64,000 nt of DNA. Origin: Okibacterium sp. HSC-33S16 (GTDB lineage Bacteria > Actinomycetota > Actinomycetes > Actinomycetales > Microbacteriaceae). The stretch spans positions 1 through 64,000 of the forward strand of contig NZ_JALJZZ010000003.1 of NCBI RefSeq assembly GCF_024171565.1. Direction: 5' to 3'. Under the pieces are notes generated by a model. It searched no databases. It was not told the DNA's origin and worked only from the letters and a program-made list of their open reading frames with translations. The position numbers and the translations under genes are program-made. Below are positions 1 to 64,000 of this stretch, piece after piece. The stretch's first letter is position 1; each line of letters opens with the position of its first letter.

Positions 1-117
1 GCGGGTCGCCCCGGCGATGAGGCCGTTGCTGATCTCCTCATGCCACGACCCGGCGATCACGACGACGTTCAGTCCGCTGCCGTCCACGGCGAGGTCGGGG
101 GATCCGTGTCCACTCAT
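1..117 (-). CDS. ribH: 6,7-dimethyl-8-ribityllumazine synthase, N-terminal part (cut by window edge)
   Basis: Lumazine synthase joins 5-amino-6-ribitylaminouracil and dihydroxybutanone phosphate, the step before riboflavin synthase. Only the first 39 codons are in the window. They read MSGHGSPDLAVDG followed by LNVVVIAGSWHEEISNGLI, which is the typical first beta strand and substrate loop of the family. The ATG (117-115) overlaps the TGA of ribBA in an ATGA arrangement, so the gene is translationally coupled as the last known member of the rib operon. The rest lies upstream of base 1 and cannot be judged. Confidence 0.9.
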   Translation of the reverse strand, partial: MSGHGSPDLAVDGSGLNVVVIAGSWHEEISNGLIAGATR

Positions 118-1406
118 GAATGTGTTCCTGCTTCCTGGCCAGAGGCCGCGATTGCTGTTGGGGTGAATTCGTGGCCCATCCGGTCACGCTTGGTTTCGAG
201 ATACGACGCGTTGAAGGCGCCAACGCCGACCACGAGCGGCACACGCTCGCTCACGGCAACGCCGAACTCTTCGAGCTGCCGCGCCTTCTCCGGGTTATTG
301 GTCAGCAAACGAATTTCGTCCAGACCCAAATCATGAAGAATTGCGGATGCTGCCAGGTAGCTGCGCGCATCGCCCGGGAGCCCCAGCGCCAGGTTGGCGT
401 CGAGGGTGTCGAGTCCTTCTTCTTGCAGCCGGTAGGCACGCAGTTTGTTGATCAGGCCGATGCCTCGGCCTTCGTGGCCGCGGAGGTAGACCACGACTCC
501 GCCGTGCCGCTGGATGGTGTCGAGGGCTGCATCCAGCTGTGGCCCGCACTCGCATTTGAGCGAGCCGAGGGCCTCGCCGGTGAGACACTCGGAGTGCACG
601 CGAACGAGTGCGCCGTTCTCAGGGGTGCCCGCGATGATGGCCACGTGGTCGGCCCCGGTGTTGCGGTCGCGGTACGCCCGAATACGGAAGGTGCCGTGGG
701 TCGTGGGCACGTTGGTTTCCACTTCGAAGAGCACGGGGGAGGACTGGGCAACAGCCTCGTCTTCAGCGTGGTCACCGTCGCAGACCTTCGAGGCGTCAGG
801 GTGCTCGGTGATGTACTCGATCAACGCGGCGATCGTGATGACCGGGAGGTCGTGTGCCGCGCCGAGCTCAATGAGCCCGGGCAACCGCATCATGTCACCG
901 TTCTCGGTGACGACCTCACAGATGGCCCCGACCGGGCTGAGCCCGGCGAGTTTCATCAGGTCGACGGCGGCCTCGGTGTGCCCGGCCCGTTCGCGCACTC
1001 CGCCATCGACGGCGCGGAGCGGAACGATGTGTCCCGGGCGGATGAGATCGGTCGGCAGCACACCGGGGTTGCCGAGAACCCGCAGGGTGGTGGCGCGGTC
1101 GGCCGCGCTGATGCCCGTGGTGACGTGCTCAGCGGCGTCCACGGTGATCGTGTATGCCGTGTGGCGAATGTCCTGGCTGGCGGCCACCATGATCGGCAGC
1201 TCAAGCCGGTCGGCGAGTTCATTCGACATCGGCGCGCAGATGTACCCGCTCGAGTGGCGCACGGTCCAGGCAATCCAGTCGCGGGTGGCGAGTTCGGCGG
1301 AGAGGATGATGTCACCCTCATTCTCGCGTCCTTCATCGTCGGCAACGAGCACCGGTTTGCCCGCGCGCAGCGCCTTGAGCGCTTCGGGGATGGTGGCGAT
1401 GCTCAT
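114..1406 (-). CDS. ribBA: Bifunctional DHBP synthase / GTP cyclohydrolase II
   Basis: This 430-residue protein makes both riboflavin precursors. The N-terminal RibB half (about 1-205; VADDEGRENEGD acidic metal/substrate loop) forms 3,4-dihydroxy-2-butanone 4-phosphate from ribulose 5-phosphate. The C-terminal RibA half (about 210-400) opens GTP; it keeps the zinc cysteines in SECLTGEALGSLKCECG and the loop LRGHEGRGIGL. Length is normal for the fusion. It overlaps ribE at its start and ribH at its end by 4 bases each (ATGA), so the operon is tightly coupled. Expression should follow the FMN riboswitch upstream of ribD. Confidence 0.97.
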   Translation of the reverse strand: MSIATIPEALKALRAGKPVLVADDEGRENEGDIILSAELATRDWIAWTVRHSSGYICAPMSNELADRLELPIMVAASQDIRHTAYTITVDAAEHVTTGISAADRATTLRVLGNPGVLPTDLIRPGHIVPLRAVDGGVRERAGHTEAAVDLMKLAGLSPVGAICEVVTENGDMMRLPGLIELGAAHDLPVITIAALIEYITEHPDASKVCDGDHAEDEAVAQSSPVLFEVETNVPTTHGTFRIRAYRDRNTGADHVAIIAGTPENGALVRVHSECLTGEALGSLKCECGPQLDAALDTIQRHGGVVVYLRGHEGRGIGLINKLRAYRLQEEGLDTLDANLALGLPGDARSYLAASAILHDLGLDEIRLLTNNPEKARQLEEFGVAVSERVPLVVGVGAFNASYLETKRDRMGHEFTPTAIAASGQEAGTHS

Positions 1407-2053
1407 GCGTCGCTCCTTTCGCTGCCCACAGGCATCCGTTCATTCAGTGAGGTGAGGGCGAGCATACGCTCCACGTGCCGCGCCACGATGTCGGTTTCGA
1501 TGTTGACGGTGTCGCCCTCGCCGCGTGCACCGAGGGTGGTCGCGGTCAGGGTCTCCGGAATGAGTGAGACTTCGAACCACTGCTCCGCTTCGGCCGGGTC
1601 GGAGACCGCGCTCACCGTGAGCGAGATGCCGTCGACGGCGATCGACCCCTTGCGGGCGACGAGCGGTGCGAGCTCGGGTGCGAGGCTGAACCGCAGGACC
1701 CGCCAGGCGCTGCCCTCGGTGATGCTGAGGAGAGTGGCGGTACCGTCGATGTGGCCCTGCACGATGTGCCCGCCGAGCCGGTCGCCGACCTCCGCCGCGC
1801 GCTCGAGGTTCACCGTGCGGCCCGGAACGACGTCGCCGAGGGTCGACATGCGCAGGGTCTCGGCCATCACGTCGACCGTGAAGCTCTCGGTGGTCCAGTC
1901 GACGACGGTGAGGCAGACCCCCGACACGCTGATCGAGTCACCGTGCCGGGCGCCGGTCACGGCGAGGGGGCCGCGCACGGTGATCCGGGCAGCGTCTGCC
2001 GTGCGGTCGACAGCGGTGACCTCGCCAATTTCTTCAATGATTCCGGTGAACAC
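1403..2053 (-). CDS. ribE: Riboflavin synthase alpha chain
   Basis: Riboflavin synthase dismutates two lumazine molecules into riboflavin and the pyrimidine donor. The 216-residue protein has the expected two lumazine-binding barrels: the first begins MFTGIIEEIGEV, the second lies around GHIVQGHIDG. The start is a GTG at 2053-2051; the family almost always begins exactly at this MFTGI motif, which fixes the start. It begins 3 bases after the ribD stop and overlaps ribBA by 4 bases. Confidence 0.96.
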   Translation of the reverse strand: MFTGIIEEIGEVTAVDRTADAARITVRGPLAVTGARHGDSISVSGVCLTVVDWTTESFTVDVMAETLRMSTLGDVVPGRTVNLERAAEVGDRLGGHIVQGHIDGTATLLSITEGSAWRVLRFSLAPELAPLVARKGSIAVDGISLTVSAVSDPAEAEQWFEVSLIPETLTATTLGARGEGDTVNIETDIVARHVERMLALTSLNERMPVGSERSDA

Positions 2054-2056
2054 GGG

Positions 2057-3115
2057 TCAGTCATTTCCTTTCGGGTGTGCGACGATCACGAGGTCGTCGC
2101 CAAGAGGCTGCACGGACGCAATCTCGAGTCGGCGGATCTCGCCGATCGAGGCGACGCCAATGTCGCCGAGTGCCGTGCGTGGGCCCCCCAGGAGTGCGGG
2201 GGCAAGGTAGATGAGGTATTCGTCGACCAGGCCGGCCGCAACGAGCGAACTGATGAGCGTCGGACCTCCTTCAACAAACAGCGAGCGGATGCCACGCTTC
2301 GCCAGGTTGTCGAGGTCGGCAGCCAGGTCGCCGCCGCTCAGCGCAATGGGGGAGTGTGGGTGCTCGCGGAGTCGGGCGCTCGCCGGCAGTTCGCGTCGGC
2401 CAAACACCACGGGGATCGGCTGGTCTGGACAGAGGGCACCGGTTTCGTCGCGAGCGGTGAGCGCCGGGTCGTCGGCCAGCACGGTGCCCGTGCCAACAGC
2501 GATGGCGTCGGCGGCGGCCCGCCGGCGGTGCACATCGGCGCGCGCGGCGGGGCCAGTGACCCACTGGCTCGAGCCATCGGCCGCCGCCGCCCGGCCGTCG
2601 AGGGACTGCGCCCACTTGGCGATCACCCAGGGTCGACCGAGGCGTGCGGCGCGCAGCCAGTCGCCGAGCAGGGCTTCCCCCTCGTCGTCGAGCACCCCGG
2701 CGACGACGTCGACTCCCGCTGAACGCAGCCGCTCGGCACCTCCGCCCGAGTGCTGACCCGGGTCGGACACCGAGTAAGCGACGCGCGAGATTCCTGCGTC
2801 GATGAGCGCCTCGGCGCATGGCCCGGTGCGCCCGGTGTGGTTGCACGGTTCGAGCGTGACGATGGCCGTGGAGCCGGGCGGAACCACGCCGCCCAGTGCG
2901 GACAGAGCATCCACTTCAGCGTGAGCCGTCCCAGCGCCACGATGCCAGCCTTCGGCAATCACGGTGCCCGTTGCATCCGTTATGACACAGCCGACCTGCG
3001 GATTCACGCCGCGCGCGGGACCGCGGCGGGCAAGTCCGAACGCCCGGCGCATGAGCGTCGCCTGATCGGCGACGCGCGCGACGGGAGCCGCTGCGGTGGT
3101 GTCGCTCGTACCCAT
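2057..3115 (-). CDS. ribD: Bifunctional pyrimidine deaminase / 5-amino-6-(5-phosphoribosylamino)uracil reductase
   Basis: RibD carries out steps two and three of riboflavin synthesis. The N-terminal deaminase domain shows the zinc ligands HAEVDALS and PCNHTGRTGPC; the C-terminal reductase domain starts near RPWVIAKWAQSLDGR and ends with FVEGGPTLISSL. I place the start at the ATG at 3115 (352 residues), preceded by GAGAGAAG. The frame is open further upstream to 3265, but that extension runs through the 3' part of the FMN riboswitch and has no RibD similarity. First gene of the rib operon. Confidence 0.95.
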   Translation of the reverse strand: MGTSDTTAAAPVARVADQATLMRRAFGLARRGPARGVNPQVGCVITDATGTVIAEGWHRGAGTAHAEVDALSALGGVVPPGSTAIVTLEPCNHTGRTGPCAEALIDAGISRVAYSVSDPGQHSGGGAERLRSAGVDVVAGVLDDEGEALLGDWLRAARLGRPWVIAKWAQSLDGRAAAADGSSQWVTGPAARADVHRRRAAADAIAVGTGTVLADDPALTARDETGALCPDQPIPVVFGRRELPASARLREHPHSPIALSGGDLAADLDNLAKRGIRSLFVEGGPTLISSLVAAGLVDEYLIYLAPALLGGPRTALGDIGVASIGEIRRLEIASVQPLGDDLVIVAHPKGND

Positions 3116-3221
3116 GTCGGAACTTCTCTCGTTTTCAGGCGAGCTCCGGGGTAGCCGCGACCGGCGCAGAGCGCCGTTCGAGCCGCGCCACCCGGCACAC
3201 CTGAGCGTGCCGACCGTCGCG

Positions 3222-3367
3222 CGTGCTGCCTCCCATCCGGACTGAGCGTTGCCTAAGCAACCCATTACCGTCGGTGCTGGAATTTCACCAGCTCAACCAT
3301 TCGCACTGCTGCGAACGACTCGCGGACTATCACCGCCGGTTCGGACTTTCACCGACCCCGGAGCACG
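3222..3367 (-). promoter_or_regulatory. FMN riboswitch (RFN element)
   Basis: Read on the minus strand, the region contains the hallmark RFN blocks: GGTGAAAGTCCG near 3350, CCGGCGGTGATAGTCCGCGA near 3330, GGTGAAATTCCAGCACCGAC near 3280 and AGTCCGGATGGGAG near 3235. The closing stem P1 is GTGCT (3366-3362) with AGCAC (3227-3223). It ends about 105 bases before the ribD ATG. By family knowledge it binds FMN and lowers expression of the downstream rib genes; in actinobacteria control is often translational. I see no clear intrinsic terminator between it and ribD, which agrees with control of translation, but this is inference. Confidence 0.95.
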
Positions 3368-3454
3368 TTTCTTGTGTCTATCGTAGGCTCAACGCAGCGC
3401 GAGCGGTTCTATTCCTGACGAACTGTGTCGATTCTGTATGCGGGGCCGAGGCGT

Positions 3455-4426
3455 TCAGTGGCCGACGAGCATCCGAGCGGTGCCGGAGTCAACGATGAGG
3501 TCGGTGACGAGGCCCGCAGCCAAGGCACCGCGGAGGCTTTGCAGCTTGGTTTCTCCAGCGACAACGCACACCCGGCGCGCGATCGTGGTGAGCACCTCCA
3601 TGCTGGGGCCGCTCGAGCGCTCGTTGAGTGCGATGCCGTCTGTGGAGCCGTCTTCACGGTAAAACCGGGTGGCGACGTCGCCAACGGCACCGGCCGCGCG
3701 CAACTGTCCGAAGTCCTCGTCATCGAGGTACCCGCCAATGTAGACGTGGCTGGGCACGCCCGCGAACGGCGAGCCCAGGCCGAAGACGGCGATGTCGAGG
3801 CTGTTTTGCATCTCCACCACCCGGCTGATGCTGCGCTCGCGCCACAGGGCGGCCTTCGTGGCCGGGTCGTCGAACACCGCCGGCACCGGAAACTGCTGCA
3901 CAGCCGCACCATACGCCGCACCGAACCGCTGCAAAATCTCACTCGCGTAAAGCAGCCCCGTCGTGCGCGGATTGGCCGCTCCGTTGAGCTGCACGATCGA
4001 CGAGTTGTGGGTCGGCTTCGCCAGGAGGTGCCGCGACAGCGCGCTCATGGTCGAGCCCCAGGCCACTCCCATTGACATGTTCGAGTCGAAGAACCCGCCG
4101 AGAATTCGTGCAGCGGTGAGGGCGACGCGTTCGAGTCGGTCAACGTCGCTCGTCTGGTCGGGGACTGGCACAACGTGCGCCACAACACCAAATTCACTGC
4201 GGATGTCTCCCTCGAGTTGGCGAGGCATGTCCAGCGGCGATTTCACCTGGATCTCCACCAGCCCCGTTTCGCGGGCATGTCCGAGAAGCCGGGAGACCGA
4301 CGATCGCGACGTGTGCAGTTCGTGAGCGATGGCATCCATCGTCAGGTCCTGCAGGTAGTAGAGCTGTGCCGCGGTGAGGGCGTCCCGGGTTTTGGCTGGC
4401 AGGCTCGCGGCTGATGACGTACTCAT
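3455..4426 (-). CDS. SorC/DeoR-type sugar-binding transcriptional regulator
   Basis: This 323-residue regulator has an N-terminal helix-turn-helix (about 10-60; YYLQDLTMDAIAHELHTSR, then SSVSRLLGHARETGLVEI) and a C-terminal SorC-type sugar-phosphate-binding domain (about 70-315). The start is the ATG at 4426 with AGGAGA just upstream; a longer open frame to 4612 runs through the intergenic region. It diverges from glpD, so it is the likely regulator of the glycerol genes, probably sensing glycerol 3-phosphate or a related phosphorylated ligand (inference from position). It is not a GlpR of the usual DeoR type, because the ligand domain is SorC-like. Confidence 0.85.
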   Translation of the reverse strand: MSTSSAASLPAKTRDALTAAQLYYLQDLTMDAIAHELHTSRSSVSRLLGHARETGLVEIQVKSPLDMPRQLEGDIRSEFGVVAHVVPVPDQTSDVDRLERVALTAARILGGFFDSNMSMGVAWGSTMSALSRHLLAKPTHNSSIVQLNGAANPRTTGLLYASEILQRFGAAYGAAVQQFPVPAVFDDPATKAALWRERSISRVVEMQNSLDIAVFGLGSPFAGVPSHVYIGGYLDDEDFGQLRAAGAVGDVATRFYREDGSTDGIALNERSSGPSMEVLTTIARRVCVVAGETKLQSLRGALAAGLVTDLIVDSGTARMLVGH

Positions 4427-4436
4427 GAAATCTCCT

Positions 4437-4463
4437 TGCACGTTTGTGCATCGGGTTTGCACA
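4437..4463. promoter_or_regulatory. Probable operator for the SorC-type regulator
   Basis: Three TGCAC/GTGCA half sites lie in a row in the divergent promoter region. TGCACGTTTGTGCA (4437-4450) is a dyad with a 4-base spacer, and TGTGCA (4445-4450) forms a second dyad with TGCACA (4458-4463). The block starts 10 bases upstream of the regulator's own ATG and about 90 bases upstream of the glpD start, so one protein could control both directions. Assignment to the adjacent regulator is by position only. Confidence 0.55.
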
Positions 4464-4549
4464 CAAGTGAATATAGTCCAACAATCGATGGAGGTCGGAA
4501 AGCGCCGCGACACGCGGGTTCCGGTCGCGACAGCACAAGGAGAGCGAGC

Positions 4550-6277
4550 ATGATCGATCAGGCGACGCAGCCAGAATCCCGCCGGGCCACCGTTGAGGCG
4601 CTCCGGGCGCACCCCAATTCGCAGGTTCTCATCATCGGTGGCGGCATCAATGGGATCGCCACCTTCCGTGACCTGGCCCTGCAGGGCGTCGACGTCACGC
4701 TCGTCGAGCGCAACGACTACTGCTCCGGCGCGTCAGCCGCATCGAGCCACATGATCCACGGCGGTATCCGATACCTCGAGAATGGTGAGTTCCGGCTGGT
4801 CAAGGAGTCGGTGACCGAGCGCAACGGCCTCATCAAGATCGCCCCGCACTACGTGAAGCCGCTTGAGACCACCGTGCCGATCTTCTCCACCTTCTCCGGC
4901 ATCGTCAGCGCACCGCTGCGCTTCCTCACCCACAAGTCGGGCAAGCCTCAGGAACGCGGCGCTCTGCTCATCAAGGTCGGACTGAGCCTGTACGACGCAT
5001 TCTCGCGTGATGGCGGCAGTGTTCCTCGCCACAAGTTTGTCGGCAAGAAGAAGGGCCTCGCGGCCCTGCCGAAGCTCAACCCGGGCATCAAGTACACGGC
5101 CACCTATTTCGACGCATCGGTGCACGACCCTGAGCGGCTCGCCCTTGACGTGCTGCAGGACGGCCTCGCCGCCGGCCCGCACGCCAGGGCCTCGAACTAC
5201 GTTGAGGCCGTTGGCGTCGACGGCGGTTCGGTGCGGCTGCGCGACACCGTCTCGGGCGACGAGTTCGTGATGACCGCCGACGTGGTCATCAATGCCTCCG
5301 GGCCGTGGACTGACCTCACCAACGCGGCCCTCGGTCAGCCGACCAGCCTCATGGGCGGGACCAAGGGCTCGCACATCGTGCTCGATAACCCGGAACTCCT
5401 CGCAGCGACCGGCGGTCGCGAGATCTTCTTCGAGCACGAAGACGGCCGCATCGTCCTCATCTACCCGCTCAAGGGCAAGGTCATGGTCGGAACCACCGAC
5501 CTCGAGGCAGACCCGCGCGACAAGGCTGTCTGCACCGAGGAAGAGGTCGACTACTTCTTCGACCTCATTCAGCACGTCTTCCCCGACATCGCGGTCGACC
5601 GTAGGGAGATCGTCTACCGGTTCTCGGGCATCCGCCCGCTGCCCGGCCACGGCGACCTGGCCCCCGGTTTCGTCTCCCGTGACTACCGGATCGTTCCAAC
5701 GCCCCTCGGTGCATCGACCATGCTCAGCCTCGTTGGTGGCAAGTGGACCACGTTCCGTGCGCTCGCCGAGCACCTCACCAATGACACGCTTGCGCTGCTC
5801 AAGCGGGAGCGCACCGTGGAGACCCTCGGCCGGCCGATCGGCGGCGGGGTCGGGTTCCCGACCACAGACGGCGCCCTCACCGTCTGGGTGGCAGACAACT
5901 CCCGGGAGGTCGGCAAGGAACGCGCTGCCCAACTCCTCGAGCGGTACGGCACCCGTGCGTCGGCCATCATCACCGAGCTCGCCGAGTCCGGCGACACCCC
6001 GCTGCAGTTCGCGCCGGCCTACAGCCGACAGGAAATTGAGCACATCGCTCGCACCGAAGCGGTGGTGCACCTGACCGACGTCCTCCAGCGCCGGACGAGC
6101 ATCGCCTTCACGGGCGGTGCGTCGGATGAGCTTCTCACCGAGCTTGCCAGCATCCTCTCAACGGTCCTTTCCTGGACCGAAGACGAGACGCGTGCCGAGG
6201 TTCGTGCTGCTGCCGAGATCCTCAGCACCGAGCACGGCGTGCAACTGGAAGCGGCTGAAACGGTGGCGAACGCATAA
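4550..6277 (+). CDS. glpD: Aerobic glycerol-3-phosphate dehydrogenase
   Basis: GlpD is an FAD enzyme at the inner face of the membrane that oxidises glycerol 3-phosphate to dihydroxyacetone phosphate and passes electrons to quinone. The 575-residue protein has the dinucleotide motif VLIIGGGINGIATFRDLALQ near residue 25, the GlpD block SASSHMIHGGIRYLE-like segment (seen as SAASSHMIHGGIRYLENGEF), and a C-terminal GlpD helical domain. The start is the ATG at 4550 behind AAGGAGAG. It opens the glpD-glpF-glpK run and is divergent from the SorC-type regulator. Confidence 0.96.
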   Translation: MIDQATQPESRRATVEALRAHPNSQVLIIGGGINGIATFRDLALQGVDVTLVERNDYCSGASAASSHMIHGGIRYLENGEFRLVKESVTERNGLIKIAPHYVKPLETTVPIFSTFSGIVSAPLRFLTHKSGKPQERGALLIKVGLSLYDAFSRDGGSVPRHKFVGKKKGLAALPKLNPGIKYTATYFDASVHDPERLALDVLQDGLAAGPHARASNYVEAVGVDGGSVRLRDTVSGDEFVMTADVVINASGPWTDLTNAALGQPTSLMGGTKGSHIVLDNPELLAATGGREIFFEHEDGRIVLIYPLKGKVMVGTTDLEADPRDKAVCTEEEVDYFFDLIQHVFPDIAVDRREIVYRFSGIRPLPGHGDLAPGFVSRDYRIVPTPLGASTMLSLVGGKWTTFRALAEHLTNDTLALLKRERTVETLGRPIGGGVGFPTTDGALTVWVADNSREVGKERAAQLLERYGTRASAIITELAESGDTPLQFAPAYSRQEIEHIARTEAVVHLTDVLQRRTSIAFTGGASDELLTELASILSTVLSWTEDETRAEVRAAAEILSTEHGVQLEAAETVANA

Positions 6278-6378
6278 ATTCAGCGCCGAGACCGGCGATA
6301 ACTGCACGGATTCTCACGCGGTGCTCTTGTTTCGTACCTCGCTTCGTCGGTACGTTTCACAGGGGATCGAAAATCGCC

Positions 6379-6408
6379 ACTTCTCGAAAGCAATCGCGAC
6401 CGAGAAGT
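6379..6408 (+). other. Stem-loop in the glpF leader
   Basis: ACTTCTCG (6379-6386) pairs perfectly with CGAGAAGT (6401-6408) around a 14-base loop. The stem ends 6 bases before the AAGGAAG ribosome site of glpF. A second weaker hairpin, CGTACC/GGTACG, lies at 6333-6354. They could stabilise mRNA, separate glpD from glpFK expression, or be a protein site. There is no T-run, so it is not a standard terminator. Confidence 0.4.
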
Positions 6409-6426
6409 TAAACAAGGAAGGTCAAC

Positions 6427-7185
6427 GTGGACATTACTTTAGGTCACATCTTTCTCTCGGAGGTCGTCGGTACGGCGCTCCTCATCCTGCTCGGTGGTGG
6501 CGTCGTCGCTAACGTCGTGCTGGCCAAGACGAAAGGTTTCAATGGCGGCTGGCTCCTGATCAACTTCGGTTGGGGTTTTGCTGTCTTCGTCGGTGTGCTC
6601 GCGGCCTACATTTCGGGTGCCCACCTCAACCCGGCGGTTACCGTCGGTCTCATCGCGGCCGGCAACGAGAACTTCGTCGAAGGAATCCCCGTGGACTTTG
6701 CGTCGACCTTCACCTACTTCGGCGGTGAGATGGTCGGTGCGTTCATCGGTGCGGTTCTCGTGTTCGTCACCTACAAGCAGCACTTCGACGCCTCAGATGA
6801 CCCGGCAGCGAAGCTCGCCGTGTTCTCCACAGGGCCCGCCATTCGTGGCTACGCCTGGAACGTCATCACGGAGATCGTCGGCACCTTCGTGCTGGTGTTC
6901 GCCGTCGTCTCGTTCGGACGCCAGGGGGAGACCGCCGGTCTCGCTGCCCTCGGCGCCCTGCCCGTCGCTCTCGTCGTTGTGGCGATTGGTATCTCGCTCG
7001 GTGGACCGACCGGATACGCCATCAACCCGGCTCGTGACCTCGCACCTCGAATCGCTCACGCCATCCTGCCCATCCGGGGCAAGGGGTCGAGCGACTGGAG
7101 CTACGCCTGGGTTCCGGTTGTCGGACCCCTCATCGGTGGTGCCCTTGCCGGTTGGGCCTCACTGGCCCTGCTGCCGGTCCTTTAG
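6427..7185 (+). CDS. glpF: Glycerol uptake facilitator (MIP family)
   Basis: A 252-residue membrane channel with six hydrophobic segments and both pore motifs: [12 protein letters not shown] in the first half and [13 protein letters not shown] in the second. The Asp after the second NPAR is characteristic of glycerol-conducting members rather than strict water channels. Start is GTG at 6427 with AAGGAAG upstream. It lies between glpD and glpK, which supports a role in glycerol entry, with GlpK trapping the product. Confidence 0.93.
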
Positions 7186-7196
7186 TTCACGCGGGC

Positions 7197-7218
7197 GGTG
7201 ACGGCGTCTGCCGTCGCC
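7197..7218 (+). other. Hairpin between glpF and glpK
   Basis: GGTGACGGC (7197-7205), loop GTCT, GCCGTCGCC (7210-7218) forms a nine-pair stem with one G-U pair. It sits directly after the glpF stop and 57 bases before the glpK start, with no T-run behind it. Likely an mRNA-stabilising or processing hairpin, or a weak terminator tuning glpK level. Confidence 0.4.
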
Positions 7219-7275
7219 ACCCCGTGGCATCCGTAACGCTTTAATCCCGAAAAAATGCATACGAAGGAGTACGAC

Positions 7276-8790
7276 ATGGCGGATTACGTCATCGCAATCG
7301 ACCAGGGAACCACAAGCTCCCGGGCCATCATCTTCGACAAGTCCGGATCGATCATCTCGACCGGCCAGCTCGAGCACGAGCAGATTTTCCCGAAGGCAGG
7401 CTGGGTCGAACACGACCCTGCAGAAATCTGGAACAACACCCGTGAAGTCATCGGCCAGGCGCTCTCGAAGGCAAACCTGACCCGTCACGACATCGCCTCG
7501 ATCGGAATCACCAACCAGCGTGAAACCGCCGTGGTCTGGGACAAGACCACGGGCAAGCCGGTCTACAACGCCATTGTCTGGCAGGACACGCGCACCCAGT
7601 CGATCGTCGACCGGCTCGCGGCGGACGGCGGCGTCGAGCGGTTCAAGCCGAAGGTCGGCCTGCCGCTCGCGACGTACTTCTCCGGAACCAAGATCGTCTG
7701 GATTCTCGAGAACGTCGACGGAGCCCGCGAGAAGGCCGAGGCCGGTGACCTGCTCTTCGGCACCACGGACAGCTGGGTGCTCTGGAACCTCACCGGTGGA
7801 ACCGACGGCGGCGTTCACGTCACCGACGTGACCAATGCCAGCCGGACGCTCTTCATGGACCTCGAGACGCTGCAGTGGGACGACGAAATCCTCTCGGTGT
7901 TCAATGTGCCGAAGTCGATGCTGCCTGAGATCAAGTCGTCGAGTGAGGTGTACGGTCACGCGCACAGCTCGAGCCTGCTCCGCGAGACGCCGATCGCCGG
8001 CATCCTGGGTGACCAGCAGGCCGCGACGTTCGGTCAGGCGGCGTTCGACACCGGCGAGTCGAAGAACACGTATGGCACGGGTAACTTCCTCATCTTCAAC
8101 ACCGGTGAAGAGATCGTGCACTCGAAGAACGGGCTGCTAACGACGCTGGGTTACAAGCTCGGTGACGCCAAGCCGCACTACGCGCTCGAGGGATCGATCG
8201 CCGTGACCGGATCGCTGATACAGTGGCTGCGCGACAACCTGGGCATCATCAACTCGGCCCCAGAAGTTGAGGCGCTCGCGCGGACGGTCGAGGACAACGG
8301 TGGCGTGTACATCGTGCCCGCGTTCAGCGGACTCTTCGCGCCGTACTGGCGGCCGGAGGCTCGTGGTGTCATGGTCGGTCTCACCCGGTACGTCAACAAG
8401 GGGCACATCGCTCGTGCTGCGCTCGAGGCGACGGCGTTCCAGACCCGGGAGGTGCTCGACGCTGTCAACGCTGACTCCGGTGTCGACCTGACCGAACTCA
8501 AGGTGGACGGCGGTATGGTCGCGAACGATGCGCTCATGCAGTTCCAGGCCGACATCCTCAACGTGCCGGTCGTTCGACCGGTCGTCGCGGAGACCACGGC
8601 GCTCGGCGCGGCGTACGCTGCCGGGCTGGCGGTCGGATTCTGGGAGAACCTCGACGACCTGCGCGGCAACTGGCAGGAAGACAAGCGCTGGGAGCCGAAG
8701 ATGGACGCCGAAGACCGTGACCGCACACTGCGGTTGTGGAAGAAGGCAGTGACGAAGTCGTTCGACTGGGTCGACGAAGACGTTCAGTAG
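7276..8790 (+). CDS. glpK: Glycerol kinase
   Basis: Phosphorylates glycerol to glycerol 3-phosphate with ATP. The 504-residue protein begins [20 protein letters not shown], the phosphate-1 motif of the FGGY family, and keeps [13 protein letters not shown] and the C-terminal [20 protein letters not shown] block. Start is the ATG at 7276 after GAAGGAG; the frame extends 21 bases further upstream but without a ribosome site. Normal family length. A terminator follows. Confidence 0.97.
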
Positions 8791-8805
8791 TTTCACCTTG
8801 GTAAC

Positions 8806-8836
8806 GGGCCCGTTCTCTTCGGAGGGCGGGCCCTTT
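8806..8836 (+). terminator. Intrinsic terminator after glpK
   Basis: GGGCCCG (8806-8812) pairs with CGGGCCC (8827-8833) and is followed by TTT. It lies 16 bases after the glpK stop and ends the glpD-F-K unit. Confidence 0.8.
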
Positions 8837-8861
8837 CTCATGTGCGGGCGGTGCGACGGCC

Positions 8862-9010
8862 CTGTCGCGGTCCCTAAGGGTCGTGGGTCGTTGATCGAGG
8901 CGTCGCCAAACGTTCTGTGGCGGCGAGACGTCAACAAGGGTCGTTGATGAGCTGACGAGCAACCTTTATCGACGGGTCGAATGCGCGAGCAGCCCTGACC
9001 GACGGGTCGA
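8862..9010. repeat. Bidirectional 30-bp-period repeat array (unit ACCCTTATCGACGNNTCGA)
   Basis: The gene-free stretch 8837-9188 opens with degenerate copies of one unit. Minus-orientation copies end at about 8881 (CCCTAAGGGT), 8911 (TCGAGGCGTCGCC...) and 8941 (GACGTCAACAAGGGT); plus copies start at 8962 (ACCTTTATCGACGGGTCGA) and 8992 (GCCCTGACCGACGGGTCGA). Spacing is 30 bases in both arms. The same unit recurs at 42156-42420. No ORF or RNA gene fits; the rest of the stretch holds only the palindrome at 9086. Confidence 0.7.
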
Positions 9011-9085
9011 TACCGCGTATCCCCTCCGGCGGCGGTGGAGGTGCATCAACAGCGTGCAAACACGCATTCTTCCTTCGGCGAACCC

Positions 9086-9109
9086 GCACCAGTACCCGGG
9101 TACTGGTGC
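9086..9109. promoter_or_regulatory. Perfect 24-bp palindrome upstream of decayed ABC gene
   Basis: Twelve bases from 9086 (GCACCAGTACCC) are followed immediately by their exact reverse complement (GGGTACTGGTGC, to 9109). A palindrome this long with no spacer is typical of an operator for a dimeric repressor such as a TetR- or MerR-like protein. It lies 80 bases upstream of the ABC remnant start, in its likely promoter. No regulator gene is next to it in the window. Confidence 0.6.
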
Positions 9110-9188
9110 CCGAGCGAATGCGAGACTGCCGTCCGATGCGCTCTGATCTGCGGCTTCCTAGGCTCGTCAGTATGCGAAAGGAACGTTC

Positions 9189-9580
9189 ATGATTACAGCA
9201 GAGGCGCTCGTGAAGAACTACGGAAACAAGGTCGCGGTTGACGCGATCGACTTCACCGTCAGGCCCGGTCAAGTGACGGGCTTCCTCGGCCCCAACGGCG
9301 CCGGGAAGTCGACAACCATGAGAATGATCGTCGGTCTCGACCGTCCCACCTCCGGCAGAGTGAAGGTCAACGGACGGCAGTACCAGGACCACACCGCCCC
9401 TTTACGGAAGTCGGTGTGCTGCTCGATGCGAAGGCGGCCAACAAGGGCCGCTCGGCCTACAAGCACCTGCTCTCCATCGCGGCCACTCACGGTATCGGGG
9501 CCGCCCGAGTGCGCGAAGTCATCGGTCTCGCCGGGCTCGACTCAGTCGCCGGGAAACGTGTCGGCGGGTTCTCCCTTGGT
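9189..9580 (+). pseudogene. ABC transporter ATP-binding protein remnant, frameshifted and truncated
   Basis: The first 70 codons encode a normal ABC ATPase N-terminus (MITAEALVKNYGNKVAVDAI, Walker A GPNGAGKST). Near 9400 (run of C in ACCGCCCCTTTAC) the frame changes: the expected continuation EVGVLLDAKAANKGRSAYKH and then IGLAGLDSVAGKRVGGFSLG is found in another frame. The coding sequence stops at GGFSLG, just where the ABC signature should be, and response-regulator sequence starts at once. The signature, Walker B and all permease parts are absent. It resembles drug or antimicrobial-peptide exporter ATPases. A GAAAGGA ribosome site precedes the ATG. Confidence 0.85.
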
Positions 9581-10105
9581 GGCGGAACGCCTGAAACCGG
9601 ACGTCGTGTTAATGGACATCCGCATGCCCGGTATCGGCGGGATTGAGGCGACGAAACGGATCACAGCTCAGCACGAGGTTCTCGTTCTCACCACGTATGA
9701 CCTCAACGACTATGCCTTCGGCGCGCTCGCTCCGGTGCCGCCGGTTTTCTGCTCAAGGGCACCAGACCAGACGACCTCATTGCCGCCATTCGCGCCGTGC
9801 ACTCGGGTGACGCCGTCGTTTCACCACGAATCACCGCAAAGCTCATCGAGGTAGCCGCTCCACACCTCGGAGTCCGCCGCGGCCCGACACGTGCGGACGA
9901 GGCGTTCGATGAACTCACCGCTCGCGAGCGCGAGATATTCATCCTCATTGGTCGCGGCGAGACGAACGGCGAGATTGTTACCAGGCTTTACCTGAGCGAG
10001 TCGACAGTGAATGCCCACGTCGGTCGGGTGCTCGCCAAGCTTGACCTTCGCAACCGGGTCGAAGCGGTGATCCGGGCGTATGAACTTGGCGTCGTCGGCC
10101 AGTAA
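9581..10105 (+). pseudogene. LuxR-type response regulator remnant, 5'-truncated and frameshifted
   Basis: Sequence from about 9581 encodes the middle of a receiver domain (VAERLKPDVVLMDIRMPG, with the phosphoacceptor Asp codon at 9615), but its first 45 or so residues are missing. After YAFGAL (about 9727) one base is missing, and the rest (KGTRPDDLIAAIRAVHSGD, then a LuxR helix-turn-helix, LTAREREIFILIGRGETNGE) continues in a different frame to a normal stop at 10105. The C-terminal half alone could still be translated from an internal ATG at 9797, but it lacks the receiver. A deletion has removed the end of the ABC gene and everything up to this regulator. Confidence 0.85.
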
Positions 10106-10124
10106 GTCGATCCATCCGAGTGGC

Positions 10125-10880
10125 CTACAGTTCGTCGAGCGACCCAATGATGCGCACGCCGGCCGCAGCAGCGGCCTCGCGCGCCGCGGCGATGGCGCTG
10201 CCAACGACCGGTGTGCCGTGCCCGAGCGCACCGGTGGCTACGTCGTCGCCGAACCGATTGAGCCAGATGCCGGTGAGGCCAGCGTGTGCTGCGCCGATGG
10301 CATCCGTTTCTAAACGATCACCAACGTAGGCGGCCTTCGACGGGTCGACGCCGAAGCGAGCGCACGCCTCGAGGAAAATACGGGGGTCGGGCTTCGCGAC
10401 ACCGACGCCCCCTGAGGCGACAACGTGTTCGAACCGGCCGACAAGGCCCGTGCGGTCGAGCTTGACCTGTTGGTAGTCGGGTTCGCCGTTCGTGATCACC
10501 CCGATGCGAGTGCCGGTCGCGGTGAGCCGATCGAGGCAGGGGAGCGCGTCGGAGAACAGCTGCCAGCTCTCGCGGTAGCGCTCAAAGTAGGTGTCGAACC
10601 AGGAGTCAGCGTCGAGGTCTTCGAGCGTCACGCCGTGCGCCGCCGCGAAGTCGAGGGCCCGAGCACGCCGTTGGCCCGCGAAGCTCAGTTCGCCGGAGAG
10701 GTAGCGGTGGTAGTGCTGTTCCTCAAGCTCGTGCCAGAGCGTGACGGCTGCCGCCCGGTCGTCGACGACGAGGTGGCCGGGGGAGAGGTCGACGTGACGC
10801 AGGATGCCGCGCGACACCGCACCGCGGTGGTCGAGCAACGTGTCATCGAGGTCGAACAGGACGAGGTCGAACGTGCTCAC
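10125..10880 (-). CDS. HAD-family hydrolase (YjjG-like phosphatase)
   Basis: 251 residues with all four HAD motifs: VLFDLDDTLLDH (nucleophile D10, acid/base D12), GVITNGEP, the Lys of GVAKPDPRIF, and YVGDRLETDAIGAAHAG. The alpha-helical C1 cap between motifs I and II and the overall pattern match YjjG/YfnB-like nucleotide or sugar phosphatases. Substrate cannot be told from sequence. Its start overlaps the end of the GNAT gene by 4 bases (ATGA), so the two are co-translated. Confidence 0.88.
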   Translation of the reverse strand: MSTFDLVLFDLDDTLLDHRGAVSRGILRHVDLSPGHLVVDDRAAAVTLWHELEEQHYHRYLSGELSFAGQRRARALDFAAAHGVTLEDLDADSWFDTYFERYRESWQLFSDALPCLDRLTATGTRIGVITNGEPDYQQVKLDRTGLVGRFEHVVASGGVGVAKPDPRIFLEACARFGVDPSKAAYVGDRLETDAIGAAHAGLTGIWLNRFGDDVATGALGHGTPVVGSAIAAAREAAAAAGVRIIGSLDEL

Positions 10881-11473
10881 TTCGAGAACGCCTCCGTTGG
10901 CCAGTTGTCACCGGGGCCGGGTCGGTCGGATCGGGTGAGCTCCGCGCGATGGCTGGGCGGGAACTCGCCGAAGCGTGCCACCTCACCGCGGCCGGTTCCG
11001 GTGTAGCGGAAGCCCACCTTGCGGGCGACGAGCGCGGATGCCGGATTGCCGACGAGTGCCTCCCAGACGATGGTGCTTTTCGGCGGCGTTGCGTCGCTGA
11101 ACCAGGTGCTGTCAAACGCCCAGTCGCAGACCGCGGCGGTCGCCTCGGGCATGTAGCCCTGACCGCGCCAGGGAGCGCCGAGCCAGAATCCGACCATGGC
11201 CTGCGCGTCGTTCCACGCACGCAGCGACACCACGCCGAGGATCGTGGGCTCGGACTTTCGCCGCAGCGCCCAGGTCAGCTCCGTGCCGTTCACCCATCCC
11301 GGACGCACGACCTTAGTGAGAAAGTTCTCGGCGTCGCGCAAACGGTAGGGCTGCGGCACCGTGGTGAAGTCCGAGATCAGCTGGTCCTGGCAGTAGGCGT
11401 AGATGAACGGAATGTCGGCGTCCGTCGGCTCGTCGAGGATCAGCCTGTCGGTTTCGAGTCGCACTACGTCCAT
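10877..11473 (-). CDS. GNAT-family N-acetyltransferase (RimJ/RimL type)
   Basis: 198 residues starting VRLETDRLILDEPTDADIPF, the usual opening of RimJ/RimL-type acetyltransferases, with the acetyl-CoA loop in the region GFWLGAPWRGQGYMPEA and the later VGNPASALVARKVGFRYTG (the N-x-x-S-x-x-x-x-K-x-G-F motif). ATG 11473 is preceded directly by an in-frame GTG (11476); either could be used. Acceptor unknown. Coupled to the HAD phosphatase. Confidence 0.87.
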   Translation of the reverse strand: MDVVRLETDRLILDEPTDADIPFIYAYCQDQLISDFTTVPQPYRLRDAENFLTKVVRPGWVNGTELTWALRRKSEPTILGVVSLRAWNDAQAMVGFWLGAPWRGQGYMPEATAAVCDWAFDSTWFSDATPPKSTIVWEALVGNPASALVARKVGFRYTGTGRGEVARFGEFPPSHRAELTRSDRPGPGDNWPTEAFSK

Positions 11474-11529
11474 CACGCAAGCCTAACGGGCGTGCTTCTT
11501 CCGTTGAACGGTTCCGGCGCAGCGGGACG

Positions 11530-12630
<1,101 letters not shown>

Positions 12631-12634
12631 TTAC

Positions 12635-13486
12635 CTAGATGGCGTAGTCCACGATGACGGGAGCGTGGTCGCTCCAGCGTTCGGCGTGGCTGGCGGCACG
12701 GTCGACCCGGTAGTCGGTGACCGTTGCGGCGAGTTCGGGAGTGGTGGCGTGGTAGTCGAGTCGCCAGCCGGTGTCGGTGTCGAATGCGCGACCGCGCTGT
12801 GACCACCAGGTGTACGGCCCTTCCACCTCGCCGGCCCACTTTCGGCCGACGTCGACCCAGCCCAGCCCGGTGCCCGTTGTGCCGTCGACACAGTCGACCT
12901 GCTCGCCGCGCGGGCCGAAGAACCGGTCGAAGTAGGCGCGTTCCTTCGGGAGGAAGCCGGCGTTCTTACGATTGCCCTTCCAGTTTTTGATGTCGCGTTC
13001 TCGGTGTCCGACATTGAGGTCACCGAGCACAACGGCATACGGCGAGTGGGCGGCAAGTTCGGGCAGTCGCTCGCTCATGGCGTCGAGGAACTTGTACTTC
13101 TCAACCTGCTTCGGTGTGTTGTCTTCGCCCGAGTGCACGTAGGTCGACACGACGGTGATGATCGAGTCGCCCACCTCGTAGTCGGCCTCGAGCCACCGGC
13201 CGGCACTGTCGAAGTCTTCGGCGCCAAACTCCACCCGGTGAATGTGCGCCTTCGAGCGGCTGACGATGGCCACGCCCGCCCGACCCTTTGCCGTGGCCGG
13301 GTCGTGCAGAATGTCCCACTCCGGACCGAGCAGGTTCTCGAGGTCGCTCGTCGCCGCACGCACCTCCTGGAGGGCGAGGATGTCGATGTTCGACGCGTCG
13401 AGCCAGTCGCCCATGCCCTTACGGAACGCGGCGCGAACGCCATTGACGTTGACCGAGGCGATGCGAACGGGAGAGGAAGAAGGCAT
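12635..13486 (-). CDS. xth: Exodeoxyribonuclease III
   Basis: An endonuclease/exonuclease/phosphatase-fold DNA repair enzyme acting at abasic sites. 283 residues; begins RIASVNVNGVRAAFRKGMGDW, keeps the metal Glu in ILALQEVRA, the LGDLNVGHRERDI block and the C-terminal SDHAPVIVDY with the catalytic His. Start ATG 13486 behind GGAG. Confidence 0.95.
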   Translation of the reverse strand: MPSSSPVRIASVNVNGVRAAFRKGMGDWLDASNIDILALQEVRAATSDLENLLGPEWDILHDPATAKGRAGVAIVSRSKAHIHRVEFGAEDFDSAGRWLEADYEVGDSIITVVSTYVHSGEDNTPKQVEKYKFLDAMSERLPELAAHSPYAVVLGDLNVGHRERDIKNWKGNRKNAGFLPKERAYFDRFFGPRGEQVDCVDGTTGTGLGWVDVGRKWAGEVEGPYTWWSQRGRAFDTDTGWRLDYHATTPELAATVTDYRVDRAASHAERWSDHAPVIVDYAI

Positions 13487-13520
13487 TGCTCCAGTTTAGG
13501 TCAGGCCTCCGACACCGACC

Positions 13521-13547
13521 CGGCGCGCGGGTGGTCCGAGCGCGCCG
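13521..13547. other. GC-rich inverted repeat in the xth/FHA intergenic region
   Basis: CGGCGCGC (13521-13528) and GCGCGCCG (13540-13547) form an 8-bp dyad with an 11-base centre, in the 187 bases between two divergent genes. Its position near both starts suggests an operator rather than a terminator. Function unknown. Confidence 0.35.
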
Positions 13548-13673
13548 TCACCACTGTCGACGAAAAGCCGAATAGCCGAAAACTCGAGCGAAGGGGCAGA
13601 ATGGAGCGACAGGCGCGCTGCGGCAGTGCGGTGTAACCGGCCTGTGCAGTTCTACAACGGTTTGAGGGACGAA

Positions 13674-14900
13674 GTGACGACAACCGAGCGAGTACGTACC
13701 CCGGCGCATTACCGCTATGCGATGACAAACCAGGGAACTCCCTGGATCTACATCGTCGGTGACTCGATACTCGTGGCCATCCGCACGCCATCCGAACCGG
13801 CTGTCGTCGAGACCCTCTGGGCCCTCGTCCACGGCGGAACCGCCTCCTTCGACGAGATCCTCGCCGCCGTTCCGCATACATCGGCTGGCGCGCCGACCGC
13901 GTTCGTGGCCGTTGAGCGCAGCGAAGAAAACTCCGACGAGACGACAGTGAACGTGCTCGTTCATGGTGACGCCGTCCTCGACCTCCGCACCCCGGAAGGT
14001 TGGCGCCGGGTCGTACCGACCGGTTCGCCGTGGCTCCGCGACTCCATCGCGCGCGTCTCGGCGCTCGCCGCCGGCGGCCTCACCGGCGGCCCGGGCACGG
14101 CGCCAGGAGGCGTCTCTTTTCCACTCGGCTCGGGCGTCATCGTGGCCAACCGCATCGATTGGTTGTCTGCATCGTCCCTCGCGACGGATGCGGCGGCATC
14201 CGTTTCACATCGAACCTCGGTCATCGCAGACGCGGTCGCGCCTGCATCGTCACCTGTGCCGCCCGCCGACGTTTCGATCGCCGCAGCCGCCGCATTGGTC
14301 GCCCCTACCCCACCGGCCGGCTCCGCGAACACCCCGTCGCTGACCCATCGCCCTGCAGCGGACGCCCCGCGGTTCACGCCCGCGGAAACCGAGACCATCA
14401 TTCGCCCGCCGGTGCAGCGCGTGAAGGCACAGGACGATCCGATGATGCGGCACGACGGTGAGACCGTGCTGCGGCGGGACATCGCACCGCCCATCGAAGA
14501 CGAGACCGTGCTGCGCGAGGCACCGCTCGTTCCGAACGACCCGAAGACGCTGCTCTACGGGTTCCGGATCAACGGTGGCCAAGCGTATCCGCTCGATGCC
14601 GTGCACTACTTCGGTCGCAACCCGCGCCAGCCGCGGATTCCGCTGCCGGACCCGTCACGGCTTGTGCCCGTCGTTTCCGCCACCAAATCGGTGTCGGCCA
14701 CCCACCTCGAGATCAAGCAGATCGGCGACTCGATCGTCGCGACCGACCTCAAATCGACCAACGGCACCTCGGTGATCGCCCCGCAGAGCCACTGGCAGCG
14801 GTTGCGCGCGGGGGAGAGCGTTGTGGTCGTTCCCGGGTCGTTTATCGACATTGGAGACGGCAACGTCATCGAGATCTTGCCCCCCTGGCCGGGGGTATAG
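13674..14900 (+). CDS. FHA-domain protein, first gene of a kinase/surface-protein operon
   Basis: 408 residues. The N-terminal ~140 residues are a compact domain I do not recognise; a long Ala/Pro/Thr-rich, low-complexity linker follows; the C-terminal ~110 residues are an FHA domain with its key residues GRN, SATHLEI (S-x-x-H) and DLKSTNGTSV. FHA domains bind phosphothreonine peptides, so the adjacent Ser/Thr kinase is the likely partner. No membrane segment is evident. The linker has two ETV/ETVLR-D repeats (DGETVLRRD, EDETVLREA) that look like possible kinase target sites. Start chosen at GTG 13674 behind GAGGGA; the frame is open 48 bases further upstream. Confidence 0.85.
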   Translation: MTTTERVRTPAHYRYAMTNQGTPWIYIVGDSILVAIRTPSEPAVVETLWALVHGGTASFDEILAAVPHTSAGAPTAFVAVERSEENSDETTVNVLVHGDAVLDLRTPEGWRRVVPTGSPWLRDSIARVSALAAGGLTGGPGTAPGGVSFPLGSGVIVANRIDWLSASSLATDAAASVSHRTSVIADAVAPASSPVPPADVSIAAAAALVAPTPPAGSANTPSLTHRPAADAPRFTPAETETIIRPPVQRVKAQDDPMMRHDGETVLRRDIAPPIEDETVLREAPLVPNDPKTLLYGFRINGGQAYPLDAVHYFGRNPRQPRIPLPDPSRLVPVVSATKSVSATHLEIKQIGDSIVATDLKSTNGTSVIAPQSHWQRLRAGESVVVVPGSFIDIGDGNVIEILPPWPGV

Positions 14901-15009
14901 AGATTTTCATTCTTCTCTAGAATGGAAAAGACGGCCGGGGGGCATTTCAGGCGGTTCCTCGCGCTCGCGAGCCGTCCTTCGATGAGCAGAATCCAGGAAG
15001 GAGGGCCCC

Positions 15010-16437
15010 GTGGCCCGGCGACTTCCGTCACAGCCGCCCGCTCTTCCCGGGTTCTCTTTTGTGCGCATCCTCGGCTCAGGAGGATTCGCCGACGTCTTCC
15101 TCTATGAGCAGGACAGCCCGCGCCGCCAGGTTGCCGTGAAGGTCATGCTGAGCGAGTACGTCAATGTCGAAGTCCGGCGGATGTTCCAGGCTGAGGCCGA
15201 TTTGATGGCCCAGCTCAGTGCCCACCCCGCGATCCTGACCGTGTACCAGTCCGGCGTCGCGGCCGACGGCCGCCCGTTCCTCGTGATGGAACTCTGCTCA
15301 GCCGTCATCGGTGAGACCTACCGTGACGTGCCACTGTCGGTGTCAGAGGCGCTGCGGGTCGGCATCAAGATTGCCAGCGCCGTCGAGACCGCCCATGAAG
15401 CCGGGGTGTTGCACCGCGACATCAAACCGGCGAACATCCTCATGACCGCATACGGCAACCCGGTGCTCAGTGACTTCGGCATCGCCGGAACGCTCGGCGA
15501 ATCGGTGCTCGACGACACGGTCGGCATGTCGATTCCCTGGTCAGCGCCCGAGGTGCTGCACAGCGAGACGAACGGCACCCTGGCCAGCGAGGTGTTTTCC
15601 CTCGGGGCGACGATCTACTCGCTGCTGGCTGGGCGCGCACCGTTCGAGCACCCGCACTCCGACAACTCTTCGGCGAGCCTGATCTCCCGGGCCAGCCGCG
15701 GCAAACCGCAGCCGATCGGCCGGGCCGACGTGCCCGAGCGGCTTGAGCGAGTGCTCGCGCGGAGCATGTCACGTCAGCCGGCGCAGCGACAACAAAGCGC
15801 CATGGAACTGATTCGAGAACTGCAGGCCGTCGAAGCCGAGCTGGGTTTCACGCAGACTCAACCCGACGTCGCCGTGTCGGCGTGGGCGCAGGCAGCGGTG
15901 GTCGACTCGGGTGACAAGACCCGGGTCCAGGCCATCCGAACCGTCGATCCGGGCAAGCGCCGCCGTCGCACGGCGGAAGACTCGTCGTCGCGCCCGGGCG
16001 CAACGCGCGCCGCCGTCAAGGACTCCGGATCGCGCGATGACCGCAGTTCGGGGGCACGCCCGCGAATCGAACGCGGCCGCGCCTTTGTCACGGCCATCGT
16101 CGTCTGCAGTGTGCTCGTCCTGCTCCTCGCCGCCACCACGGTGTTCGTGCTCGTGCGCATCTCCGGCTCGGACGGCATCCCTGCCGTCGCGAACGTCTCC
16201 GCCGAGCTCGGCGATTCCGGTGTGGTGTTCAGCTGGGCTGACCCCGGGATCGGGGCGACGGATTCGTACCAGATCAGGACCGCTGACGGTGTGGCATCCG
16301 TTCAAAAATCGACGGAATTCACGATCGACGCGAATCCGGGCGACCGCGTCTGCGTCACCGTGCGGGTCAGCCGTGACGGCAGCCTCGGACCGGCGTCGAG
16401 CGAGAAATGCGTCGATATCCCGGCAGGAACCGGCTGA
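15010..16437 (+). CDS. Transmembrane Ser/Thr protein kinase with external FN3-like domain
   Basis: 475 residues. The N-terminal kinase domain (about 15-275) is complete: glycine loop ILGSGGFADVFL, catalytic Lys44 in VAVKVM, HRDIKPANIL with Asp137, DFGIAG and SAPEV. A basic linker leads to one membrane span (about 359-382), and the last ~90 residues form a fibronectin-III-like external domain (FSWADPGIGATDSYQIRTAD). There are no PASTA repeats, so it is not a PknB-type cell-wall kinase. GTG start behind AAGGAGGG. Its TGA overlaps the ATG of the giant protein (TGATG). Confidence 0.93.
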   Translation: MARRLPSQPPALPGFSFVRILGSGGFADVFLYEQDSPRRQVAVKVMLSEYVNVEVRRMFQAEADLMAQLSAHPAILTVYQSGVAADGRPFLVMELCSAVIGETYRDVPLSVSEALRVGIKIASAVETAHEAGVLHRDIKPANILMTAYGNPVLSDFGIAGTLGESVLDDTVGMSIPWSAPEVLHSETNGTLASEVFSLGATIYSLLAGRAPFEHPHSDNSSASLISRASRGKPQPIGRADVPERLERVLARSMSRQPAQRQQSAMELIRELQAVEAELGFTQTQPDVAVSAWAQAAVVDSGDKTRVQAIRTVDPGKRRRRTAEDSSSRPGATRAAVKDSGSRDDRSSGARPRIERGRAFVTAIVVCSVLVLLLAATTVFVLVRISGSDGIPAVANVSAELGDSGVVFSWADPGIGATDSYQIRTADGVASVQKSTEFTIDANPGDRVCVTVRVSRDGSLGPASSEKCVDIPAGTG

Positions 16438-19400
16438 TGATCCGCGCATGGTTCCGCTCGCGTCGATCAGCCATCGCGACGGTGACGAGCGGCACCGTGA
16501 TCTGCGCCGTGATCGCCACGATCGCTGTGGTGTCGAACGGTTACAGTGCCCAGCGCCTTGACCTCGGTGATGGCGCCGTCTGGGTGGTCAACGAGACCCG
16601 CCAGGCGATCGGCCGCGCGAACACCCAGGTGTTCGAACTCAACACGGCGGTGCGCAGCACCTCCGCCCAGATCGACGTGCTGCAGTCGGGCGAGACCGTG
16701 CTGCTCGTCGATGCAGCGCGAAGCACCCTCGACATCGTCGACCCATCCACTTCGGCGGTGACCGAGAGCGTTCCACTGCCGCCCGGCTCGGGCACGGTAG
16801 CCCTCGGCGGCGACCGCGTCGTCGTTGAGACCGGCGGTGACGTTTGGTTCATTCCGCTGGCTGACCTCACCAGCTTTGATGCTGAGTCGGATCCCGATCT
16901 CTCCCTGGGGGCGGATGCTGTCGCCTCAGTGAACAGCGACGGCGATCTTTTCGTCTTCGCCCCGAGTACCAGCAGCGTCTATCGCGTCCCTGCCTCGGCT
17001 GACGCGGTTGCGGAGACCACTGAGGTTGCCCTGCCCGCCGGCGGCGTGCAGTTGAGTTCGGTCGGCGACGATTTTGTGCTGCTCGACGAGGCCGAGTCGA
17101 CAGTGCGCTACGCCGGCCGGACGGTGCCGCTGCCCGAGGGGAGTTCCGGCGCGCGGTTGCAGCTGCCATCGGTCTCCGGCGACCGGGCACTGATTGGTGT
17201 CGACGACGGACTCGTTGCGCTGAATCGTGGTCGTACCGAGCCCACCGTTCTCACCGAGGACGCCACGGGCGCCGCGGCGCGACCGACCCAGGTGGCGGAC
17301 TGCTCGTTCGGCGCCTGGACCGACGGGTCGGTGTATAGCGAGTGCTCGGCCGAACCCGCGATGTCGGATATCGAGGGCCTCGGGGGCGCAAGCGACCTGG
17401 TCTTCCGGGCCAACGGCGACCACGTTCTGCTCAACGACGTCGCGGGCGGAGCCGCCTGGGCCGTGCAGTCAGGCAACCGGGTGATCAACAACTGGGACGA
17501 CCTCGTTGCCCTCGATGACGACGAGGAAGAGGTGGAAGACAACGACGAAGACACTCCACCCGAGTACGACGAAGCCCAGCAACCGCCCACCGCTGTCGCA
17601 GACGAGTTCGGCGCCCGCCCGGGCCGGACGTCGCCGCTTCCCGTGCTGCTCAACGACTTTGACGCCAACGGGGACGCGCTCATGATCAGCTCGTTCACGC
17701 CACTGGCCGACAGTGCGGGGCGCATCGAAGCCGTGAATGACAACCAGCAGTTGCAGGTGACCCTCGAACCGACCGCTGTCGGCGTGCACCGCTTCGACTA
17801 CACCATCACCGACGGCCGCGGCGGAACGGCATCGGCAACGGTCACCCTCACGGTGCGCCAGCCCAGCGAGAACGGGCCACCGGTGCAAACCCGCACCACC
17901 AAGGGTTCCGTTGCGAGCGGCGCCCGGCTCTCGATGGCCGTGCTCGGCGACTGGGTCGACCCCGACGGCGACCCGTTCTTCCTCACCTCAGCTCTCGTGA
18001 ACGCACCGGACTCGGTGCAGCACACCCCAGACGGCACGGTCATCTACACCGACGCCGGGCTCGGCGGGGAGCTCAAGGAGGTCGGCCTCACCGTCTCCGA
18101 CGGGTCAGCGGACGGCACAGGTGTCCTCGCGATCACCGTCTCACCGGTCGGCAGCGTGCCGATCATCCTCGAACCGTTCCCGGTGATCGCACACGCCGGC
18201 GAAGAAATCGTCGTCACTCCGCTCAGCCATGCCCGCGGCGGGTCAGCCCCCCTCCGGCTCGCCAACGTGCCGGCCAAGGCGGGCGCCACCATCACGCCCG
18301 ACTACGACGGCGGCACGTTCCGCTTCTCCAGCACCGAGGTGCGCGACCACCTCATCGACTACTCGGTCACCGACGGCACCCTCACCCGGATCGGCTTCGT
18401 GCGCGTGCAGGTCATCGCCCCGCCCGACGCCGGCGCCAAGCCCGTCACCGTTCCGCACACCGTGTTCATCCGCGAACAGTCGAGCGACACTGTCGATGTG
18501 CTCGCCGGCGACTTCGACCCGGCCGGCGGCGTCCTCGTGCTCACCGGCGTCTCGAACATCCCACCGCTGTCGGGCATTCGAGCCGAAATTCTTGAACAGC
18601 GGATGCTCCGCATCACCCTCACAAATCCGCTCGATGCTCCGGTCTCCTTCAATTACCGCGTCTCGAACGGGGTCGCCGACGCCGAGGGCACGGTGACGGT
18701 CGTCGAAATTCCGAACCCGGTGAAACGCCAGCCGCCGGTCGCATTCGGCGACACCGTGTCTGTGCGCGTCGGTGACGCGATCGACGTACCGGTGCTCGCC
18801 AACGACACCCACCCAGACGGGGACACGCTGACACTCGCGCCCGAGCTGTCGAGCCCACTGCCACCCGGTGGTGGACTCCTGTTCGCGGCGGGCAACGTGC
18901 TGCGTTACCTTGCCCCAGACAAGCCGGGCAACTACACGGCGACCTACCGGGCGATTGCCCCTGACGGCCAGTGGTCTGACGCGCAGGTGGCACTCAACGT
19001 GCGCGAGGTCGACACGGCCTCCAACGCCGCTCCGGTGCCCAAGACCGTCATCTCGCGCGTTCTCAGCGGTGAACGGGTGCGCATCTCGATTCCACTTGGC
19101 GGCATCGACCCCGACGGCGACTCCGTGCAACTCATTGGCCAGAGTTCGAACCCCGGCAAGGGAGCGGTCACCGGGGCCGGCAGCGACTGGTTCGACTATG
19201 AAGCGGGCGCGTACTCCACCGGAACCGACAGCTTCGAGTACACCGTTGTTGACGCGCTCGGCAAACAGGCCACCGGGCTCGTTCGCATCGGCATCAGCGC
19301 GAAGCTCGACGGCTCACGCGTGCCGGTGGCAACGCCGGATGAAGTGGTGACCCGACCGTCGTCGACCGTCGCCGTTCGCGTGCTCGCCAACGACTCAGAT

Positions 19401-22274
19401 CCCGACGGCGGCACGCTGTCCATCACCTCGGTCGAACCAACCGGTGAGGGGGCCGAAGCGATCATCGACGACGACGTCATCCGGGTTACCGTGCCGCGCG
19501 GTGAGGGCCGGTACGGGTTCATCTACGAGATCGAGAACAGATACGGCAATACTTCGAGCACCTTCCTGACCGTCGTGGTTCGTGCCGACGCGCCGCTGGC
19601 GCGCCCCGTGGCATCCGACATCGTCTTAACGATCGACGACATCGCCGGTCGATCGACGATCGACGTCAACGTGTTGCGCAGTGTGTTCTGGGCCGATGGG
19701 CCAGCTTCTGAGCTCGACGTGTCGATTCCGGACGACTTCGACGACCGAGCGACGGTGACCGCGTCAAAGCGGGTGCACCTGACCCTGGGCGCACGGTCGC
19801 AGATCGTTCCGTTCTCGGTGAGTAACCCCGAGGACACGTCGGTGAATGCGCTGGCGTTCATCTGGGTGCCCGGGCTCGACGACGCGCTGCCGCAGCTGCG
19901 CAGCGGGGTCAAACCGATCTCCGTGGTGAGCGGTGAGTCGGTAACCATCGCCCTCAACGACTACGTGGTCGCGTCGGGGGATCGCACCGTGCAGCTGACC
20001 GACTCCGCGAACGTGCGGGCGACGCACTCCGACGGCTCGAACCTCGTCGAGAACGCCACGACCCTCACGTTCCGGAGCACTGAGCTGTACTTCGGTCCGG
20101 CGTCGATCTCGTTCGAGGTGACCGATGGCGAGAGCGCTGGGGACCCGAACGGACGTGTCGCTACCCTGGTGCTGCCGATCGACGTGTCGTCGCGCGAGAA
20201 CCAGCCGCCGGTGTTCACGGGCGGCTCGATCGACTTTGAACCGGGGCAGGAGAGGACCATTGACCTGGTCAAGCTCACCACCTACCCGTATGCGGACGAC
20301 GTCGACGAACTGACCTATCGGGTGCTCGACCCGCGGCCGACGGGTTTCAGCGTCGCGGTCAAGGGACAACAGCTGACGGTGAGCGCAAGTGCCGATGTGG
20401 CGCGCGGCTCAACCCCCAGCATTCTCGTCGCAGTGCGCGACGCTGTGAACGAGGGAGTCGCCGGGCGCATCCAGCTCGGGGTTGTGCCGTCGACCCGGCC
20501 GCTCGCTGTACCGGCCACCGACACGGCCATCGCGCAACGCGGCACCACGACGCCCATCGATGTTCTCGCGAACGACGGCGCAACGAACCCGTTCCCGGGA
20601 ACGCCGCTGCGCGTCGTGGACGTGCGCGGGCTCGACGGCGGCAATCTGCCTGCCGGTGTGAGTGTGGTGCCGAGTGCAGACAAGTCCCGCCTCACAGTGA
20701 CGGTCTCGGCCGACGCCGCGGCGATCGATACCTCGTTGCAGTACCAGGTGGCCGACGCCACGAACGACCCGGCGCGGTACACCTGGGGGACCGTGCGAAT
20801 CTCGGTGCAGGACAGGCCGGACCCGGTGTCGAACCTGCGGGTCACCGGTTTTGCCGACCGTCGGATCTCGCTGACCTGGGCGCCGGGGGCTGCGAACAAC
20901 TCGGCGATCACGGGCTTCGACGTCGAGTTGTTCCGCGTCAGCAACGGCTCGTCGCTCGGCGTGACGAGTTGTGCATCGACGACGTGTGACGTCGCGACCG
21001 GCGGCAACGGTTCGGCGAACGCGGTTCGAGTGGCGGTGTCGGCACGGAACGCCCGCGGAGTGTCCGATCCGGTTCGGTTCGGCGAATCGGTCTGGTCGGA
21101 CGTCATCCCGGCGGCACCCACCGGCCTCGCGGCTGCACCGCTCGACGGCGGACTGCTGCTCAGCTGGGACGCCGTTCCTCGACCCGGATCCGGCAGCGCG
21201 GTCGACCGTTATGCGCTGGCCGTTGGCGGTTCGAGCCGTGGTGAAATTCCGGCGTCCCGGTGTTCCGGCTCGCGCTGTTCGGCGGAGGTCAGCGGGCTCT
21301 CGAACGGCACCTCGGTCGAGTTCACCGTCTCCGCGCGGAACGACGCCTACCCTGCGCTCACCACCTGGAACTCCGCCTCCGGGAAGGGCACGCCGTTCGG
21401 CGCACCCGGTGGCGGCGCGGCCTCGGTAGTGACCGACGCCGCAAGTGGAAGCGCGACAGTCTCGTGGTCGGGCTTCGATGGTCGAGGCGACGATATCCGC
21501 GGCTACTACGTCGGCCGGTTGAGCTCGGGCTCGGTGTCACCGAACGCCTGCACCGTGTCCTCGCCCGCTCCCGGCACGGTGAATGGACCGACGACCGGCG
21601 GTTCGATCGACGAGGTCGTCGAGGTCGGGCCCGGAACGTCGAGTTATACCTTCTCCAAACTGACCAACGAAGACGCGGCGTACCATTTCGTGGTCTGGGG
21701 CTACAACGGTGCGGGATGTAAGGCGAGCAACGTGGCTGAAGCCGTCGTCCGGTCCACGCCACCGGCAGCGTCCGCGAATCCCGTCATGCGATTCAAGGAC
21801 GTTGAGGAGACGATATTCGACGTCTACGTGCCTTCTGTCTCTCCCGCAGGTTTCGACTATCAAATCAAGACGCCGGGAAGCGAGAGTTGGCTGCCATTCA
21901 GCGGAACGGGATACCCTCGGGAAATGCTCGGGTTCGTCTACGGCCAGACGGTGGCGTTCGAACTCCGGGCGTGCAACACCTACCCGGGAGGCAGTTGTGG
22001 TCCATCATCCGGTGTGATCACTGCGGCGGAGCCGTCGGTGACGCTGGCCCCGATTTCGCTCGCTTATGACGATATTGTGGCCACCTGGAGCTGGGCCGCG
22101 AACCCGGACAACGGCACGCTCCCCGCGAGCTACAGTTGCGGCGCTGTGAACGACCCGGCCATCACGGGCATCTGGACCGGCAACACCTGCGTGCTCAGCG
22201 CGGCTCCGCTGGACGGTCAGGTCTGGCTCGACGTGACGGTGAATGGTCACCAGAAACGCTTCCTCAGGCCATGA
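16437..22274 (+). CDS. Giant membrane-anchored Ig-like/FN3 repeat surface protein
   Basis: 1945 residues. A basic N-terminus (RAWFRSRRSA) and one hydrophobic segment (about 12-33) form a signal anchor, placing the rest outside the cell. Residues ~35-355 look like a beta-propeller-type region (repeated short strands with GD/DG turns). A strongly acidic stretch (~359-380, LDDDEEEVEDNDED) separates it from about ten tandem Ig/cadherin-like modules (~385-1455), many with D-x-D/N-x-D calcium-type loops such as VLANDTHPDGDTL, VLANDSDPDGGTL and IDPDGDSV. The end (~1458-1945) is made of fibronectin-III modules with paired cysteines (SCASTTCD, SRCSGSRCS). No sortase motif. Start ATG 16437 overlaps the kinase stop. 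Likely a long surface fibre; function unknown. Confidence 0.88.
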   Translation: MIRAWFRSRRSAIATVTSGTVICAVIATIAVVSNGYSAQRLDLGDGAVWVVNETRQAIGRANTQVFELNTAVRSTSAQIDVLQSGETVLLVDAARSTLDIVDPSTSAVTESVPLPPGSGTVALGGDRVVVETGGDVWFIPLADLTSFDAESDPDLSLGADAVASVNSDGDLFVFAPSTSSVYRVPASADAVAETTEVALPAGGVQLSSVGDDFVLLDEAESTVRYAGRTVPLPEGSSGARLQLPSVSGDRALIGVDDGLVALNRGRTEPTVLTEDATGAAARPTQVADCSFGAWTDGSVYSECSAEPAMSDIEGLGGASDLVFRANGDHVLLNDVAGGAAWAVQSGNRVINNWDDLVALDDDEEEVEDNDEDTPPEYDEAQQPPTAVADEFGARPGRTSPLPVLLNDFDANGDALMISSFTPLADSAGRIEAVNDNQQLQVTLEPTAVGVHRFDYTITDGRGGTASATVTLTVRQPSENGPPVQTRTTKGSVASGARLSMAVLGDWVDPDGDPFFLTSALVNAPDSVQHTPDGTVIYTDAGLGGELKEVGLTVSDGSADGTGVLAITVSPVGSVPIILEPFPVIAHAGEEIVVTPLSHARGGSAPLRLANVPAKAGATITPDYDGGTFRFSSTEVRDHLIDYSVTDGTLTRIGFVRVQVIAPPDAGAKPVTVPHTVFIREQSSDTVDVLAGDFDPAGGVLVLTGVSNIPPLSGIRAEILEQRMLRITLTNPLDAPVSFNYRVSNGVADAEGTVTVVEIPNPVKRQPPVAFGDTVSVRVGDAIDVPVLANDTHPDGDTLTLAPELSSPLPPGGGLLFAAGNVLRYLAPDKPGNYTATYRAIAPDGQWSDAQVALNVREVDTASNAAPVPKTVISRVLSGERVRISIPLGGIDPDGDSVQLIGQSSNPGKGAVTGAGSDWFDYEAGAYSTGTDSFEYTVVDALGKQATGLVRIGISAKLDGSRVPVATPDEVVTRPSSTVAVRVLANDSDPDGGTLSITSVEPTGEGAEAIIDDDVIRVTVPRGEGRYGFIYEIENRYGNTSSTFLTVVVRADAPLARPVASDIVLTIDDIAGRSTIDVNVLRSVFWADGPASELDVSIPDDFDDRATVTASKRVHLTLGARSQIVPFSVSNPEDTSVNALAFIWVPGLDDALPQLRSGVKPISVVSGESVTIALNDYVVASGDRTVQLTDSANVRATHSDGSNLVENATTLTFRSTELYFGPASISFEVTDGESAGDPNGRVATLVLPIDVSSRENQPPVFTGGSIDFEPGQERTIDLVKLTTYPYADDVDELTYRVLDPRPTGFSVAVKGQQLTVSASADVARGSTPSILVAVRDAVNEGVAGRIQLGVVPSTRPLAVPATDTAIAQRGTTTPIDVLANDGATNPFPGTPLRVVDVRGLDGGNLPAGVSVVPSADKSRLTVTVSADAAAIDTSLQYQVADATNDPARYTWGTVRISVQDRPDPVSNLRVTGFADRRISLTWAPGAANNSAITGFDVELFRVSNGSSLGVTSCASTTCDVATGGNGSANAVRVAVSARNARGVSDPVRFGESVWSDVIPAAPTGLAAAPLDGGLLLSWDAVPRPGSGSAVDRYALAVGGSSRGEIPASRCSGSRCSAEVSGLSNGTSVEFTVSARNDAYPALTTWNSASGKGTPFGAPGGGAASVVTDAASGSATVSWSGFDGRGDDIRGYYVGRLSSGSVSPNACTVSSPAPGTVNGPTTGGSIDEVVEVGPGTSSYTFSKLTNEDAAYHFVVWGYNGAGCKASNVAEAVVRSTPPAASANPVMRFKDVEETIFDVYVPSVSPAGFDYQIKTPGSESWLPFSGTGYPREMLGFVYGQTVAFELRACNTYPGGSCGPSSGVITAAEPSVTLAPISLAYDDIVATWSWAANPDNGTLPASYSCGAVNDPAITGIWTGNTCVLSAAPLDGQVWLDVTVNGHQKRFLRP

Positions 22275-22327
22275 TGGAGTCGACGGAAACTCTGCCCAGT
22301 ACACCACGCACGAAAGGCACCCACTCG

Positions 22328-23296
22328 ATGACAATAACACCGGAGCAGGCTACGTGGTTTGCGGGAGTGTGCGACCAGCTCGTCGAGAACGTCGAGCAGG
22401 TGCTTCTCGGTAAAAACCACGTCATCCGGCTGTCGTTCGTCACACTGCTGAGCCGTGGCCACCTGTTGCTCGAGGACGTGCCGGGAACCGGCAAGACGTC
22501 ACTCGCCCGCGCGATGGCCGAGAGCATCAATGGCGCCGCGAGCCGGGTGCAGTTCACCCCGGACCTGCTCCCCGGCGACATCACGGGCGTGAGCATCTAC
22601 GACCAGCGCAGCAAGAACTTCGACTTTCACCGGGGCCCTATCTTCGCCAACATCGTGTTGGCCGACGAGATCAACCGGGCGAGCCCAAAGACCCAGTCGG
22701 CGCTGCTCGAAGTGATGGAGGAAGGACACGTCACCGTTGACGGCGTCACTCACCCCGTCGGTGAGCCGTTCATGGTGATCGCCACCCAGAACCCGATCGA
22801 GCAGGCCGGCACCTACCGGTTGCCCGAAGCGCAGCTCGACCGGTTCATGATGAAAACGTCGATTGGTTACCCCGACCACCAGTCCACCATTCGGATCCTT
22901 GAGGGATCCGAATCCCCGGTTGCGACGGTACTCAGCCCGGTCGTTCCGGCCGCCACCATCGCCGAGATGACCCGCATGGCGACCACGGTGCACGTGGACC
23001 CGTCGATCAACGACTACGTTGCGCGAATCATCGACGGCACCCGGCAGGCCAGCGAAGTGCGCCTCGGAGCGAGCGTTCGCGGTGCGCTGGCACTGATTCG
23101 GTCCTCGAAGACGTTCGCAGCGGCATCCGGTCGATCATTTGTCATTCCGGACGACGTGAAGTCGCTGGCTGACACGGTGCTCGCGCACCGGCTCATTCTC
23201 GATGCCGAGGCGGAGTTTGACGGCGTGAACCCGTCGAACGTCATCGCCCAGGTGCTCATCGACACGCCTCCGCCGCGCGATACCGCCGCAGCTTAG
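22328..23296 (+). CDS. MoxR-family AAA+ ATPase
   Basis: 322 residues with Walker A LLEDVPGTGKTS, Walker B in ANIVLADEINRASPKTQ and the MoxR sensor pattern MVIATQNPIEQAGTYRLPEA. MoxR ATPases act as chaperones that assemble or activate partner complexes, usually with DUF58/VWA proteins. I use ATG 22328, behind GAAAGG; ATGs at 22271/22274 overlap the stop of the giant gene (ATGATGA) and would add 18-19 residues, so coupling is also possible. Followed by DUF58 and transglutaminase-like genes. Confidence 0.93.
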   Translation: MTITPEQATWFAGVCDQLVENVEQVLLGKNHVIRLSFVTLLSRGHLLLEDVPGTGKTSLARAMAESINGAASRVQFTPDLLPGDITGVSIYDQRSKNFDFHRGPIFANIVLADEINRASPKTQSALLEVMEEGHVTVDGVTHPVGEPFMVIATQNPIEQAGTYRLPEAQLDRFMMKTSIGYPDHQSTIRILEGSESPVATVLSPVVPAATIAEMTRMATTVHVDPSINDYVARIIDGTRQASEVRLGASVRGALALIRSSKTFAAASGRSFVIPDDVKSLADTVLAHRLILDAEAEFDGVNPSNVIAQVLIDTPPPRDTAAA

Positions 23297-23308
23297 GAGC
23301 GCAGCAGC

Positions 23309-24712
23309 ATGGCCAAACCGGGCGACGTTCGAGGGGGGACGACGCAACAGAAAACGATTCCGCTGACGCGTACGGTTTCGAACACCGCCCAGGGGTCGAC
23401 CGAGCTCAACAACGCGCGTACCCGACTGGTCGGCTCGCGGCAAGGCGCCCTTGCTGAGGCGGTGATCTGGACCGTACGAGCCGGTCGATCGGTGCGCGCC
23501 GTTCTCGCCCGCTGGTGGGCAAGCGCGACGAGTGTGGTGACCTGGCTCGGCTGGTCGGTCGCCCTCACCGTGGTGGTGGCGTTCGTGCTCGGCTATGGGC
23601 TCGGCTGGCAGGAACTCGTCGCAGGGGCGTGGGCCGGCATCATTGTCGTGGTCGCCGCAGCCCTGTTCCTCATCGGTCGAACGACGCACGAAGCGACGCT
23701 CAGCCTGCCGGTCAACCGGATCGTCGCCGGCGAGAGCGCGGTCGGGCAGCTCGACGTGATCAACCCGTCGAAGCGGCTGCTGCCCGGTGCCCGACTTGAG
23801 GTCCCCGTTGGCAACGGACTCGCCGACTTCCAGGTGCCAGCGCTCGCGGCCGGCGGCTCGTATGACGACGTGTTCACCGTTCCGGCCCTGCACCGTGGGG
23901 TGATTCCGGTCGGACCGGTGCGCGTGGTGCGTGCCGACCCGCTTGGGCTCGTGCGCCGCGAACGCGAGTGGAACGAGCGGATCGACCTCTTTGTCCACCC
24001 GCGCACCATCTCGGTGCCGAGCCTGAGCACCGGATTCGTGCGTGACCTCGAGGGCAACCCGACGCGGGACCTCACCGCGAACGACGTCTCATTTCATGCG
24101 CTGCGCGAGTACATGCCGGGCGACGAACGCCGCTCGATCCACTGGAAGAGCACGGCGAAAACCGGCCAGTTCATGGTGCGCCAGTTTGAGGAAACCCGCC
24201 GCAGCCACCTCATGGTTGCGCTCAGCCTCGCCGAAGCCGACTACGCCGGCGACGACGACTTCGAGATGGCCGTGAGCGTTGCCGGTTCGCTCGGCGTCCG
24301 TGCCATCCGCGATGCACGCACCGTGTCCGTTGTGGTGAGCGAGTCGACGCCCGAGTTCGCCAAGCGCAAGGTCTTTGCCATGAGGAGCCTCGCCGCCATC
24401 AGCCCCACCCGTTTGCTTGACGACCTCAGCAGTGTCGACCCCTCTGCCACCGCGCTCGGTCTCTCCGACCTGGCCCGCGTCGCCGCCGATTCGATCGCGG
24501 GCATCTCGCTGGCCTTCCTGGTCTGCGGTTCGGCGGTCTCGCCGGCCACCCTCCGCTCGGCCTCCCGCCACTTCCCGGCTGGCGTCGAAGTGATCGCCGT
24601 GGTCTGCGACCCCGAAATTGTGCCGAGCTTCCGTACCGCCGGCGAACTCTCCGTTCTCACCATTGGCTTTCTCGAGGACCTTCAGCAGGCGATGGCGCGG
24701 GCCGCAGCATGA
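23309..24712 (+). CDS. DUF58 membrane protein
   Basis: 467 residues. Two membrane segments lie near residues 70-115 (TWLGWSVALTVVVAFVLGYG and AGIIVVVAAALFLIG); the C-terminal half is a DUF58 domain with its signature LREYMPGDERRSIHWKSTAK. DUF58 proteins are regular partners of MoxR ATPases and resemble VWA domains. Start ATG 23309 behind AGGAG, 12 bases after moxR; its stop overlaps the next start (ATGA). Confidence 0.92.
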   Translation: MAKPGDVRGGTTQQKTIPLTRTVSNTAQGSTELNNARTRLVGSRQGALAEAVIWTVRAGRSVRAVLARWWASATSVVTWLGWSVALTVVVAFVLGYGLGWQELVAGAWAGIIVVVAAALFLIGRTTHEATLSLPVNRIVAGESAVGQLDVINPSKRLLPGARLEVPVGNGLADFQVPALAAGGSYDDVFTVPALHRGVIPVGPVRVVRADPLGLVRREREWNERIDLFVHPRTISVPSLSTGFVRDLEGNPTRDLTANDVSFHALREYMPGDERRSIHWKSTAKTGQFMVRQFEETRRSHLMVALSLAEADYAGDDDFEMAVSVAGSLGVRAIRDARTVSVVVSESTPEFAKRKVFAMRSLAAISPTRLLDDLSSVDPSATALGLSDLARVAADSIAGISLAFLVCGSAVSPATLRSASRHFPAGVEVIAVVCDPEIVPSFRTAGELSVLTIGFLEDLQQAMARAAA

Positions 24713-27006
24713 CCGATCGAGCGGATGCCATTCGGTACGTTCTCTGGAACGCCACCTTTACGATCCTTGCGGTTGTCGTGGCATCCGCTCTCTGGTGGCC
24801 GATCTATCAAGTCGGCCAGTTCGTGCTTCTCGCCGCTGTCGCGCTGGCGCTCGGCGTGACGATTGCGGCGCTCGGCAGCCGGTTTCGACTGCCCGGCGTC
24901 GCGGTGCTCGGCATCACGGTCGGCGTGTATCTGATCGTCGGGGTGCCACTCGCGATGCCGGACGCCGCCCTCTTCGGTGTGCTGCCAACCTGGCAGGGAC
25001 TCGTTGACCTCGTGCAAGGAACGGCGTCGAGCTGGAAACAACTGGTCACCATCCTCCTGCCGGTGGGCACCTACCAGGGCCTGCTGATCCCGCCGCTCGT
25101 CAGCATACTGTCGATCACCGTGATCACCCTGTCGATCGCGTTGCGCACCCGCCGCCCGGAACTGGCGGTCGTCTGGCCGATGCTGCTCGCCGTGCTCGGA
25201 ATCGCGTTTGGTCCGGCGGTCGGCTGGCAGTCCGTTGCGCTCGGGCTCGCCGTTCCCGTTGTCGCCCTCATCTGGCTGGTCTGGCTCGGCCGGTCGCGGC
25301 ACCGTGCTCGGGCACACTCCCACACCGACGCCATCGCCACCGTGAGCCCGTCGCGGCGTGAGCGTCGACGAGCGGCCGTTGTGAGCGTTGTGAGCGCGAG
25401 CCTGATCCTCGCGCTAGCGGCCTGCGGTGGCGCGGTGATGGCATCGGTTTCTCCGGCGACGACCGAACGGCAGGTGATTCGCTCGCACATCGAGCAGCCG
25501 TTCAACCCGCGGTCATATCCGAGTCCGCTGTCGGGTTTCCGGAGTTTCCACCTGCCCGACGCCGCGGGGCAGGAGATGCTCACCGTCTCCGGCCTGCCGT
25601 CCGAGGGGCGGTTGCGACTCGCCACGCTCGACACCTATGACGGTGTGGTCTACACGGTGGGCACCGAGGACGTGGCGGCGGGTTCCGGCACGTTTGTGCG
25701 GGTGCCATACCGGCTCGACCAGCAGGCGAGCGGGCAGATCGTGACGCTCGACGTCACCATCCGTGGGTACTCGGGCATCTGGTTGCCAGGGGCAGGGCAG
25801 CTGCGGCAGATCGATTTCGACGGACCGCGCGCTGGTGCGCTGTCGAGCCAGTACTTCTACAATGACGTCACCGGCACCTCCGCGGTCGTCACCGGCCTGA
25901 CCGATGGCGACAGCTACCAGATGGAAGCCGTCGTGGCCGCCACACCGACGCTCGACGAGCTGACCGAGATTCGGCCGGGGTCAGCGAGCCCGTCATCGAC
26001 GGTCGACCTGCCGAACGTGATGACCGAGCGGCTCGAGCTCTATACCGAGGGCATCACTGGAGCGGGGGAGCGGCTCGTGTCGATGCTCGACGGGCTCAAG
26101 AACGACGGGTACATCAGCCACGGCGTCGGTGAGAACGAGCCGACGAGCCTCTCCGGGCACGGTCTGGACCGCATCACTACCCTGTTCACCGAGCGACCCA
26201 TGATCGGCGACGAAGAGCAGTATGCGGTGGCCGCCGCACTCATGGCCCGGCAGCTCGGCTTCCCGGCGCGCGTGGTCATGGGCTTCGTGCCGACCGCGGA
26301 CCCGGCGTCAGACACCGCAACGGTGTCGAGTACCGACATCAGTGCGTGGATCGAGGTGCAGTCGAGCGACGGCACCTGGCTGACGGTCGACACGACCCCG
26401 CCGCTCCGCGAGATTCCCGAGAAGGAGCTCGACGAGCCGACAAAGGTGTCGCGTCCGCAGTCGGTCGTGCAGCCGCCGCTCGAGCAAAGCGAGTCCGACA
26501 GCGAGCAGATCCCGGCCGACGACAGCGTCGACAACGACGACGAGCCGCTCGACCCGCTGCTGGCGGCGTTGCTCCTCGTTGCGCAGGTGCTCGGCTGGAC
26601 GCTCCTCGGCCTCGCCGTGCTCGCGTCGCCGTTTCTCGCCGTGATGGCCGCGAAGGCACGACGCCGGGCACTGCGCCGGTCGCGCCGGACCCCGTCCGAA
26701 CGCATTCGGGCCGGCTGGCAGGAGTTTCAGGACAGTGCCATCGACTTCGGCATCGAGCCGCCCGCTTCGGCGACGCGTCGGGAAGTGGCGCGAACGGTGG
26801 GCGGTAAGCGCGCGCTCGCACTGGCATCCGTTGCCGACCGGGCAACATTCTCGACCGAACGACCGAGTGACGAAGACGCCGACCGGGTGTGGGCAGCGGT
26901 GGACGACCTGCGCTCATCGCTGGGGCGGGGCCGCACGCGTCGCCAGCGACTTCAGGCGGCAACCTCTCTGCGGTCACTCGGCATCGCACCGCGCCGCTCC
27001 CGCTAG
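24709..27006 (+). CDS. TgpA-like membrane protein with a degenerate transglutaminase domain
   Basis: 765 residues. About seven N-terminal membrane segments (to ~residue 245), an external region with a transglutaminase-like core (~470-565), one more span (~620-645) and a basic cytoplasmic tail. The fold markers are present (EEQYAVAAALMARQLGFPAR, ARVVMGF, AWIEVQSSDGTWLTVDTTPP), but the catalytic Cys is Glu502 (GDEEQYA where the family has G-x-CEHYA) and the His is Ser545 (ISAWIEV for HAWVEV); only Asp561 remains. It is thus very likely not an active transglutaminase or protease. Overlaps DUF58 by ATGA. Confidence 0.87.
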   Translation: MTDRADAIRYVLWNATFTILAVVVASALWWPIYQVGQFVLLAAVALALGVTIAALGSRFRLPGVAVLGITVGVYLIVGVPLAMPDAALFGVLPTWQGLVDLVQGTASSWKQLVTILLPVGTYQGLLIPPLVSILSITVITLSIALRTRRPELAVVWPMLLAVLGIAFGPAVGWQSVALGLAVPVVALIWLVWLGRSRHRARAHSHTDAIATVSPSRRERRRAAVVSVVSASLILALAACGGAVMASVSPATTERQVIRSHIEQPFNPRSYPSPLSGFRSFHLPDAAGQEMLTVSGLPSEGRLRLATLDTYDGVVYTVGTEDVAAGSGTFVRVPYRLDQQASGQIVTLDVTIRGYSGIWLPGAGQLRQIDFDGPRAGALSSQYFYNDVTGTSAVVTGLTDGDSYQMEAVVAATPTLDELTEIRPGSASPSSTVDLPNVMTERLELYTEGITGAGERLVSMLDGLKNDGYISHGVGENEPTSLSGHGLDRITTLFTERPMIGDEEQYAVAAALMARQLGFPARVVMGFVPTADPASDTATVSSTDISAWIEVQSSDGTWLTVDTTPPLREIPEKELDEPTKVSRPQSVVQPPLEQSESDSEQIPADDSVDNDDEPLDPLLAALLLVAQVLGWTLLGLAVLASPFLAVMAAKARRRALRRSRRTPSERIRAGWQEFQDSAIDFGIEPPASATRREVARTVGGKRALALASVADRATFSTERPSDEDADRVWAAVDDLRSSLGRGRTRRQRLQAATSLRSLGIAPRRSR

Positions 27007-27061
27007 GGTTCGGCACGGCCATCGGGCAAGCCGGTAGTGTCGAATTCGAGGGAGGCACGAC

Positions 27062-28696
27062 ATGCTGTTGCGCGGCGTCGGAGTGGGCCGGGGGATTGCC
27101 GTCGGACCCGTCGTTCGGATGCCCGATCCGCTGCCGGAGCCGGTCGACGAGCCGCGCACCGCTGCAGCCGATGTCGAATTCTCCCGTGCCCTCGCGGCGC
27201 TCGGCGATGTGTCCCGCGACCTCACCGAGCGGGCCCGTCGTGCTGGCGGTGAAGCGGAGGGAGTCATTCTCACGCAGTCGATGATGACGCAGGACCCCGC
27301 GTTGATCGACGACATTCACTCGCGCATCGACGCGGGCGGCACGGCGGAGCGCGCCGTGTTCGAAGCGTTCTCGAGTGTGCGACAAATGCTGTTGGCGCTC
27401 GGAGGCAGCCCGGCCGACCGCGCCGTCGACATCGGCGATGTCGGCCAGCGGGTGATCGCCCGGTTGCGCGGTGTCGAGCCGCCCGGCGTGCCGGACGTCG
27501 AGGGTCCGTTCGTGCTGATCGCCGGTGACCTCGCCCCCGCCGACGCGGCCGCACTCGACATCGGGCAGGTGCTCGGCCTCATCACGCTCGGTGGCGGGCC
27601 GACCTCGCACACCGCGATTCTCGCGCGCTCGAAGGGTATCGTCGCGGTCGTCGGTGTGACGGATGCCACGGGCATCGTCCCAGGGACGACGGTCCTTCTC
27701 GACGCGGGGGAGGGCACTGTCACCGTTGAGCCAACGGCCGAGGAAATCACTGCGGCGCGCGAGCGACTCGTCGCCCGGCGCGTGGCCGTGCCGATGGGAC
27801 CGGGGACTCTCGCGGACGGGACCCGGATTCCGCTGCTCGCCAACATCGGGCGGCCGAGTGAAGCGGCGGTCGCGCGTGACCTCGGCGCCGAGGGCGTCGG
27901 GCTCGTCCGCACCGAGCTGATGTTCATGGGGGCGACGATAGCGCCGACGGTGGCCGAGCAACAGGCGGAGTACCGTCGACTCTTCGCGATGTTCCCAGGC
28001 AAACGGGTGGTCGTTCGCACGCTCGACGCCGGGTCGGACAAGCCGCTCGAATTTCTCCCGACCGGCCCCGAAGAGAACCCGGCGCTCGGGTTGCGCGGTA
28101 TCCGCGCGACCCGGATGCATGAGGACGTGCTGCGCGACCAGCTCGCGGCCCTCGCTGCGGCCGATGCAGAGACCGACGCTGAAGTCTGGGTGATGGCGCC
28201 CATGGTGGCCGACGCCGAGGAGGCCGGCTACTTCGTCAGCCTCGCGCGTGAGATGGGTGTCCAGGTCGCCGGGGTGATGGCGGAGGTGCCGTCGTGTGCG
28301 CTCATGGCCGGGCAGGTGCTCGGCATCGCCGACTTCGTCTCCATCGGTACCAACGACCTCACCCAGTACACCCTCGCCGCCGACCGGCAGCTCGGCTCGG
28401 TGGCCTCGTACGCCGACCCGTGGCACCCCGCGGTCCTGCGGCTCGTAAAGATGCTCGGCGACGCGGGTGCGCAGTCCGGGCGACCGGTTGGAGTGTGTGG
28501 GGAAGCCGCCGCAGATCCGTTGCTCGCCGTTGTGCTCGTGGGGCTCGGAGTGTCGAGCCTGTCGATGGCGCCGACGGCGTTTGAGGCGGTGCGCACCGAG
28601 TTGCGCCAGCACACGCTCGAGCACGCCCGCGCTTTGGCGGTGCGGGCGCTGGCTGCGTCGACGGCCGCGGAAGCCCGGGCCCTGGTCCGCGAGTGA
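27062..28696 (+). CDS. ptsI: PTS enzyme I (phosphoenolpyruvate-protein phosphotransferase)
   Basis: EI takes phosphate from phosphoenolpyruvate and passes it to HPr. 544 residues: N-terminal HPr-binding/His domain with the phospho-His183 in LGGGPTSHTAILARS, and a C-terminal PEP-binding barrel with LVRTELMFM, GLRGIRATRM, FVSIGTNDLTQYT and the Cys in PVGVCGEAAADP. Start ATG behind GAGGG, 55 bases after the transglutaminase-like gene. No ptsH is nearby. PTS IIA/IIB genes lie at 45.7-46.5 kb. Confidence 0.95.
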   Translation: MLLRGVGVGRGIAVGPVVRMPDPLPEPVDEPRTAAADVEFSRALAALGDVSRDLTERARRAGGEAEGVILTQSMMTQDPALIDDIHSRIDAGGTAERAVFEAFSSVRQMLLALGGSPADRAVDIGDVGQRVIARLRGVEPPGVPDVEGPFVLIAGDLAPADAAALDIGQVLGLITLGGGPTSHTAILARSKGIVAVVGVTDATGIVPGTTVLLDAGEGTVTVEPTAEEITAARERLVARRVAVPMGPGTLADGTRIPLLANIGRPSEAAVARDLGAEGVGLVRTELMFMGATIAPTVAEQQAEYRRLFAMFPGKRVVVRTLDAGSDKPLEFLPTGPEENPALGLRGIRATRMHEDVLRDQLAALAAADAETDAEVWVMAPMVADAEEAGYFVSLAREMGVQVAGVMAEVPSCALMAGQVLGIADFVSIGTNDLTQYTLAADRQLGSVASYADPWHPAVLRLVKMLGDAGAQSGRPVGVCGEAAADPLLAVVLVGLGVSSLSMAPTAFEAVRTELRQHTLEHARALAVRALAASTAAEARALVRE

Positions 28697-28723
28697 CGCC
28701 TCCCGGAGCATTCCGCGCCGCCG

Positions 28724-28947
28724 CGGACGGAAATCGTGCCGGGAGAAGGATCGGCGACCGTCCGCTTGCCATATACGACGCTGATTTCCGTGTCTCGGGA
28801 CGTTGGAGTGGCACGTCATCTTTGCCGCCGTGCACGGAATTTGTGGCGCCGCGCACGGAGATCGCGCGGCCAGGCACGGAACTCGCGCCGAGGAAAGGAT
28901 CGGCGAAGGAATACTTGCCTTCTGTGGCGCTGATTTCCGTGTCTCGG
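28724..28947. repeat. Degenerate inverted/direct repeat array (core GCACGGAAATC)
   Basis: The 482-base gap between ptsI and sdhB (28697-29178) has no gene. GGACGGAAATCG (28725), GCACGGAATTTG (28832), GCACGGAGATCG (28853) and GCACGGAACTCG (28874) are plus copies, the last three 21 bases apart. The reverse form GCTGATTTCCGTGTCTCGG occurs at 28780 and 28929. Flanks repeat too: GAAGGATCGGCGA at 28745 and GAAAGGATCGGCGAAGG at 28892, each followed by CTTGCC and the reverse core. Architecture resembles the other arrays, but unit and spacing differ. Confidence 0.6.
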
Positions 28948-28950
28948 AGC

Positions 28951-29000
28951 GTTGAGGAGCGTTGAGGAGCGTTGAGGAGTATTGAGGAGCGTTGAGGTGT
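28951..29000. repeat. Five tandem 10-bp repeats (GTTGAGGAGC)
   Basis: Starting exactly at 28951 the sequence reads GTTGAGGAGC twice, then GTTGAGGAGT, ATTGAGGAGC and GTTGAGGTGT. It directly abuts the second reverse core of the preceding array. It is the only short-unit tandem repeat I see in the window, and copy number may vary between strains. Confidence 0.8.
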
Positions 29001-29127
29001 GTGGCAACGGGTAACGGCGTCTGGCAACCGGCCGTCGGCGTTCACGATGCCACACCTGGTAGTCGGCCCTGCTGATTACGCGTGCCCATAAGTCGCTGCG
29101 CTCAGTAGTGACGGTGACCGCCCAACG

Positions 29128-29163
29128 ACGACACCCCCGCTCCGAAAGGAGCGGGGGTGTCGT
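29128..29163. terminator. Strong hairpin terminator after sdhB
   Basis: A perfect 16-bp stem (29128-29143 with 29148-29163) closes a GAAA loop. It lies 15 bases past the sdhB stop on the minus strand, between convergent ptsI and sdh transcripts. No long T-run follows on either strand, as is common in high-GC genomes. Confidence 0.85.
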
Positions 29164-29178
29164 TAGGGAAACCTGTCG

Positions 29179-29940
29179 TTACGCCTTGCCGCGCATCAGG
29201 GCCTGCTTGACCTCTGCGATTGCCTGCGTGACCTGGATGCCGCGAGGGCAGGCATCCGTGCAGTTGAAGGTGGTGCGGCAACGCCACACGCCCTCTTTAT
29301 CGTTGAGGATGTCGAGGCGAACCTTGGCTGCATCGTCACGCGAGTCGAAGATGAAGCGGTGCGCGTTGACGATCGCTGCAGGGCCGAAGTACTGGCCGTC
29401 GGTCCAGAAGACGGGGCACGACGAGGTGCACGCTGCGCAGAGGATGCACTTGGTGGTGTCGTCGAAGCGGGCGCGGTCGGCGACCGACTGGACGCGCTCC
29501 TTGCCGGGCTCAGCCTTCTTGGCGGGGATGAGGAACGGCTGGACTTCGCGGTAGGACTCGAAGAACGGGTCCATGTCGACGATGAGGTCCTTCTCGAGCG
29601 GAAGGCCCTTGATCGCTTCGACATAGATCGGCTTCGTGATGTCGAGGTCCTTGATCAGCGTCTTGCAGGCCAGGCGGTTGCGGCCGTTGATGCGCATGGC
29701 GTCGGATCCACAGATGCCGTGTGCGCAGGAACGGCGGAAGCTCAGGCTGCCGTCCTGCTCCCACTTGATCTTGTGCAGCGCGTCGAGGATGCGGTCGGTC
29801 GAGAACATTTCGACGTCGTAATCGACCCAGCGGGGCTCATCGTCCAGTTCCGGGTTGAACCGGCGGATGATGAGGGTGACGACGAACGGCTTGAGAGCGT
29901 CGTCGGTGTTCGTCGGGGCGTCAAGAGTGGCGGTCGACAT
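29179..29940 (-). CDS. sdhB: Succinate dehydrogenase iron-sulfur subunit
   Basis: 253 residues. Carries the three clusters of complex II: the [2Fe-2S] ligands in RRSCAHGICGSDAM plus a later LACK, then CILCAACTSSCPVFW and RCRTTFNCTDACPRGI for the [4Fe-4S] and [3Fe-4S] clusters. Works with SdhA, C and D at the membrane, passing electrons from succinate to quinone. Last gene of sdhC-D-A-B, 3 bases after sdhA. Confidence 0.97.
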   Translation of the reverse strand: MSTATLDAPTNTDDALKPFVVTLIIRRFNPELDDEPRWVDYDVEMFSTDRILDALHKIKWEQDGSLSFRRSCAHGICGSDAMRINGRNRLACKTLIKDLDITKPIYVEAIKGLPLEKDLIVDMDPFFESYREVQPFLIPAKKAEPGKERVQSVADRARFDDTTKCILCAACTSSCPVFWTDGQYFGPAAIVNAHRFIFDSRDDAAKVRLDILNDKEGVWRCRTTFNCTDACPRGIQVTQAIAEVKQALMRGKA

Positions 29941-29943
29941 GGG

Positions 29944-31746
29944 TTAGTACTTCCTCTCCATCGGCTGGTAGCGGGTCATCACGACCGGCTTCCAATCCAG
30001 GCGGATGTGGTCGGCGGCATCCGAAGAATGCGGGTCGCCGGTCAGGTACGCCATTGTGTGTTTCATGTAGTTTTCGTCGTCGCGGTCGGGGTAGTCGTCA
30101 CGCATGTGTCCGCCGCGGCTTTCCTTGCGGTTACGGGCCGAGAAGACGACAACCTCGGCGAGGTCGAGCAGGAAGCCGAGCTCGACGGCTTCAAGCAGGT
30201 CGGTGTTGTAGCGGCGGCCTTTGTCCTGCACACCGATGTTCATGTACCGCTCGCGCAGGCCGTGAATGGTTTCGGTGACGCTTGCAAGCGACTCGTCGGT
30301 GCGGAAGACCTGGGCCTTCGTGTCCATCTCCTCCTGCAGTTCCTTGCGGAGGACGGAGATGCGCTCGGTTCCCGGGTTGTTGCGGACGCCCTCGATGAGG
30401 TCGCGCACGAATGCGGCGGGGTCCTCGGGCAACGGGAGGAACTCAGTGTTCTTCACGTAGGCGACGGCATTGTTTCCGGCGCGCTTGCCGAAGACGTTGA
30501 TGTCGAGCAGCGAGTTCGTGCCGAGTCGGTTCGAGCCGTGCACGGAGACACAGGCGCACTCGCCGGCGGCGTAGAGGCCGGGGACAACGGTGGTGTTGTC
30601 GCGCAGCACTTCGGCGTTGTTGTTGGTGGGGATACCACCCATCGCGTAGTGAGCCGTTGGCATCACCGGGACCGGCTCGGTGACCGGGTCAACACCGAGG
30701 TAGGTGCGGGCGAATTCGGTGATGTCCGGCAGTTTGGTCTCGAGAACTTCGGCACCGAGGTGCGTGCAGTCAAGGTAGACGTAGTCCTTGTTCGGACCAG
30801 CACCGCGGCCCTCGGCCACTTCCTTGACCATGCAGCGCGCAACGATGTCACGCGGGGCGAGGTCCTTGATGGTCGGAGCGTAGCGCTCCATGAACCGCTC
30901 ACCGCTCGCGTTGCGGAGGATCGCGCCTTCGCCTCGAGCGCCCTCGGTGAGGAGGATGCCGAGTCCGGCGAGGCCGGTCGGGTGGAACTGGAAGAACTCC
31001 ATGTCCTCGAGGGGAAGCTTCTTGCGCCAGATGATGCCGACGCCGTCGCCGGTGAGGGTGTGTGCGTTCGAGGTGGTCTTGAAGATCTTGCCGAAGCCGC
31101 CGGTGGCGAAGATGATCGCCTTCGAATGGAAGACGTGCAGGTCACCGGTTGACAGCTCGTAGGCAACGACACCGGCGGGCTGCTCGACGCCGTCGACCTC
31201 GCTCATGATGACATCGAGAACGTAGAACTCATTGAAGAAGTTGATGCCGAGCCGGACACAGTTCTGGAACAGCGTCTGCAGGATCATGTGGCCGGTGCGG
31301 TCAGCGGCGTAGCATGCACGGCGAACCGGTGCCTTACCGTGATCGCGGGTGTGGCCACCGAACCGACGCTGGTCGATCTTGCCTTCGGGCGTGCGGTTGA
31401 ACGGCAATCCCATGTTCTCGAGGTCGATGACCGCGTCGATGGCTTCCTTCGCGAGGATCTCGGCAGCGTCCTGGTCGACGAGGTAGTCGCCACCCTTGAC
31501 GGTGTCGAAGGTGTGCCACTCCCAGCTGTCTTCCTCGACGTTGGCGAGGGCTGCGGCCATGCCGCCCTGAGCTGCTCCGGTGTGGGAGCGCGTCGGGTAG
31601 AGCTTGGAGATAACGGCCGTCTTCGCGCCGGGGCCTGCTTCGATGGCCGCGCGCATTCCGGCGCCGCCGGCGCCGACGATGACGATGTCGAACTGGTGGT
31701 AGTGAACTCCATCGATGATGGTGGAGTCGCTTGGGTCCTGAGTCAC
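29944..31746 (-). CDS. sdhA: Succinate dehydrogenase flavoprotein subunit
   Basis: 600 residues. FAD-binding start [19 protein letters not shown], the histidine for covalent FAD in [18 protein letters not shown], and the C-terminal [20 protein letters not shown] block. Start chosen at GTG 31746 ([19 protein letters not shown]), 29 bases after the sdhD stop. The open frame runs to 31875, but that part overlaps sdhD and has no family similarity. Only a weak GGAT precedes the GTG, so the exact start is less certain than the identity. Confidence 0.95.
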
Positions 31747-31774
31747 AGATGTATCCAAAATGTTCAGTTGTTCG

Positions 31775-32221
31775 TTACGCAGCGCAGAACGAAGGGAGAA
31801 GGTCAGCGGGCTGGCCGGTGGGGCACGGGTCGAAGGTGAAGACCACGAGGGTGCCCAGGAGAATGAGGATCGCAACGGAAGCGAAGATTGCCCCCTTGAG
31901 GATGCTGCGGGTCATCTTGCCGCGGGCGTAGTCGTTCACGATGGTGCGCATGCCGTTGCCGCCGTGGATGAGAGCGAGCCAGAGCATCGCGACGTCCCAC
32001 CACTGCCAGAACGGGTCGGCCCACTTACCGCCGACGAAGGCGAAGTCGATGGCGCTGACGCCATCACCGACGATGAGGTTCATGAAGAGGTGCCCGAAGA
32101 TGAGCACCACGAGGATCACACCCGAGACGCGCATGTAGATCCAGCCCCATTTTTCCCAGTTGATTCCCTTGTTGCGAGCGGGACGTACCGGAGTACGGGG
32201 AGCTTCAATTGTTTGTGACAT
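31775..32221 (-). CDS. sdhD: Succinate dehydrogenase membrane anchor subunit
   Basis: 148 residues with three membrane helices ([55 protein letters not shown]). The His in IFGHLFMN and the second in LIHGGNGMR fit haem b ligands and the quinone pocket of complex II anchors. Lies 15 bases after sdhC. Confidence 0.92.
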
Positions 32222-32236
32222 GGAGTTCTCCCCTTT

Positions 32237-32659
32237 CTAGTGGCTGAAGACGTTGATGAGGTGGCGAGGCACGAAGCCGAGCATGGTGATCACCCAGAGG
32301 GCGATGACCACGTAGAACATGACCTTCTGGTAGCGGGTGCCCTTCGACCAGAAGTCGATGAGCACGATGCGCACACCGTTGAAGGCGTGGAACACGATCG
32401 CGCCGACGAGGGCAACTTCACCGAGTCCCATGATCGGGGTTTGGTAGGTGCCGATTACCGCGTTGTACGCCTCGGGTGACACTCGGACCAGTGCGGTGTC
32501 GAGGATGTGCACGAGAAGGAAGAAGAAAATTGCAACACCGGTGATGCGGTGAAGAACCCACGACCACATACCTTCGCGACCCCGGTACAGGGTTCCAGCT
32601 GGGCGTTTGGAAGTGGTCGTACTCAACGGCGGTGTTCTTTTTTCAGTCTGCACTGACAC
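32237..32659 (-). CDS. sdhC: Succinate dehydrogenase cytochrome b556 subunit
   Basis: 140 residues, three membrane helices. The first contains the family signature HRITGVAIFFFLLVHILD with a haem-ligand His; the second FHAFNGVRIVLIDFW. GTG start at 32659 with AGGGAGG upstream. First gene of the sdh operon; divergent from the manC-like gene. Confidence 0.93.
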   Translation of the reverse strand: MSVQTEKRTPPLSTTTSKRPAGTLYRGREGMWSWVLHRITGVAIFFFLLVHILDTALVRVSPEAYNAVIGTYQTPIMGLGEVALVGAIVFHAFNGVRIVLIDFWSKGTRYQKVMFYVVIALWVITMLGFVPRHLINVFSH

Positions 32660-32689
32660 GAACGGCCCTCCCTGATTGAAGCGTCATAA

Positions 32690-32705
32690 CCGCCTCCACA
32701 GGCGG
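32690..32705. promoter_or_regulatory. Small dyad in the sdhC/manC divergent promoter region
   Basis: CCGCCT (32690-32695) and AGGCGG (32700-32705) flank CCAC, about 30 bases upstream of sdhC in its leader. The 185-base region must hold both promoters; I see no further strong motif. The dyad may be an operator or leader hairpin. Confidence 0.3.
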
Positions 32706-32844
32706 CCGTGCGTCACAACGGCGCGTTACGACAGTCTACGTTCACCGCCGGAATTTCGCCGGTAAGGCGAACCTAAGTATCTCGACGTCAAGACAAATCG
32801 GGTGCACAATACGCCCGTTCTCTCCGCCCGATACCCTGAGGGGC

Positions 32845-33960
32845 ATGACTAGTGCACTCGAACGCTTCTACAGTGTGATTCCCGCGGGCGGTATCGGTTC
32901 GCGACTGTGGCCTTTATCGCGAGCGGATGCCCCCAAATTTTTGCATGACCTCACCGGGTCCGGCAGTACATTACTTCGCGCAACCTGGGATCGGTTGGCC
33001 CCCTTGTCTGGTGAGCAGCGCATCATGGTGGTCACCGGGCGTGCGCACCGCGCGGCCGTCGAGTCTCAGCTGCCGAACCTCACCGACCCCAACGTCGTGC
33101 TCGAGAGCGACCCGCGCGACTCATCTGCCGCCATCGGCCTCGCCGCCGCCATCCTGATGAAACGCGAGCCCGACGTCATCATCGGCTCCTTTGCGGCCGA
33201 CCACGTCATTCGCGGCGACCGGCTGTTCCGCGCCGCGGTCACCCAGGCCATCGCAACGGCCGACGCTGGCTACATCACGGCCATCGGCATCCAGCCCACC
33301 GAGCCCGCGATCGGCTTCGGCTACATCCACTGTGGGGGAGCGCTCGACGTTCCCGGCGCCGATTCCGCCCTCCTCGTCGACTCGTTCGTGGAGAAGCCCA
33401 ACCTGGCGACGGCCAAAAAGTACGTCTCAGGGGGAGCGCACCTGTGGAACGCGGGCATGTTCATCAGCCGGGCCGATGTGCTCCTCGAAGAGCTGGCGAA
33501 GAACCGCCCGGAACTGCATGCGGGACTGATGGAACTGGCATCCGTCTGGGATGATCCTGCACTGCGCGGCCCCGCGGTGGACCGCATTTGGCCGACGCTC
33601 GAGAAGATCGCCATCGACTACTCCGTCGCCGAACCCGCCGCTGCCGCCGGTCGACTCGCGGTCGTGCCTGGCCACTTTGACTGGGACGATGTCGGCGACT
33701 TCGCATCGCTCGCGAAACTCAACTCCGGCGGACGCAAGACTGACCTCGCGATCCTCGGCGAAAGCGCGCGCATCCTCTCCGACGCGTCGAGCGGCATCGT
33801 GGTCAGCCAGACCAGCCGGGTCATCAGCCTCATCGGTGTCAAAGACATCGTCGTTGTTGACACCCCGGACGCCCTCCTCGTCACCACGAGCGCGAACGCG
33901 CAGCGGGTGAAGAGCGTCGTTGACGCGCTCAAGCTGTCGGGTCGCGACGATGTTCTCTAA
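32845..33960 (+). CDS. manC: Mannose-1-phosphate guanylyltransferase
   Basis: Makes GDP-mannose from GTP and mannose 1-phosphate, for glycolipids, glycans and protein mannosylation. 371 residues; nucleotide-binding start PAGGIGSRLWPLSRADAPK, active-site segment FVEKPNLATAKKYVSGGAHL, WNAGMFI and the base/sugar block FDWDDVGDFASL. It lacks a fused isomerase domain. The 3' end overlaps the convergent exonuclease gene by 4 bases. Confidence 0.92.
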   Translation: MTSALERFYSVIPAGGIGSRLWPLSRADAPKFLHDLTGSGSTLLRATWDRLAPLSGEQRIMVVTGRAHRAAVESQLPNLTDPNVVLESDPRDSSAAIGLAAAILMKREPDVIIGSFAADHVIRGDRLFRAAVTQAIATADAGYITAIGIQPTEPAIGFGYIHCGGALDVPGADSALLVDSFVEKPNLATAKKYVSGGAHLWNAGMFISRADVLLEELAKNRPELHAGLMELASVWDDPALRGPAVDRIWPTLEKIAIDYSVAEPAAAAGRLAVVPGHFDWDDVGDFASLAKLNSGGRKTDLAILGESARILSDASSGIVVSQTSRVISLIGVKDIVVVDTPDALLVTTSANAQRVKSVVDALKLSGRDDVL

Positions 33961-34910
33961 ACCGTCGCGGCCTCGGCCTGCGGCAGGTCGTTGCCGAGCG
34001 CACGCAGCGCCCGGTCAGCCGCGCCGCCGAGGCCGAGGCTGACCGAGAGCTCTCGAGCGGCCGCGAGTTTCTCGGGGGAGAGCGGTCGAATGTGAGCATC
34101 CGGCGCGTTGAGGTCAAGGGTGCACACCACTGCGACGACCGTCGGCGCTACCGCGAGGTAGTCCGCGGCCCGCAGTAGTTTCGCCCGCACGGACTCGGAC
34201 ATCCCGTCGCCGCGTGTCGCCGATGCCTTGATGATCGCGTCGAGGGTGCCGAACGTGGCGAGCAGTCCGGCAGCGGTCTTGTCGCCGACACCGGCGACAC
34301 CGGGCAGCCCGTCCGACGTGTCTCCGCGCATTGCCGCGAAGTCGGCGTACTGCGCCGCGTCGACGCCGTACTTCTCCCGCACCACCGACTCGGTGAGAAC
34401 CTCGAGCTTGCTCATTCCCCGTGCCGTATAAATCACACGGATGCCGCGCGCATCGTCGACCACCTGAAAGAGATCCCTGTCGCCGGTGACCACGTCCACG
34501 GGTCCGGTCGCCTGCGAGGCGAGACTGCCGATCACGTCGTCTGCTTCGTGTTCCGGTGCACCGACAATCGGAATGCCGAAGGCCGTGAGCACCCGACGGA
34601 TGAGGGGGATTTGCGCGACGAGCAGGTCGGGTGTCTCCTCGACGTCCGGGCCGTCAGCCGAGACGGTGACGACGCGGTGTTCCTTGTAGCTCGGGATGAG
34701 GTCGACCCGCCACTGCGGGCGCCAGTCGTCGTCCCAGCACGCAATGAGCTCGGATGGCTGGTAGTCGGTAACGAGCTTCGCGATGAAGTCGAGCAGCCCA
34801 CGCACGGCGTTGACGGGGGTGCCGTCAGGTGACCGCAGCGTGTCCGGCAGTCCGTGGAAGGCGCGGAAGTACAGCGAAGCCGTATCGAGGAGCATCAGTG
34901 GTCCGGTCAT
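33957..34910 (-). CDS. Stand-alone 5'-3' exonuclease (PolA N-domain type)
   Basis: 317 residues of the FEN/5' nuclease fold without a polymerase domain. Begins LMLLDTASLYFRAFHGLPDT (metal Asp, then Arg), has EHEADDVIGSLA and VTGDRDLFQVV metal clusters and the helix-hairpin-helix GLPGVAGVGDKTAAGLLATF. Acts on flap or RNA-primer ends in repair and replication, as a companion to Pol I. Start ATG 34910; the longer frame to 35030 has no family match. Confidence 0.92.
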   Translation of the reverse strand: MTGPLMLLDTASLYFRAFHGLPDTLRSPDGTPVNAVRGLLDFIAKLVTDYQPSELIACWDDDWRPQWRVDLIPSYKEHRVVTVSADGPDVEETPDLLVAQIPLIRRVLTAFGIPIVGAPEHEADDVIGSLASQATGPVDVVTGDRDLFQVVDDARGIRVIYTARGMSKLEVLTESVVREKYGVDAAQYADFAAMRGDTSDGLPGVAGVGDKTAAGLLATFGTLDAIIKASATRGDGMSESVRAKLLRAADYLAVAPTVVAVVCTLDLNAPDAHIRPLSPEKLAAARELSVSLGLGGAADRALRALGNDLPQAEAATV

Positions 34911-34994
34911 CTGCCGATTCTGGCACGGTGTGCCGAAAAGGTGGGGTGTCGAGCCGCTGAAGCGGTGCGCATTTGTGTGCATCCGCGCTTTCGC

Positions 34995-35100
34995 CTGCTC
35001 ATGTGAGCAGCGGAAACCGCAGCGAGGCATCTCGGTTTAGCCTTGCGTGAAACAGCTATGTAACGCTTCTGTTTCGAGAGATGCCCACGGCGTCGTGGGC
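34995..35100. promoter_or_regulatory. Two inverted repeats upstream of the nucleoside import operon
   Basis: The 261 bases between the exonuclease and the BMP lipoprotein contain CTGCTCA-TG-TGAGCAG (34995-35010) and GCCCACG-GCGT-CGTGGGC (35083-35100). The second is 72 bases before the TTG start, within the expected 5' leader or promoter. Either may be an operator for the nucleoside operon; no regulator gene is adjacent. Confidence 0.4.
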
Positions 35101-35171
35101 TTCGTAACTTTCGGTAACGTAAGCCAATACCGCCCTCGCGAGCCCCGCAGGGCAGCACCCTGGAGGACACA

Positions 35172-36257
35172 TTGACAATCAACACCCGTAAGGCCGTTTT
35201 CGCCGGCCTTGCCAGTGCAGGCGTTATCGCACTGCTCGCTGGCTGTGGACAGGCTCCCGCCAGCAGTGGCGACTCGGAGAAAGCCGCATCCGACTTCCTT
35301 CCCTGCATCGTTTCGGATGCCGGTGGATTCGATGACAAGTCCTTCAACCAGTCCAGCTACGAGGGCATGGTCGAGGCAGCTGACAAGCTCGGCGTCGACA
35401 TGAAGGAGGTCGAGAGCGACACCGAAGACGACTACGCTCCGAACATCACGAGCCTCGTCGACCAGGGCTGCAGCCTCGTCGCGACCATCGGCTTCGCACT
35501 CGCCGACGCCACGAAGGCCGCTGCTGAAGAGAACACCGACGTGGACTTCGTCATGCTCGACGACAACTCGATCGAGCTCGACAACGTCAAGCCGATCATC
35601 TACGACACGGCTCAGGCTGCCTTCCTCGCGGGCTACGCCGCTGCGGACTACTCGAAGACCGGCGTTGTCGGCACCTTCGGTGGCATGCAGTTCCCAACAG
35701 TGACCATCTTCATGGATGGTTTTGCTGACGGTGTTGCGTACTACAACGAGCAGAAGGGCAAGGACGTCAAGGTTGTCGGATGGGACGTCGCTGGCCAGAC
35801 CGGTTCGTTCACCGGTGGCTTTGAGGCCAACGACACGGCCAAGCAGCTCGCAACCACCCTCATCGGACAGGACGCTGACGTGCTCCTCCCGGTCGGTGGA
35901 CCGATCTTCCTCAGCGCCATCGAGGCCATCGCAGACTCTGGCAAGGACATCGCGATGATCGGTGTTGACGCTGACCTGTACGAGACCGCTGACTCGGGCA
36001 ACGAGCTCTTCCTCACCTCGATCCTCAAGCAGATGAAGTCCGGTGTCTTTGACGTCGTTACCGAAGCGGGCAAAGACAACTTTGACGCCACCCCGTACGT
36101 CGGAACGCTGGAGAACGATGGAGTCGGCATCGCGCCGTTCCACGACTTCGAGGGCAAGGTCAACGACACGCTCCAGGCTGAACTGGATGAAATCAAGGCA
36201 GGCATCGTCGACGGGTCCATCAAGGTCACCTCGCCGTCGTCGCCGGCAGCTGAGTAA
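35172..36257 (+). CDS. BMP-family nucleoside-binding lipoprotein
   Basis: 361 residues. Signal peptide with lipobox LLAGC (Cys about 25), then a BMP/Med periplasmic-binding-type fold (CIVSDAGGFDDKSFNQSSYE). Members bind purine nucleosides or related ligands for ABC importers. Start is TTG 35172 behind GGAGG; no better start precedes the signal peptide. First gene of the importer operon with ATPase, two permeases, cdd and deoA, so nucleosides are the likely substrate. Confidence 0.93.
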   Translation: MTINTRKAVFAGLASAGVIALLAGCGQAPASSGDSEKAASDFLPCIVSDAGGFDDKSFNQSSYEGMVEAADKLGVDMKEVESDTEDDYAPNITSLVDQGCSLVATIGFALADATKAAAEENTDVDFVMLDDNSIELDNVKPIIYDTAQAAFLAGYAAADYSKTGVVGTFGGMQFPTVTIFMDGFADGVAYYNEQKGKDVKVVGWDVAGQTGSFTGGFEANDTAKQLATTLIGQDADVLLPVGGPIFLSAIEAIADSGKDIAMIGVDADLYETADSGNELFLTSILKQMKSGVFDVVTEAGKDNFDATPYVGTLENDGVGIAPFHDFEGKVNDTLQAELDEIKAGIVDGSIKVTSPSSPAAE

Positions 36258-36337
36258 TTTTCGACTCACATCACTCCCAGCGCGGGGGGATCAGCTTCGG
36301 TTGGTCTCCCCGCTCTGTATGAACGTAGGATTCACCC

Positions 36338-37852
36338 ATGAAGCTCGAACTTCGCGGCATCACGAAGAGATTCGGATCTCTCGTCGCCAACGATCACATC
36401 AATCTGGTGGTTCAACCCGGAGAGATTCACTGCCTCCTCGGCGAAAACGGAGCCGGTAAGTCCACGCTCATGAACGTTCTCTACGGCCTCTACCAGGCTG
36501 AAGAGGGAGACGTTCTGCTCGACGACGTAGTCCAGCGTTTCGCTGGCCCCGGCGACGCGATGCGCGCCGGTATCGGCATGGTGCACCAGCACTTCATGCT
36601 CATCCCTGTTTTTACGGTCGCCGAGAACGTCATGCTCGGACACGAACAGACCGGACTGGCCGGCAAGCTCGACCTCGACGCCGCTCGCGCAAAGGTGCGC
36701 GAAATCTCCGCGAGGTTCGGCTTCCACGTCGACCCCGACGCGATCGTCGGTGACCTCCCGGTCGGCGTTCAGCAGCGCGTCGAGATCATCAAGGCGCTCT
36801 CCCGCGACGCCAAGGTACTCGTCTTCGACGAGCCGACGGCTGTGCTCACGCCTCAGGAGACCGACGAGCTGATGAACATCATGCGCCAGCTGCGCGATGA
36901 GGGAACGTCGATCGTGTTCATCACCCACAAATTGCGGGAAGTGCGCGAAGTGGCCGACCGCATTACGGTCATCCGTTTGGGAAAGGTTGTGGGCGAAGCG
37001 TCGCCGACGGCATCGAACTCGGAACTCGCTGCCCTCATGGTCGGTCGAGCCGTTGAGCTCACCGTTCACAAGGAGACCGCTCGTCCCGGTGCCGCGAGCC
37101 TCGTTGTGCGCAATCTTGACGTCATCGACCCGCTCGGCCTCAAGGTCGTCAACAACGTGAGCTTCGAGGTGCACGAGGGCGAGATCCTCGCCATCGCCGG
37201 AGTGCAGGGCAACGGCCAGACTGAACTTACCGAGGCGATCATGGGCCTCCAACCGCGCGTGAGCGGGGAGATCTCGCTGAATGGTGAGAAGCTCACCGGC
37301 CTCAGTGTTCGCAGGATTCTCAATGCTGGCGTCGGGTTCGTCCCCGAGGACCGCACCGAGGATGGGCTCGTTGGCGAGTTCACCATCGCCGAGAACCTCA
37401 TGCTCGACCGCTCTGATTCGCTTCCGTTCGTCAAGAACGGCAACCTGCAGCTCGGCTACCTGGCCGAGTTCGCGCAGGAGAAGAAAGACGAGTTCGACAT
37501 CCGCGCCCAGTCGATCACCACGATGGCCGGTCGCTTGTCCGGTGGTAACCAACAGAAGGTGGTGCTCGCTCGCGAGCTGAGCCGCGAACTCAAGTTGTTC
37601 GTCGCGTCACAGCCCACCCGCGGTATCGACGTCGGATCGATCGAATTCGTGCACAAGAGGATGGTCGCGACCCGCGATGCCGGCATTCCGGTCATCGTCG
37701 TATCGACGGAGCTCGACGAGGTCGTCGCTCTCGCAGACAGGATTGCAGTGATGTACAGAGGATCCATTGTCGGGATCGTCCCCGGGAACACCCCGAGGGA
37801 CATTCTCGGCCTCATGATGGCCGGGGAAACCCCGACGGGAGTGGCCGCGTGA
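36338..37852 (+). CDS. Nucleoside ABC transporter ATP-binding protein (double ATPase)
   Basis: 504 residues with two ABC domains. The first is complete (Walker A GENGAGKST; Walker B VLVFDEPTAVL). The second has the reduced features usual for the second half of this family (GVQGNGQTEL in place of Walker A; LSGGNQQKVVLARELSR signature; FVASQPTRGID). Pairs with the two permeases that follow; overlap of 4 bases (GTGA) with the first. Confidence 0.95.
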   Translation: MKLELRGITKRFGSLVANDHINLVVQPGEIHCLLGENGAGKSTLMNVLYGLYQAEEGDVLLDDVVQRFAGPGDAMRAGIGMVHQHFMLIPVFTVAENVMLGHEQTGLAGKLDLDAARAKVREISARFGFHVDPDAIVGDLPVGVQQRVEIIKALSRDAKVLVFDEPTAVLTPQETDELMNIMRQLRDEGTSIVFITHKLREVREVADRITVIRLGKVVGEASPTASNSELAALMVGRAVELTVHKETARPGAASLVVRNLDVIDPLGLKVVNNVSFEVHEGEILAIAGVQGNGQTELTEAIMGLQPRVSGEISLNGEKLTGLSVRRILNAGVGFVPEDRTEDGLVGEFTIAENLMLDRSDSLPFVKNGNLQLGYLAEFAQEKKDEFDIRAQSITTMAGRLSGGNQQKVVLARELSRELKLFVASQPTRGIDVGSIEFVHKRMVATRDAGIPVIVVSTELDEVVALADRIAVMYRGSIVGIVPGNTPRDILGLMMAGETPTGVAA

Positions 37853-39120
37853 GCGACACAACAGCGACAACGGCACCGAGCGCGAACGAACCGCAGAAGG
37901 CAGCCAAGCCGGAAACGCCTCGGAGCAACCAGGTTCTCTCCGAGATCCTCAACGGCAACTTCGTCATCACGATCCTCGCGGTGGTCTTCGCCCTGATCAT
38001 CGGTGCCGTGCTCATCGCGGTCACCAACGAAGACGTGCAGAAAGCATCCGGCTACTTCTTCGCGGCGCCCGGCGACACCTTGGGCGCAGTCTGGCAGGCC
38101 GTCTCCGGTGCGTACGGAGCACTGTTCCAGGGTGCGATCTACAACTTCCGGCGTGATTCCTTCGTCGACGGTATCAAGCCGCTGACCGACACCCTCACCT
38201 TCGCTACTCCGCTCATCGCTGCTGCGCTCGGTATCGGTATCGCCTTCCGCGTCGGCCTGTTCAACATCGGTGGCCGTGGCCAGATGCTCATCGCCGCTGC
38301 GTGCGCCGGCTGGGTGGGCTTCTCCTTCGAACTGCCGTGGGGTGTTCACCTCGTGATCGCCGTCGTGGCCGGTATCGCCGGTGGAGCGATCTGGGGCGGG
38401 CTGGTCGGATTCCTCAAGGCTCGCACCGGCGCGCATGAGGTGATCCTCACGATCATGCTCAACTACGTGGCGTTCTATCTCATCTCCTGGATGCTCCGCA
38501 CGCCCGGCCTGCTGCAGGCCCCCGGTTCGGTCAACCCCAAGTCGCCGCCGATGATGGACACGGCGGTGTTCCCCGACATTCTCGGCCCGAAGTACAACCT
38601 GCACCTCGGCTTCGTCTTCGTGATCGCGGCGACCATCTTCGCGTGGTGGCTGCTCAACCGCTCGAGCCTCGGCTTCCAGTTCCGTGCCGTCGGTGAGAAC
38701 CCGAACGCCGCACGGGTTGCCGGCATCAACGTCAAGAACACCTATGTGCAGGCCATGCTCATCTCCGGTGGTCTCGTCGGCCTCGCCGGTGTCATGCAGG
38801 TGCTCGGCACGGTGACCACCGGGTTCTCGGCCGGTATCGACGCGGGCATCGGATTCGACGCCATCACGGTCGCCCTGCTCGGTCGCAGCCGACCGTGGGG
38901 CATCTTCGCGGCCGGTGTGCTGTTCGGCGCCTTTAAAGCCGGTGGTTTCGCCATGCAGGCTGCCGAGGGCATCCCGATCGACATCGTCACCGTTGTGCAG
39001 TCGCTCATTGTTCTCTTCATTGCGGCGCCCCCACTCATCCGCGCGGTGTTCTTCCTGCCCCAGGGGAAGAAGTCCACGAAGCTCAAGCTCAACGTCTCCA
39101 AGGAGGTGGCGGCGAAATGA
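37849..39120 (+). CDS. Nucleoside ABC transporter permease 1
   Basis: 423 residues, about eight to ten membrane segments, BPD_transp_2 (branched-chain-type) permease. Characteristic segments: NIGGRGQMLIAAACAGWVGF, GAHEVILTIMLNYVAFYLIS and FRAVGENPNAARVAGINV. GTG start; overlaps the ATPase gene and the next permease by 4 bases each. Confidence 0.93.
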   Translation: MSDTTATTAPSANEPQKAAKPETPRSNQVLSEILNGNFVITILAVVFALIIGAVLIAVTNEDVQKASGYFFAAPGDTLGAVWQAVSGAYGALFQGAIYNFRRDSFVDGIKPLTDTLTFATPLIAAALGIGIAFRVGLFNIGGRGQMLIAAACAGWVGFSFELPWGVHLVIAVVAGIAGGAIWGGLVGFLKARTGAHEVILTIMLNYVAFYLISWMLRTPGLLQAPGSVNPKSPPMMDTAVFPDILGPKYNLHLGFVFVIAATIFAWWLLNRSSLGFQFRAVGENPNAARVAGINVKNTYVQAMLISGGLVGLAGVMQVLGTVTTGFSAGIDAGIGFDAITVALLGRSRPWGIFAAGVLFGAFKAGGFAMQAAEGIPIDIVTVVQSLIVLFIAAPPLIRAVFFLPQGKKSTKLKLNVSKEVAAK

Positions 39121-40397
39121 CCTCGACAACCGCCGAAGCATCCGTCTCCGCCAGCCTGGAAACGGCGACGATCAAGAGCTGGAAGGCCCCGATCGCGTAC
39201 GCGATCTTCAGCCTGATCGCGATCATCCTGTTCGTCGTGAATGGGCGTGACGGCACCAGCCGTTTCCGTCTCTCGTCCGACGCCGATGTCATTCAGCTCC
39301 CGGCGATCGACGCACCGACCCGACTGACTTGTGTGGTCGTCGTTGTTCTGCTTCTCGCCATCACGGCCTATGCCACCTGGCTGTCCAGCCAGGCCAAGCG
39401 GGTTCCGCTGTGGCTGACGATCATTTTTGCAGCCGCGTTCATGTGGGCGTTCCTCACCTGGGCCGCCGCTGGCGAGAGCATTCCGGTCACCGGTCTCCTC
39501 CTCGGCACCGTCGCCCTCAGCGCGCCGCTCATCTTCGGCTCCCTCGGCGGTGTCATCTCCGAGCGCGTCGGTGTGGTCAACGTGGCCATTGAGGGGCAGC
39601 TCCTCGCGGGCGCCTTCCTCTCGGCGTTCGTGGCATCCGTCACCGGTAATGCCTGGGTCGGCCTCGTGGCGGCCATGGTTGCCGGCGTGCTCGTCAGCTT
39701 CCTGCTCGCCGCGTTCAGCATCAAGTACATCGTCGACCAGGTGATCGTCGGTGTCGTTCTCAACGTGCTCGTCGCCGGACTCACGAGCTTCCTGTACTCC
39801 ACGGTGCTCACAAGCAACACGCCGCTGTTCAACTCGCCGCCACGGTTCCCGCGGATCAATATCCCGATCCTCAGCGAAATCCCCATCCTCGGTCCTGTCC
39901 TGTTCCGGCAGACAGTCATCATCTACTTCATGTACGTGGCCGTGATCGTCGTCTGGTGGGCGCTCTTCCACACCAAATGGGGGCTGCGCCTCCGCGCGGT
40001 CGGCGAGCACCCGCAGGCGGCAGACACCGTCGGCATCAAGGTCAACGCCACCCGGTTCTGGAATGTCGCCCTCGCCGGCGCGATCGCCGGTTTCGGTGGC
40101 GCGTACTTCACGCTCGGTAGCGTCGGTGGCTTCACCAAGGAAATGACCGCCGGTGCCGGCTTCATCGCCCTGGCCGCCGTCATCTTCGGTCGCTGGGACC
40201 CCATCCGGGCCACCCTTGCCGCGCTGCTCTTCGGGTTCGCCACGAACCTGCAGAACGTGCTCGGCGCGATCGGCTCGGGCGTTCCGAGCGAGTTCCTCCT
40301 CATGCTGCCCTACGTCGTGACCATCTTCGCCGTCGCCGGCCTGGTGGGATACGTACGCGGCCCCGCAGCATCCGGCAAACCATATATAAAGGCGTAA
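39117..40397 (+). CDS. Nucleoside ABC transporter permease 2
   Basis: 426 residues, the second BPD_transp_2 permease. Conserved segments VVNVAIEGQLLAGAFLSAF, VDQVIVGVVLNVLVAGLTSF and LRAVGEHPQAADTVGIKVN. Starts in an ATGA overlap with permease 1. Four bases after its stop cdd begins. Confidence 0.93.
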   Translation: MTSTTAEASVSASLETATIKSWKAPIAYAIFSLIAIILFVVNGRDGTSRFRLSSDADVIQLPAIDAPTRLTCVVVVVLLLAITAYATWLSSQAKRVPLWLTIIFAAAFMWAFLTWAAAGESIPVTGLLLGTVALSAPLIFGSLGGVISERVGVVNVAIEGQLLAGAFLSAFVASVTGNAWVGLVAAMVAGVLVSFLLAAFSIKYIVDQVIVGVVLNVLVAGLTSFLYSTVLTSNTPLFNSPPRFPRINIPILSEIPILGPVLFRQTVIIYFMYVAVIVVWWALFHTKWGLRLRAVGEHPQAADTVGIKVNATRFWNVALAGAIAGFGGAYFTLGSVGGFTKEMTAGAGFIALAAVIFGRWDPIRATLAALLFGFATNLQNVLGAIGSGVPSEFLLMLPYVVTIFAVAGLVGYVRGPAASGKPYIKA

Positions 40398-40401
40398 ACG
40401 A

Positions 40402-40821
40402 ATGACAGATTCAATCGACTGGGGCGCGCTGCGCGAAGCGGCGACGGATGCCATGACCAAGGCATACGTGCCCTACTCGAAGTTTCCGGTCGGCGTCGCT
40501 GCGATCGTCACCGACGGCCGGATCATCACTGGCTGCAACGTCGAGAACGCCAGCTACGGCCTGACGCTGTGCGCCGAATGCGCGCTCGTGTCGACGCTGC
40601 ACCTCACCGGTGGCGGACAGCTCGTCGCTTTCACCTGCGTCGACGGCGACGGCAACACGCTCATGCCGTGCGGCCGCTGCCGCCAGCTGCTGTTCGAGCA
40701 CGCCGTTCCCGGCATGATGCTCGAAACCGTCTCCGGCATCCGCACCATCGACGAAGTCCTGCCCGACGCCTTCGGCCCGCGCACCCTGAACGAATACGCG
40801 GGAGAAACGCACAATGACTGA
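40402..40821 (+). CDS. cdd: Cytidine deaminase
   Basis: Deaminates cytidine and deoxycytidine to uridine forms. 139 residues; zinc motifs CNVENASYGLTLCAECAL (C-A-E) and MPCGRCRQLLFE (P-C-x-x-C). Tetrameric-type length. Eight-base overlap with deoA. Confidence 0.96.
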   Translation: MTDSIDWGALREAATDAMTKAYVPYSKFPVGVAAIVTDGRIITGCNVENASYGLTLCAECALVSTLHLTGGGQLVAFTCVDGDGNTLMPCGRCRQLLFEHAVPGMMLETVSGIRTIDEVLPDAFGPRTLNEYAGETHND

Positions 40822-42115
40822 TGCAACGCTCGAGGCGTTCGACGCGGTTGACCTCATCCGCACGAAGCGCGATAAAGGCGAATTAACGACGGATGCCATC
40901 AACTGGCTGATCGACGCATACACGCGTGAATATGTCGGTAACGAACAAATGGCCGCGCTGGCCATGGCCATTCTTCTCAACGGCATGAGCCGTCGCGAGA
41001 TCCGTGACCTCACCCTCGCGATGATCGCGTCCGGCGAGACCATGGACTTTTCCGGCCTCGGCAAGACCACCGTCGACAAGCACTCGACCGGTGGCGTCGG
41101 TGACAAGATCACCCTGCCGCTCATGCCCCTCGTCGCGTCGTTCGGTGTCGCCGTTCCGCAGCTCTCGGGCCGTGGGCTCGGCCACACCGGCGGGACGCTC
41201 GACAAGCTCGAGTCGATTCCCGGCTGGCGCGCTGACATCTCCAACGAGCAGATGTTCGACATCCTCCGCGACGTCGGCGGTGTCATCTGCGCCGCGGGCA
41301 AGGGACTGGCTCCGGCCGACAAGCGACTCTACGCACTGCGCGACATCACCGGAACCGTCGAGGCCATCCCGCTCATTGCCTCCAGCATCATGTCGAAGAA
41401 GATCGCCGAGGGCACCGCTGCGCTCGTGCTCGACGTGAAGTTCGGCTCCGGCGCGTTCATGCAGGACTATTCCAAGGCCGAGGAGCTCGCGCGCACCATG
41501 GTGTCGCTTGGCCAGGACGCCGGGGTGAAGACCTCGGCGCTGCTCACCAACATGAGCGTGCCGCTCGGACGTGCCATCGGTAACGCCAACGAGGTGCGCG
41601 AGTCGGTTGAGGTGCTCGCCGGTGGCGGTCCAGCCGACATCGTCGAACTCACCGTTGCGCTCGCGCGCGAGATGCTGACCCTCGCTGGCCAGCCGGACGC
41701 TGATGTTGAGGAAGCGCTCAAGGACGGTCGCGCCATGGACACCTGGCGTCGCTCGATTCTCGCCCAGGGCGGCGACCCCGACGCGGCGCTCCCAATGGCG
41801 CGCGAAACCCACACCGTGACCGCTGAGGCCGACGGCATCCTGGTCCGACAGGACGCGCTGCCCTTCGGCATTGCCGCGTGGCGACTCGGCGCTGGCCGGG
41901 CTCGTGCGCAGGACCCGGTGCTGCACGCCTCGGGCATCGACCTGCACGCCAAGCCGGGCGACGTTGTGCGCGCGGGAGACCCGCTGTTCACGCTCTCGGC
42001 CGACGACGCTGGGCGGTTCCCGCGCGCGCTCGAAGCACTCGAGGGTGCGTTCGAGTTGGCTGCTCCCGATACCGCGTTCACGCCTGAGCCGTTGGTGCGC
42101 GCCCGCATCGAGTAG
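40814..42115 (+). CDS. deoA: Thymidine phosphorylase
   Basis: Splits thymidine/deoxyuridine to base and deoxyribose 1-phosphate. 433 residues; family signature in SGRGLGHTGGTLDKLESIPG, phosphate-binding KHSTGGVGDKITLP and AALVLDVKFGSGAFM. Ends the import/salvage operon; the deoxyribose 1-phosphate would go to the phosphosugar mutase at 46.5 kb. Confidence 0.96.
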   Translation: MTDATLEAFDAVDLIRTKRDKGELTTDAINWLIDAYTREYVGNEQMAALAMAILLNGMSRREIRDLTLAMIASGETMDFSGLGKTTVDKHSTGGVGDKITLPLMPLVASFGVAVPQLSGRGLGHTGGTLDKLESIPGWRADISNEQMFDILRDVGGVICAAGKGLAPADKRLYALRDITGTVEAIPLIASSIMSKKIAEGTAALVLDVKFGSGAFMQDYSKAEELARTMVSLGQDAGVKTSALLTNMSVPLGRAIGNANEVRESVEVLAGGGPADIVELTVALAREMLTLAGQPDADVEEALKDGRAMDTWRRSILAQGGDPDAALPMARETHTVTAEADGILVRQDALPFGIAAWRLGAGRARAQDPVLHASGIDLHAKPGDVVRAGDPLFTLSADDAGRFPRALEALEGAFELAAPDTAFTPEPLVRARIE

Positions 42116-42155
42116 TTCGAGCCGACCGCTCGTGAACTAGCGCCTCGCGCGCCGG

Positions 42156-42420
42156 TCGATTCGTCGGTAAAGGTCATTCGCTGATCGAGCCGTCGATAAG
42201 GGCTCTTTTCTCGCATCGAGGGGACCCTTATCGACGGCTCAATTCGAGGATCAGCCCTTATCGACCAATGGACCGAGCCTCCACCGGCCGTTGATGCGCC
42301 GCGCCCAGACGTCGCTCAGGGCGCGGGGGGCATCGAGTCGTCGATAAGGGTTCTTCGATTCGATCTGTAGGACCCCAACCGACGCCTCGAACCGGCGAAC
42401 GACCCTTAACGACGCCTCGA
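42156..42420. repeat. Double bidirectional 30-bp-period repeat array (unit ACCCTTATCGACGNNTCGA)
   Basis: The 290 gene-free bases after deoA are almost filled by the unit also seen at 8.9 kb. Minus copies (TCGANNCGTCGATAAGGGT) begin at 42156, 42185 and, decayed, 42216; plus copies at 42224 and 42254. A second set follows: minus at about 42304 (decayed), 42333 and about 42360 (decayed), plus at 42372 and 42402. Neighbours within an arm are 29-31 bases apart. Adjacent minus and plus copies can form long hairpins. Confidence 0.75.
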
Positions 42421-43362
42421 ACCCGCCGAGCCACCCGCGCTCGGTATGGACGGCGGCCCGGGCCATCCGCGCATACGGAATCGACGCTCGGTCCGAACGA
42501 TGACATTGTCCAGGTCGACAAGGTCATCGCCGGTGAAGTACACCATGCTCCAGTTCTCGTCGACGGCATCGTTCCCTCGCCGCACGTCGTTGCGCCACTG
42601 CCGACGGTCCGTTCGGTGGTGGTCCCCCTGATATTCGAGCCCAATCAGATACTCCGGATAGGCAAGATCGATCTCGATATTCCGTCCACTGATCTCGAGA
42701 CGAACCCCATAGTTAGGTTCTGGATTCGGCAAGTGACTCGCCACGAGCGCGAGCCGAACCAAAGTCTCGGGCCGAGACCGCGAGCGATCGCTGAGCGCCT
42801 CGAGTGCGGCTCGCATCCGTACGCGTCCCCGCTGCGACGGGTACTGCGCGACGGTCTCGCGCAACCGCTCCCGGGTCGTCGCCGGGTTCTTGTGCCAGAG
42901 CAGGCTGTCCCCAGCCGCCACGAGATCCGCAAACCCCAGAATCGACGCCAGATCGCACCAGGTGCGCTCGACGTTCGTGACATAAATTCCCTGCAGCGCT
43001 ACGGTGTCGTCGATCCGGAGGGTCGCACTGTGCCCAATCGTGCCCATCGCTCGGGTAGCGCGGGCCGACGGCTCGAACATCACGTGCAGCGGACCCGACT
43101 CCAGTGTCTCGGGCAACGGCATCCCATGCAGCAGCGCGGCGGTGGCGTGGCTGAACGCGTGTGGCCGGGCCGTGCGGCTCGAGAAGGCCACACATCGGTC
43201 GAGCAGGGTGACGCTAACCCCCGGGGCCATCCGCGCTCCACGGAATGGTCGATAGAACTCAGCATTGCGCAATTGCCCGCGCGACAGACCATTCGAGTAC
43301 GCATCTTTCACCGAGAACGAGCGGGGCAAATTCTGAGGGAGCGGTCGCCGAAACGTCATCAT
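42406..43362 (-). CDS. Endonuclease-domain (DUF559/Vsr-like) protein with AbiEi-like N-terminus
   Basis: 318 residues. The N-terminal half has a short helix-turn-helix-like start (SVKDAYSNGLSRGQLRNAEF) and the segment HAFSHATAALLHGMPLP typical of AbiEi-like proteins. The C-terminal half holds a restriction-fold domain: SRPETLVRLAL (Glu), IEIDLAYPEYLIGLEYQGDH (Asp and E-x-Q) and a following DRRQWRNDVRRGNDAV. Such stand-alone genes are common in actinobacteria and their role is not settled. Its 3' end reaches into the last unit of the repeat array. ATGs at 43362 and 43359 are adjacent. Confidence 0.75.
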   Translation of the reverse strand: MMTFRRPLPQNLPRSFSVKDAYSNGLSRGQLRNAEFYRPFRGARMAPGVSVTLLDRCVAFSSRTARPHAFSHATAALLHGMPLPETLESGPLHVMFEPSARATRAMGTIGHSATLRIDDTVALQGIYVTNVERTWCDLASILGFADLVAAGDSLLWHKNPATTRERLRETVAQYPSQRGRVRMRAALEALSDRSRSRPETLVRLALVASHLPNPEPNYGVRLEISGRNIEIDLAYPEYLIGLEYQGDHHRTDRRQWRNDVRRGNDAVDENWSMVYFTGDDLVDLDNVIVRTERRFRMRGWPGPPSIPSAGGSAGSRRR

Positions 43363-43495
43363 CCCACTCTGCTCACCCGCAAACGCGAGCGATCCGCTCC
43401 TCGCAATCCGCGGAGAACATCAGCGTCACCCGCCTCTGTGGAGTACGACGAGCGGATGTCACGGCGCAGCCAGCCGACCTCGTCGCCCTCGCACC

Positions 43496-44440
43496 CTACG
43501 CCGGGTCGCCGATCCACTCGAGAGCATCGACGATGAGGTCCCAAAAACGGTCGACGTCGAGGTCGATCGCGGCTTGGGTGCTGCAGTCAGCGGGTGCCGG
43601 CGCCCGGAAGTCCGCGACCGTCATGCCGAGCGTGAGCGATCCGCGGAGCTCAACGTCGATGGGCATCCGCTGCACGGTCATAATGCTCGGGTCGATGACA
43701 TAGGCGACGGCGCACGGGTCGTGCACCGGAGGAGCGTCGAACCCCTGAGCCTCTCGGTAGGTGTGCCCGAAGAACTCGAGCAGCTCGCCGACGAACCGGG
43801 CGGGGGCCGTTCCGACGGCAGCGATGCGCTCGGCCACTTCAGGCGTTGCGAGCGCCTGGTGGGTGAGGTTGAGCCCCACCATCGTCACGGGCCAGCTCTC
43901 GTTGAAGACGATGTGCGCGGCCTCCGGGTCGATCACGATGTTGAACTCCGCAGTAGCCGACCAGTTGCCGGTGGCCACTCCGCCGCCCATCAGCACGACC
44001 TCCTTCACCCGCGACACAATCCGCGGCTCCTTCCGCGCAGCGAGCGCGATGTTGGTCAGCGCACCGGTCGGCACGAGCGTGATGCTGCCGGGCTCAGCGG
44101 CCATCACCGTGTCGATGATGAGGTCGACCGCGTGCCGGTCGTCGAGTTGCAGAACGGGCTCGGGCAGAACCGGCCCGTCGAGCCCGGATTCACCGTGAAT
44201 CGTCGGTGCCGTCTCGATCGGCCGCACGAGCGGACGCACGCACCCGGCCGCGAACGGCACACCGGTGATGCCGGCGACCCGGGCCACCGAGAGCGCGTTC
44301 CGGGTGACCTTCTCGAGCGTCTGGTTACCCATCACCGTTGTCACCGCAACGAGGTCAATGTCCGGATTCCCGTGCGCGAGCAGCAGCGCGATCGCATCGT
44401 CATGGCCGGGGTCACAGTCGAGGATGATCTTCTGGGGCAT
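43496..44440 (-). CDS. Inosine-uridine-type nucleoside hydrolase
   Basis: Hydrolyses ribonucleosides to base and ribose. 314 residues; begins MPQKIILDCDPGHDDAIALL with the calcium-binding Asp cluster, and has LVPTGALTNIALAA and the late Asp/His region HDPCAVAYVIDP. Base preference cannot be read. Lies inside the nucleoside island, divergent from add. Confidence 0.94.
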   Translation of the reverse strand: MPQKIILDCDPGHDDAIALLLAHGNPDIDLVAVTTVMGNQTLEKVTRNALSVARVAGITGVPFAAGCVRPLVRPIETAPTIHGESGLDGPVLPEPVLQLDDRHAVDLIIDTVMAAEPGSITLVPTGALTNIALAARKEPRIVSRVKEVVLMGGGVATGNWSATAEFNIVIDPEAAHIVFNESWPVTMVGLNLTHQALATPEVAERIAAVGTAPARFVGELLEFFGHTYREAQGFDAPPVHDPCAVAYVIDPSIMTVQRMPIDVELRGSLTLGMTVADFRAPAPADCSTQAAIDLDVDRFWDLIVDALEWIGDPA

Positions 44441-44513
44441 GTCCCCAGCCTAAGCGCGTGTGCCCGGCCGAATCCGCCCTGTCCCAGGTCCGCTGGCGCG
44501 GTAGTCTGGTCGG

Positions 44514-45635
44514 GTGAATTCAGCCAACGAGTACCAGCTTCCGCACGGCGTCGACATCGCGAGCCTCCCCAAAGTTTCGCTCCACGATCACCTCGATGGA
44601 GGCGTGCGTCCGCAAACCATTATTGAACTTGCGGATGCCATCGGTTACGACGTTCCCGAGTCGAACGCTGACCGCCTGGCTGAGTGGTTCCTCACCCAAT
44701 GCGATGCAGGCAACCTCGTCGACTACCTCAAGACCTTCGACCTCTCAACGGCCGTCATGCAGACGACAGAGGGACTCACCCGCATCGCGCGCGAGTTCGT
44801 TGAGGACCTCGTCGCCGACGGCGTCGTCTACGGCGAGATTCGCTGGGCTCCCGAACAGCATCTCACCCGGGGGCTCAGCCTCGACCAGACCGTCGAAGCC
44901 GTGCAGGACGGTATCGACCAGGCCATCGACGACGCCGAGCGGGCGGGCACCTCGATCCAGGTCGGCCAGCTCATCACAGCCATGCGTCACGCCGACCGCG
45001 GGCTCGAGATCGCCGAGCTCGCCGTTCGCCACCGCGACCGCGGCGTCGTCGGGTTTGACATCGCCGGCGCCGAAGCCGGCTTCCCAGCCAGCCGCCACCG
45101 CCTGGCCTTCGACTTCCTGGCCAAGGAGCACTTCCCGGTCACCGTGCACGCCGGCGAAGCCGACGGCCTCGACTCGATCGACAGCGCCCTCTTCGACGGT
45201 CGCGCCCTCCGGCTCGGCCACGGCGTCCGCCTCGCCGAAGACATCACGATCGAGCGCAGCGACGACGAGGGCATCTACGTCTCGCTCGGCCCGATCGCCC
45301 AGTGGGTCAAGGACCGGGAAATCGCCCTCGAGCTCAGCCCCTCGTCCAACCTGCAGACCGGCGCCATCGCCCAGTGGGGCACCGGCCTCGTCGACCACCC
45401 GTTCGACCTGCTCTACCAGCTCGGCTTCCGCAACACCATCAACGTCGACAACCGCACCATGAGCGGAACGAGCCTCACCCGTGAGATCAGCCTGCTGACG
45501 GATGCTTTCGCTTACGATCTCGACGACCTCGAGGTGTTCCAGCAGAACGCGGCAGCAGCAGCCTTCCTCCCGCTCGAAGACCGTGAGGAACTCGCCGAGA
45601 TCATCTCAGCGGGTTTCGAGTCGGCGCGAGGCTGA
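44514..45635 (+). CDS. add: Adenosine deaminase
   Basis: Converts (deoxy)adenosine to (deoxy)inosine, which the nearby purine nucleoside phosphorylase can split. 373 residues; zinc-binding SLHDHLDGGVRP, VTVHAGEADG with the catalytic Glu region, and the late NVDNRTMSGTSL. GTG start at 44514 with a weak ribosome site. Confidence 0.96.
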   Translation: MNSANEYQLPHGVDIASLPKVSLHDHLDGGVRPQTIIELADAIGYDVPESNADRLAEWFLTQCDAGNLVDYLKTFDLSTAVMQTTEGLTRIAREFVEDLVADGVVYGEIRWAPEQHLTRGLSLDQTVEAVQDGIDQAIDDAERAGTSIQVGQLITAMRHADRGLEIAELAVRHRDRGVVGFDIAGAEAGFPASRHRLAFDFLAKEHFPVTVHAGEADGLDSIDSALFDGRALRLGHGVRLAEDITIERSDDEGIYVSLGPIAQWVKDREIALELSPSSNLQTGAIAQWGTGLVDHPFDLLYQLGFRNTINVDNRTMSGTSLTREISLLTDAFAYDLDDLEVFQQNAAAAAFLPLEDREELAEIISAGFESARG

Positions 45636-45649
45636 GCGACACCCAATTA

Positions 45650-45698
45650 GTCAGGCTCCGCTCGCACCCGTTTTTTCAGGTAGTGCGAGTAGCCTGAC
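45650..45698 (+). promoter_or_regulatory. Long stem-loop between add and the PTS IIA gene
   Basis: GTCAGGCT (45650-45657) pairs with AGCCTGAC (45691-45698), and CTCGCAC (45661-45667) with GTGCGAG (45683-45689), separated by a small bulge; the loop contains TTTTTT (45671-45676). It begins 15 bases after the add stop and ends 46 bases before the PTS gene. It could end add transcription, or be an antiterminator or operator site for the PTS genes. Confidence 0.6.
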
Positions 45699-45743
45699 AC
45701 TGGTCTTGATCGAACTCCCACCCGCTGAACAAACGAGCTCACG

Positions 45744-46202
45744 ATGACACTGCCCCCACTGCCCAACTCCGCAATCGCCCTCGGTCAAAGCGCTGCAGAC
45801 TGGCGCGAGGCGATTCGGCTTGCCGGTGCGGCCCTGGTGGACAGCGGAGTGGCCGACGCGAGCTACACCGACCGCATGGTCGACGTGATCGAGGAGTTCG
45901 GCGCGTACATTGTGATCGCGCCCGGGCTCGCGCTCGCGCACGCTCGTCCCGGTAATGACGTGCACCGTGAAGGGCTCGCGGTTGTGACACTCGCCACCCC
46001 GGTGCCGTTCGGGCACCCGCACAACGACCCGGTGAGCGTCATCCTCGGCCTCGCGGTCACCACTCCCGAGAGCCACGTCACCAGTGTCGCGGCCCTCGCC
46101 AACGTGTTCAATGACGCCTCGGCGATCCCGGCGGTCGCCGCTGCCACCACCCCCGACGCCGTGCGCGCCGTTCTCGGCGCAACCGAGGAGGCTGCCGCGT
46201 GA
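45744..46202 (+). CDS. PTS IIA component (mannitol/fructose or ascorbate type)
   Basis: 152 residues. A IIA domain of the fructose/mannitol fold with the phospho-His in PGLALAHARPGNDV and the supporting VTLATPVPFGHPHNDPVSVI. Receives phosphate from HPr and gives it to IIB. Overlaps the IIB gene by GTGA. Relatives with this pairing (IIA plus a CGAGVGTS-type IIB) belong to ascorbate/SgaAB-like systems; the sugar here is unknown and no IIC gene follows. Confidence 0.85.
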   Translation: MTLPPLPNSAIALGQSAADWREAIRLAGAALVDSGVADASYTDRMVDVIEEFGAYIVIAPGLALAHARPGNDVHREGLAVVTLATPVPFGHPHNDPVSVILGLAVTTPESHVTSVAALANVFNDASAIPAVAAATTPDAVRAVLGATEEAAA

Positions 46203-46471
46203 AAATTGTTGCCATCTGTGGAGCCGGCGTCGGTACGTCGGGCATCCTCAAGGTGAATGCCGAGCGGGTTCTCGACCGACTGGGGATCGATGCGGAGGTG
46301 ACGGCATCCGATGTTGCCAGCATTGCCACGTCAGCCGCGCAGGCGCAAGTCATCCTCACCTCACCCGAGCTCGTCGACAAAATCGGCAAGACGTTCGCCG
46401 ACATCGTCGTGATCGAGAACTACTTTGATCTTGAGGAGCTCGAGCGAAAGCTCGACAAGGCGCTCGGTTAG
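46199..46471 (+). CDS. PTS IIB component (SgaB/UlaB type)
   Basis: 90 residues with the phospho-Cys loop VAICGAGVGTSGILKVNAE near the start, characteristic of lactose/ascorbate-type IIB domains. Stands alone; no IIC permease lies up- or downstream in the window (the next gene is on the other strand). Confidence 0.88.
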   Translation: MKIVAICGAGVGTSGILKVNAERVLDRLGIDAEVTASDVASIATSAAQAQVILTSPELVDKIGKTFADIVVIENYFDLEELERKLDKALG

Positions 46472-46504
46472 AGCACCCCGCCGAGCTCTCGCCCGGTTCG
46501 GTAG

Positions 46505-48214
46505 TTAGGCGGTTGCGCGTTTCGCGATCGCGGCCAGGTCGTCCTTGATCGCTGCCAGAACGACGGATGCTTCGGCGCGCTTCTCGGTCGGACGCTGCAC
46601 GTCGAGGTAGAACTTAATCTTCGGCTCGGTACCACTCGGCCGGGCCATCACGCGTGAACCGTCGGCGAGCAGGAACCGGAGTGCATCGGTGGGCGGGAGC
46701 TCACCGAACCCGTCGGAGAGGTCATCGATCTCGTCGACCTTCACGCCGCCGAGCTCCTGCAGCGGTTCGGCGCGGAGCTGAGCCATAATCGTCGCGATGT
46801 CGCTGAGGTCGGTGACCCGGAGCGAGAGCTGGTCGCTCGCGAAGTACCCGAACTTCTCGGCGAACGCCTCGAGCGCACGTTCAACCGTGACGCCCTGGTC
46901 TTTCAGGAAGCAGACCATCGAGAGGAAGTCGATCGCCGCCGAGATACCGTCCTTGTCCCGCACCGTTGTCGGGTTAACGAGGTAGCCGAGGGCCTCCTCG
47001 TAACCAAACAGCAGGTTCGGAACGCGGGAGACCCACTTGAAGCCGGTGAGGGTCTCGACGAAGTCGAGGTCGTAGGCCTCGGCCACAGCGGCCAACGCGG
47101 GGGAGGAGACGATCGAGCAGGCGAGGGCGCCGCCCAGGGTGGGCTGCTCGGCGTTGTTCACGGCGGCGCGCCAGCCGAGGAGCCAGCCCACCTCGTTGCC
47201 GGAGAGCTGGCGGTAGCCCTCGGCCTTCGAGGCATCGGGGATTGCTATCGAGAGCCGGTCGGCGTCGGGGTCGTTGGCGATGATGAGTTCCGCGCCCGCC
47301 TCCCGAGCCGTCGCGTAGGCGAGGTCGAGCGCGCCCGGTTCCTCGGGGTTCGGGAACGACACGGTCGGGAACGCCGCGTCGGGGAACTGCTGCTCGGTGA
47401 CCGGGGTGATCGTCGTGAGGCCCGCCTCAGCGGCGACGCGGGAGAAAGTCTCCCAACCGACGCCGTGCATCGCCGTGTAGACGACGTTGAGCTCGACCGG
47501 CTTTGCGGTCATCACACGGGCGGTCTCCCGAACGTAGGCGTCGAGGACGTCGTCGCCCGCGGTCTCGAAGGCGTCACTCCGCGGCAGCTCGAGCACGTTT
47601 CGCTCGGCAGCCACCCGGGTGATGTGCGCGGCGATGTCGGCGTCGGAGGGCGACACGATCTGCGAGCCCTGATCGTCGCCACCGAGGTACACCTTGTAGC
47701 CGTTGTCTGCGGGTGGGTTGTGGCTTGCCGTCACCATGACACCGGCCGACACATCGAGGTGCCGAACGGCGAACGCGAGGACCGGCGTCGGCAGCAGGCG
47801 GGGGAGCAGCACGGCGCGCACACCGGCGCCGGCCATGATCTCGGCGGTGTCGCGGGCGAACACGCTCGAGTTCTTCCGACCGTCGTAGCCGATGACGATG
47901 CTCGGGTTCGGGTCACGCTCGAGCAGGTAGGCGGCGAGCCCGGCGGCGGCCTGCGAGACCAGCACCCGGTTCATTCGGGCCGACCCGGCTTCGATTCGGC
48001 CGCGGAGTCCGGCCGTGCCGAAGGCGAGCCGGGTGTCGAACCGGTCGTGCAGGTAGGCGACGGCGTCGGCCGAGCCGGCGTTAACGGCGGCGAGCAGGGC
48101 CTCGATCTCGGCGCGGGTCTCGGCGTCGGGGTCCTGCGCGAGCCAGGCACGTGCGGTGGTGATGACGTCCTGATTTTCGGTGCCCGTGGCATCCGTTGTT
48201 TCGATATCGGCCAT
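46505..48214 (-). CDS. Phosphosugar mutase (phosphoglucomutase/phosphomannomutase family)
   Basis: 569 residues, alpha-D-phosphohexomutase family: GLRGRIEAGSARMNR, phosphoserine loop MVTASHNPPADNGYKVY, metal loop IANDPDADRLSIA and late ARPSGTEPKIKFYLD. Directly coupled to the purine nucleoside phosphorylase (stop and start share a base), so the likely job is to convert ribose/deoxyribose 1-phosphate to the 5-phosphate, a role filled by DeoB elsewhere. That role is inferred from context; the family also uses hexoses. Confidence 0.9.
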   Translation of the reverse strand: MADIETTDATGTENQDVITTARAWLAQDPDAETRAEIEALLAAVNAGSADAVAYLHDRFDTRLAFGTAGLRGRIEAGSARMNRVLVSQAAAGLAAYLLERDPNPSIVIGYDGRKNSSVFARDTAEIMAGAGVRAVLLPRLLPTPVLAFAVRHLDVSAGVMVTASHNPPADNGYKVYLGGDDQGSQIVSPSDADIAAHITRVAAERNVLELPRSDAFETAGDDVLDAYVRETARVMTAKPVELNVVYTAMHGVGWETFSRVAAEAGLTTITPVTEQQFPDAAFPTVSFPNPEEPGALDLAYATAREAGAELIIANDPDADRLSIAIPDASKAEGYRQLSGNEVGWLLGWRAAVNNAEQPTLGGALACSIVSSPALAAVAEAYDLDFVETLTGFKWVSRVPNLLFGYEEALGYLVNPTTVRDKDGISAAIDFLSMVCFLKDQGVTVERALEAFAEKFGYFASDQLSLRVTDLSDIATIMAQLRAEPLQELGGVKVDEIDDLSDGFGELPPTDALRFLLADGSRVMARPSGTEPKIKFYLDVQRPTEKRAEASVVLAAIKDDLAAIAKRATA

Positions 48215-49047
48215 CAGATCGCCGCCACAATGCTCGCGAGCAGGCCGGAGATGCGGTGCTCGGCTGCGCGGCCGGCCTCGATCACTTCTTCGTGGCTGAG
48301 CGGCGTCTTCTGAATGCCGGCGGCCAGGTTGGTGATGAGCGACATGCCGAGGATCTCCATGCCGGCCTGGCGGGCGGCGATGGCCTCAAGCGCGGTCGAC
48401 ATTCCGACGATGTGGCCGCCGAGAGTCTTCGCCATCTGCACCTCGGCCGGCGTCTCGTAGTGTGGACCGCGGAATTGGCAGTACACGCCCTCGTCGAGGT
48501 CAGCGTCGACCGTGCGGGCAACGTCGCGCAGGCGGCTGGAGTAGAGGTCGGTGAGGTCGACGAAGGTCGCGCCCTCGAGCGGGGAGTCGGCGGTGAGGTT
48601 GATGTGGTCGCTGATCAGCACGGGGGTTCCTGGTGACCAGGTCTCCTTGATGCCGCCGGCGCCGTTGGTGAGGATCATGGTGCTCGCGCCGGTCGCCGCA
48701 GCGGTACGTACGCTGTGCACGACCCGGCGAACGCCGTGTCCTTCGTAGTAGTGGGTGCGGGCGCCGATGACGAGCGCGCGCTTGCCGTTTTCGAGCAGGA
48801 TGGAGCGGAGCGTTCCGACGTGGCCGTCGAGTGCGGGCTTCGAGAACCCGGTGATCTCGTCGGCGGGAATGGTGGCGATCGTCTCGCCGAGCAGGTCGGC
48901 GGCCTTGCCCCAGCCGGAGCCCAGGGTGAGGGCGATGTCGTGCTGGGCGAAGCCCGTCGCTGCGGCGATTTCCGCGGCGGCCGTTGCTGCGACGTCGAAG
49001 GGGTTCGCGCTCGGGTCGTCGAGCGGGTTCACTGTGGATTCTGACAT
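48214..49047 (-). CDS. Purine nucleoside phosphorylase
   Basis: 277 residues of the trimeric PNP family (punA/DeoD2 type): ALTLGSGWGKAADLL, GARTHYYEGHGVRRVVHSVR, TNGAGGI, and the late MSTALEAIAARQAGMEILG with the phosphate/base residues. Yields pentose 1-phosphate for the downstream mutase. ATG at 49047. Confidence 0.94.
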   Translation of the reverse strand: MSESTVNPLDDPSANPFDVAATAAAEIAAATGFAQHDIALTLGSGWGKAADLLGETIATIPADEITGFSKPALDGHVGTLRSILLENGKRALVIGARTHYYEGHGVRRVVHSVRTAAATGASTMILTNGAGGIKETWSPGTPVLISDHINLTADSPLEGATFVDLTDLYSSRLRDVARTVDADLDEGVYCQFRGPHYETPAEVQMAKTLGGHIVGMSTALEAIAARQAGMEILGMSLITNLAAGIQKTPLSHEEVIEAGRAAEHRISGLLASIVAAI

Positions 49048-49209
49048 TCCGCCATCCTATTCGCCGCCACACTTTTCGACCGATATTCCAACGGATGCGT
49101 CGCGCCAGCCCACGGCTGAGCGCGCGTGAGCGAGAGGGGTGCGTTTTGGCGCGTTGCGCCGGTGTGTGACGGTTTTGGCTGAGCTCTCCTCACCTGAGAG
49201 AATGGAGTA

Positions 49210-50646
49210 ATGACCTACGAGTTCGAGCGCAAACACCGGATCGCTGTACTCGGAGGCGGACCAGGCGGGTATGACGCCGCGATGGCCGGAGCCCAGCTCG
49301 GCGCCGAGGTCACCCTCATCGAACGCCAGGGTGTCGGCGGCGCAGCGGTGATCACCGACGTCGTTCCGTCGAAGAGCCTCATCGCTACGGCCGAGGCGAC
49401 GAACGCCGTGCGCAGCGCACCCGAACTCGGTGTGCAGTTCTTCAACCGCAACGACGCGGGCAAGGCCGTGAAGCCTGAAGTCACCGTCAACCTCGCGGCC
49501 GTGAACAAGAGGCTGTTGAGCCTCGCTCGGCAGCAGTCAGAAGACATGCGTGCCAACCTCGAGCACGCCGGGGTGCGCATCGTCCAGGGCGACGGTCGCC
49601 TCGACGGGCGTGACGCCGTGATCGTCTCCACCGAGGGCGGCGGCCGGGGCACCGACTTCGACCGCATCGAGGCCGACACCATCGTGATCTCCGTGGGGGG
49701 GAGCCCCCGCGAACTGCCATCCGCTCGGCCCGACGGCGAGCGGATCCTCAGCTGGACCCAGCTCTACAACCTCAAATCCAACCCCGAGCACCTCATCGTG
49801 GTCGGTTCGGGCGTCACCGGTGCCGAGTTCGCCTCGGCCTACCGGGCGCTCGGCTCCGAGGTCACCCTCATCTCGAGCCGTGACCAGGTGCTGCCGGGCG
49901 AGGACGTCGATGCCGCGGCCGTGATCGAGAAGGTCTTCAAGCGCAACGGCATGACTGTGCTCAACAAGTCCCGCGCGCAGAGCGTCGTGCGCACGGAGAC
50001 CGGTGTGCTCGTCACCCTGTCCGACGGCCGTACCGTTGAGGGCAGCCACTGCCTCATGGCGGTCGGTGCCGTTCCCAACACGGCCGGCATCGGCCTCGAA
50101 GAGGCCGGTGTGCAGATGACCGAGTCCGGGCACATTCGGGTGAACCGGGTGGCTCGCACCTCGATACCGAACATTTACGCGGCCGGAGATTGCACGAATT
50201 TCATGCCACTGGCATCCGTCGCGTCAATGCAGGGTCGCGCAGCCATCTTCCACGCGATGGGCGATGCCGTGAACCCCACCGAACTGCGCAACGTGGCCGC
50301 CAACATCTTCACGCAGCCCGAGATCGCCACGGTCGGCTGGACGCAGAAGCAGATCGAAGAGGGCATAGCTCAGGGTGAGATCTACAAGCTGCCGCTCTCG
50401 CGCAACCCGCGCGCGAAGATGCAGGGCATCAAGGACGGCTTCGTCAAACTCTTCGCACGCACCGGGTCCGGCACGGTCATCGGTGGAGTGATTGTGGCGC
50501 CGAAGGCCAGTGAGCTCATCTTCCCCCTCGCCCTCGCGGTTGAGCACCGGCTCACCGTCGACGAGGTCGCGCGCGCGTTTGCGGTGTACCCGTCACTGTC
50601 GGGCAGCATCACTGATGCTGCAAAGGCCATGCACATCGTCCACTAA
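49210..50646 (+). CDS. NAD(P)H-quinone dehydrogenase (LpdA-type flavoprotein)
   Basis: 478 residues of the pyridine nucleotide-disulfide oxidoreductase family: FAD motif IAVLGGGPGGYDAAMAGAQL, NAD motif VVGSGVTGAEFASAYRAL, second FAD motif IPNIYAAGDCTNFMPLA, dimer domain. The redox cysteines are missing: where lipoamide dehydrogenase has GGTCLNxGCIPSK, this has GGAAVITDVVPSKS. This matches the mycobacterial LpdA (Rv3303c) group of quinone reductases, not a lipoamide dehydrogenase. ATG behind GGAG. Confidence 0.9.
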   Translation: MTYEFERKHRIAVLGGGPGGYDAAMAGAQLGAEVTLIERQGVGGAAVITDVVPSKSLIATAEATNAVRSAPELGVQFFNRNDAGKAVKPEVTVNLAAVNKRLLSLARQQSEDMRANLEHAGVRIVQGDGRLDGRDAVIVSTEGGGRGTDFDRIEADTIVISVGGSPRELPSARPDGERILSWTQLYNLKSNPEHLIVVGSGVTGAEFASAYRALGSEVTLISSRDQVLPGEDVDAAAVIEKVFKRNGMTVLNKSRAQSVVRTETGVLVTLSDGRTVEGSHCLMAVGAVPNTAGIGLEEAGVQMTESGHIRVNRVARTSIPNIYAAGDCTNFMPLASVASMQGRAAIFHAMGDAVNPTELRNVAANIFTQPEIATVGWTQKQIEEGIAQGEIYKLPLSRNPRAKMQGIKDGFVKLFARTGSGTVIGGVIVAPKASELIFPLALAVEHRLTVDEVARAFAVYPSLSGSITDAAKAMHIVH

Positions 50647-50667
50647 TTTTCACGACGTCGATGTCTC

Positions 50668-52542
50668 GTGATGGCTAGTCGCCAGGATTTCGCTCGGCGG
50701 GTGACCGCTCGGGTTCCCGCTCGATGGCGCGGCTGGCACCTCAGCGCGTTGCCGCGGCTGCTTGCCTCTGCGCCGCCCGCCGTGATCCTCATCGTCGGTC
50801 TGGCCGTGGCTGTCCTCGGGGCACTCATCGTGTTACGGCCGCTCACCTCGTTGTTCCTGCTCGGGCTCTACGTCGGCATCAGCGCCGTGGTGTCCGGCAT
50901 CGCCACATTGCTCGCCGACGGCTGGCCACCCCGGTGGTGGCGGTGGCCGCTCGCCGTGCTGTGGGTGCTCGGCGGCGTGGTTGTGCTGGTCTGGCTTGGC
51001 CGCAGCCTCGAGTTGTTGCCGAGGGCGCTCGCGCTGCTGCTCCTCGTCGGCGGCCTAGCCTCCTTCGGTGACGCGGTGTCTCGGGGCCGGATCACGCAGC
51101 GGGTGCTCGCGGCCTGCTGGGGTGGCGCCCAAATGGTCTTCGGGTTCCTGTCCCTGAGCTGGCCGGATGCCACCCTGCTGGTGGTCGCGGTCGTCTTTGG
51201 CGTGCGCACAATTGGGTTCGGAGCCGCGTTGCTGGTCCGCGGTGGCCGAGAATGGGCGCGGGCGGCCAGCCCGGAAGCTTTGCCAGTACCGTCGCCGAAG
51301 GTCGACCGCCGGCGAACCCTGCTGGCCGACTGTGGCCGCGGGGTCCTCGCGCTCGTCCTCGTCATCACGGCCTCGGCGGGCTGGTGGGTCAACGACTGGC
51401 TCTCTGGCGGTGCGATCGTCGTCGACGCGTTCTACTACCCGCCGTCCAACGTCCCGGATGGTCACGGTAGGCTCATCCGCTCAGACAACTACGCCGGTGA
51501 AATTCCCGAGGGCGGGACGGTGCAACGAATCCTGTATACGACGCGGGACGCCAACGGCGGGGATGCGGTTGCGAGCGGTCTGGTCATTCGTCCCACCGAT
51601 CCGCCACCGGGTCCCCGGCCGGTCGTGATCTGGAATCACGGCACCACGGGTGTCGCGCAAGCCTGCGCCCCGAGCCTGCGGAGGAAAGCGGCAACCGAGT
51701 GGGACATCCCGGCCGTGGAAGAAGCGCTCGATCGTGGATGGGTCGTTGTTGCGTCCGACTATTCCGGTCAGGGTGCGCCCGGGAAGTTCCCCTATTTGAT
51801 CGGCCGCGGTGAAGCGCGATCGTCGTTGGACGCGGTGCTGGCAGCGGGCGAACTTGAGGACCTTGTGCTGTCGCCAGACACGCTCGTATGGGGTCACTCC
51901 CAAGGCGGTCATGCCGCGTTGTGGACGACGCAGATTGCCGAGGAGTACACGCCGGGACTAACGATTCTTGGGACGGCTGCTCTGGCGCCTGCGGCCGACC
52001 CGTATGCGCTCGGCGAAGAGTTCACCCGGGGCTCCGCCTCCCCGCAACTGACATTGCTGATCTCCTGGGTCCTTGTGCCGTACTCGGAGACCTACGCAGA
52101 GATCGACCTGCGTGAGCATGTCGCGACCAGCGGTCGATTGCTCGTGCGCGAGATGACGCAGCGGTGTCCGACCGAGCCGGGGGTGCTGGTGTCAGTGTTC
52201 ACCGCGCTCGGTGTGGAGGTCGACCGACCGCTGTATGTCGGTGATCTCACCGATGGAGCGTTGGGTCGTCGATTGCAGGAGAACGCGGCCACCGGCCCGT
52301 TCGGCACACCGCTGTTCGTGGCATGGGGTGCTGAGGATGAGGTGCTGCCCACCTCGTTGCAGCGGGACTTCGTCGCCCAGCAGTGCGCGAATGGCGAACG
52401 GGTGCGGTGGGCGGAATATCCCGGCTACGGTCACCTGCGCATCCTGCAACCGAAGTCGAAGTTCCTCCCTGAACTCATCGATTGGTCGGATGCGCTTCTC
52501 GACCGCGACAACAGTGAGCCGCTGGACGACTGCGTCCGCTGA
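50668..52542 (+). CDS. Membrane protein with HdeD-like domain fused to a secretory-lipase-like hydrolase
   Basis: 624 residues. The first ~200 hold six membrane segments in two sets of three (HdeD/DUF308-like: AVILIVGLAVAVLGALIVL, LFLLGLYVGISAVVSGIATL and so on), then one more span (~225-245). The remaining ~370 residues are an alpha/beta hydrolase of the secretory-lipase type: WNHGTTGVAQACAPS, nucleophile Ser411 in VWGHSQGGHAALW, late Asp in VAWGAEDEVLP and His in YPGYGHLRI. The hydrolase should face outward. GTG 50668 and ATG 50671 are adjacent. Substrate unknown (lipid, ester or polyester). Confidence 0.82.
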   Translation: MMASRQDFARRVTARVPARWRGWHLSALPRLLASAPPAVILIVGLAVAVLGALIVLRPLTSLFLLGLYVGISAVVSGIATLLADGWPPRWWRWPLAVLWVLGGVVVLVWLGRSLELLPRALALLLLVGGLASFGDAVSRGRITQRVLAACWGGAQMVFGFLSLSWPDATLLVVAVVFGVRTIGFGAALLVRGGREWARAASPEALPVPSPKVDRRRTLLADCGRGVLALVLVITASAGWWVNDWLSGGAIVVDAFYYPPSNVPDGHGRLIRSDNYAGEIPEGGTVQRILYTTRDANGGDAVASGLVIRPTDPPPGPRPVVIWNHGTTGVAQACAPSLRRKAATEWDIPAVEEALDRGWVVVASDYSGQGAPGKFPYLIGRGEARSSLDAVLAAGELEDLVLSPDTLVWGHSQGGHAALWTTQIAEEYTPGLTILGTAALAPAADPYALGEEFTRGSASPQLTLLISWVLVPYSETYAEIDLREHVATSGRLLVREMTQRCPTEPGVLVSVFTALGVEVDRPLYVGDLTDGALGRRLQENAATGPFGTPLFVAWGAEDEVLPTSLQRDFVAQQCANGERVRWAEYPGYGHLRILQPKSKFLPELIDWSDALLDRDNSEPLDDCVR

Positions 52543-52646
52543 CAGCTGGCGTCGAAGCCCGCTGCTCACGCTCAATGCTGGGCTCTGCGCTTCGGGCGAG
52601 ACATGTCCCTCGCCACTGCCAACGTCTCGGGGCGAAAAGCGCGGTT

Positions 52647-53110
52647 ATCGCTCGGCCCCAACTGGCGCTGCGTCCCATTGCTTAGCTTGTTTCGGTGGAC
52701 CCCATGGTTGCTCGGGCAGGTACGGCGGTGCGGCCTATTCCTCGGCCAGTTATGGCTGTTCGCGCTGTTGCTCGGCCAGTAACGGTCGCCCCATCGTTGC
52801 TCGGGCATTTCGGGCTGGACTTTGAGCAAAAACTCGACCCAAAATGACCGAGCAATTGGGCGACTGACCGTTTGTGGCCGAGGAGGTCGATTTGACTGAC
52901 CGGTTCTGACCGAGCAATGGGCGTCTCGCCGTTTGTGTCCGAGCAAATCGGGGGCGAACGACCGGTTCTGCCCGAGCAATCGGGTGTTCCGCCGTTTCCG
53001 TCCGAGCAAATCTGAGCCAACGACCGTTTGTGTCTGACCAACGAGACTCCGACCGTCGTGCTGGACGACTGCGGAGGAAAGCGACCGGTTCTGTCTGAAT
53101 AACACGGTGG
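52647..53110. repeat. Large bidirectional ~31-bp-period repeat array (core CCGAGCAA)
   Basis: The gene-free stretch 52543-53200 lies between convergent genes. Minus copies (TTGCTCGG core) occur at about 52647, 52677, 52707, 52737, 52767 and 52796, 29-30 bases apart. Plus copies (CCGAGCAA core) follow at about 52848, 52878, 52910, 52939, 52972, 53002, and decayed ones at 53034, 53061 and 53095. Most plus units begin GACCG or GCCG, and type A (GACCGGTTCTGNCCGAGCAAT) alternates with type B (GCCGTTTGTGTCCGAGCAAA). The two arms face each other around 52820. Earlier bases (52560-52640) may hold two further decayed minus copies. Confidence 0.75.
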
Positions 53111-53143
53111 GGAGTCTCGCCGTGGAGCCCCATCGGTGAACGA

Positions 53144-53181
53144 CAGAAGCCGGCCCGCCCCCTGGGCGGAACCGGCTTCTG
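53144..53181. terminator. Terminator after the carboxylase alpha gene
   Basis: CAGAAGCCGG (53144-53153) pairs with CCGGCTTCTG (53172-53181), with an inner CCGCCC/GGGCGG stem. It lies 20 bases beyond the stop of the minus-strand carboxylase gene and could also stop transcripts coming from the left. Confidence 0.85.
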
Positions 53182-53200
53182 CGAATGTGTGTATGTATAT

Positions 53201-54967
53201 CTACGCGTCGGTGATCGTCAGCAGCTGGTGTCCACTCGACACCGTCGTGCCAACCGTCGCACTGATGTCGCCGATCGTGCCATCCTTGTGCGCCGTAATC
53301 GGCTGCTCCATCTTCATGGCCTCGAGCACAACGACGAGGTCACCCTTGACGACGCGCTGGCCGGCCTCCACCGCGAGCTTGATCACCGTAGCCTGCATGG
53401 GCGAGGCCACCGAGTCACCGGTCGCGCTTGACACCGCGCCGCTGCCGCCGTGCCGACGCGGCGCGGCGGTGAGCTGGCGGCTCCCGGCCGCGGCGGGGAG
53501 GAGGCTCGTCGGCAGGCTGACCTCGATGCGCTTGCCCTCGACCTCGACGACAACACTGTGGCGATTCATCGTCGGCTTGGGAGCGTCGGCTTCACCGTTC
53601 CACGGCTCGATGTCGTTGACGAACTCGGTCTCGATCCAGCGGGTGTAGACGCCGAAGGTGCCATCCTCGGCCGTGAACGCCGGGTCGCGCACGATCTTGC
53701 GGTGGAACGGGATGACGGTGGGGAGGCCGGCGACCTCGAACTCATCAAGGGCGCGACGCGAGCGCTCGAGCGCTTCGGTGCGGTCTTTGCCGGTGACGAT
53801 GATCTTGCCGAGCAGCGAGTCGAACGCGCCGGAGATCTCGTCGCCAGCCGTGACGCCGGAGTCAAGGCGGATGCCGGGTCCGCCGAACGTCTTGAACACG
53901 TGGATCGGTCCCGGCTGCGGCAGGAACCCGCGGCCCGGGTCTTCACCGTTGATGCGGAACTCGAAGGAGTGGCCCTGCGGCTTCGGGTCGTCGTAGTCGA
54001 GCGTGCCGCCCTCGGCGAGACGGAACTGCTCGCGCACCAGGTCGATGCCCGTGATCTCCTCGGAGACCGGGTGCTCCACCTGCAGGCGTGTGTTGACTTC
54101 GAGGAACGACACCGTGCCGTCCTTGCCGATGAGGAACTCGCAGGTGCCGGCGCCGACGTAGCCAACCTCCTTGAGGATGGCCTTGGACGAGCTGTAGAGC
54201 AGCTCAACCTGCTCGTCGCTGAGGAACGGCGCCGGTGCCTCTTCCACGAGCTTCTGGTGCCTACGCTGCAGCGAGCAGTCGCGGGTGGAGACAACAACAA
54301 CGTTGCCGTGCGCGTCGGCGAGGCACTGGGTCTCGACGTGTCGCGGCTGGTCGAGGTACTTCTCGACGAAGCACTCGCCCCGACCGAACGCCGCAATCGC
54401 CTCACGGGTCGCGGACTCGAACGCTTCAGGCACCTCGGACAGTTCACGGGCGACCTTGAGCCCACGACCGCCGCCGCCGAATGCCGCCTTGATGGCGACG
54501 GGCAGCCCGTGCTCCTCAACGAACGCGAGCACCTCGTCGGCCCCGGACACCGGGTTGAGCGTTCCGGGGGCGAGCGGGGCGCCGACCTTCTGCGCCACGT
54601 GGCGTGCGGAAACCTTGTCGCCGAGCTGTTCGATGGCCTCGGGAGAGGGGCCGATCCAGGTGATGCCGGCGCCGATGACGGCCCGCGCGAAGTCGGCGTT
54701 CTCGGCCAGGAAGCCGTAACCGGGGTGGATCGCGTCTGCTCCGGAGCGGCGGGCGAGAGAGAGGATCTTGTCAATGACGAGGTAGGTTTCGGCGCTCGTG
54801 GAGCCGCCAAGCGCGTACGCCTCGTCAGCGAGGGTAACGTGCAGGGCGTCCCGGTCCTGGTCGGCGTAGACGGCGACCGAGGCGATCCCACTGTCGCGCG
54901 CCGCGCGAATCACTCGAACGGCGATTTCGCCTCTGTTTGCTATGAGAACCTTCGTTATACGCGACAC
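53201..54967 (-). CDS. Acyl-CoA carboxylase alpha subunit (biotin carboxylase + BCCP)
   Basis: 588 residues. Residues 1-450 form a biotin carboxylase ([23 protein letters not shown]-grasp loop [33 protein letters not shown]); the last ~70 are a biotin carrier domain with the biotinyl-Lys552 in [10 protein letters not shown]. Carboxylates biotin for use by the beta subunit at 60.7 kb to make malonyl- or methylmalonyl-CoA. GTG start at 54967 after AGGGAA. The locus is split: maf, a methyltransferase and a two-component system lie between it and accE/accD. Confidence 0.95.
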
Positions 54968-55128
54968 AGTTCCCTAGCCTAGAACCCAACCGGGCGTCCG
55001 ATTTGGTCGGTGCACACAAAAATGCACGGCAATGCACTGGCGATGCCTACAAAAGTGCGGATTCCTACAAAATCGTCACACAGCATCCGTTCTTGCAAAA
55101 AGGCGAGCGGATGCCAGCGCCCGGCCGC

Positions 55129-55767
55129 CTAGAGAGCGCCCGGTCGGTTCCATAACGACGGCCAGGAATGACCGAGCTCGCGCACCAGGCGTCGCAGCGT
55201 CGGCAGCGACAAGCCGACCACCGTCGACGGATCACCCGCGATCGAGTCGATGAACGCGGCACCCAGGCTGTCGATGGTGAACGCGCCGGCGACGAAGAGG
55301 GGCTCGCCCGTGGCGATGTAGGCGTCGAGCTCGTCATCGGAGATGTCAGACGCAAAGGTGACGTCGGCGTGCGCGAGGGCTCCGACTGCGCGGGGTTCGG
55401 CGCCCGGAGTCTGTTCGATGAGCCAGTGGCCCGAGTAGAGCCGACCGGTGCGACCGCGTTGGGTCTGCCAGCGCTCGCGGGCCACCTCGGGTGTATGCGG
55501 CTTGCCATAAATGGTGCAGTCGACCACGAAGACCGAATCGCCGCCGAGGATGAGGCCGTCAAACTCGGGGTGCGCGGTGGCCACAGCTTCGGCCTTGGCG
55601 CGGGCGAGGAGTTGTACGGTCTCATCGGCCGAGAGCGGCCCGGCCGTCGAGGCCGCAGCTACGGCGGCGTCCTCGTCGAGCTCGCTCGGCGCGAGCACCG
55701 GTTCGATGCCGCTTTGCCGCAACAACATGAGCCGGGCGGGGGAGGTGGATGCGAGGTACAGCTGCAA
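55129..55767 (-). CDS. maf: Maf-like nucleotide pyrophosphatase
   Basis: 212 residues. LYLASTSPARLMLLRQSGI is the Maf phosphate-binding start; LILGGDSVFVVD and GKPHTPEVARERWQ follow. Maf proteins hydrolyse non-canonical nucleoside triphosphates. I choose TTG 55767 (MQLYLAS), five bases behind GGAG; an upstream in-frame ATG at 55827 would add 20 residues without family match. Lies upstream of and on the same strand as the carboxylase alpha gene, 161 bases away. Confidence 0.9.
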   Translation of the reverse strand: MQLYLASTSPARLMLLRQSGIEPVLAPSELDEDAAVAAASTAGPLSADETVQLLARAKAEAVATAHPEFDGLILGGDSVFVVDCTIYGKPHTPEVARERWQTQRGRTGRLYSGHWLIEQTPGAEPRAVGALAHADVTFASDISDDELDAYIATGEPLFVAGAFTIDSLGAAFIDSIAGDPSTVVGLSLPTLRRLVRELGHSWPSLWNRPGAL

Positions 55768-55841
55768 CGAAACTCCAGCGGGGTTGTGTGCCCGACGGGC
55801 CCGGATGTGCGGGCCGGCAGCATCCATGGGACGATTCAGGG

Positions 55842-57113
55842 GTGAATGTACAAACGAACACCCCCGCAGATGTCGAGCTTGAGATAACCAACGTAGCCCA
55901 CGGTGGTGTGTTCGTGGCCCGGCTCGAGGGCCGGGTCGTTTTCGTCGCAGACACCGTTCCGGGGGAGCGGGTGCGCGCCCGCATTACCGAGAGCTCGAAG
56001 AAGAGCTTCTGGCGTGCCGAGACCGTTGAGGTGCTAGACGCGTCGCCGCACCGCCAGTCGCACGTCTGGGCGTCGTCGTCGATCGACGTTGACCCGTCGG
56101 ACCGCGCCGGTGGTGCCGAGTTCGGCCACATCGAGCTCGGGCACCAGCGTGAGCTCAAGCGCCAGGTGCTCGCCGACGCGCTGCAGCGGTTTGCGGGCGT
56201 CGAGAGCGACGTCCAGGTCGAGTCCGCCCCGGGTGACGACGAGCGTGAGGGCCTGGCCTGGCGCACCCGGGTGAGCCTGCACGTCGACGCCGACGGTGTT
56301 GTCGGGCCGTACGCGGCCCGGTCGCACCGGGTGATTCCGGTGGGCGACCTTCCGCTCGCGACCGACGCCGTAGCATCCGCTGCCCCTCTCGACCAGCTGT
56401 TCCGGGGTGCAGAGTCCGTCGACATCGTCGCGCCGAGCAGCACGGACGGTGCCCGCATCGTGGTGCGCGAGCCCGTGAAAAAGGGCACGAGTGTGGCGCA
56501 CCGCCGCGACCAGACCATCGTCGAGCGCGTCGGCGACCGCGAGTTCCAGCTCGACGAGGGCGGCTTCTGGCAGGTGCACCGTTCGGCTGCGCAACTGCTG
56601 ACCGAGGTCGTGCAGTCGACCGTTGACGAGGCGCTCTTCGACCCGCGTGCCGCCAACCTCGACCTCTACGGTGGAGTCGGCCTGCTCGCCGCTGCGATCG
56701 GTGACAAGTTCGGCAGTACCACCCGCATCACGAGCGTCGAGTCTTCGTCACGGGCGACCGACCACGCCAGCGAGAACCTCTCCGACTGGATCGGCGCGCA
56801 GAGCGTCACCGCTCGGGTGGACGCGTACCTCCGCTCCCTCGTGGCCAACTCGAGCGCTGCCGACCGCAGCCGGCTTGAAGCGGCCACCGTCGTTCTCGAC
56901 CCGCCCCGCTCGGGCGCCGGCAAGGAGGTCGTGTCGAGCCTCGCCGAGCTCCGGCCGGCCCAGCTCGTCTACGTGGCCTGCGACCCGGTCGCGCTGGCTC
57001 GAGACATCGGGCTTTTTGCGCCGCTCGGATACTCGCTGGCCTCGCTGCGGGCGTTCGACCTCTTCCCGCACACCCACCACCTCGAATCGGTGGCCCTGCT
57101 CACGCGGGACTAA
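55842..57113 (+). CDS. TrmA/RlmD-type RNA (uracil-5) methyltransferase
   Basis: 423 residues. N-terminal TRAM-type RNA-binding barrel (HGGVFVARLEGRVVFVADTV), then a class I SAM domain with DLYGGVGLLAAAIG, and the catalytic/release blocks VVLDPPRSGAGKEV and LVYVACDPVALARDI (Cys nucleophile). No N-terminal Fe-S cysteines are seen. tRNA or rRNA target cannot be told. GTG start at 55842; divergent from maf with a short shared region. Confidence 0.9.
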   Translation: MNVQTNTPADVELEITNVAHGGVFVARLEGRVVFVADTVPGERVRARITESSKKSFWRAETVEVLDASPHRQSHVWASSSIDVDPSDRAGGAEFGHIELGHQRELKRQVLADALQRFAGVESDVQVESAPGDDEREGLAWRTRVSLHVDADGVVGPYAARSHRVIPVGDLPLATDAVASAAPLDQLFRGAESVDIVAPSSTDGARIVVREPVKKGTSVAHRRDQTIVERVGDREFQLDEGGFWQVHRSAAQLLTEVVQSTVDEALFDPRAANLDLYGGVGLLAAAIGDKFGSTTRITSVESSSRATDHASENLSDWIGAQSVTARVDAYLRSLVANSSAADRSRLEAATVVLDPPRSGAGKEVVSSLAELRPAQLVYVACDPVALARDIGLFAPLGYSLASLRAFDLFPHTHHLESVALLTRD

Positions 57114-57149
57114 GCTCAGTTCCAACGCTGTTTCTCGACGATTGGCCCA

Positions 57150-57800
57150 GTGGTGCGCATAGCTGTAATTGACGATCACGAGTCCGTGCGAATGGGCCTG
57201 CGTGCGGTCTGTGAGTCGGCCGGGCACACCGTCGCGCACAGCGCGTCGACCGTGCAGGAGTTCCTCGACCAGTCAGACGGTGTCGCGTGCGACGTCGTCG
57301 TCCTCGACCTCAACCTGGGCGACGGCAGCAACATCACCGACAACGTTCGGGCCGTGCACGGTTCGGGGTCCGCGGTTCTCATCCACTCCATCGCCGATCG
57401 CGTGGCCTCCGTTCGTGAGGCGCTCGCCGCAGGTGCGGCCGGCGTGATTCCGAAATCTGCCCCAACGGATGCTGTCGTGGCCGCCATCGAAACCGTCGCG
57501 AGCGGTGAGGCGCTCAACAACCTCGAATGGGCGAGCGCGATCGACGCTGACGGCGATTTTTCGCGGGCGCAGCTCGGCCGGCGTGAACGCGATGTGCTGC
57601 ACCTGTACGCATCCGGCCTTCCGATGAAAGACGTCGCCGTTCAGCTCGGCATCGCCCAGTCGACGGTCAAGGAGTACCTCGACCGGATCCGCGGCAAGTA
57701 CGTCGAGATTGGCCGACCGGCACCGACCAAGGTTGACCTGCTGCGCAGGGCTGTTGAAGACGGCATCCTGCCCGAGCTCAACACGGGCGATGACAACTGA
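57150..57800 (+). CDS. LuxR-family response regulator
   Basis: 216 residues. Receiver domain with acidic pair Asp8/9, phospho-Asp53 in VVVLDLNLGDG and Lys102 in VIPKSAP; C-terminal LuxR helix-turn-helix (MKDVAVQLGIAQSTVKEYLD). Tandem GTG codons at 57150/57153. Its end overlaps the kinase start by 11 bases. Output genes are unknown. Confidence 0.92.
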   Translation: MVRIAVIDDHESVRMGLRAVCESAGHTVAHSASTVQEFLDQSDGVACDVVVLDLNLGDGSNITDNVRAVHGSGSAVLIHSIADRVASVREALAAGAAGVIPKSAPTDAVVAAIETVASGEALNNLEWASAIDADGDFSRAQLGRRERDVLHLYASGLPMKDVAVQLGIAQSTVKEYLDRIRGKYVEIGRPAPTKVDLLRRAVEDGILPELNTGDDN

Positions 57801-59109
57801 CCCACCGGTCCGCCCGGGGCCGCTGTTCTCCCCGGTCCCCCGGGGAGCCGTGCTCGATGGTCTCGACCGCAGCACACTCAGCCGCACCACGACCGACTCT
57901 CGGTTCAGCCTCGCCCGCATCGAGAAGCTCATCGCCACATCGATCGGCATCATCGGGTTGGTCTTCGGCGCCCAGACGCTGAGCATCGCGCTCGGAGCCG
58001 GCGTCAAGGCACCCGGTGTGATCGGCACCGCGTACATGGTCGCGTTCCTCGGCATTTTGGGCATCGTCATCCTGCTCTGGTTCAACCCGCGCGCCCAGCG
58101 CATCGCCAACACCGTGTTCGCCATCGTCTACCTGGTCGGAGTCGCGCTCTGGCCACTGGCCACAGGGGGAAGCACAGCAGGCGACGCCGACGAACCGTGG
58201 ACCTGGTACCTCTGCGCCATCGCCTGCGCCTCAGCATCGCAGGCATTTCGGCCAGCGATCGCCGTCGCGTACATCCTCGTCACCCCCGCCATCTATGGCG
58301 TTACCGGGGTGCTCGACGAGTCCTGGCGCATTGTCCGCGCCGACATCGCGCTGCAGAACGCGCTCTACGGGTCGATGATCGGGCTCGTCATCTTCGCACT
58401 GCTCATGACCTTTCGCCATGCCGCAAAGCTCGTCGACACGGCCCGCATCGCGGCCTTCGCCCGCTATGACGATGCCATCCGACAGCACGCCCGCGAGGTC
58501 GAGCGCATCGAGGTCGACGCGCTCATCCACGACACCGTGCTTGCCTCGCTGCAGGCCGCCGATCGCGCGCGTCGCCCCGAGGAAGCCGCGCTGGCCGTCT
58601 CGATGGCCAGCGACGCTATCAAACGTCTGGCCACCATGGACGAGCCGATCACCGACGCCGCCGAAACCGCTTCCCTGCGTGGCCTCGTTTCCGGCCTTGA
58701 GCGCTATGCCGCAGCGCTCGACGTGCCGTTCGACATCACCCTCGACTCGAACACCGACCTCGAGATCGCGTACCCGGTCGCCCAAAATCTCTACTTGGCC
58801 GCAACGCAAGCGATGGCCAACAGCGCTCAGCACGCGGGCGGGGCGGATGTTTCGGTGCCGGTCCACCGGTCGGTCACCGTCACGGTGTGCGATGGTGACG
58901 GCGTCGAACTCGAGGTCAGCGATGACGGGATCGGCTTCGACCGGCAGTCAATCGAGCCGAACCGCCTCGGACTGCGAGTGTCGATCATCGAACGCGTCGT
59001 CGCCGTTGGCGGAACCGTCGATCTCGACTCGGCGCCGGGCCAGGGCACGCGGATCAGCATCCGCTGGACTCCCGCTGAAGCCCGGGCGAAGGAGGGAGCC
59101 CGATCGTGA
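57790..59109 (+). CDS. Membrane sensor histidine kinase
   Basis: 439 residues. About six membrane segments (~45-210) with short loops, so signal sensing is probably within or near the membrane. Dimerisation helix with His247 in ALIHDTVLASLQAADRA, then an ATPase domain with N-box-like AATQAMANSAQHAGG and G-box DDGIGFDRQ, GQGTRISI. Start ATG 57790 lies inside the response-regulator end. Stop overlaps the next gene (GTGA). Confidence 0.9.
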   Translation: MTTDPPVRPGPLFSPVPRGAVLDGLDRSTLSRTTTDSRFSLARIEKLIATSIGIIGLVFGAQTLSIALGAGVKAPGVIGTAYMVAFLGILGIVILLWFNPRAQRIANTVFAIVYLVGVALWPLATGGSTAGDADEPWTWYLCAIACASASQAFRPAIAVAYILVTPAIYGVTGVLDESWRIVRADIALQNALYGSMIGLVIFALLMTFRHAAKLVDTARIAAFARYDDAIRQHAREVERIEVDALIHDTVLASLQAADRARRPEEAALAVSMASDAIKRLATMDEPITDAAETASLRGLVSGLERYAAALDVPFDITLDSNTDLEIAYPVAQNLYLAATQAMANSAQHAGGADVSVPVHRSVTVTVCDGDGVELEVSDDGIGFDRQSIEPNRLGLRVSIIERVVAVGGTVDLDSAPGQGTRISIRWTPAEARAKEGARS

Positions 59110-60119
59110 TCTCCCTCAACCGCTGGGCCATGCTCGCCCTCGCGGCCGCCTTCTCGCTCTACCACGTCGTCCGCGGCATCATGACGCTCGGCCAGGCGGG
59201 ATCTCCGTGGCCGAGTATCGCGGCAATGGCGCTGTACCTCGTGGCAACGGTGATCAGCCTCTGGCCGACGAGCCCGACCGCGATGCCGGCGTGGCTGGCC
59301 GCCCTCAACCTCGCCACGGCCGTGAGCGTCCCGCTGCTTGTCACGAGTGAACTCGACCCGCTAGTGAACAACGGCTATGCCACCTGGCACGTCTCCGCGA
59401 TCGGCACACTGATGACCATCGCCGTTGTGCGCCGCCAGGAGCTCGTGGGGTGGATCGGCGTCATCTTCCTCACCGTTCAGTCGATCGTCTGGTGTGGCGT
59501 CGGCACGAGCGTGCAGATCGGCATTACGGGCAGCCTCATGTGGGTCATCATCGCGAGCGTGCTCACCCGGTCGCTGGTGAAGGTGTCACGCGATGCTGAG
59601 AACCTCGCGACCGCTGAGCGGGAAGCAGCCAAGTGGCAGACCGCGCAAGAGGCGCATCAGGGGGAGCGACGTCGCCGTCTCGACCAGACCGCTGTACGGG
59701 CCCTCCCGATGCTCCGCGAGATCATCCTCTCCGGTGGCGAGCTGAGCGAAGAGCAGCGGGTGGAAAGCCGGGTGCTTGAAGCCGGGCTCCGTGACGAAAT
59801 CCGTGGTCGCGGGCTGCTCAATGACGGTGTGCGCGACAGCGTGCTGGCCGCTCGTCGACGCGGCACGACGGTGTCACTCCTCGACGAGGGCACCATCGAC
59901 GGCCTGCCTGACGACGAACTCACCCGCATCCTTGACCGGGTCGCCGAGGCGGTCGACTCGACCGAGGCCACGAAAATGATCATCCGGACCGCTCCGTCCG
60001 ACACCGACGTCGCCGTGACGCTCGTGGCGCTGGGGCCGTCGACGGACCCCGCCGAGCCGGGCGATAGTGTGCGGCTGTGGCTGGAGATTCCGCGCATGGA
60101 GTCCGCCGACGCACGCTAG
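59106..60119 (+). CDS. Membrane protein with degenerate kinase-like cytoplasmic domain, two-component partner
   Basis: 337 residues. Five to six membrane segments (~1-160), a charged coiled-coil-like helix (~160-205, SRDAENLATAEREAAKWQTA), then a soluble domain (~205-335). The latter contains LSEEQRVESRVLEAGLRDEI and GRGLLNDGVRDSVLAARRRG, reminiscent of ATPase-like domains beside sensor kinases, but no N, G1 or G2 boxes and no phospho-His are visible. GTG start coupled to the kinase gene. It may modulate the kinase. I do not recognise a named family. Confidence 0.65.
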   Translation: MISLNRWAMLALAAAFSLYHVVRGIMTLGQAGSPWPSIAAMALYLVATVISLWPTSPTAMPAWLAALNLATAVSVPLLVTSELDPLVNNGYATWHVSAIGTLMTIAVVRRQELVGWIGVIFLTVQSIVWCGVGTSVQIGITGSLMWVIIASVLTRSLVKVSRDAENLATAEREAAKWQTAQEAHQGERRRRLDQTAVRALPMLREIILSGGELSEEQRVESRVLEAGLRDEIRGRGLLNDGVRDSVLAARRRGTTVSLLDEGTIDGLPDDELTRILDRVAEAVDSTEATKMIIRTAPSDTDVAVTLVALGPSTDPAEPGDSVRLWLEIPRMESADAR

Positions 60120-60186
60120 CGCCAGCTGACGCACCCTGAGCCAGCCGACACCAAGCGACGACTCGATCTGCGACCCAGGTTAAAGC

Positions 60187-60218
60187 AGAAGGGCCGACTC
60201 GTGTGAGCCGGCCCTTCT
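60187..60218 (+). terminator. Terminator after the two-component operon
   Basis: AGAAGGGCCG (60187-60196) pairs with CGGCCCTTCT (60209-60218) across a 12-base loop, 68 bases after the last stop. No T-run, but the stem is strong and well placed. Confidence 0.75.
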
Positions 60219-60452
60219 GAAGCCCCGGGTCAGGGCACTAACCCGAATAGTGACCTGACCCGCCCCCAAATACCCGCCCCTTACCCTAGTCAGGCGAACT
60301 ATCTGGTGGTGTAACTCTCAAGAATGGAGAGACACCTGCGTTATTTATTGTGCAGGTCTTGGCAAGCGGTTACTAGTCGGCTCTTTGGGGGACCGGAGAA
60401 CCGGCCCGTGTGCGATAGATTCCCGTTCGCCTCCACCAAGGAGCCGTGAACC
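60219..60452. other. Gene-free stretch with two adjacent hairpins
   Basis: Within the 333 gene-free bases 60120-60452, after the terminator, there are CTCTC-7-GAGAG (60315-60331) and ACCTGC-12-GCAGGT (60334-60357), only two bases apart, with an AT-rich loop (GTTATTTATTGT) unusual for this genome. C-rich tracts (CCCGCCCCC, CCCGCCCC) lie at 60259-60283. No coding frame fits. A small RNA or a leader on either strand is possible but not shown. Confidence 0.35.
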
Positions 60453-60731
60453 TCAGCGCCAGCGACCATGCCCGGGCGTGAGCGGCTCGCGCATTGAGCG
60501 CTGCGACCGCTGCCACGCCGACGGCGCCCGGTGGGGTTCCGGTGCCTTGGCGGCTTCCTCAACCACGGCGGCGCTGAGCACCGCGGTCACGGCCGCGATC
60601 TCCTCGGGCGTCGGTGAGCCGCGCAACACCCGCACGTCGAGCCCGCGCTCGGTCCCATCCTCTGTTGAGAACGCGTCCGACGGCCGCGCGGACTCGTCGT
60701 GACGCGCGGCACTTCTCCGCTCGCCGGTCAC
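60453..60731 (-). CDS. accE: Acyl-CoA carboxylase epsilon subunit
   Basis: 92 residues. The first ~25 are disordered; then [20 protein letters not shown] and the C-terminal [20 protein letters not shown] are the hallmarks of actinobacterial carboxylase epsilon chains, which bridge alpha and beta subunits. Its start overlaps the accD stop by 4 bases (ATGA). The gene is short and easily missed. Confidence 0.9.
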
Positions 60732-62344
60732 AGCGGGATGTTCCCGTGCTTCTTGGGCGGCAGGTTGGCGCGCTTGCCCTTGAGTGACCGCAGCGCCTTG
60801 ATCACGGCCACACGGGTGGCGGCGGGCTCGATGACCCCATCGAGTTCGCCGCGCTCTGCGGCGAGGAACGGGCTGGCCACGTTGTAGGTGTACTCGTTCG
60901 CGAGCTTGGTGCGCACGGCCGCGACATCTTCACCTGCAGCCTCAGCGCGCTTGATCTCGCCGCGGTAGAGGATGTTGACGGCACCTTGGCCACCCATCAC
61001 CGCGATCTCCGCGGTGGGCCAGGCCAGGTTGATGTCGGCACCGAGCTGCTTCGAACCCATGACGATGTACGCTCCGCCATAGGCCTTGCGCAGGATGACC
61101 GTCACGAGCGGCACGGTGGCTTCCGCGTAGGCGTAGAGCAGCTTCGCGCCACGACGAATCACACCGGTCCACTCCTGGTCGGTTCCCGGGAGGTAACCCG
61201 GCACGTCGACAAGCGTCAGAATCGGGATGCTGAACGCATCGCAGAAGCGCACGAAGCGTGACGCTTTCTCCCCGGCTTCGATGTTCAACGTGCCGGCCAT
61301 GGCGTTGGGCTGGTTAGCGATGATTCCCACCGTGCGACCCTCGACCCGCGCGAAGCCAATGACGATGTTCGGCGCGAACAACGGCTGGACCTCGAGGAAG
61401 TCGGCGTGATCGACCACGTGCTCGATGACCGTCTTCACGTCGTAGGGCTGGTTGGGGGAGTCGGGGATGATCGTGTTGAGCTTGCGGTCGGAGTCTGTGG
61501 TTTCGAGCTCCACGTCGCTCTCGTACTCGGGCAGTTCGGCCAGGTTGTTGTCCGGGAGGAAGCCGATGAGGGTACGGGCGTAGTCGAGGGCGTCCGACTC
61601 GTCGCTGGCCAGGTAGTGGGCGACACCGGAACGCGTGTTGTGCGTGAGTGCACCACCGAGCTCCTCCATGCCGACGTCCTCTCCGGTGACCGTCTTGATG
61701 ACGTCCGGCCCCGTGACGAACATCTGGCTGGTCTTGTCGACCATGATGACGAAGTCGGTGAGTGCGGGGGAGTAGACCGCGCCACCGGCCGCCGGGCCCA
61801 TGATGATCGAGATCTGCGGGATGACACCGGACGCGGCCGTGTTGCGACGGAAGATCTCGCCGTACTTACCGAGCGCGACGACGCCTTCCTGAATGCGGGC
61901 CCCGCCGGAGTCGAGCATGCCGATGATGGGAACACCCGTCTTGAGCGCGTGGTCCATGATCTTGATGATCTTCTCGCCGGCCACCTCGCCGAGCGACCCA
62001 CCGAAGATGGTGAAGTCCTGCGAGTAAACGGCGACCTGGCGACCGTGGATAGTTCCGGTTCCCGTGACGACGGCGTCACCGTACGGCCGTGACTTCTCCA
62101 TGCCGAAGGCGTGGGTGCGGTGCCGAACGAATTCATCGAGCTCGACGAAGCTGCCCGGGTCGAGCAGTTCGGTGATCCGCTCCCGGGCGGTCATCTTGCC
62201 CTTGGCGTGTTGCTTGGCGATTGCCGCCTCGCCGGAGGCGGTCACGGCTTCGTGGTAACGCCGTTTCAGGTCGGCCAGCTTGCCCGCCGTCGTGTACATG
62301 TCGGGGGCGTCGGAATCGGTCAAATCTGCTGCGTCTTCGATCAC
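60728..62344 (-). CDS. Acyl-CoA carboxylase beta subunit (carboxyltransferase)
   Basis: 538 residues, propionyl/acetyl-CoA carboxylase beta type (accD5/pccB-like). Crotonase-fold halves with [56 protein letters not shown], and the C-terminal [19 protein letters not shown] and [14 protein letters not shown]. Transfers carboxyl from biotin to acyl-CoA; works with the alpha chain at 53.2 kb and accE. Divergent from birA with a 100-base intergenic region. Confidence 0.95.
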
Positions 62345-62444
62345 TGTTTCACTCTACTGTGCACGGATAGGGCCATACCGTTGGTGATTGTCTACAGAGC
62401 GCCGGGTGTCGCCTTGTCGGAAGTCGGCGCGTACTGTGAGGGAC

Positions 62445-63263
62445 ATGACGACATTTCCGGCCGAATTCCCGCTCGCTTCAGCTGTCGCATCACAGCTCGA
62501 TGTGCTCGAGTCGAGCCCGTCGACCAACGACGAACTCGTCGCTCGCGCCGGCCGCGGACCCGCCGAGCAGCCGCACTTCTCGGTCGTGGTGACCGGCACC
62601 CAGACCGCGGGGCGTGGACGACTGGGGCGACACTGGACCGCCCCACCCGGCACCTCGCTGGCCGTGTCGGTACTCGTGCGCCCCGGCCCCACTTTCCCGC
62701 TCGACGCGCTCGGCTGGTTGCCGCTTGCCGCGGGCCTCGCCATGACGCGTGCCATCAACGCGACGCTCGGCGACCGCGCCACCGCCCGAGTGAAGTGGCC
62801 CAACGACGTGCTCGTCGACGGAAGCAAGATCTGCGGCGTGCTCTCCGAACTCGTCGACCCGGCAACCGGTGCCGTCGTGATCGGCGCAGGCGTCAACCTC
62901 AGCATCGTCGATGAGGACCTCCCCGTTCCCACGGCGACCTCCCTCGTCATCGCTGGCGTGCCGGACCCCGACGCCGACCGCGTCCTCGCCGACTACCTGA
63001 CCGAACTGGCCTCACTGCTCGAGTCCCTTTTCGATGCGCGAGGGGATGCCGCGTCCAGCGGCCTGCAGAAAGCGGTCACCGAATCCTGTTCGACGGTGGG
63101 TGAACGGGTGCAGGTCGAACTGCCGGCGGGCAACATCCTCACCGGCATTGCTCGCGGGATCGACGCGAGCGGTCGGATCGTCGTCCAGGCCGACGGCTCA
63201 CCCGACCTCACGCCGATCTCGGCGGGGGACATCACCCACCTGCGCACCCAGCACGGGCTCTGA
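62445..63263 (+). CDS. birA: Biotin-[acetyl-CoA carboxylase] ligase
   Basis: Attaches biotin to the carrier lysine of the carboxylase alpha chain. 272 residues; SSPSTNDELVARA, TAGRGRLGRHWTAPPGTSL (the G-R-G-R-x-G-R-x-W loop), VKWPNDVLVDGSKICGVLSE and VIGAGVNLS. No N-terminal helix-turn-helix, so it is not a BirA-type repressor. ATG 62445 behind GAGGGA. Its last 66 bases overlap the convergent membrane gene. Confidence 0.95.
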   Translation: MTTFPAEFPLASAVASQLDVLESSPSTNDELVARAGRGPAEQPHFSVVVTGTQTAGRGRLGRHWTAPPGTSLAVSVLVRPGPTFPLDALGWLPLAAGLAMTRAINATLGDRATARVKWPNDVLVDGSKICGVLSELVDPATGAVVIGAGVNLSIVDEDLPVPTATSLVIAGVPDPDADRVLADYLTELASLLESLFDARGDAASSGLQKAVTESCSTVGERVQVELPAGNILTGIARGIDASGRIVVQADGSPDLTPISAGDITHLRTQHGL

Positions 63264-63932
63264 GCCCAGCACCCGCAGCCGGGACGCCGCGAACACGGCC
63301 GCCCCAACGAGGATGAACGCGGCCGCGATGGCGAGCACGTACAGCACGACAGTTCCGTAGCCTTGTGCCGGATCGAAGAACGGATACGGCACCCAGCCGT
63401 CGAGCCCGCCGCGCAGCAGCACGACGATGCACCACACCGCCGGATAGAACTCAACGACCCACAGCAACCGGAACGGAAGCGCTCGCCGATCGGCGACGAG
63501 CACCCAGTCGATGAGGCAATACAGCGGGAACACGACGTGCATGATCGTGTTCGCCCATGCCAGATCCACGCCGCCGGCGAGCCCGGTGAGCAGGGTGTTG
63601 TAGACGAGCGCCACGACGATCAGGTAGCTCGTGATCGACGCCCGTGCCAGCTGCAGCCCGAGGCTCTGGCGCATGCCGAGGAGTCCGACAACCGCCGCGG
63701 TGCCAAGCACGACCGCGCCGAGCAGGTTTGACTGGATGGTGAAGTAGCCGAAGAAGTTGAACGGGTTCACCGGGCCCCGTGACGCCGTCCGGGCGAAGGT
63801 CGAGAACACGGCGGCCACGGTGGCAGCCGCGAACACGAGCCGGAGGCCGGCCACGAGCAACTCGAGCGCCCGGCGGCCCGCGTCGCTGTCGGCGGCTCGA
63901 ACGGAAGTGCGTCTCGGGGTGTCGGTCGCCAT
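63198..63932 (-). CDS. Pr6Pr-type integral membrane protein
   Basis: 244 residues with six membrane segments; conserved FNFFGYFTIQSNLL, a central ANTIMHVVFPLYCLIDWVL and WVPYPFFDPAQGYG near the end. This is the pattern of the actinobacterial Pr6Pr family of unknown function. I choose ATG 63932; an upstream in-frame start at 63974 is also open. Overlaps the birA 3' end by 66 bases in convergent orientation. Confidence 0.8.
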   Translation of the reverse strand: MATDTPRRTSVRAADSDAGRRALELLVAGLRLVFAAATVAAVFSTFARTASRGPVNPFNFFGYFTIQSNLLGAVVLGTAAVVGLLGMRQSLGLQLARASITSYLIVVALVYNTLLTGLAGGVDLAWANTIMHVVFPLYCLIDWVLVADRRALPFRLLWVVEFYPAVWCIVVLLRGGLDGWVPYPFFDPAQGYGTVVLYVLAIAAAFILVGAAVFAASRLRVLGSEPVLGAQVGDVPRRDRREVG

Positions 63933-64000
63933 TGGCAAAGTATGTCTGCCGGGCGACACAGTGGCAAGAGTCACGTCAACCGAAGAAACCTGGCACGTCG

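Follow-up and report, generated by a model that had tools for sequence, protein, structure and literature searches.

The systems closest to the arrays studied here in general anatomy are the REP/BIME elements with their RAYTs, which, according to PMC2817692, are dispersed, extragenic and species-specific repeats that form inverted, regularly spaced clusters. The arrays share these traits. By contrast, their unit is asymmetric, their linkers are kept in length and not in sequence, their steps differ by about one helical turn, and many of their sites are occupied in more than one species. The arrays lack the palindromic unit, and no RAYT (Y1 transposase) was found in six genomes.

For a symmetric and helically periodic site, gyrase is the best known analogue. 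E. coli gyrase sites are described in PMC6379681 as a symmetric 130-bp pattern with a 10.75-bp GC period, and PMC12324340 gives a 10–11-bp GC preference for the gyrases of three species. The Mu SGS and BIME-2 sites (PMC6379681) resemble our arrays in their central symmetry, in a composition period of about one turn and in their link to transcription. The arrays differ from such sites in having a strong and specific 25-bp word that is repeated outward.

Lrp-type wrapping regulators use short palindromic sites near promoters. Their phased operators are similar to the arrays in that several sites of one protein lie about three turns apart, whereas the sites described here are asymmetric and located at 3' ends. 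DNA uptake sequences likewise occur as inverted pairs downstream of genes, with one dialect per species; the arrays, by contrast, have far fewer copies, a longer word and phased clusters. In a literature search that covered mainly openly readable journals, no report of the present repeat was found.

The window, i.e. the whole stretch of 64,000 nucleotides analysed here, contains a block of repeats between two genes. With about even confidence we propose that this block belongs to a genus-specific family of extragenic arrays, and that each array is a row of asymmetric sites of about 25 bp for one putative sequence-specific protein that binds double-stranded DNA. Members of the family have in common their motif, the outward orientation of the units, a fixed 41-bp core, one-turn spacing and a preference for gene ends, and they show sites shared between species as well as species dialects.

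The array in the window

The array (Table 1) fills the gap between the stops of two convergent genes. In the minus arm (52641–52815) the strongest autocorrelation is at lags 60, 30 and 90, in the plus arm (52841–53105) at lags 62, 61, 63 and 32, and in neither arm was the maximum reached by any of 500 dinucleotide shuffles. When both arms are taken as one stretch, lag 30 ranks highest and 1 of 500 shuffles reaches the maximum. The array of units about 30 bases apart that had been reported in a first-pass annotation is thus real, and the peak near 30–31 bases on which that report depended is present. When the window was scanned in raw form, without shuffles, the top 15 autocorrelation stretches (lags 25–45) all lie outside the array and are presumed to reflect codon rhythm. 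The higher period of 62 bases previously noted in the plus arm is borne out both by the lags given above and by TRF, which finds a 62-bp period at 52898–53026.

Table 1. Features of the two arrays and their surroundings. Positions are counted from the first nucleotide of the window.
Feature	Position	Strand	Basis or position-weight score
Flanking gene: membrane protein with hydrolase-like C-terminal part (stop 52542)	50668..52542	+	by eye; no NCBIfam hit
Whole array, weak outer units included	52647..53103	.	autocorrelation and position-weight scan
Weak outermost minus unit	52647..52666	-	13.4
Minus unit	52707..52726	-	21.0
Minus unit	52737..52756	-	19.0
Minus unit	52767..52786	-	25.2
Inner minus unit of core	52796..52815	-	19.6
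57-bp core: two divergent units and 21-bp central linker	52798..52854	.	exact match to genus-wide core pattern
Inner plus unit of core, 41 bp from inner minus unit	52837..52856	+	21.6
Plus unit	52867..52886	+	19.3
Plus unit, subtype A	52899..52918	+	24.4
Plus unit, subtype B	52928..52947	+	23.6
Plus unit, subtype A	52961..52980	+	23.1
Plus unit, subtype B	52991..53010	+	21.9
Plus unit	53023..53042	+	16.5
Weak outermost plus unit	53084..53103	+	11.6
GC-rich stem-loop at 3' end of carboxylase gene, outside array	53145..53180	-	terminator-like by eye
Flanking convergent gene: biotin carboxylase and biotin carrier protein, acetyl/propionyl-CoA carboxylase kind (stop 53201)	53201..54967	-	best hits below curated equivalog cut-offs
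Second array, sub-dialect unit RCCCTTATCGACGnCTCRA	42155..42421	.	

The position-weight scan detects four strong minus units, separated by steps of 30, 30 and 29 bases, and seven strong plus units with steps of 30, 32, 29, 33, 30 and 32, in addition to one weak outermost unit on either side. Together with decayed copies seen by eye near 52677 and 53054, these account for the six minus and nine plus units counted earlier. Their description as face to face has to be reversed: with their GAGCAA ends directed outward on both sides of the centre, the units stand back to back, the inner ones being 41 bases apart. The earlier description had also overlooked this 41-bp core, a second array in the window and a family that extends over the whole genome.

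CRISPR repeats are near-identical, in one orientation and separated by unique spacers, whereas the units are diverged and occur in both orientations, in agreement with the original view. A coding repeat was rejected because the period is not a multiple of three and steps of 28–33 and of 38–42 bases are mixed; steps of about 30 and about 41 misfit such a repeat. No decayed insertion sequence was recognised in a search confined to Y1_Tnp. In line with the earlier statement on RNA families, none of those in Rfam attains its gathering score at the array. The sole Rfam match in the window is an FMN riboswitch at 3220–3369 on the minus strand.

Distribution of the array family

A scan of the window's own genome (G000) with the unit pattern revealed clusters spread all over it. 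Fifteen clusters of at least two units were tabulated from the window and 14 further fetched regions; one of them (L025) has two units only and is without a core. With at most two mismatches, a 57-bp core pattern in which two divergent units flank 21 free bases matches 20 places in G000 and 26, 24, 39, 1 and 16 places, respectively, in five further genomes of the array genus (G001 to G005), and the reversed pattern, which served as control, matches none in all six.

At no more than one mismatch the core was found in 6 of 299 genomes of the taxonomic family, namely five of the array genus and G008, whose single match is taken for chance. Among 28 matching stretches in a named collection, 27 are from Mycetocola. 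The remaining stretch belongs to a MAG of Bacteroidales (48% GC); it has one unit when scanned with one dialect and none with the other, and is likewise taken for a chance match. The array family is restricted almost wholly to the genus Mycetocola. Phage and plasmid origins were rejected, as the exact core is present in no viral contigs and the segment 52600–53140 of the window has no plasmid match.

The arrays of G003 (L081–L100) seem denser near dnaA, which was named by eye and lies at the contig start. Within 250 kb of that start are 16 of 29 sites, compared with 15.8% expected; once neighbours are merged, a KS test gives p 0.097, and 11 of 21 sites are within 420 kb (p 0.012). On these weak statistics, clustering at the origin is not claimed.

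Unit word and spacing rules

The unit consensus, WnYRRCCRTTWGYGACCGAGCARnG, is about 25 bp long and was written from the logo of 548 units of five genomes. By inspection it is asymmetric and not a palindrome. Its near-invariant positions are CC at +1 and +2, G at +9, C at +11 and G at +15. The 20-nucleotide heart of the unit holds 21.7 bits, compared with 2.5–3.5 bits for tandem linkers of 9, 10 and 21 bases and 6.6 bits for the central linker. Linker length is conserved far better than linker sequence.

Exact divergent pairs whose gap was left free between 5 and 35 bases all had a gap of 21, equivalent to units 41 bp apart (54 of 54 in five genomes, as read from the listing and including local duplicates). 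For G000, whose loci were collected by searching for a single unit, a spacing of 40–41 was seen in 22 of 24 divergent neighbours. Because the loci of G001–G005 were fetched with a fixed 41-bp pattern, their central spacing is not independent, and independent values are those of G000 and of the free-gap search. At the sole locus of G004, units are few and the divergent step is 21.

Same-strand pairs with a gap left free from 4 to 34 bases gave 128 matches with steps of 28–33, 38–42 or 50–51 (read from the listing). Of 126 non-redundant same-strand neighbours, 82 are at 27–34, 39 at 38–42 and 5 at 47–53 bases, and three of the 126 fall at 33–38. These step classes differ by about one helical turn. 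The commonest clusters in G001 and G005 consist of three units, and whole cores are also present as local tandem copies.

A helical A/T signal at the core

In the A/T power spectrum of 89 arrays a peak at 10.4 bp reaches 3.79, compared with 2.17 ± 0.11 for linker-shuffled arrays and 1.05 for flanks. The linker effect at 10.4 bp persists when the units are masked from −5 to +20 (z +9.9), and it stems from the central linker. Within the central linker, A/T amounts to 74% at 4–5 bases from the dyad and to 25% within 2 bases of it, a pattern reached by none of 300 shuffles. These data speak for a dyad-symmetric signal at the core that bends or wraps the DNA. In the 38 tandem linkers of the ~41 spacing nothing is added at 10.4 bp to the signal of the units, the value being attained in 120 of 300 shuffles, and the phase along the arms is a matter of unit spacing alone. 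Shortening the centre by one or two bases raises the 10.4-bp power from 2.58 to 3.03 and 2.89, respectively, and adding one to five bases lowers it; 41 is therefore not the best phase for A/T.

A periodic A/T signal around a dyad-symmetric centre is also what would be expected if the arrays were strong gyrase sites or intrinsically curved DNA at places where positive supercoils pile up between convergent genes, the unit then being a wrapping signal and not an operator. E. coli gyrase sites are likewise symmetric and periodic, and BIME-2 elements are gyrase targets (PMC6379681). Nevertheless, we regard this explanation as very improbable. The gyrase pattern is degenerate, and a 21.7-bit unit with near-invariant positions has a much higher specificity. 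The arms have no A/T phase beyond the units, and the attraction of gyrase to downstream regions is, according to PMC6379681, not hard-wired. Quantised steps, low-information linkers and the 10.4-bp A/T peak fit best with selection on roughly helical spacing and with a protein binding to double-stranded DNA, both of which had been suggested at the outset.

Position at gene ends

Arrays prefer convergent gaps and the 3' ends of genes. With genes called by a home-made codon score at its middle threshold, and with array-free gaps drawn from the same fetched loci, 36 of 75 array gaps are convergent, 28 tandem and 11 divergent, compared with 19, 57 and 31, respectively, of 107 gaps without an array (p 1.7e-5 for the enrichment of convergent gaps). 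In tandem gaps the array is closer to the 3' end in 23 of 28 cases, the median distance being 38.5 as against 176.5 bases. The other two gene-score thresholds agree on the convergent and 3'-end bias, and earlier gene calls had given a weaker tandem bias (23 of 33, p 0.035). Some 91-bp arrays of G005 (L147, L138) almost fill the space between two stop codons. The functions of neighbouring genes have no common theme among ten proteins encoded in the window and at five other loci.

The location near stop codons and between convergent genes would equally suit RNA hairpins that serve as bidirectional transcription terminators or stabilise the 3' ends of mRNAs. Core RNA does fold better than shuffles (median z −2.8 to −4.7), because conserved parts of the core are complementary. 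When the right arms of 91 non-redundant 61-bp cores were shuffled within genomes, the outer unit gave z −1.1 and the linker z 1.6. With G-U pairs allowed, the pairing observed at variable unit positions is reached by 801 of 1000 shuffles and thus shows no excess; that in the central linker is reached by 14 of 1000, a slight excess which speaks weakly for some pairing. On the lack of compensatory pairing at the variable unit positions of these 91 cores, a hairpin or cruciform selected at the units was rejected; the cruciform envisaged in the first-pass annotation is in this respect not supported. Of 182 core sides, 1 is followed by a T-rich stretch within 15 nt. Moreover, the many simple arrays of three units leave one unit without a partner, and it is not obvious what steps of helical turns would do in an RNA. 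At the carboxylase gene a separate stem-loop was seen by eye beyond the array. In view of these points, a function as RNA hairpins appears quite improbable.

The stem-loop of the carboxylase gene has no T tract and is absent from the list of the terminator scan, which yielded one weak terminator-like match in the window versus 0.7 expected. A separate stem-loop was likewise seen by eye at the carboxylase gene of G002.

Shared sites and species dialects

Of the 15 arrays in G000, eleven have one or both neighbouring genes in common with an array in some other species, and seven of them have both; orthology was judged solely by blastp between genes that flank arrays (45% identity, 70% cover). 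In the comparison of orthologous gaps that the first-pass annotation had suggested, the gap at the carboxylase gene holds arrays in G000, G002 and G003, whereas downstream of this gene no unit scored in G001, G004 and G005, nor in 13 loci of other genera of the family (L168–L180). Autocorrelation was uninformative for the carboxylase gaps, as the known array is not outstanding among them (104 of 200 mononucleotide shuffles); G001, G005 and several genera are, which we think is due to coding sequence filling these stretches.

At the end of the G004 carboxylase gene (L167) a different inverted repeat, CAAATTCAGCA / TGCTGAATTTG, was seen by eye, with two plus copies about 20 bp apart. Its host, G004, is almost without the main array family. 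A search for this repeat had no match in 150 genomes; its gap range excluded the copy of G004, and G004 was outside the sample, so that this zero carries no weight.

Units of different species mismatch at 9.99 of 25 positions when their sites are shared and at 10.0 when they are not, as compared with 8.55 for different loci within a genome. With each locus left out in turn and all its units pooled, dialect assigned 72 of 83 loci to their own genome, and 26 of 28 loci at shared sites. Central linkers of 33 shared-site pairs are 47% identical, taking the best of several cores, versus 40% for random cross-species pairs, and the 41 core is missing in one member of 2 out of 35 such pairs. The places of arrays often stay, their words drift together within a species, and their lengths stay.

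Dialects that differ between species despite shared sites are in line with BIME-like mobile repeats, and so are the dispersed, extragenic and inverted arrangement, the local tandem copies of whole cores and the limitation to one genus. Such repeats would be non-autonomous and copied by a putative transposase whose complex would set the spacing, gene ends being tolerated landing sites, and a copying element without host function could give rise to dialects along with turnover of the repeats. Against this stands that many arrays adjoin the same genes in several species, that linkers vary in sequence and keep their length, and that viral and plasmid matches are missing as reported above. A Y1/RAYT transposase was found in none of the six genomes by a search that was positive in 5 of 14 control genomes, and a RAYT-driven REP family (Y1_Tnp) was rejected on this basis. 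The original statement that no transposase explains the array therefore holds for the Y1/RAYT family, the sole family searched. Mobile repeats are, in our judgement, an unlikely explanation. If the arrays were selfish repeats after all, the kept length and free sequence of the linkers would reveal how the copying machine reads DNA.

Proposed mechanism

For an array of sites bound by one protein, which is our preferred reading, the geometry of the units suggests the following model. Double-stranded DNA would be read as words with an orientation, by a protein that depends on a fixed rotation. A dimer would nucleate at the dyad-symmetric core, and further protein molecules would be added on its outer sides, each 3, 4 or 5 helical turns on, which would keep the protein contacts on one face of the DNA. 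At the ends of genes, which are often convergent, the resulting complex may act as a bidirectional roadblock to read-through. Alternatively, it may act as a barrier and hold back supercoils generated by transcription, perhaps in concert with gyrase. We infer a roadblock, insulator or gyrase-linked role at gene ends. Of the interpretation given in the first-pass annotation, selection on spacing and protein binding are retained in this model; a cruciform selected at the units and the face-to-face arrangement are not supported.

It is tempting to speculate that a candidate genus-specific protein reads the 25-bp word, nucleates at the 41-bp core and polymerises outward at gene ends, thereby isolating transcription units, and that co-evolution of protein and word gave rise to the dialects. 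We consider such an undescribed chromosome-architecture system rather doubtful. If our preferred reading is right, phased strips on which a protein docks mark dozens of gene ends in species of one genus. The separation of convergent transcription in compact genomes could then be tested directly on these arrays, which would also keep a natural record of how the specificity of a DNA-binding protein drifts in step across many sites that have stayed in place.

Five clusters were observed within 7 kb of G003 (L099:2257-8812), around transporter, regulator, SAP-domain and sulfatase genes. Among the ten ORFs of this dense region no clear candidate for the binder was found; they encode a transporter, a weak match to a small exporter, a response regulator, a SAP/DUF6434 protein, sulfatase and sulfatase-modifying proteins, and four proteins without a family.

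Second array and other features of the window

The second array in the window follows the same plan, with a 40-bp core and units that end in CTCRA in place of GAGCA. Its first cluster has minus units at 42155 and 42184 and, after a step of 40, plus units at 42224 and 42254. The second has a minus unit at 42332 and, again after a step of 40, plus units at 42372 and 42402 (both by eye). The convergent ORFs around it stop at 42115 and 42406, so that the last unit overlaps the end of the second ORF. The sub-dialect pattern matches 8 places in G000 and few elsewhere.

Elsewhere in the window, a 10-bp tandem repeat, GGAGCGTTGA, is present in five copies at 28946–28997.
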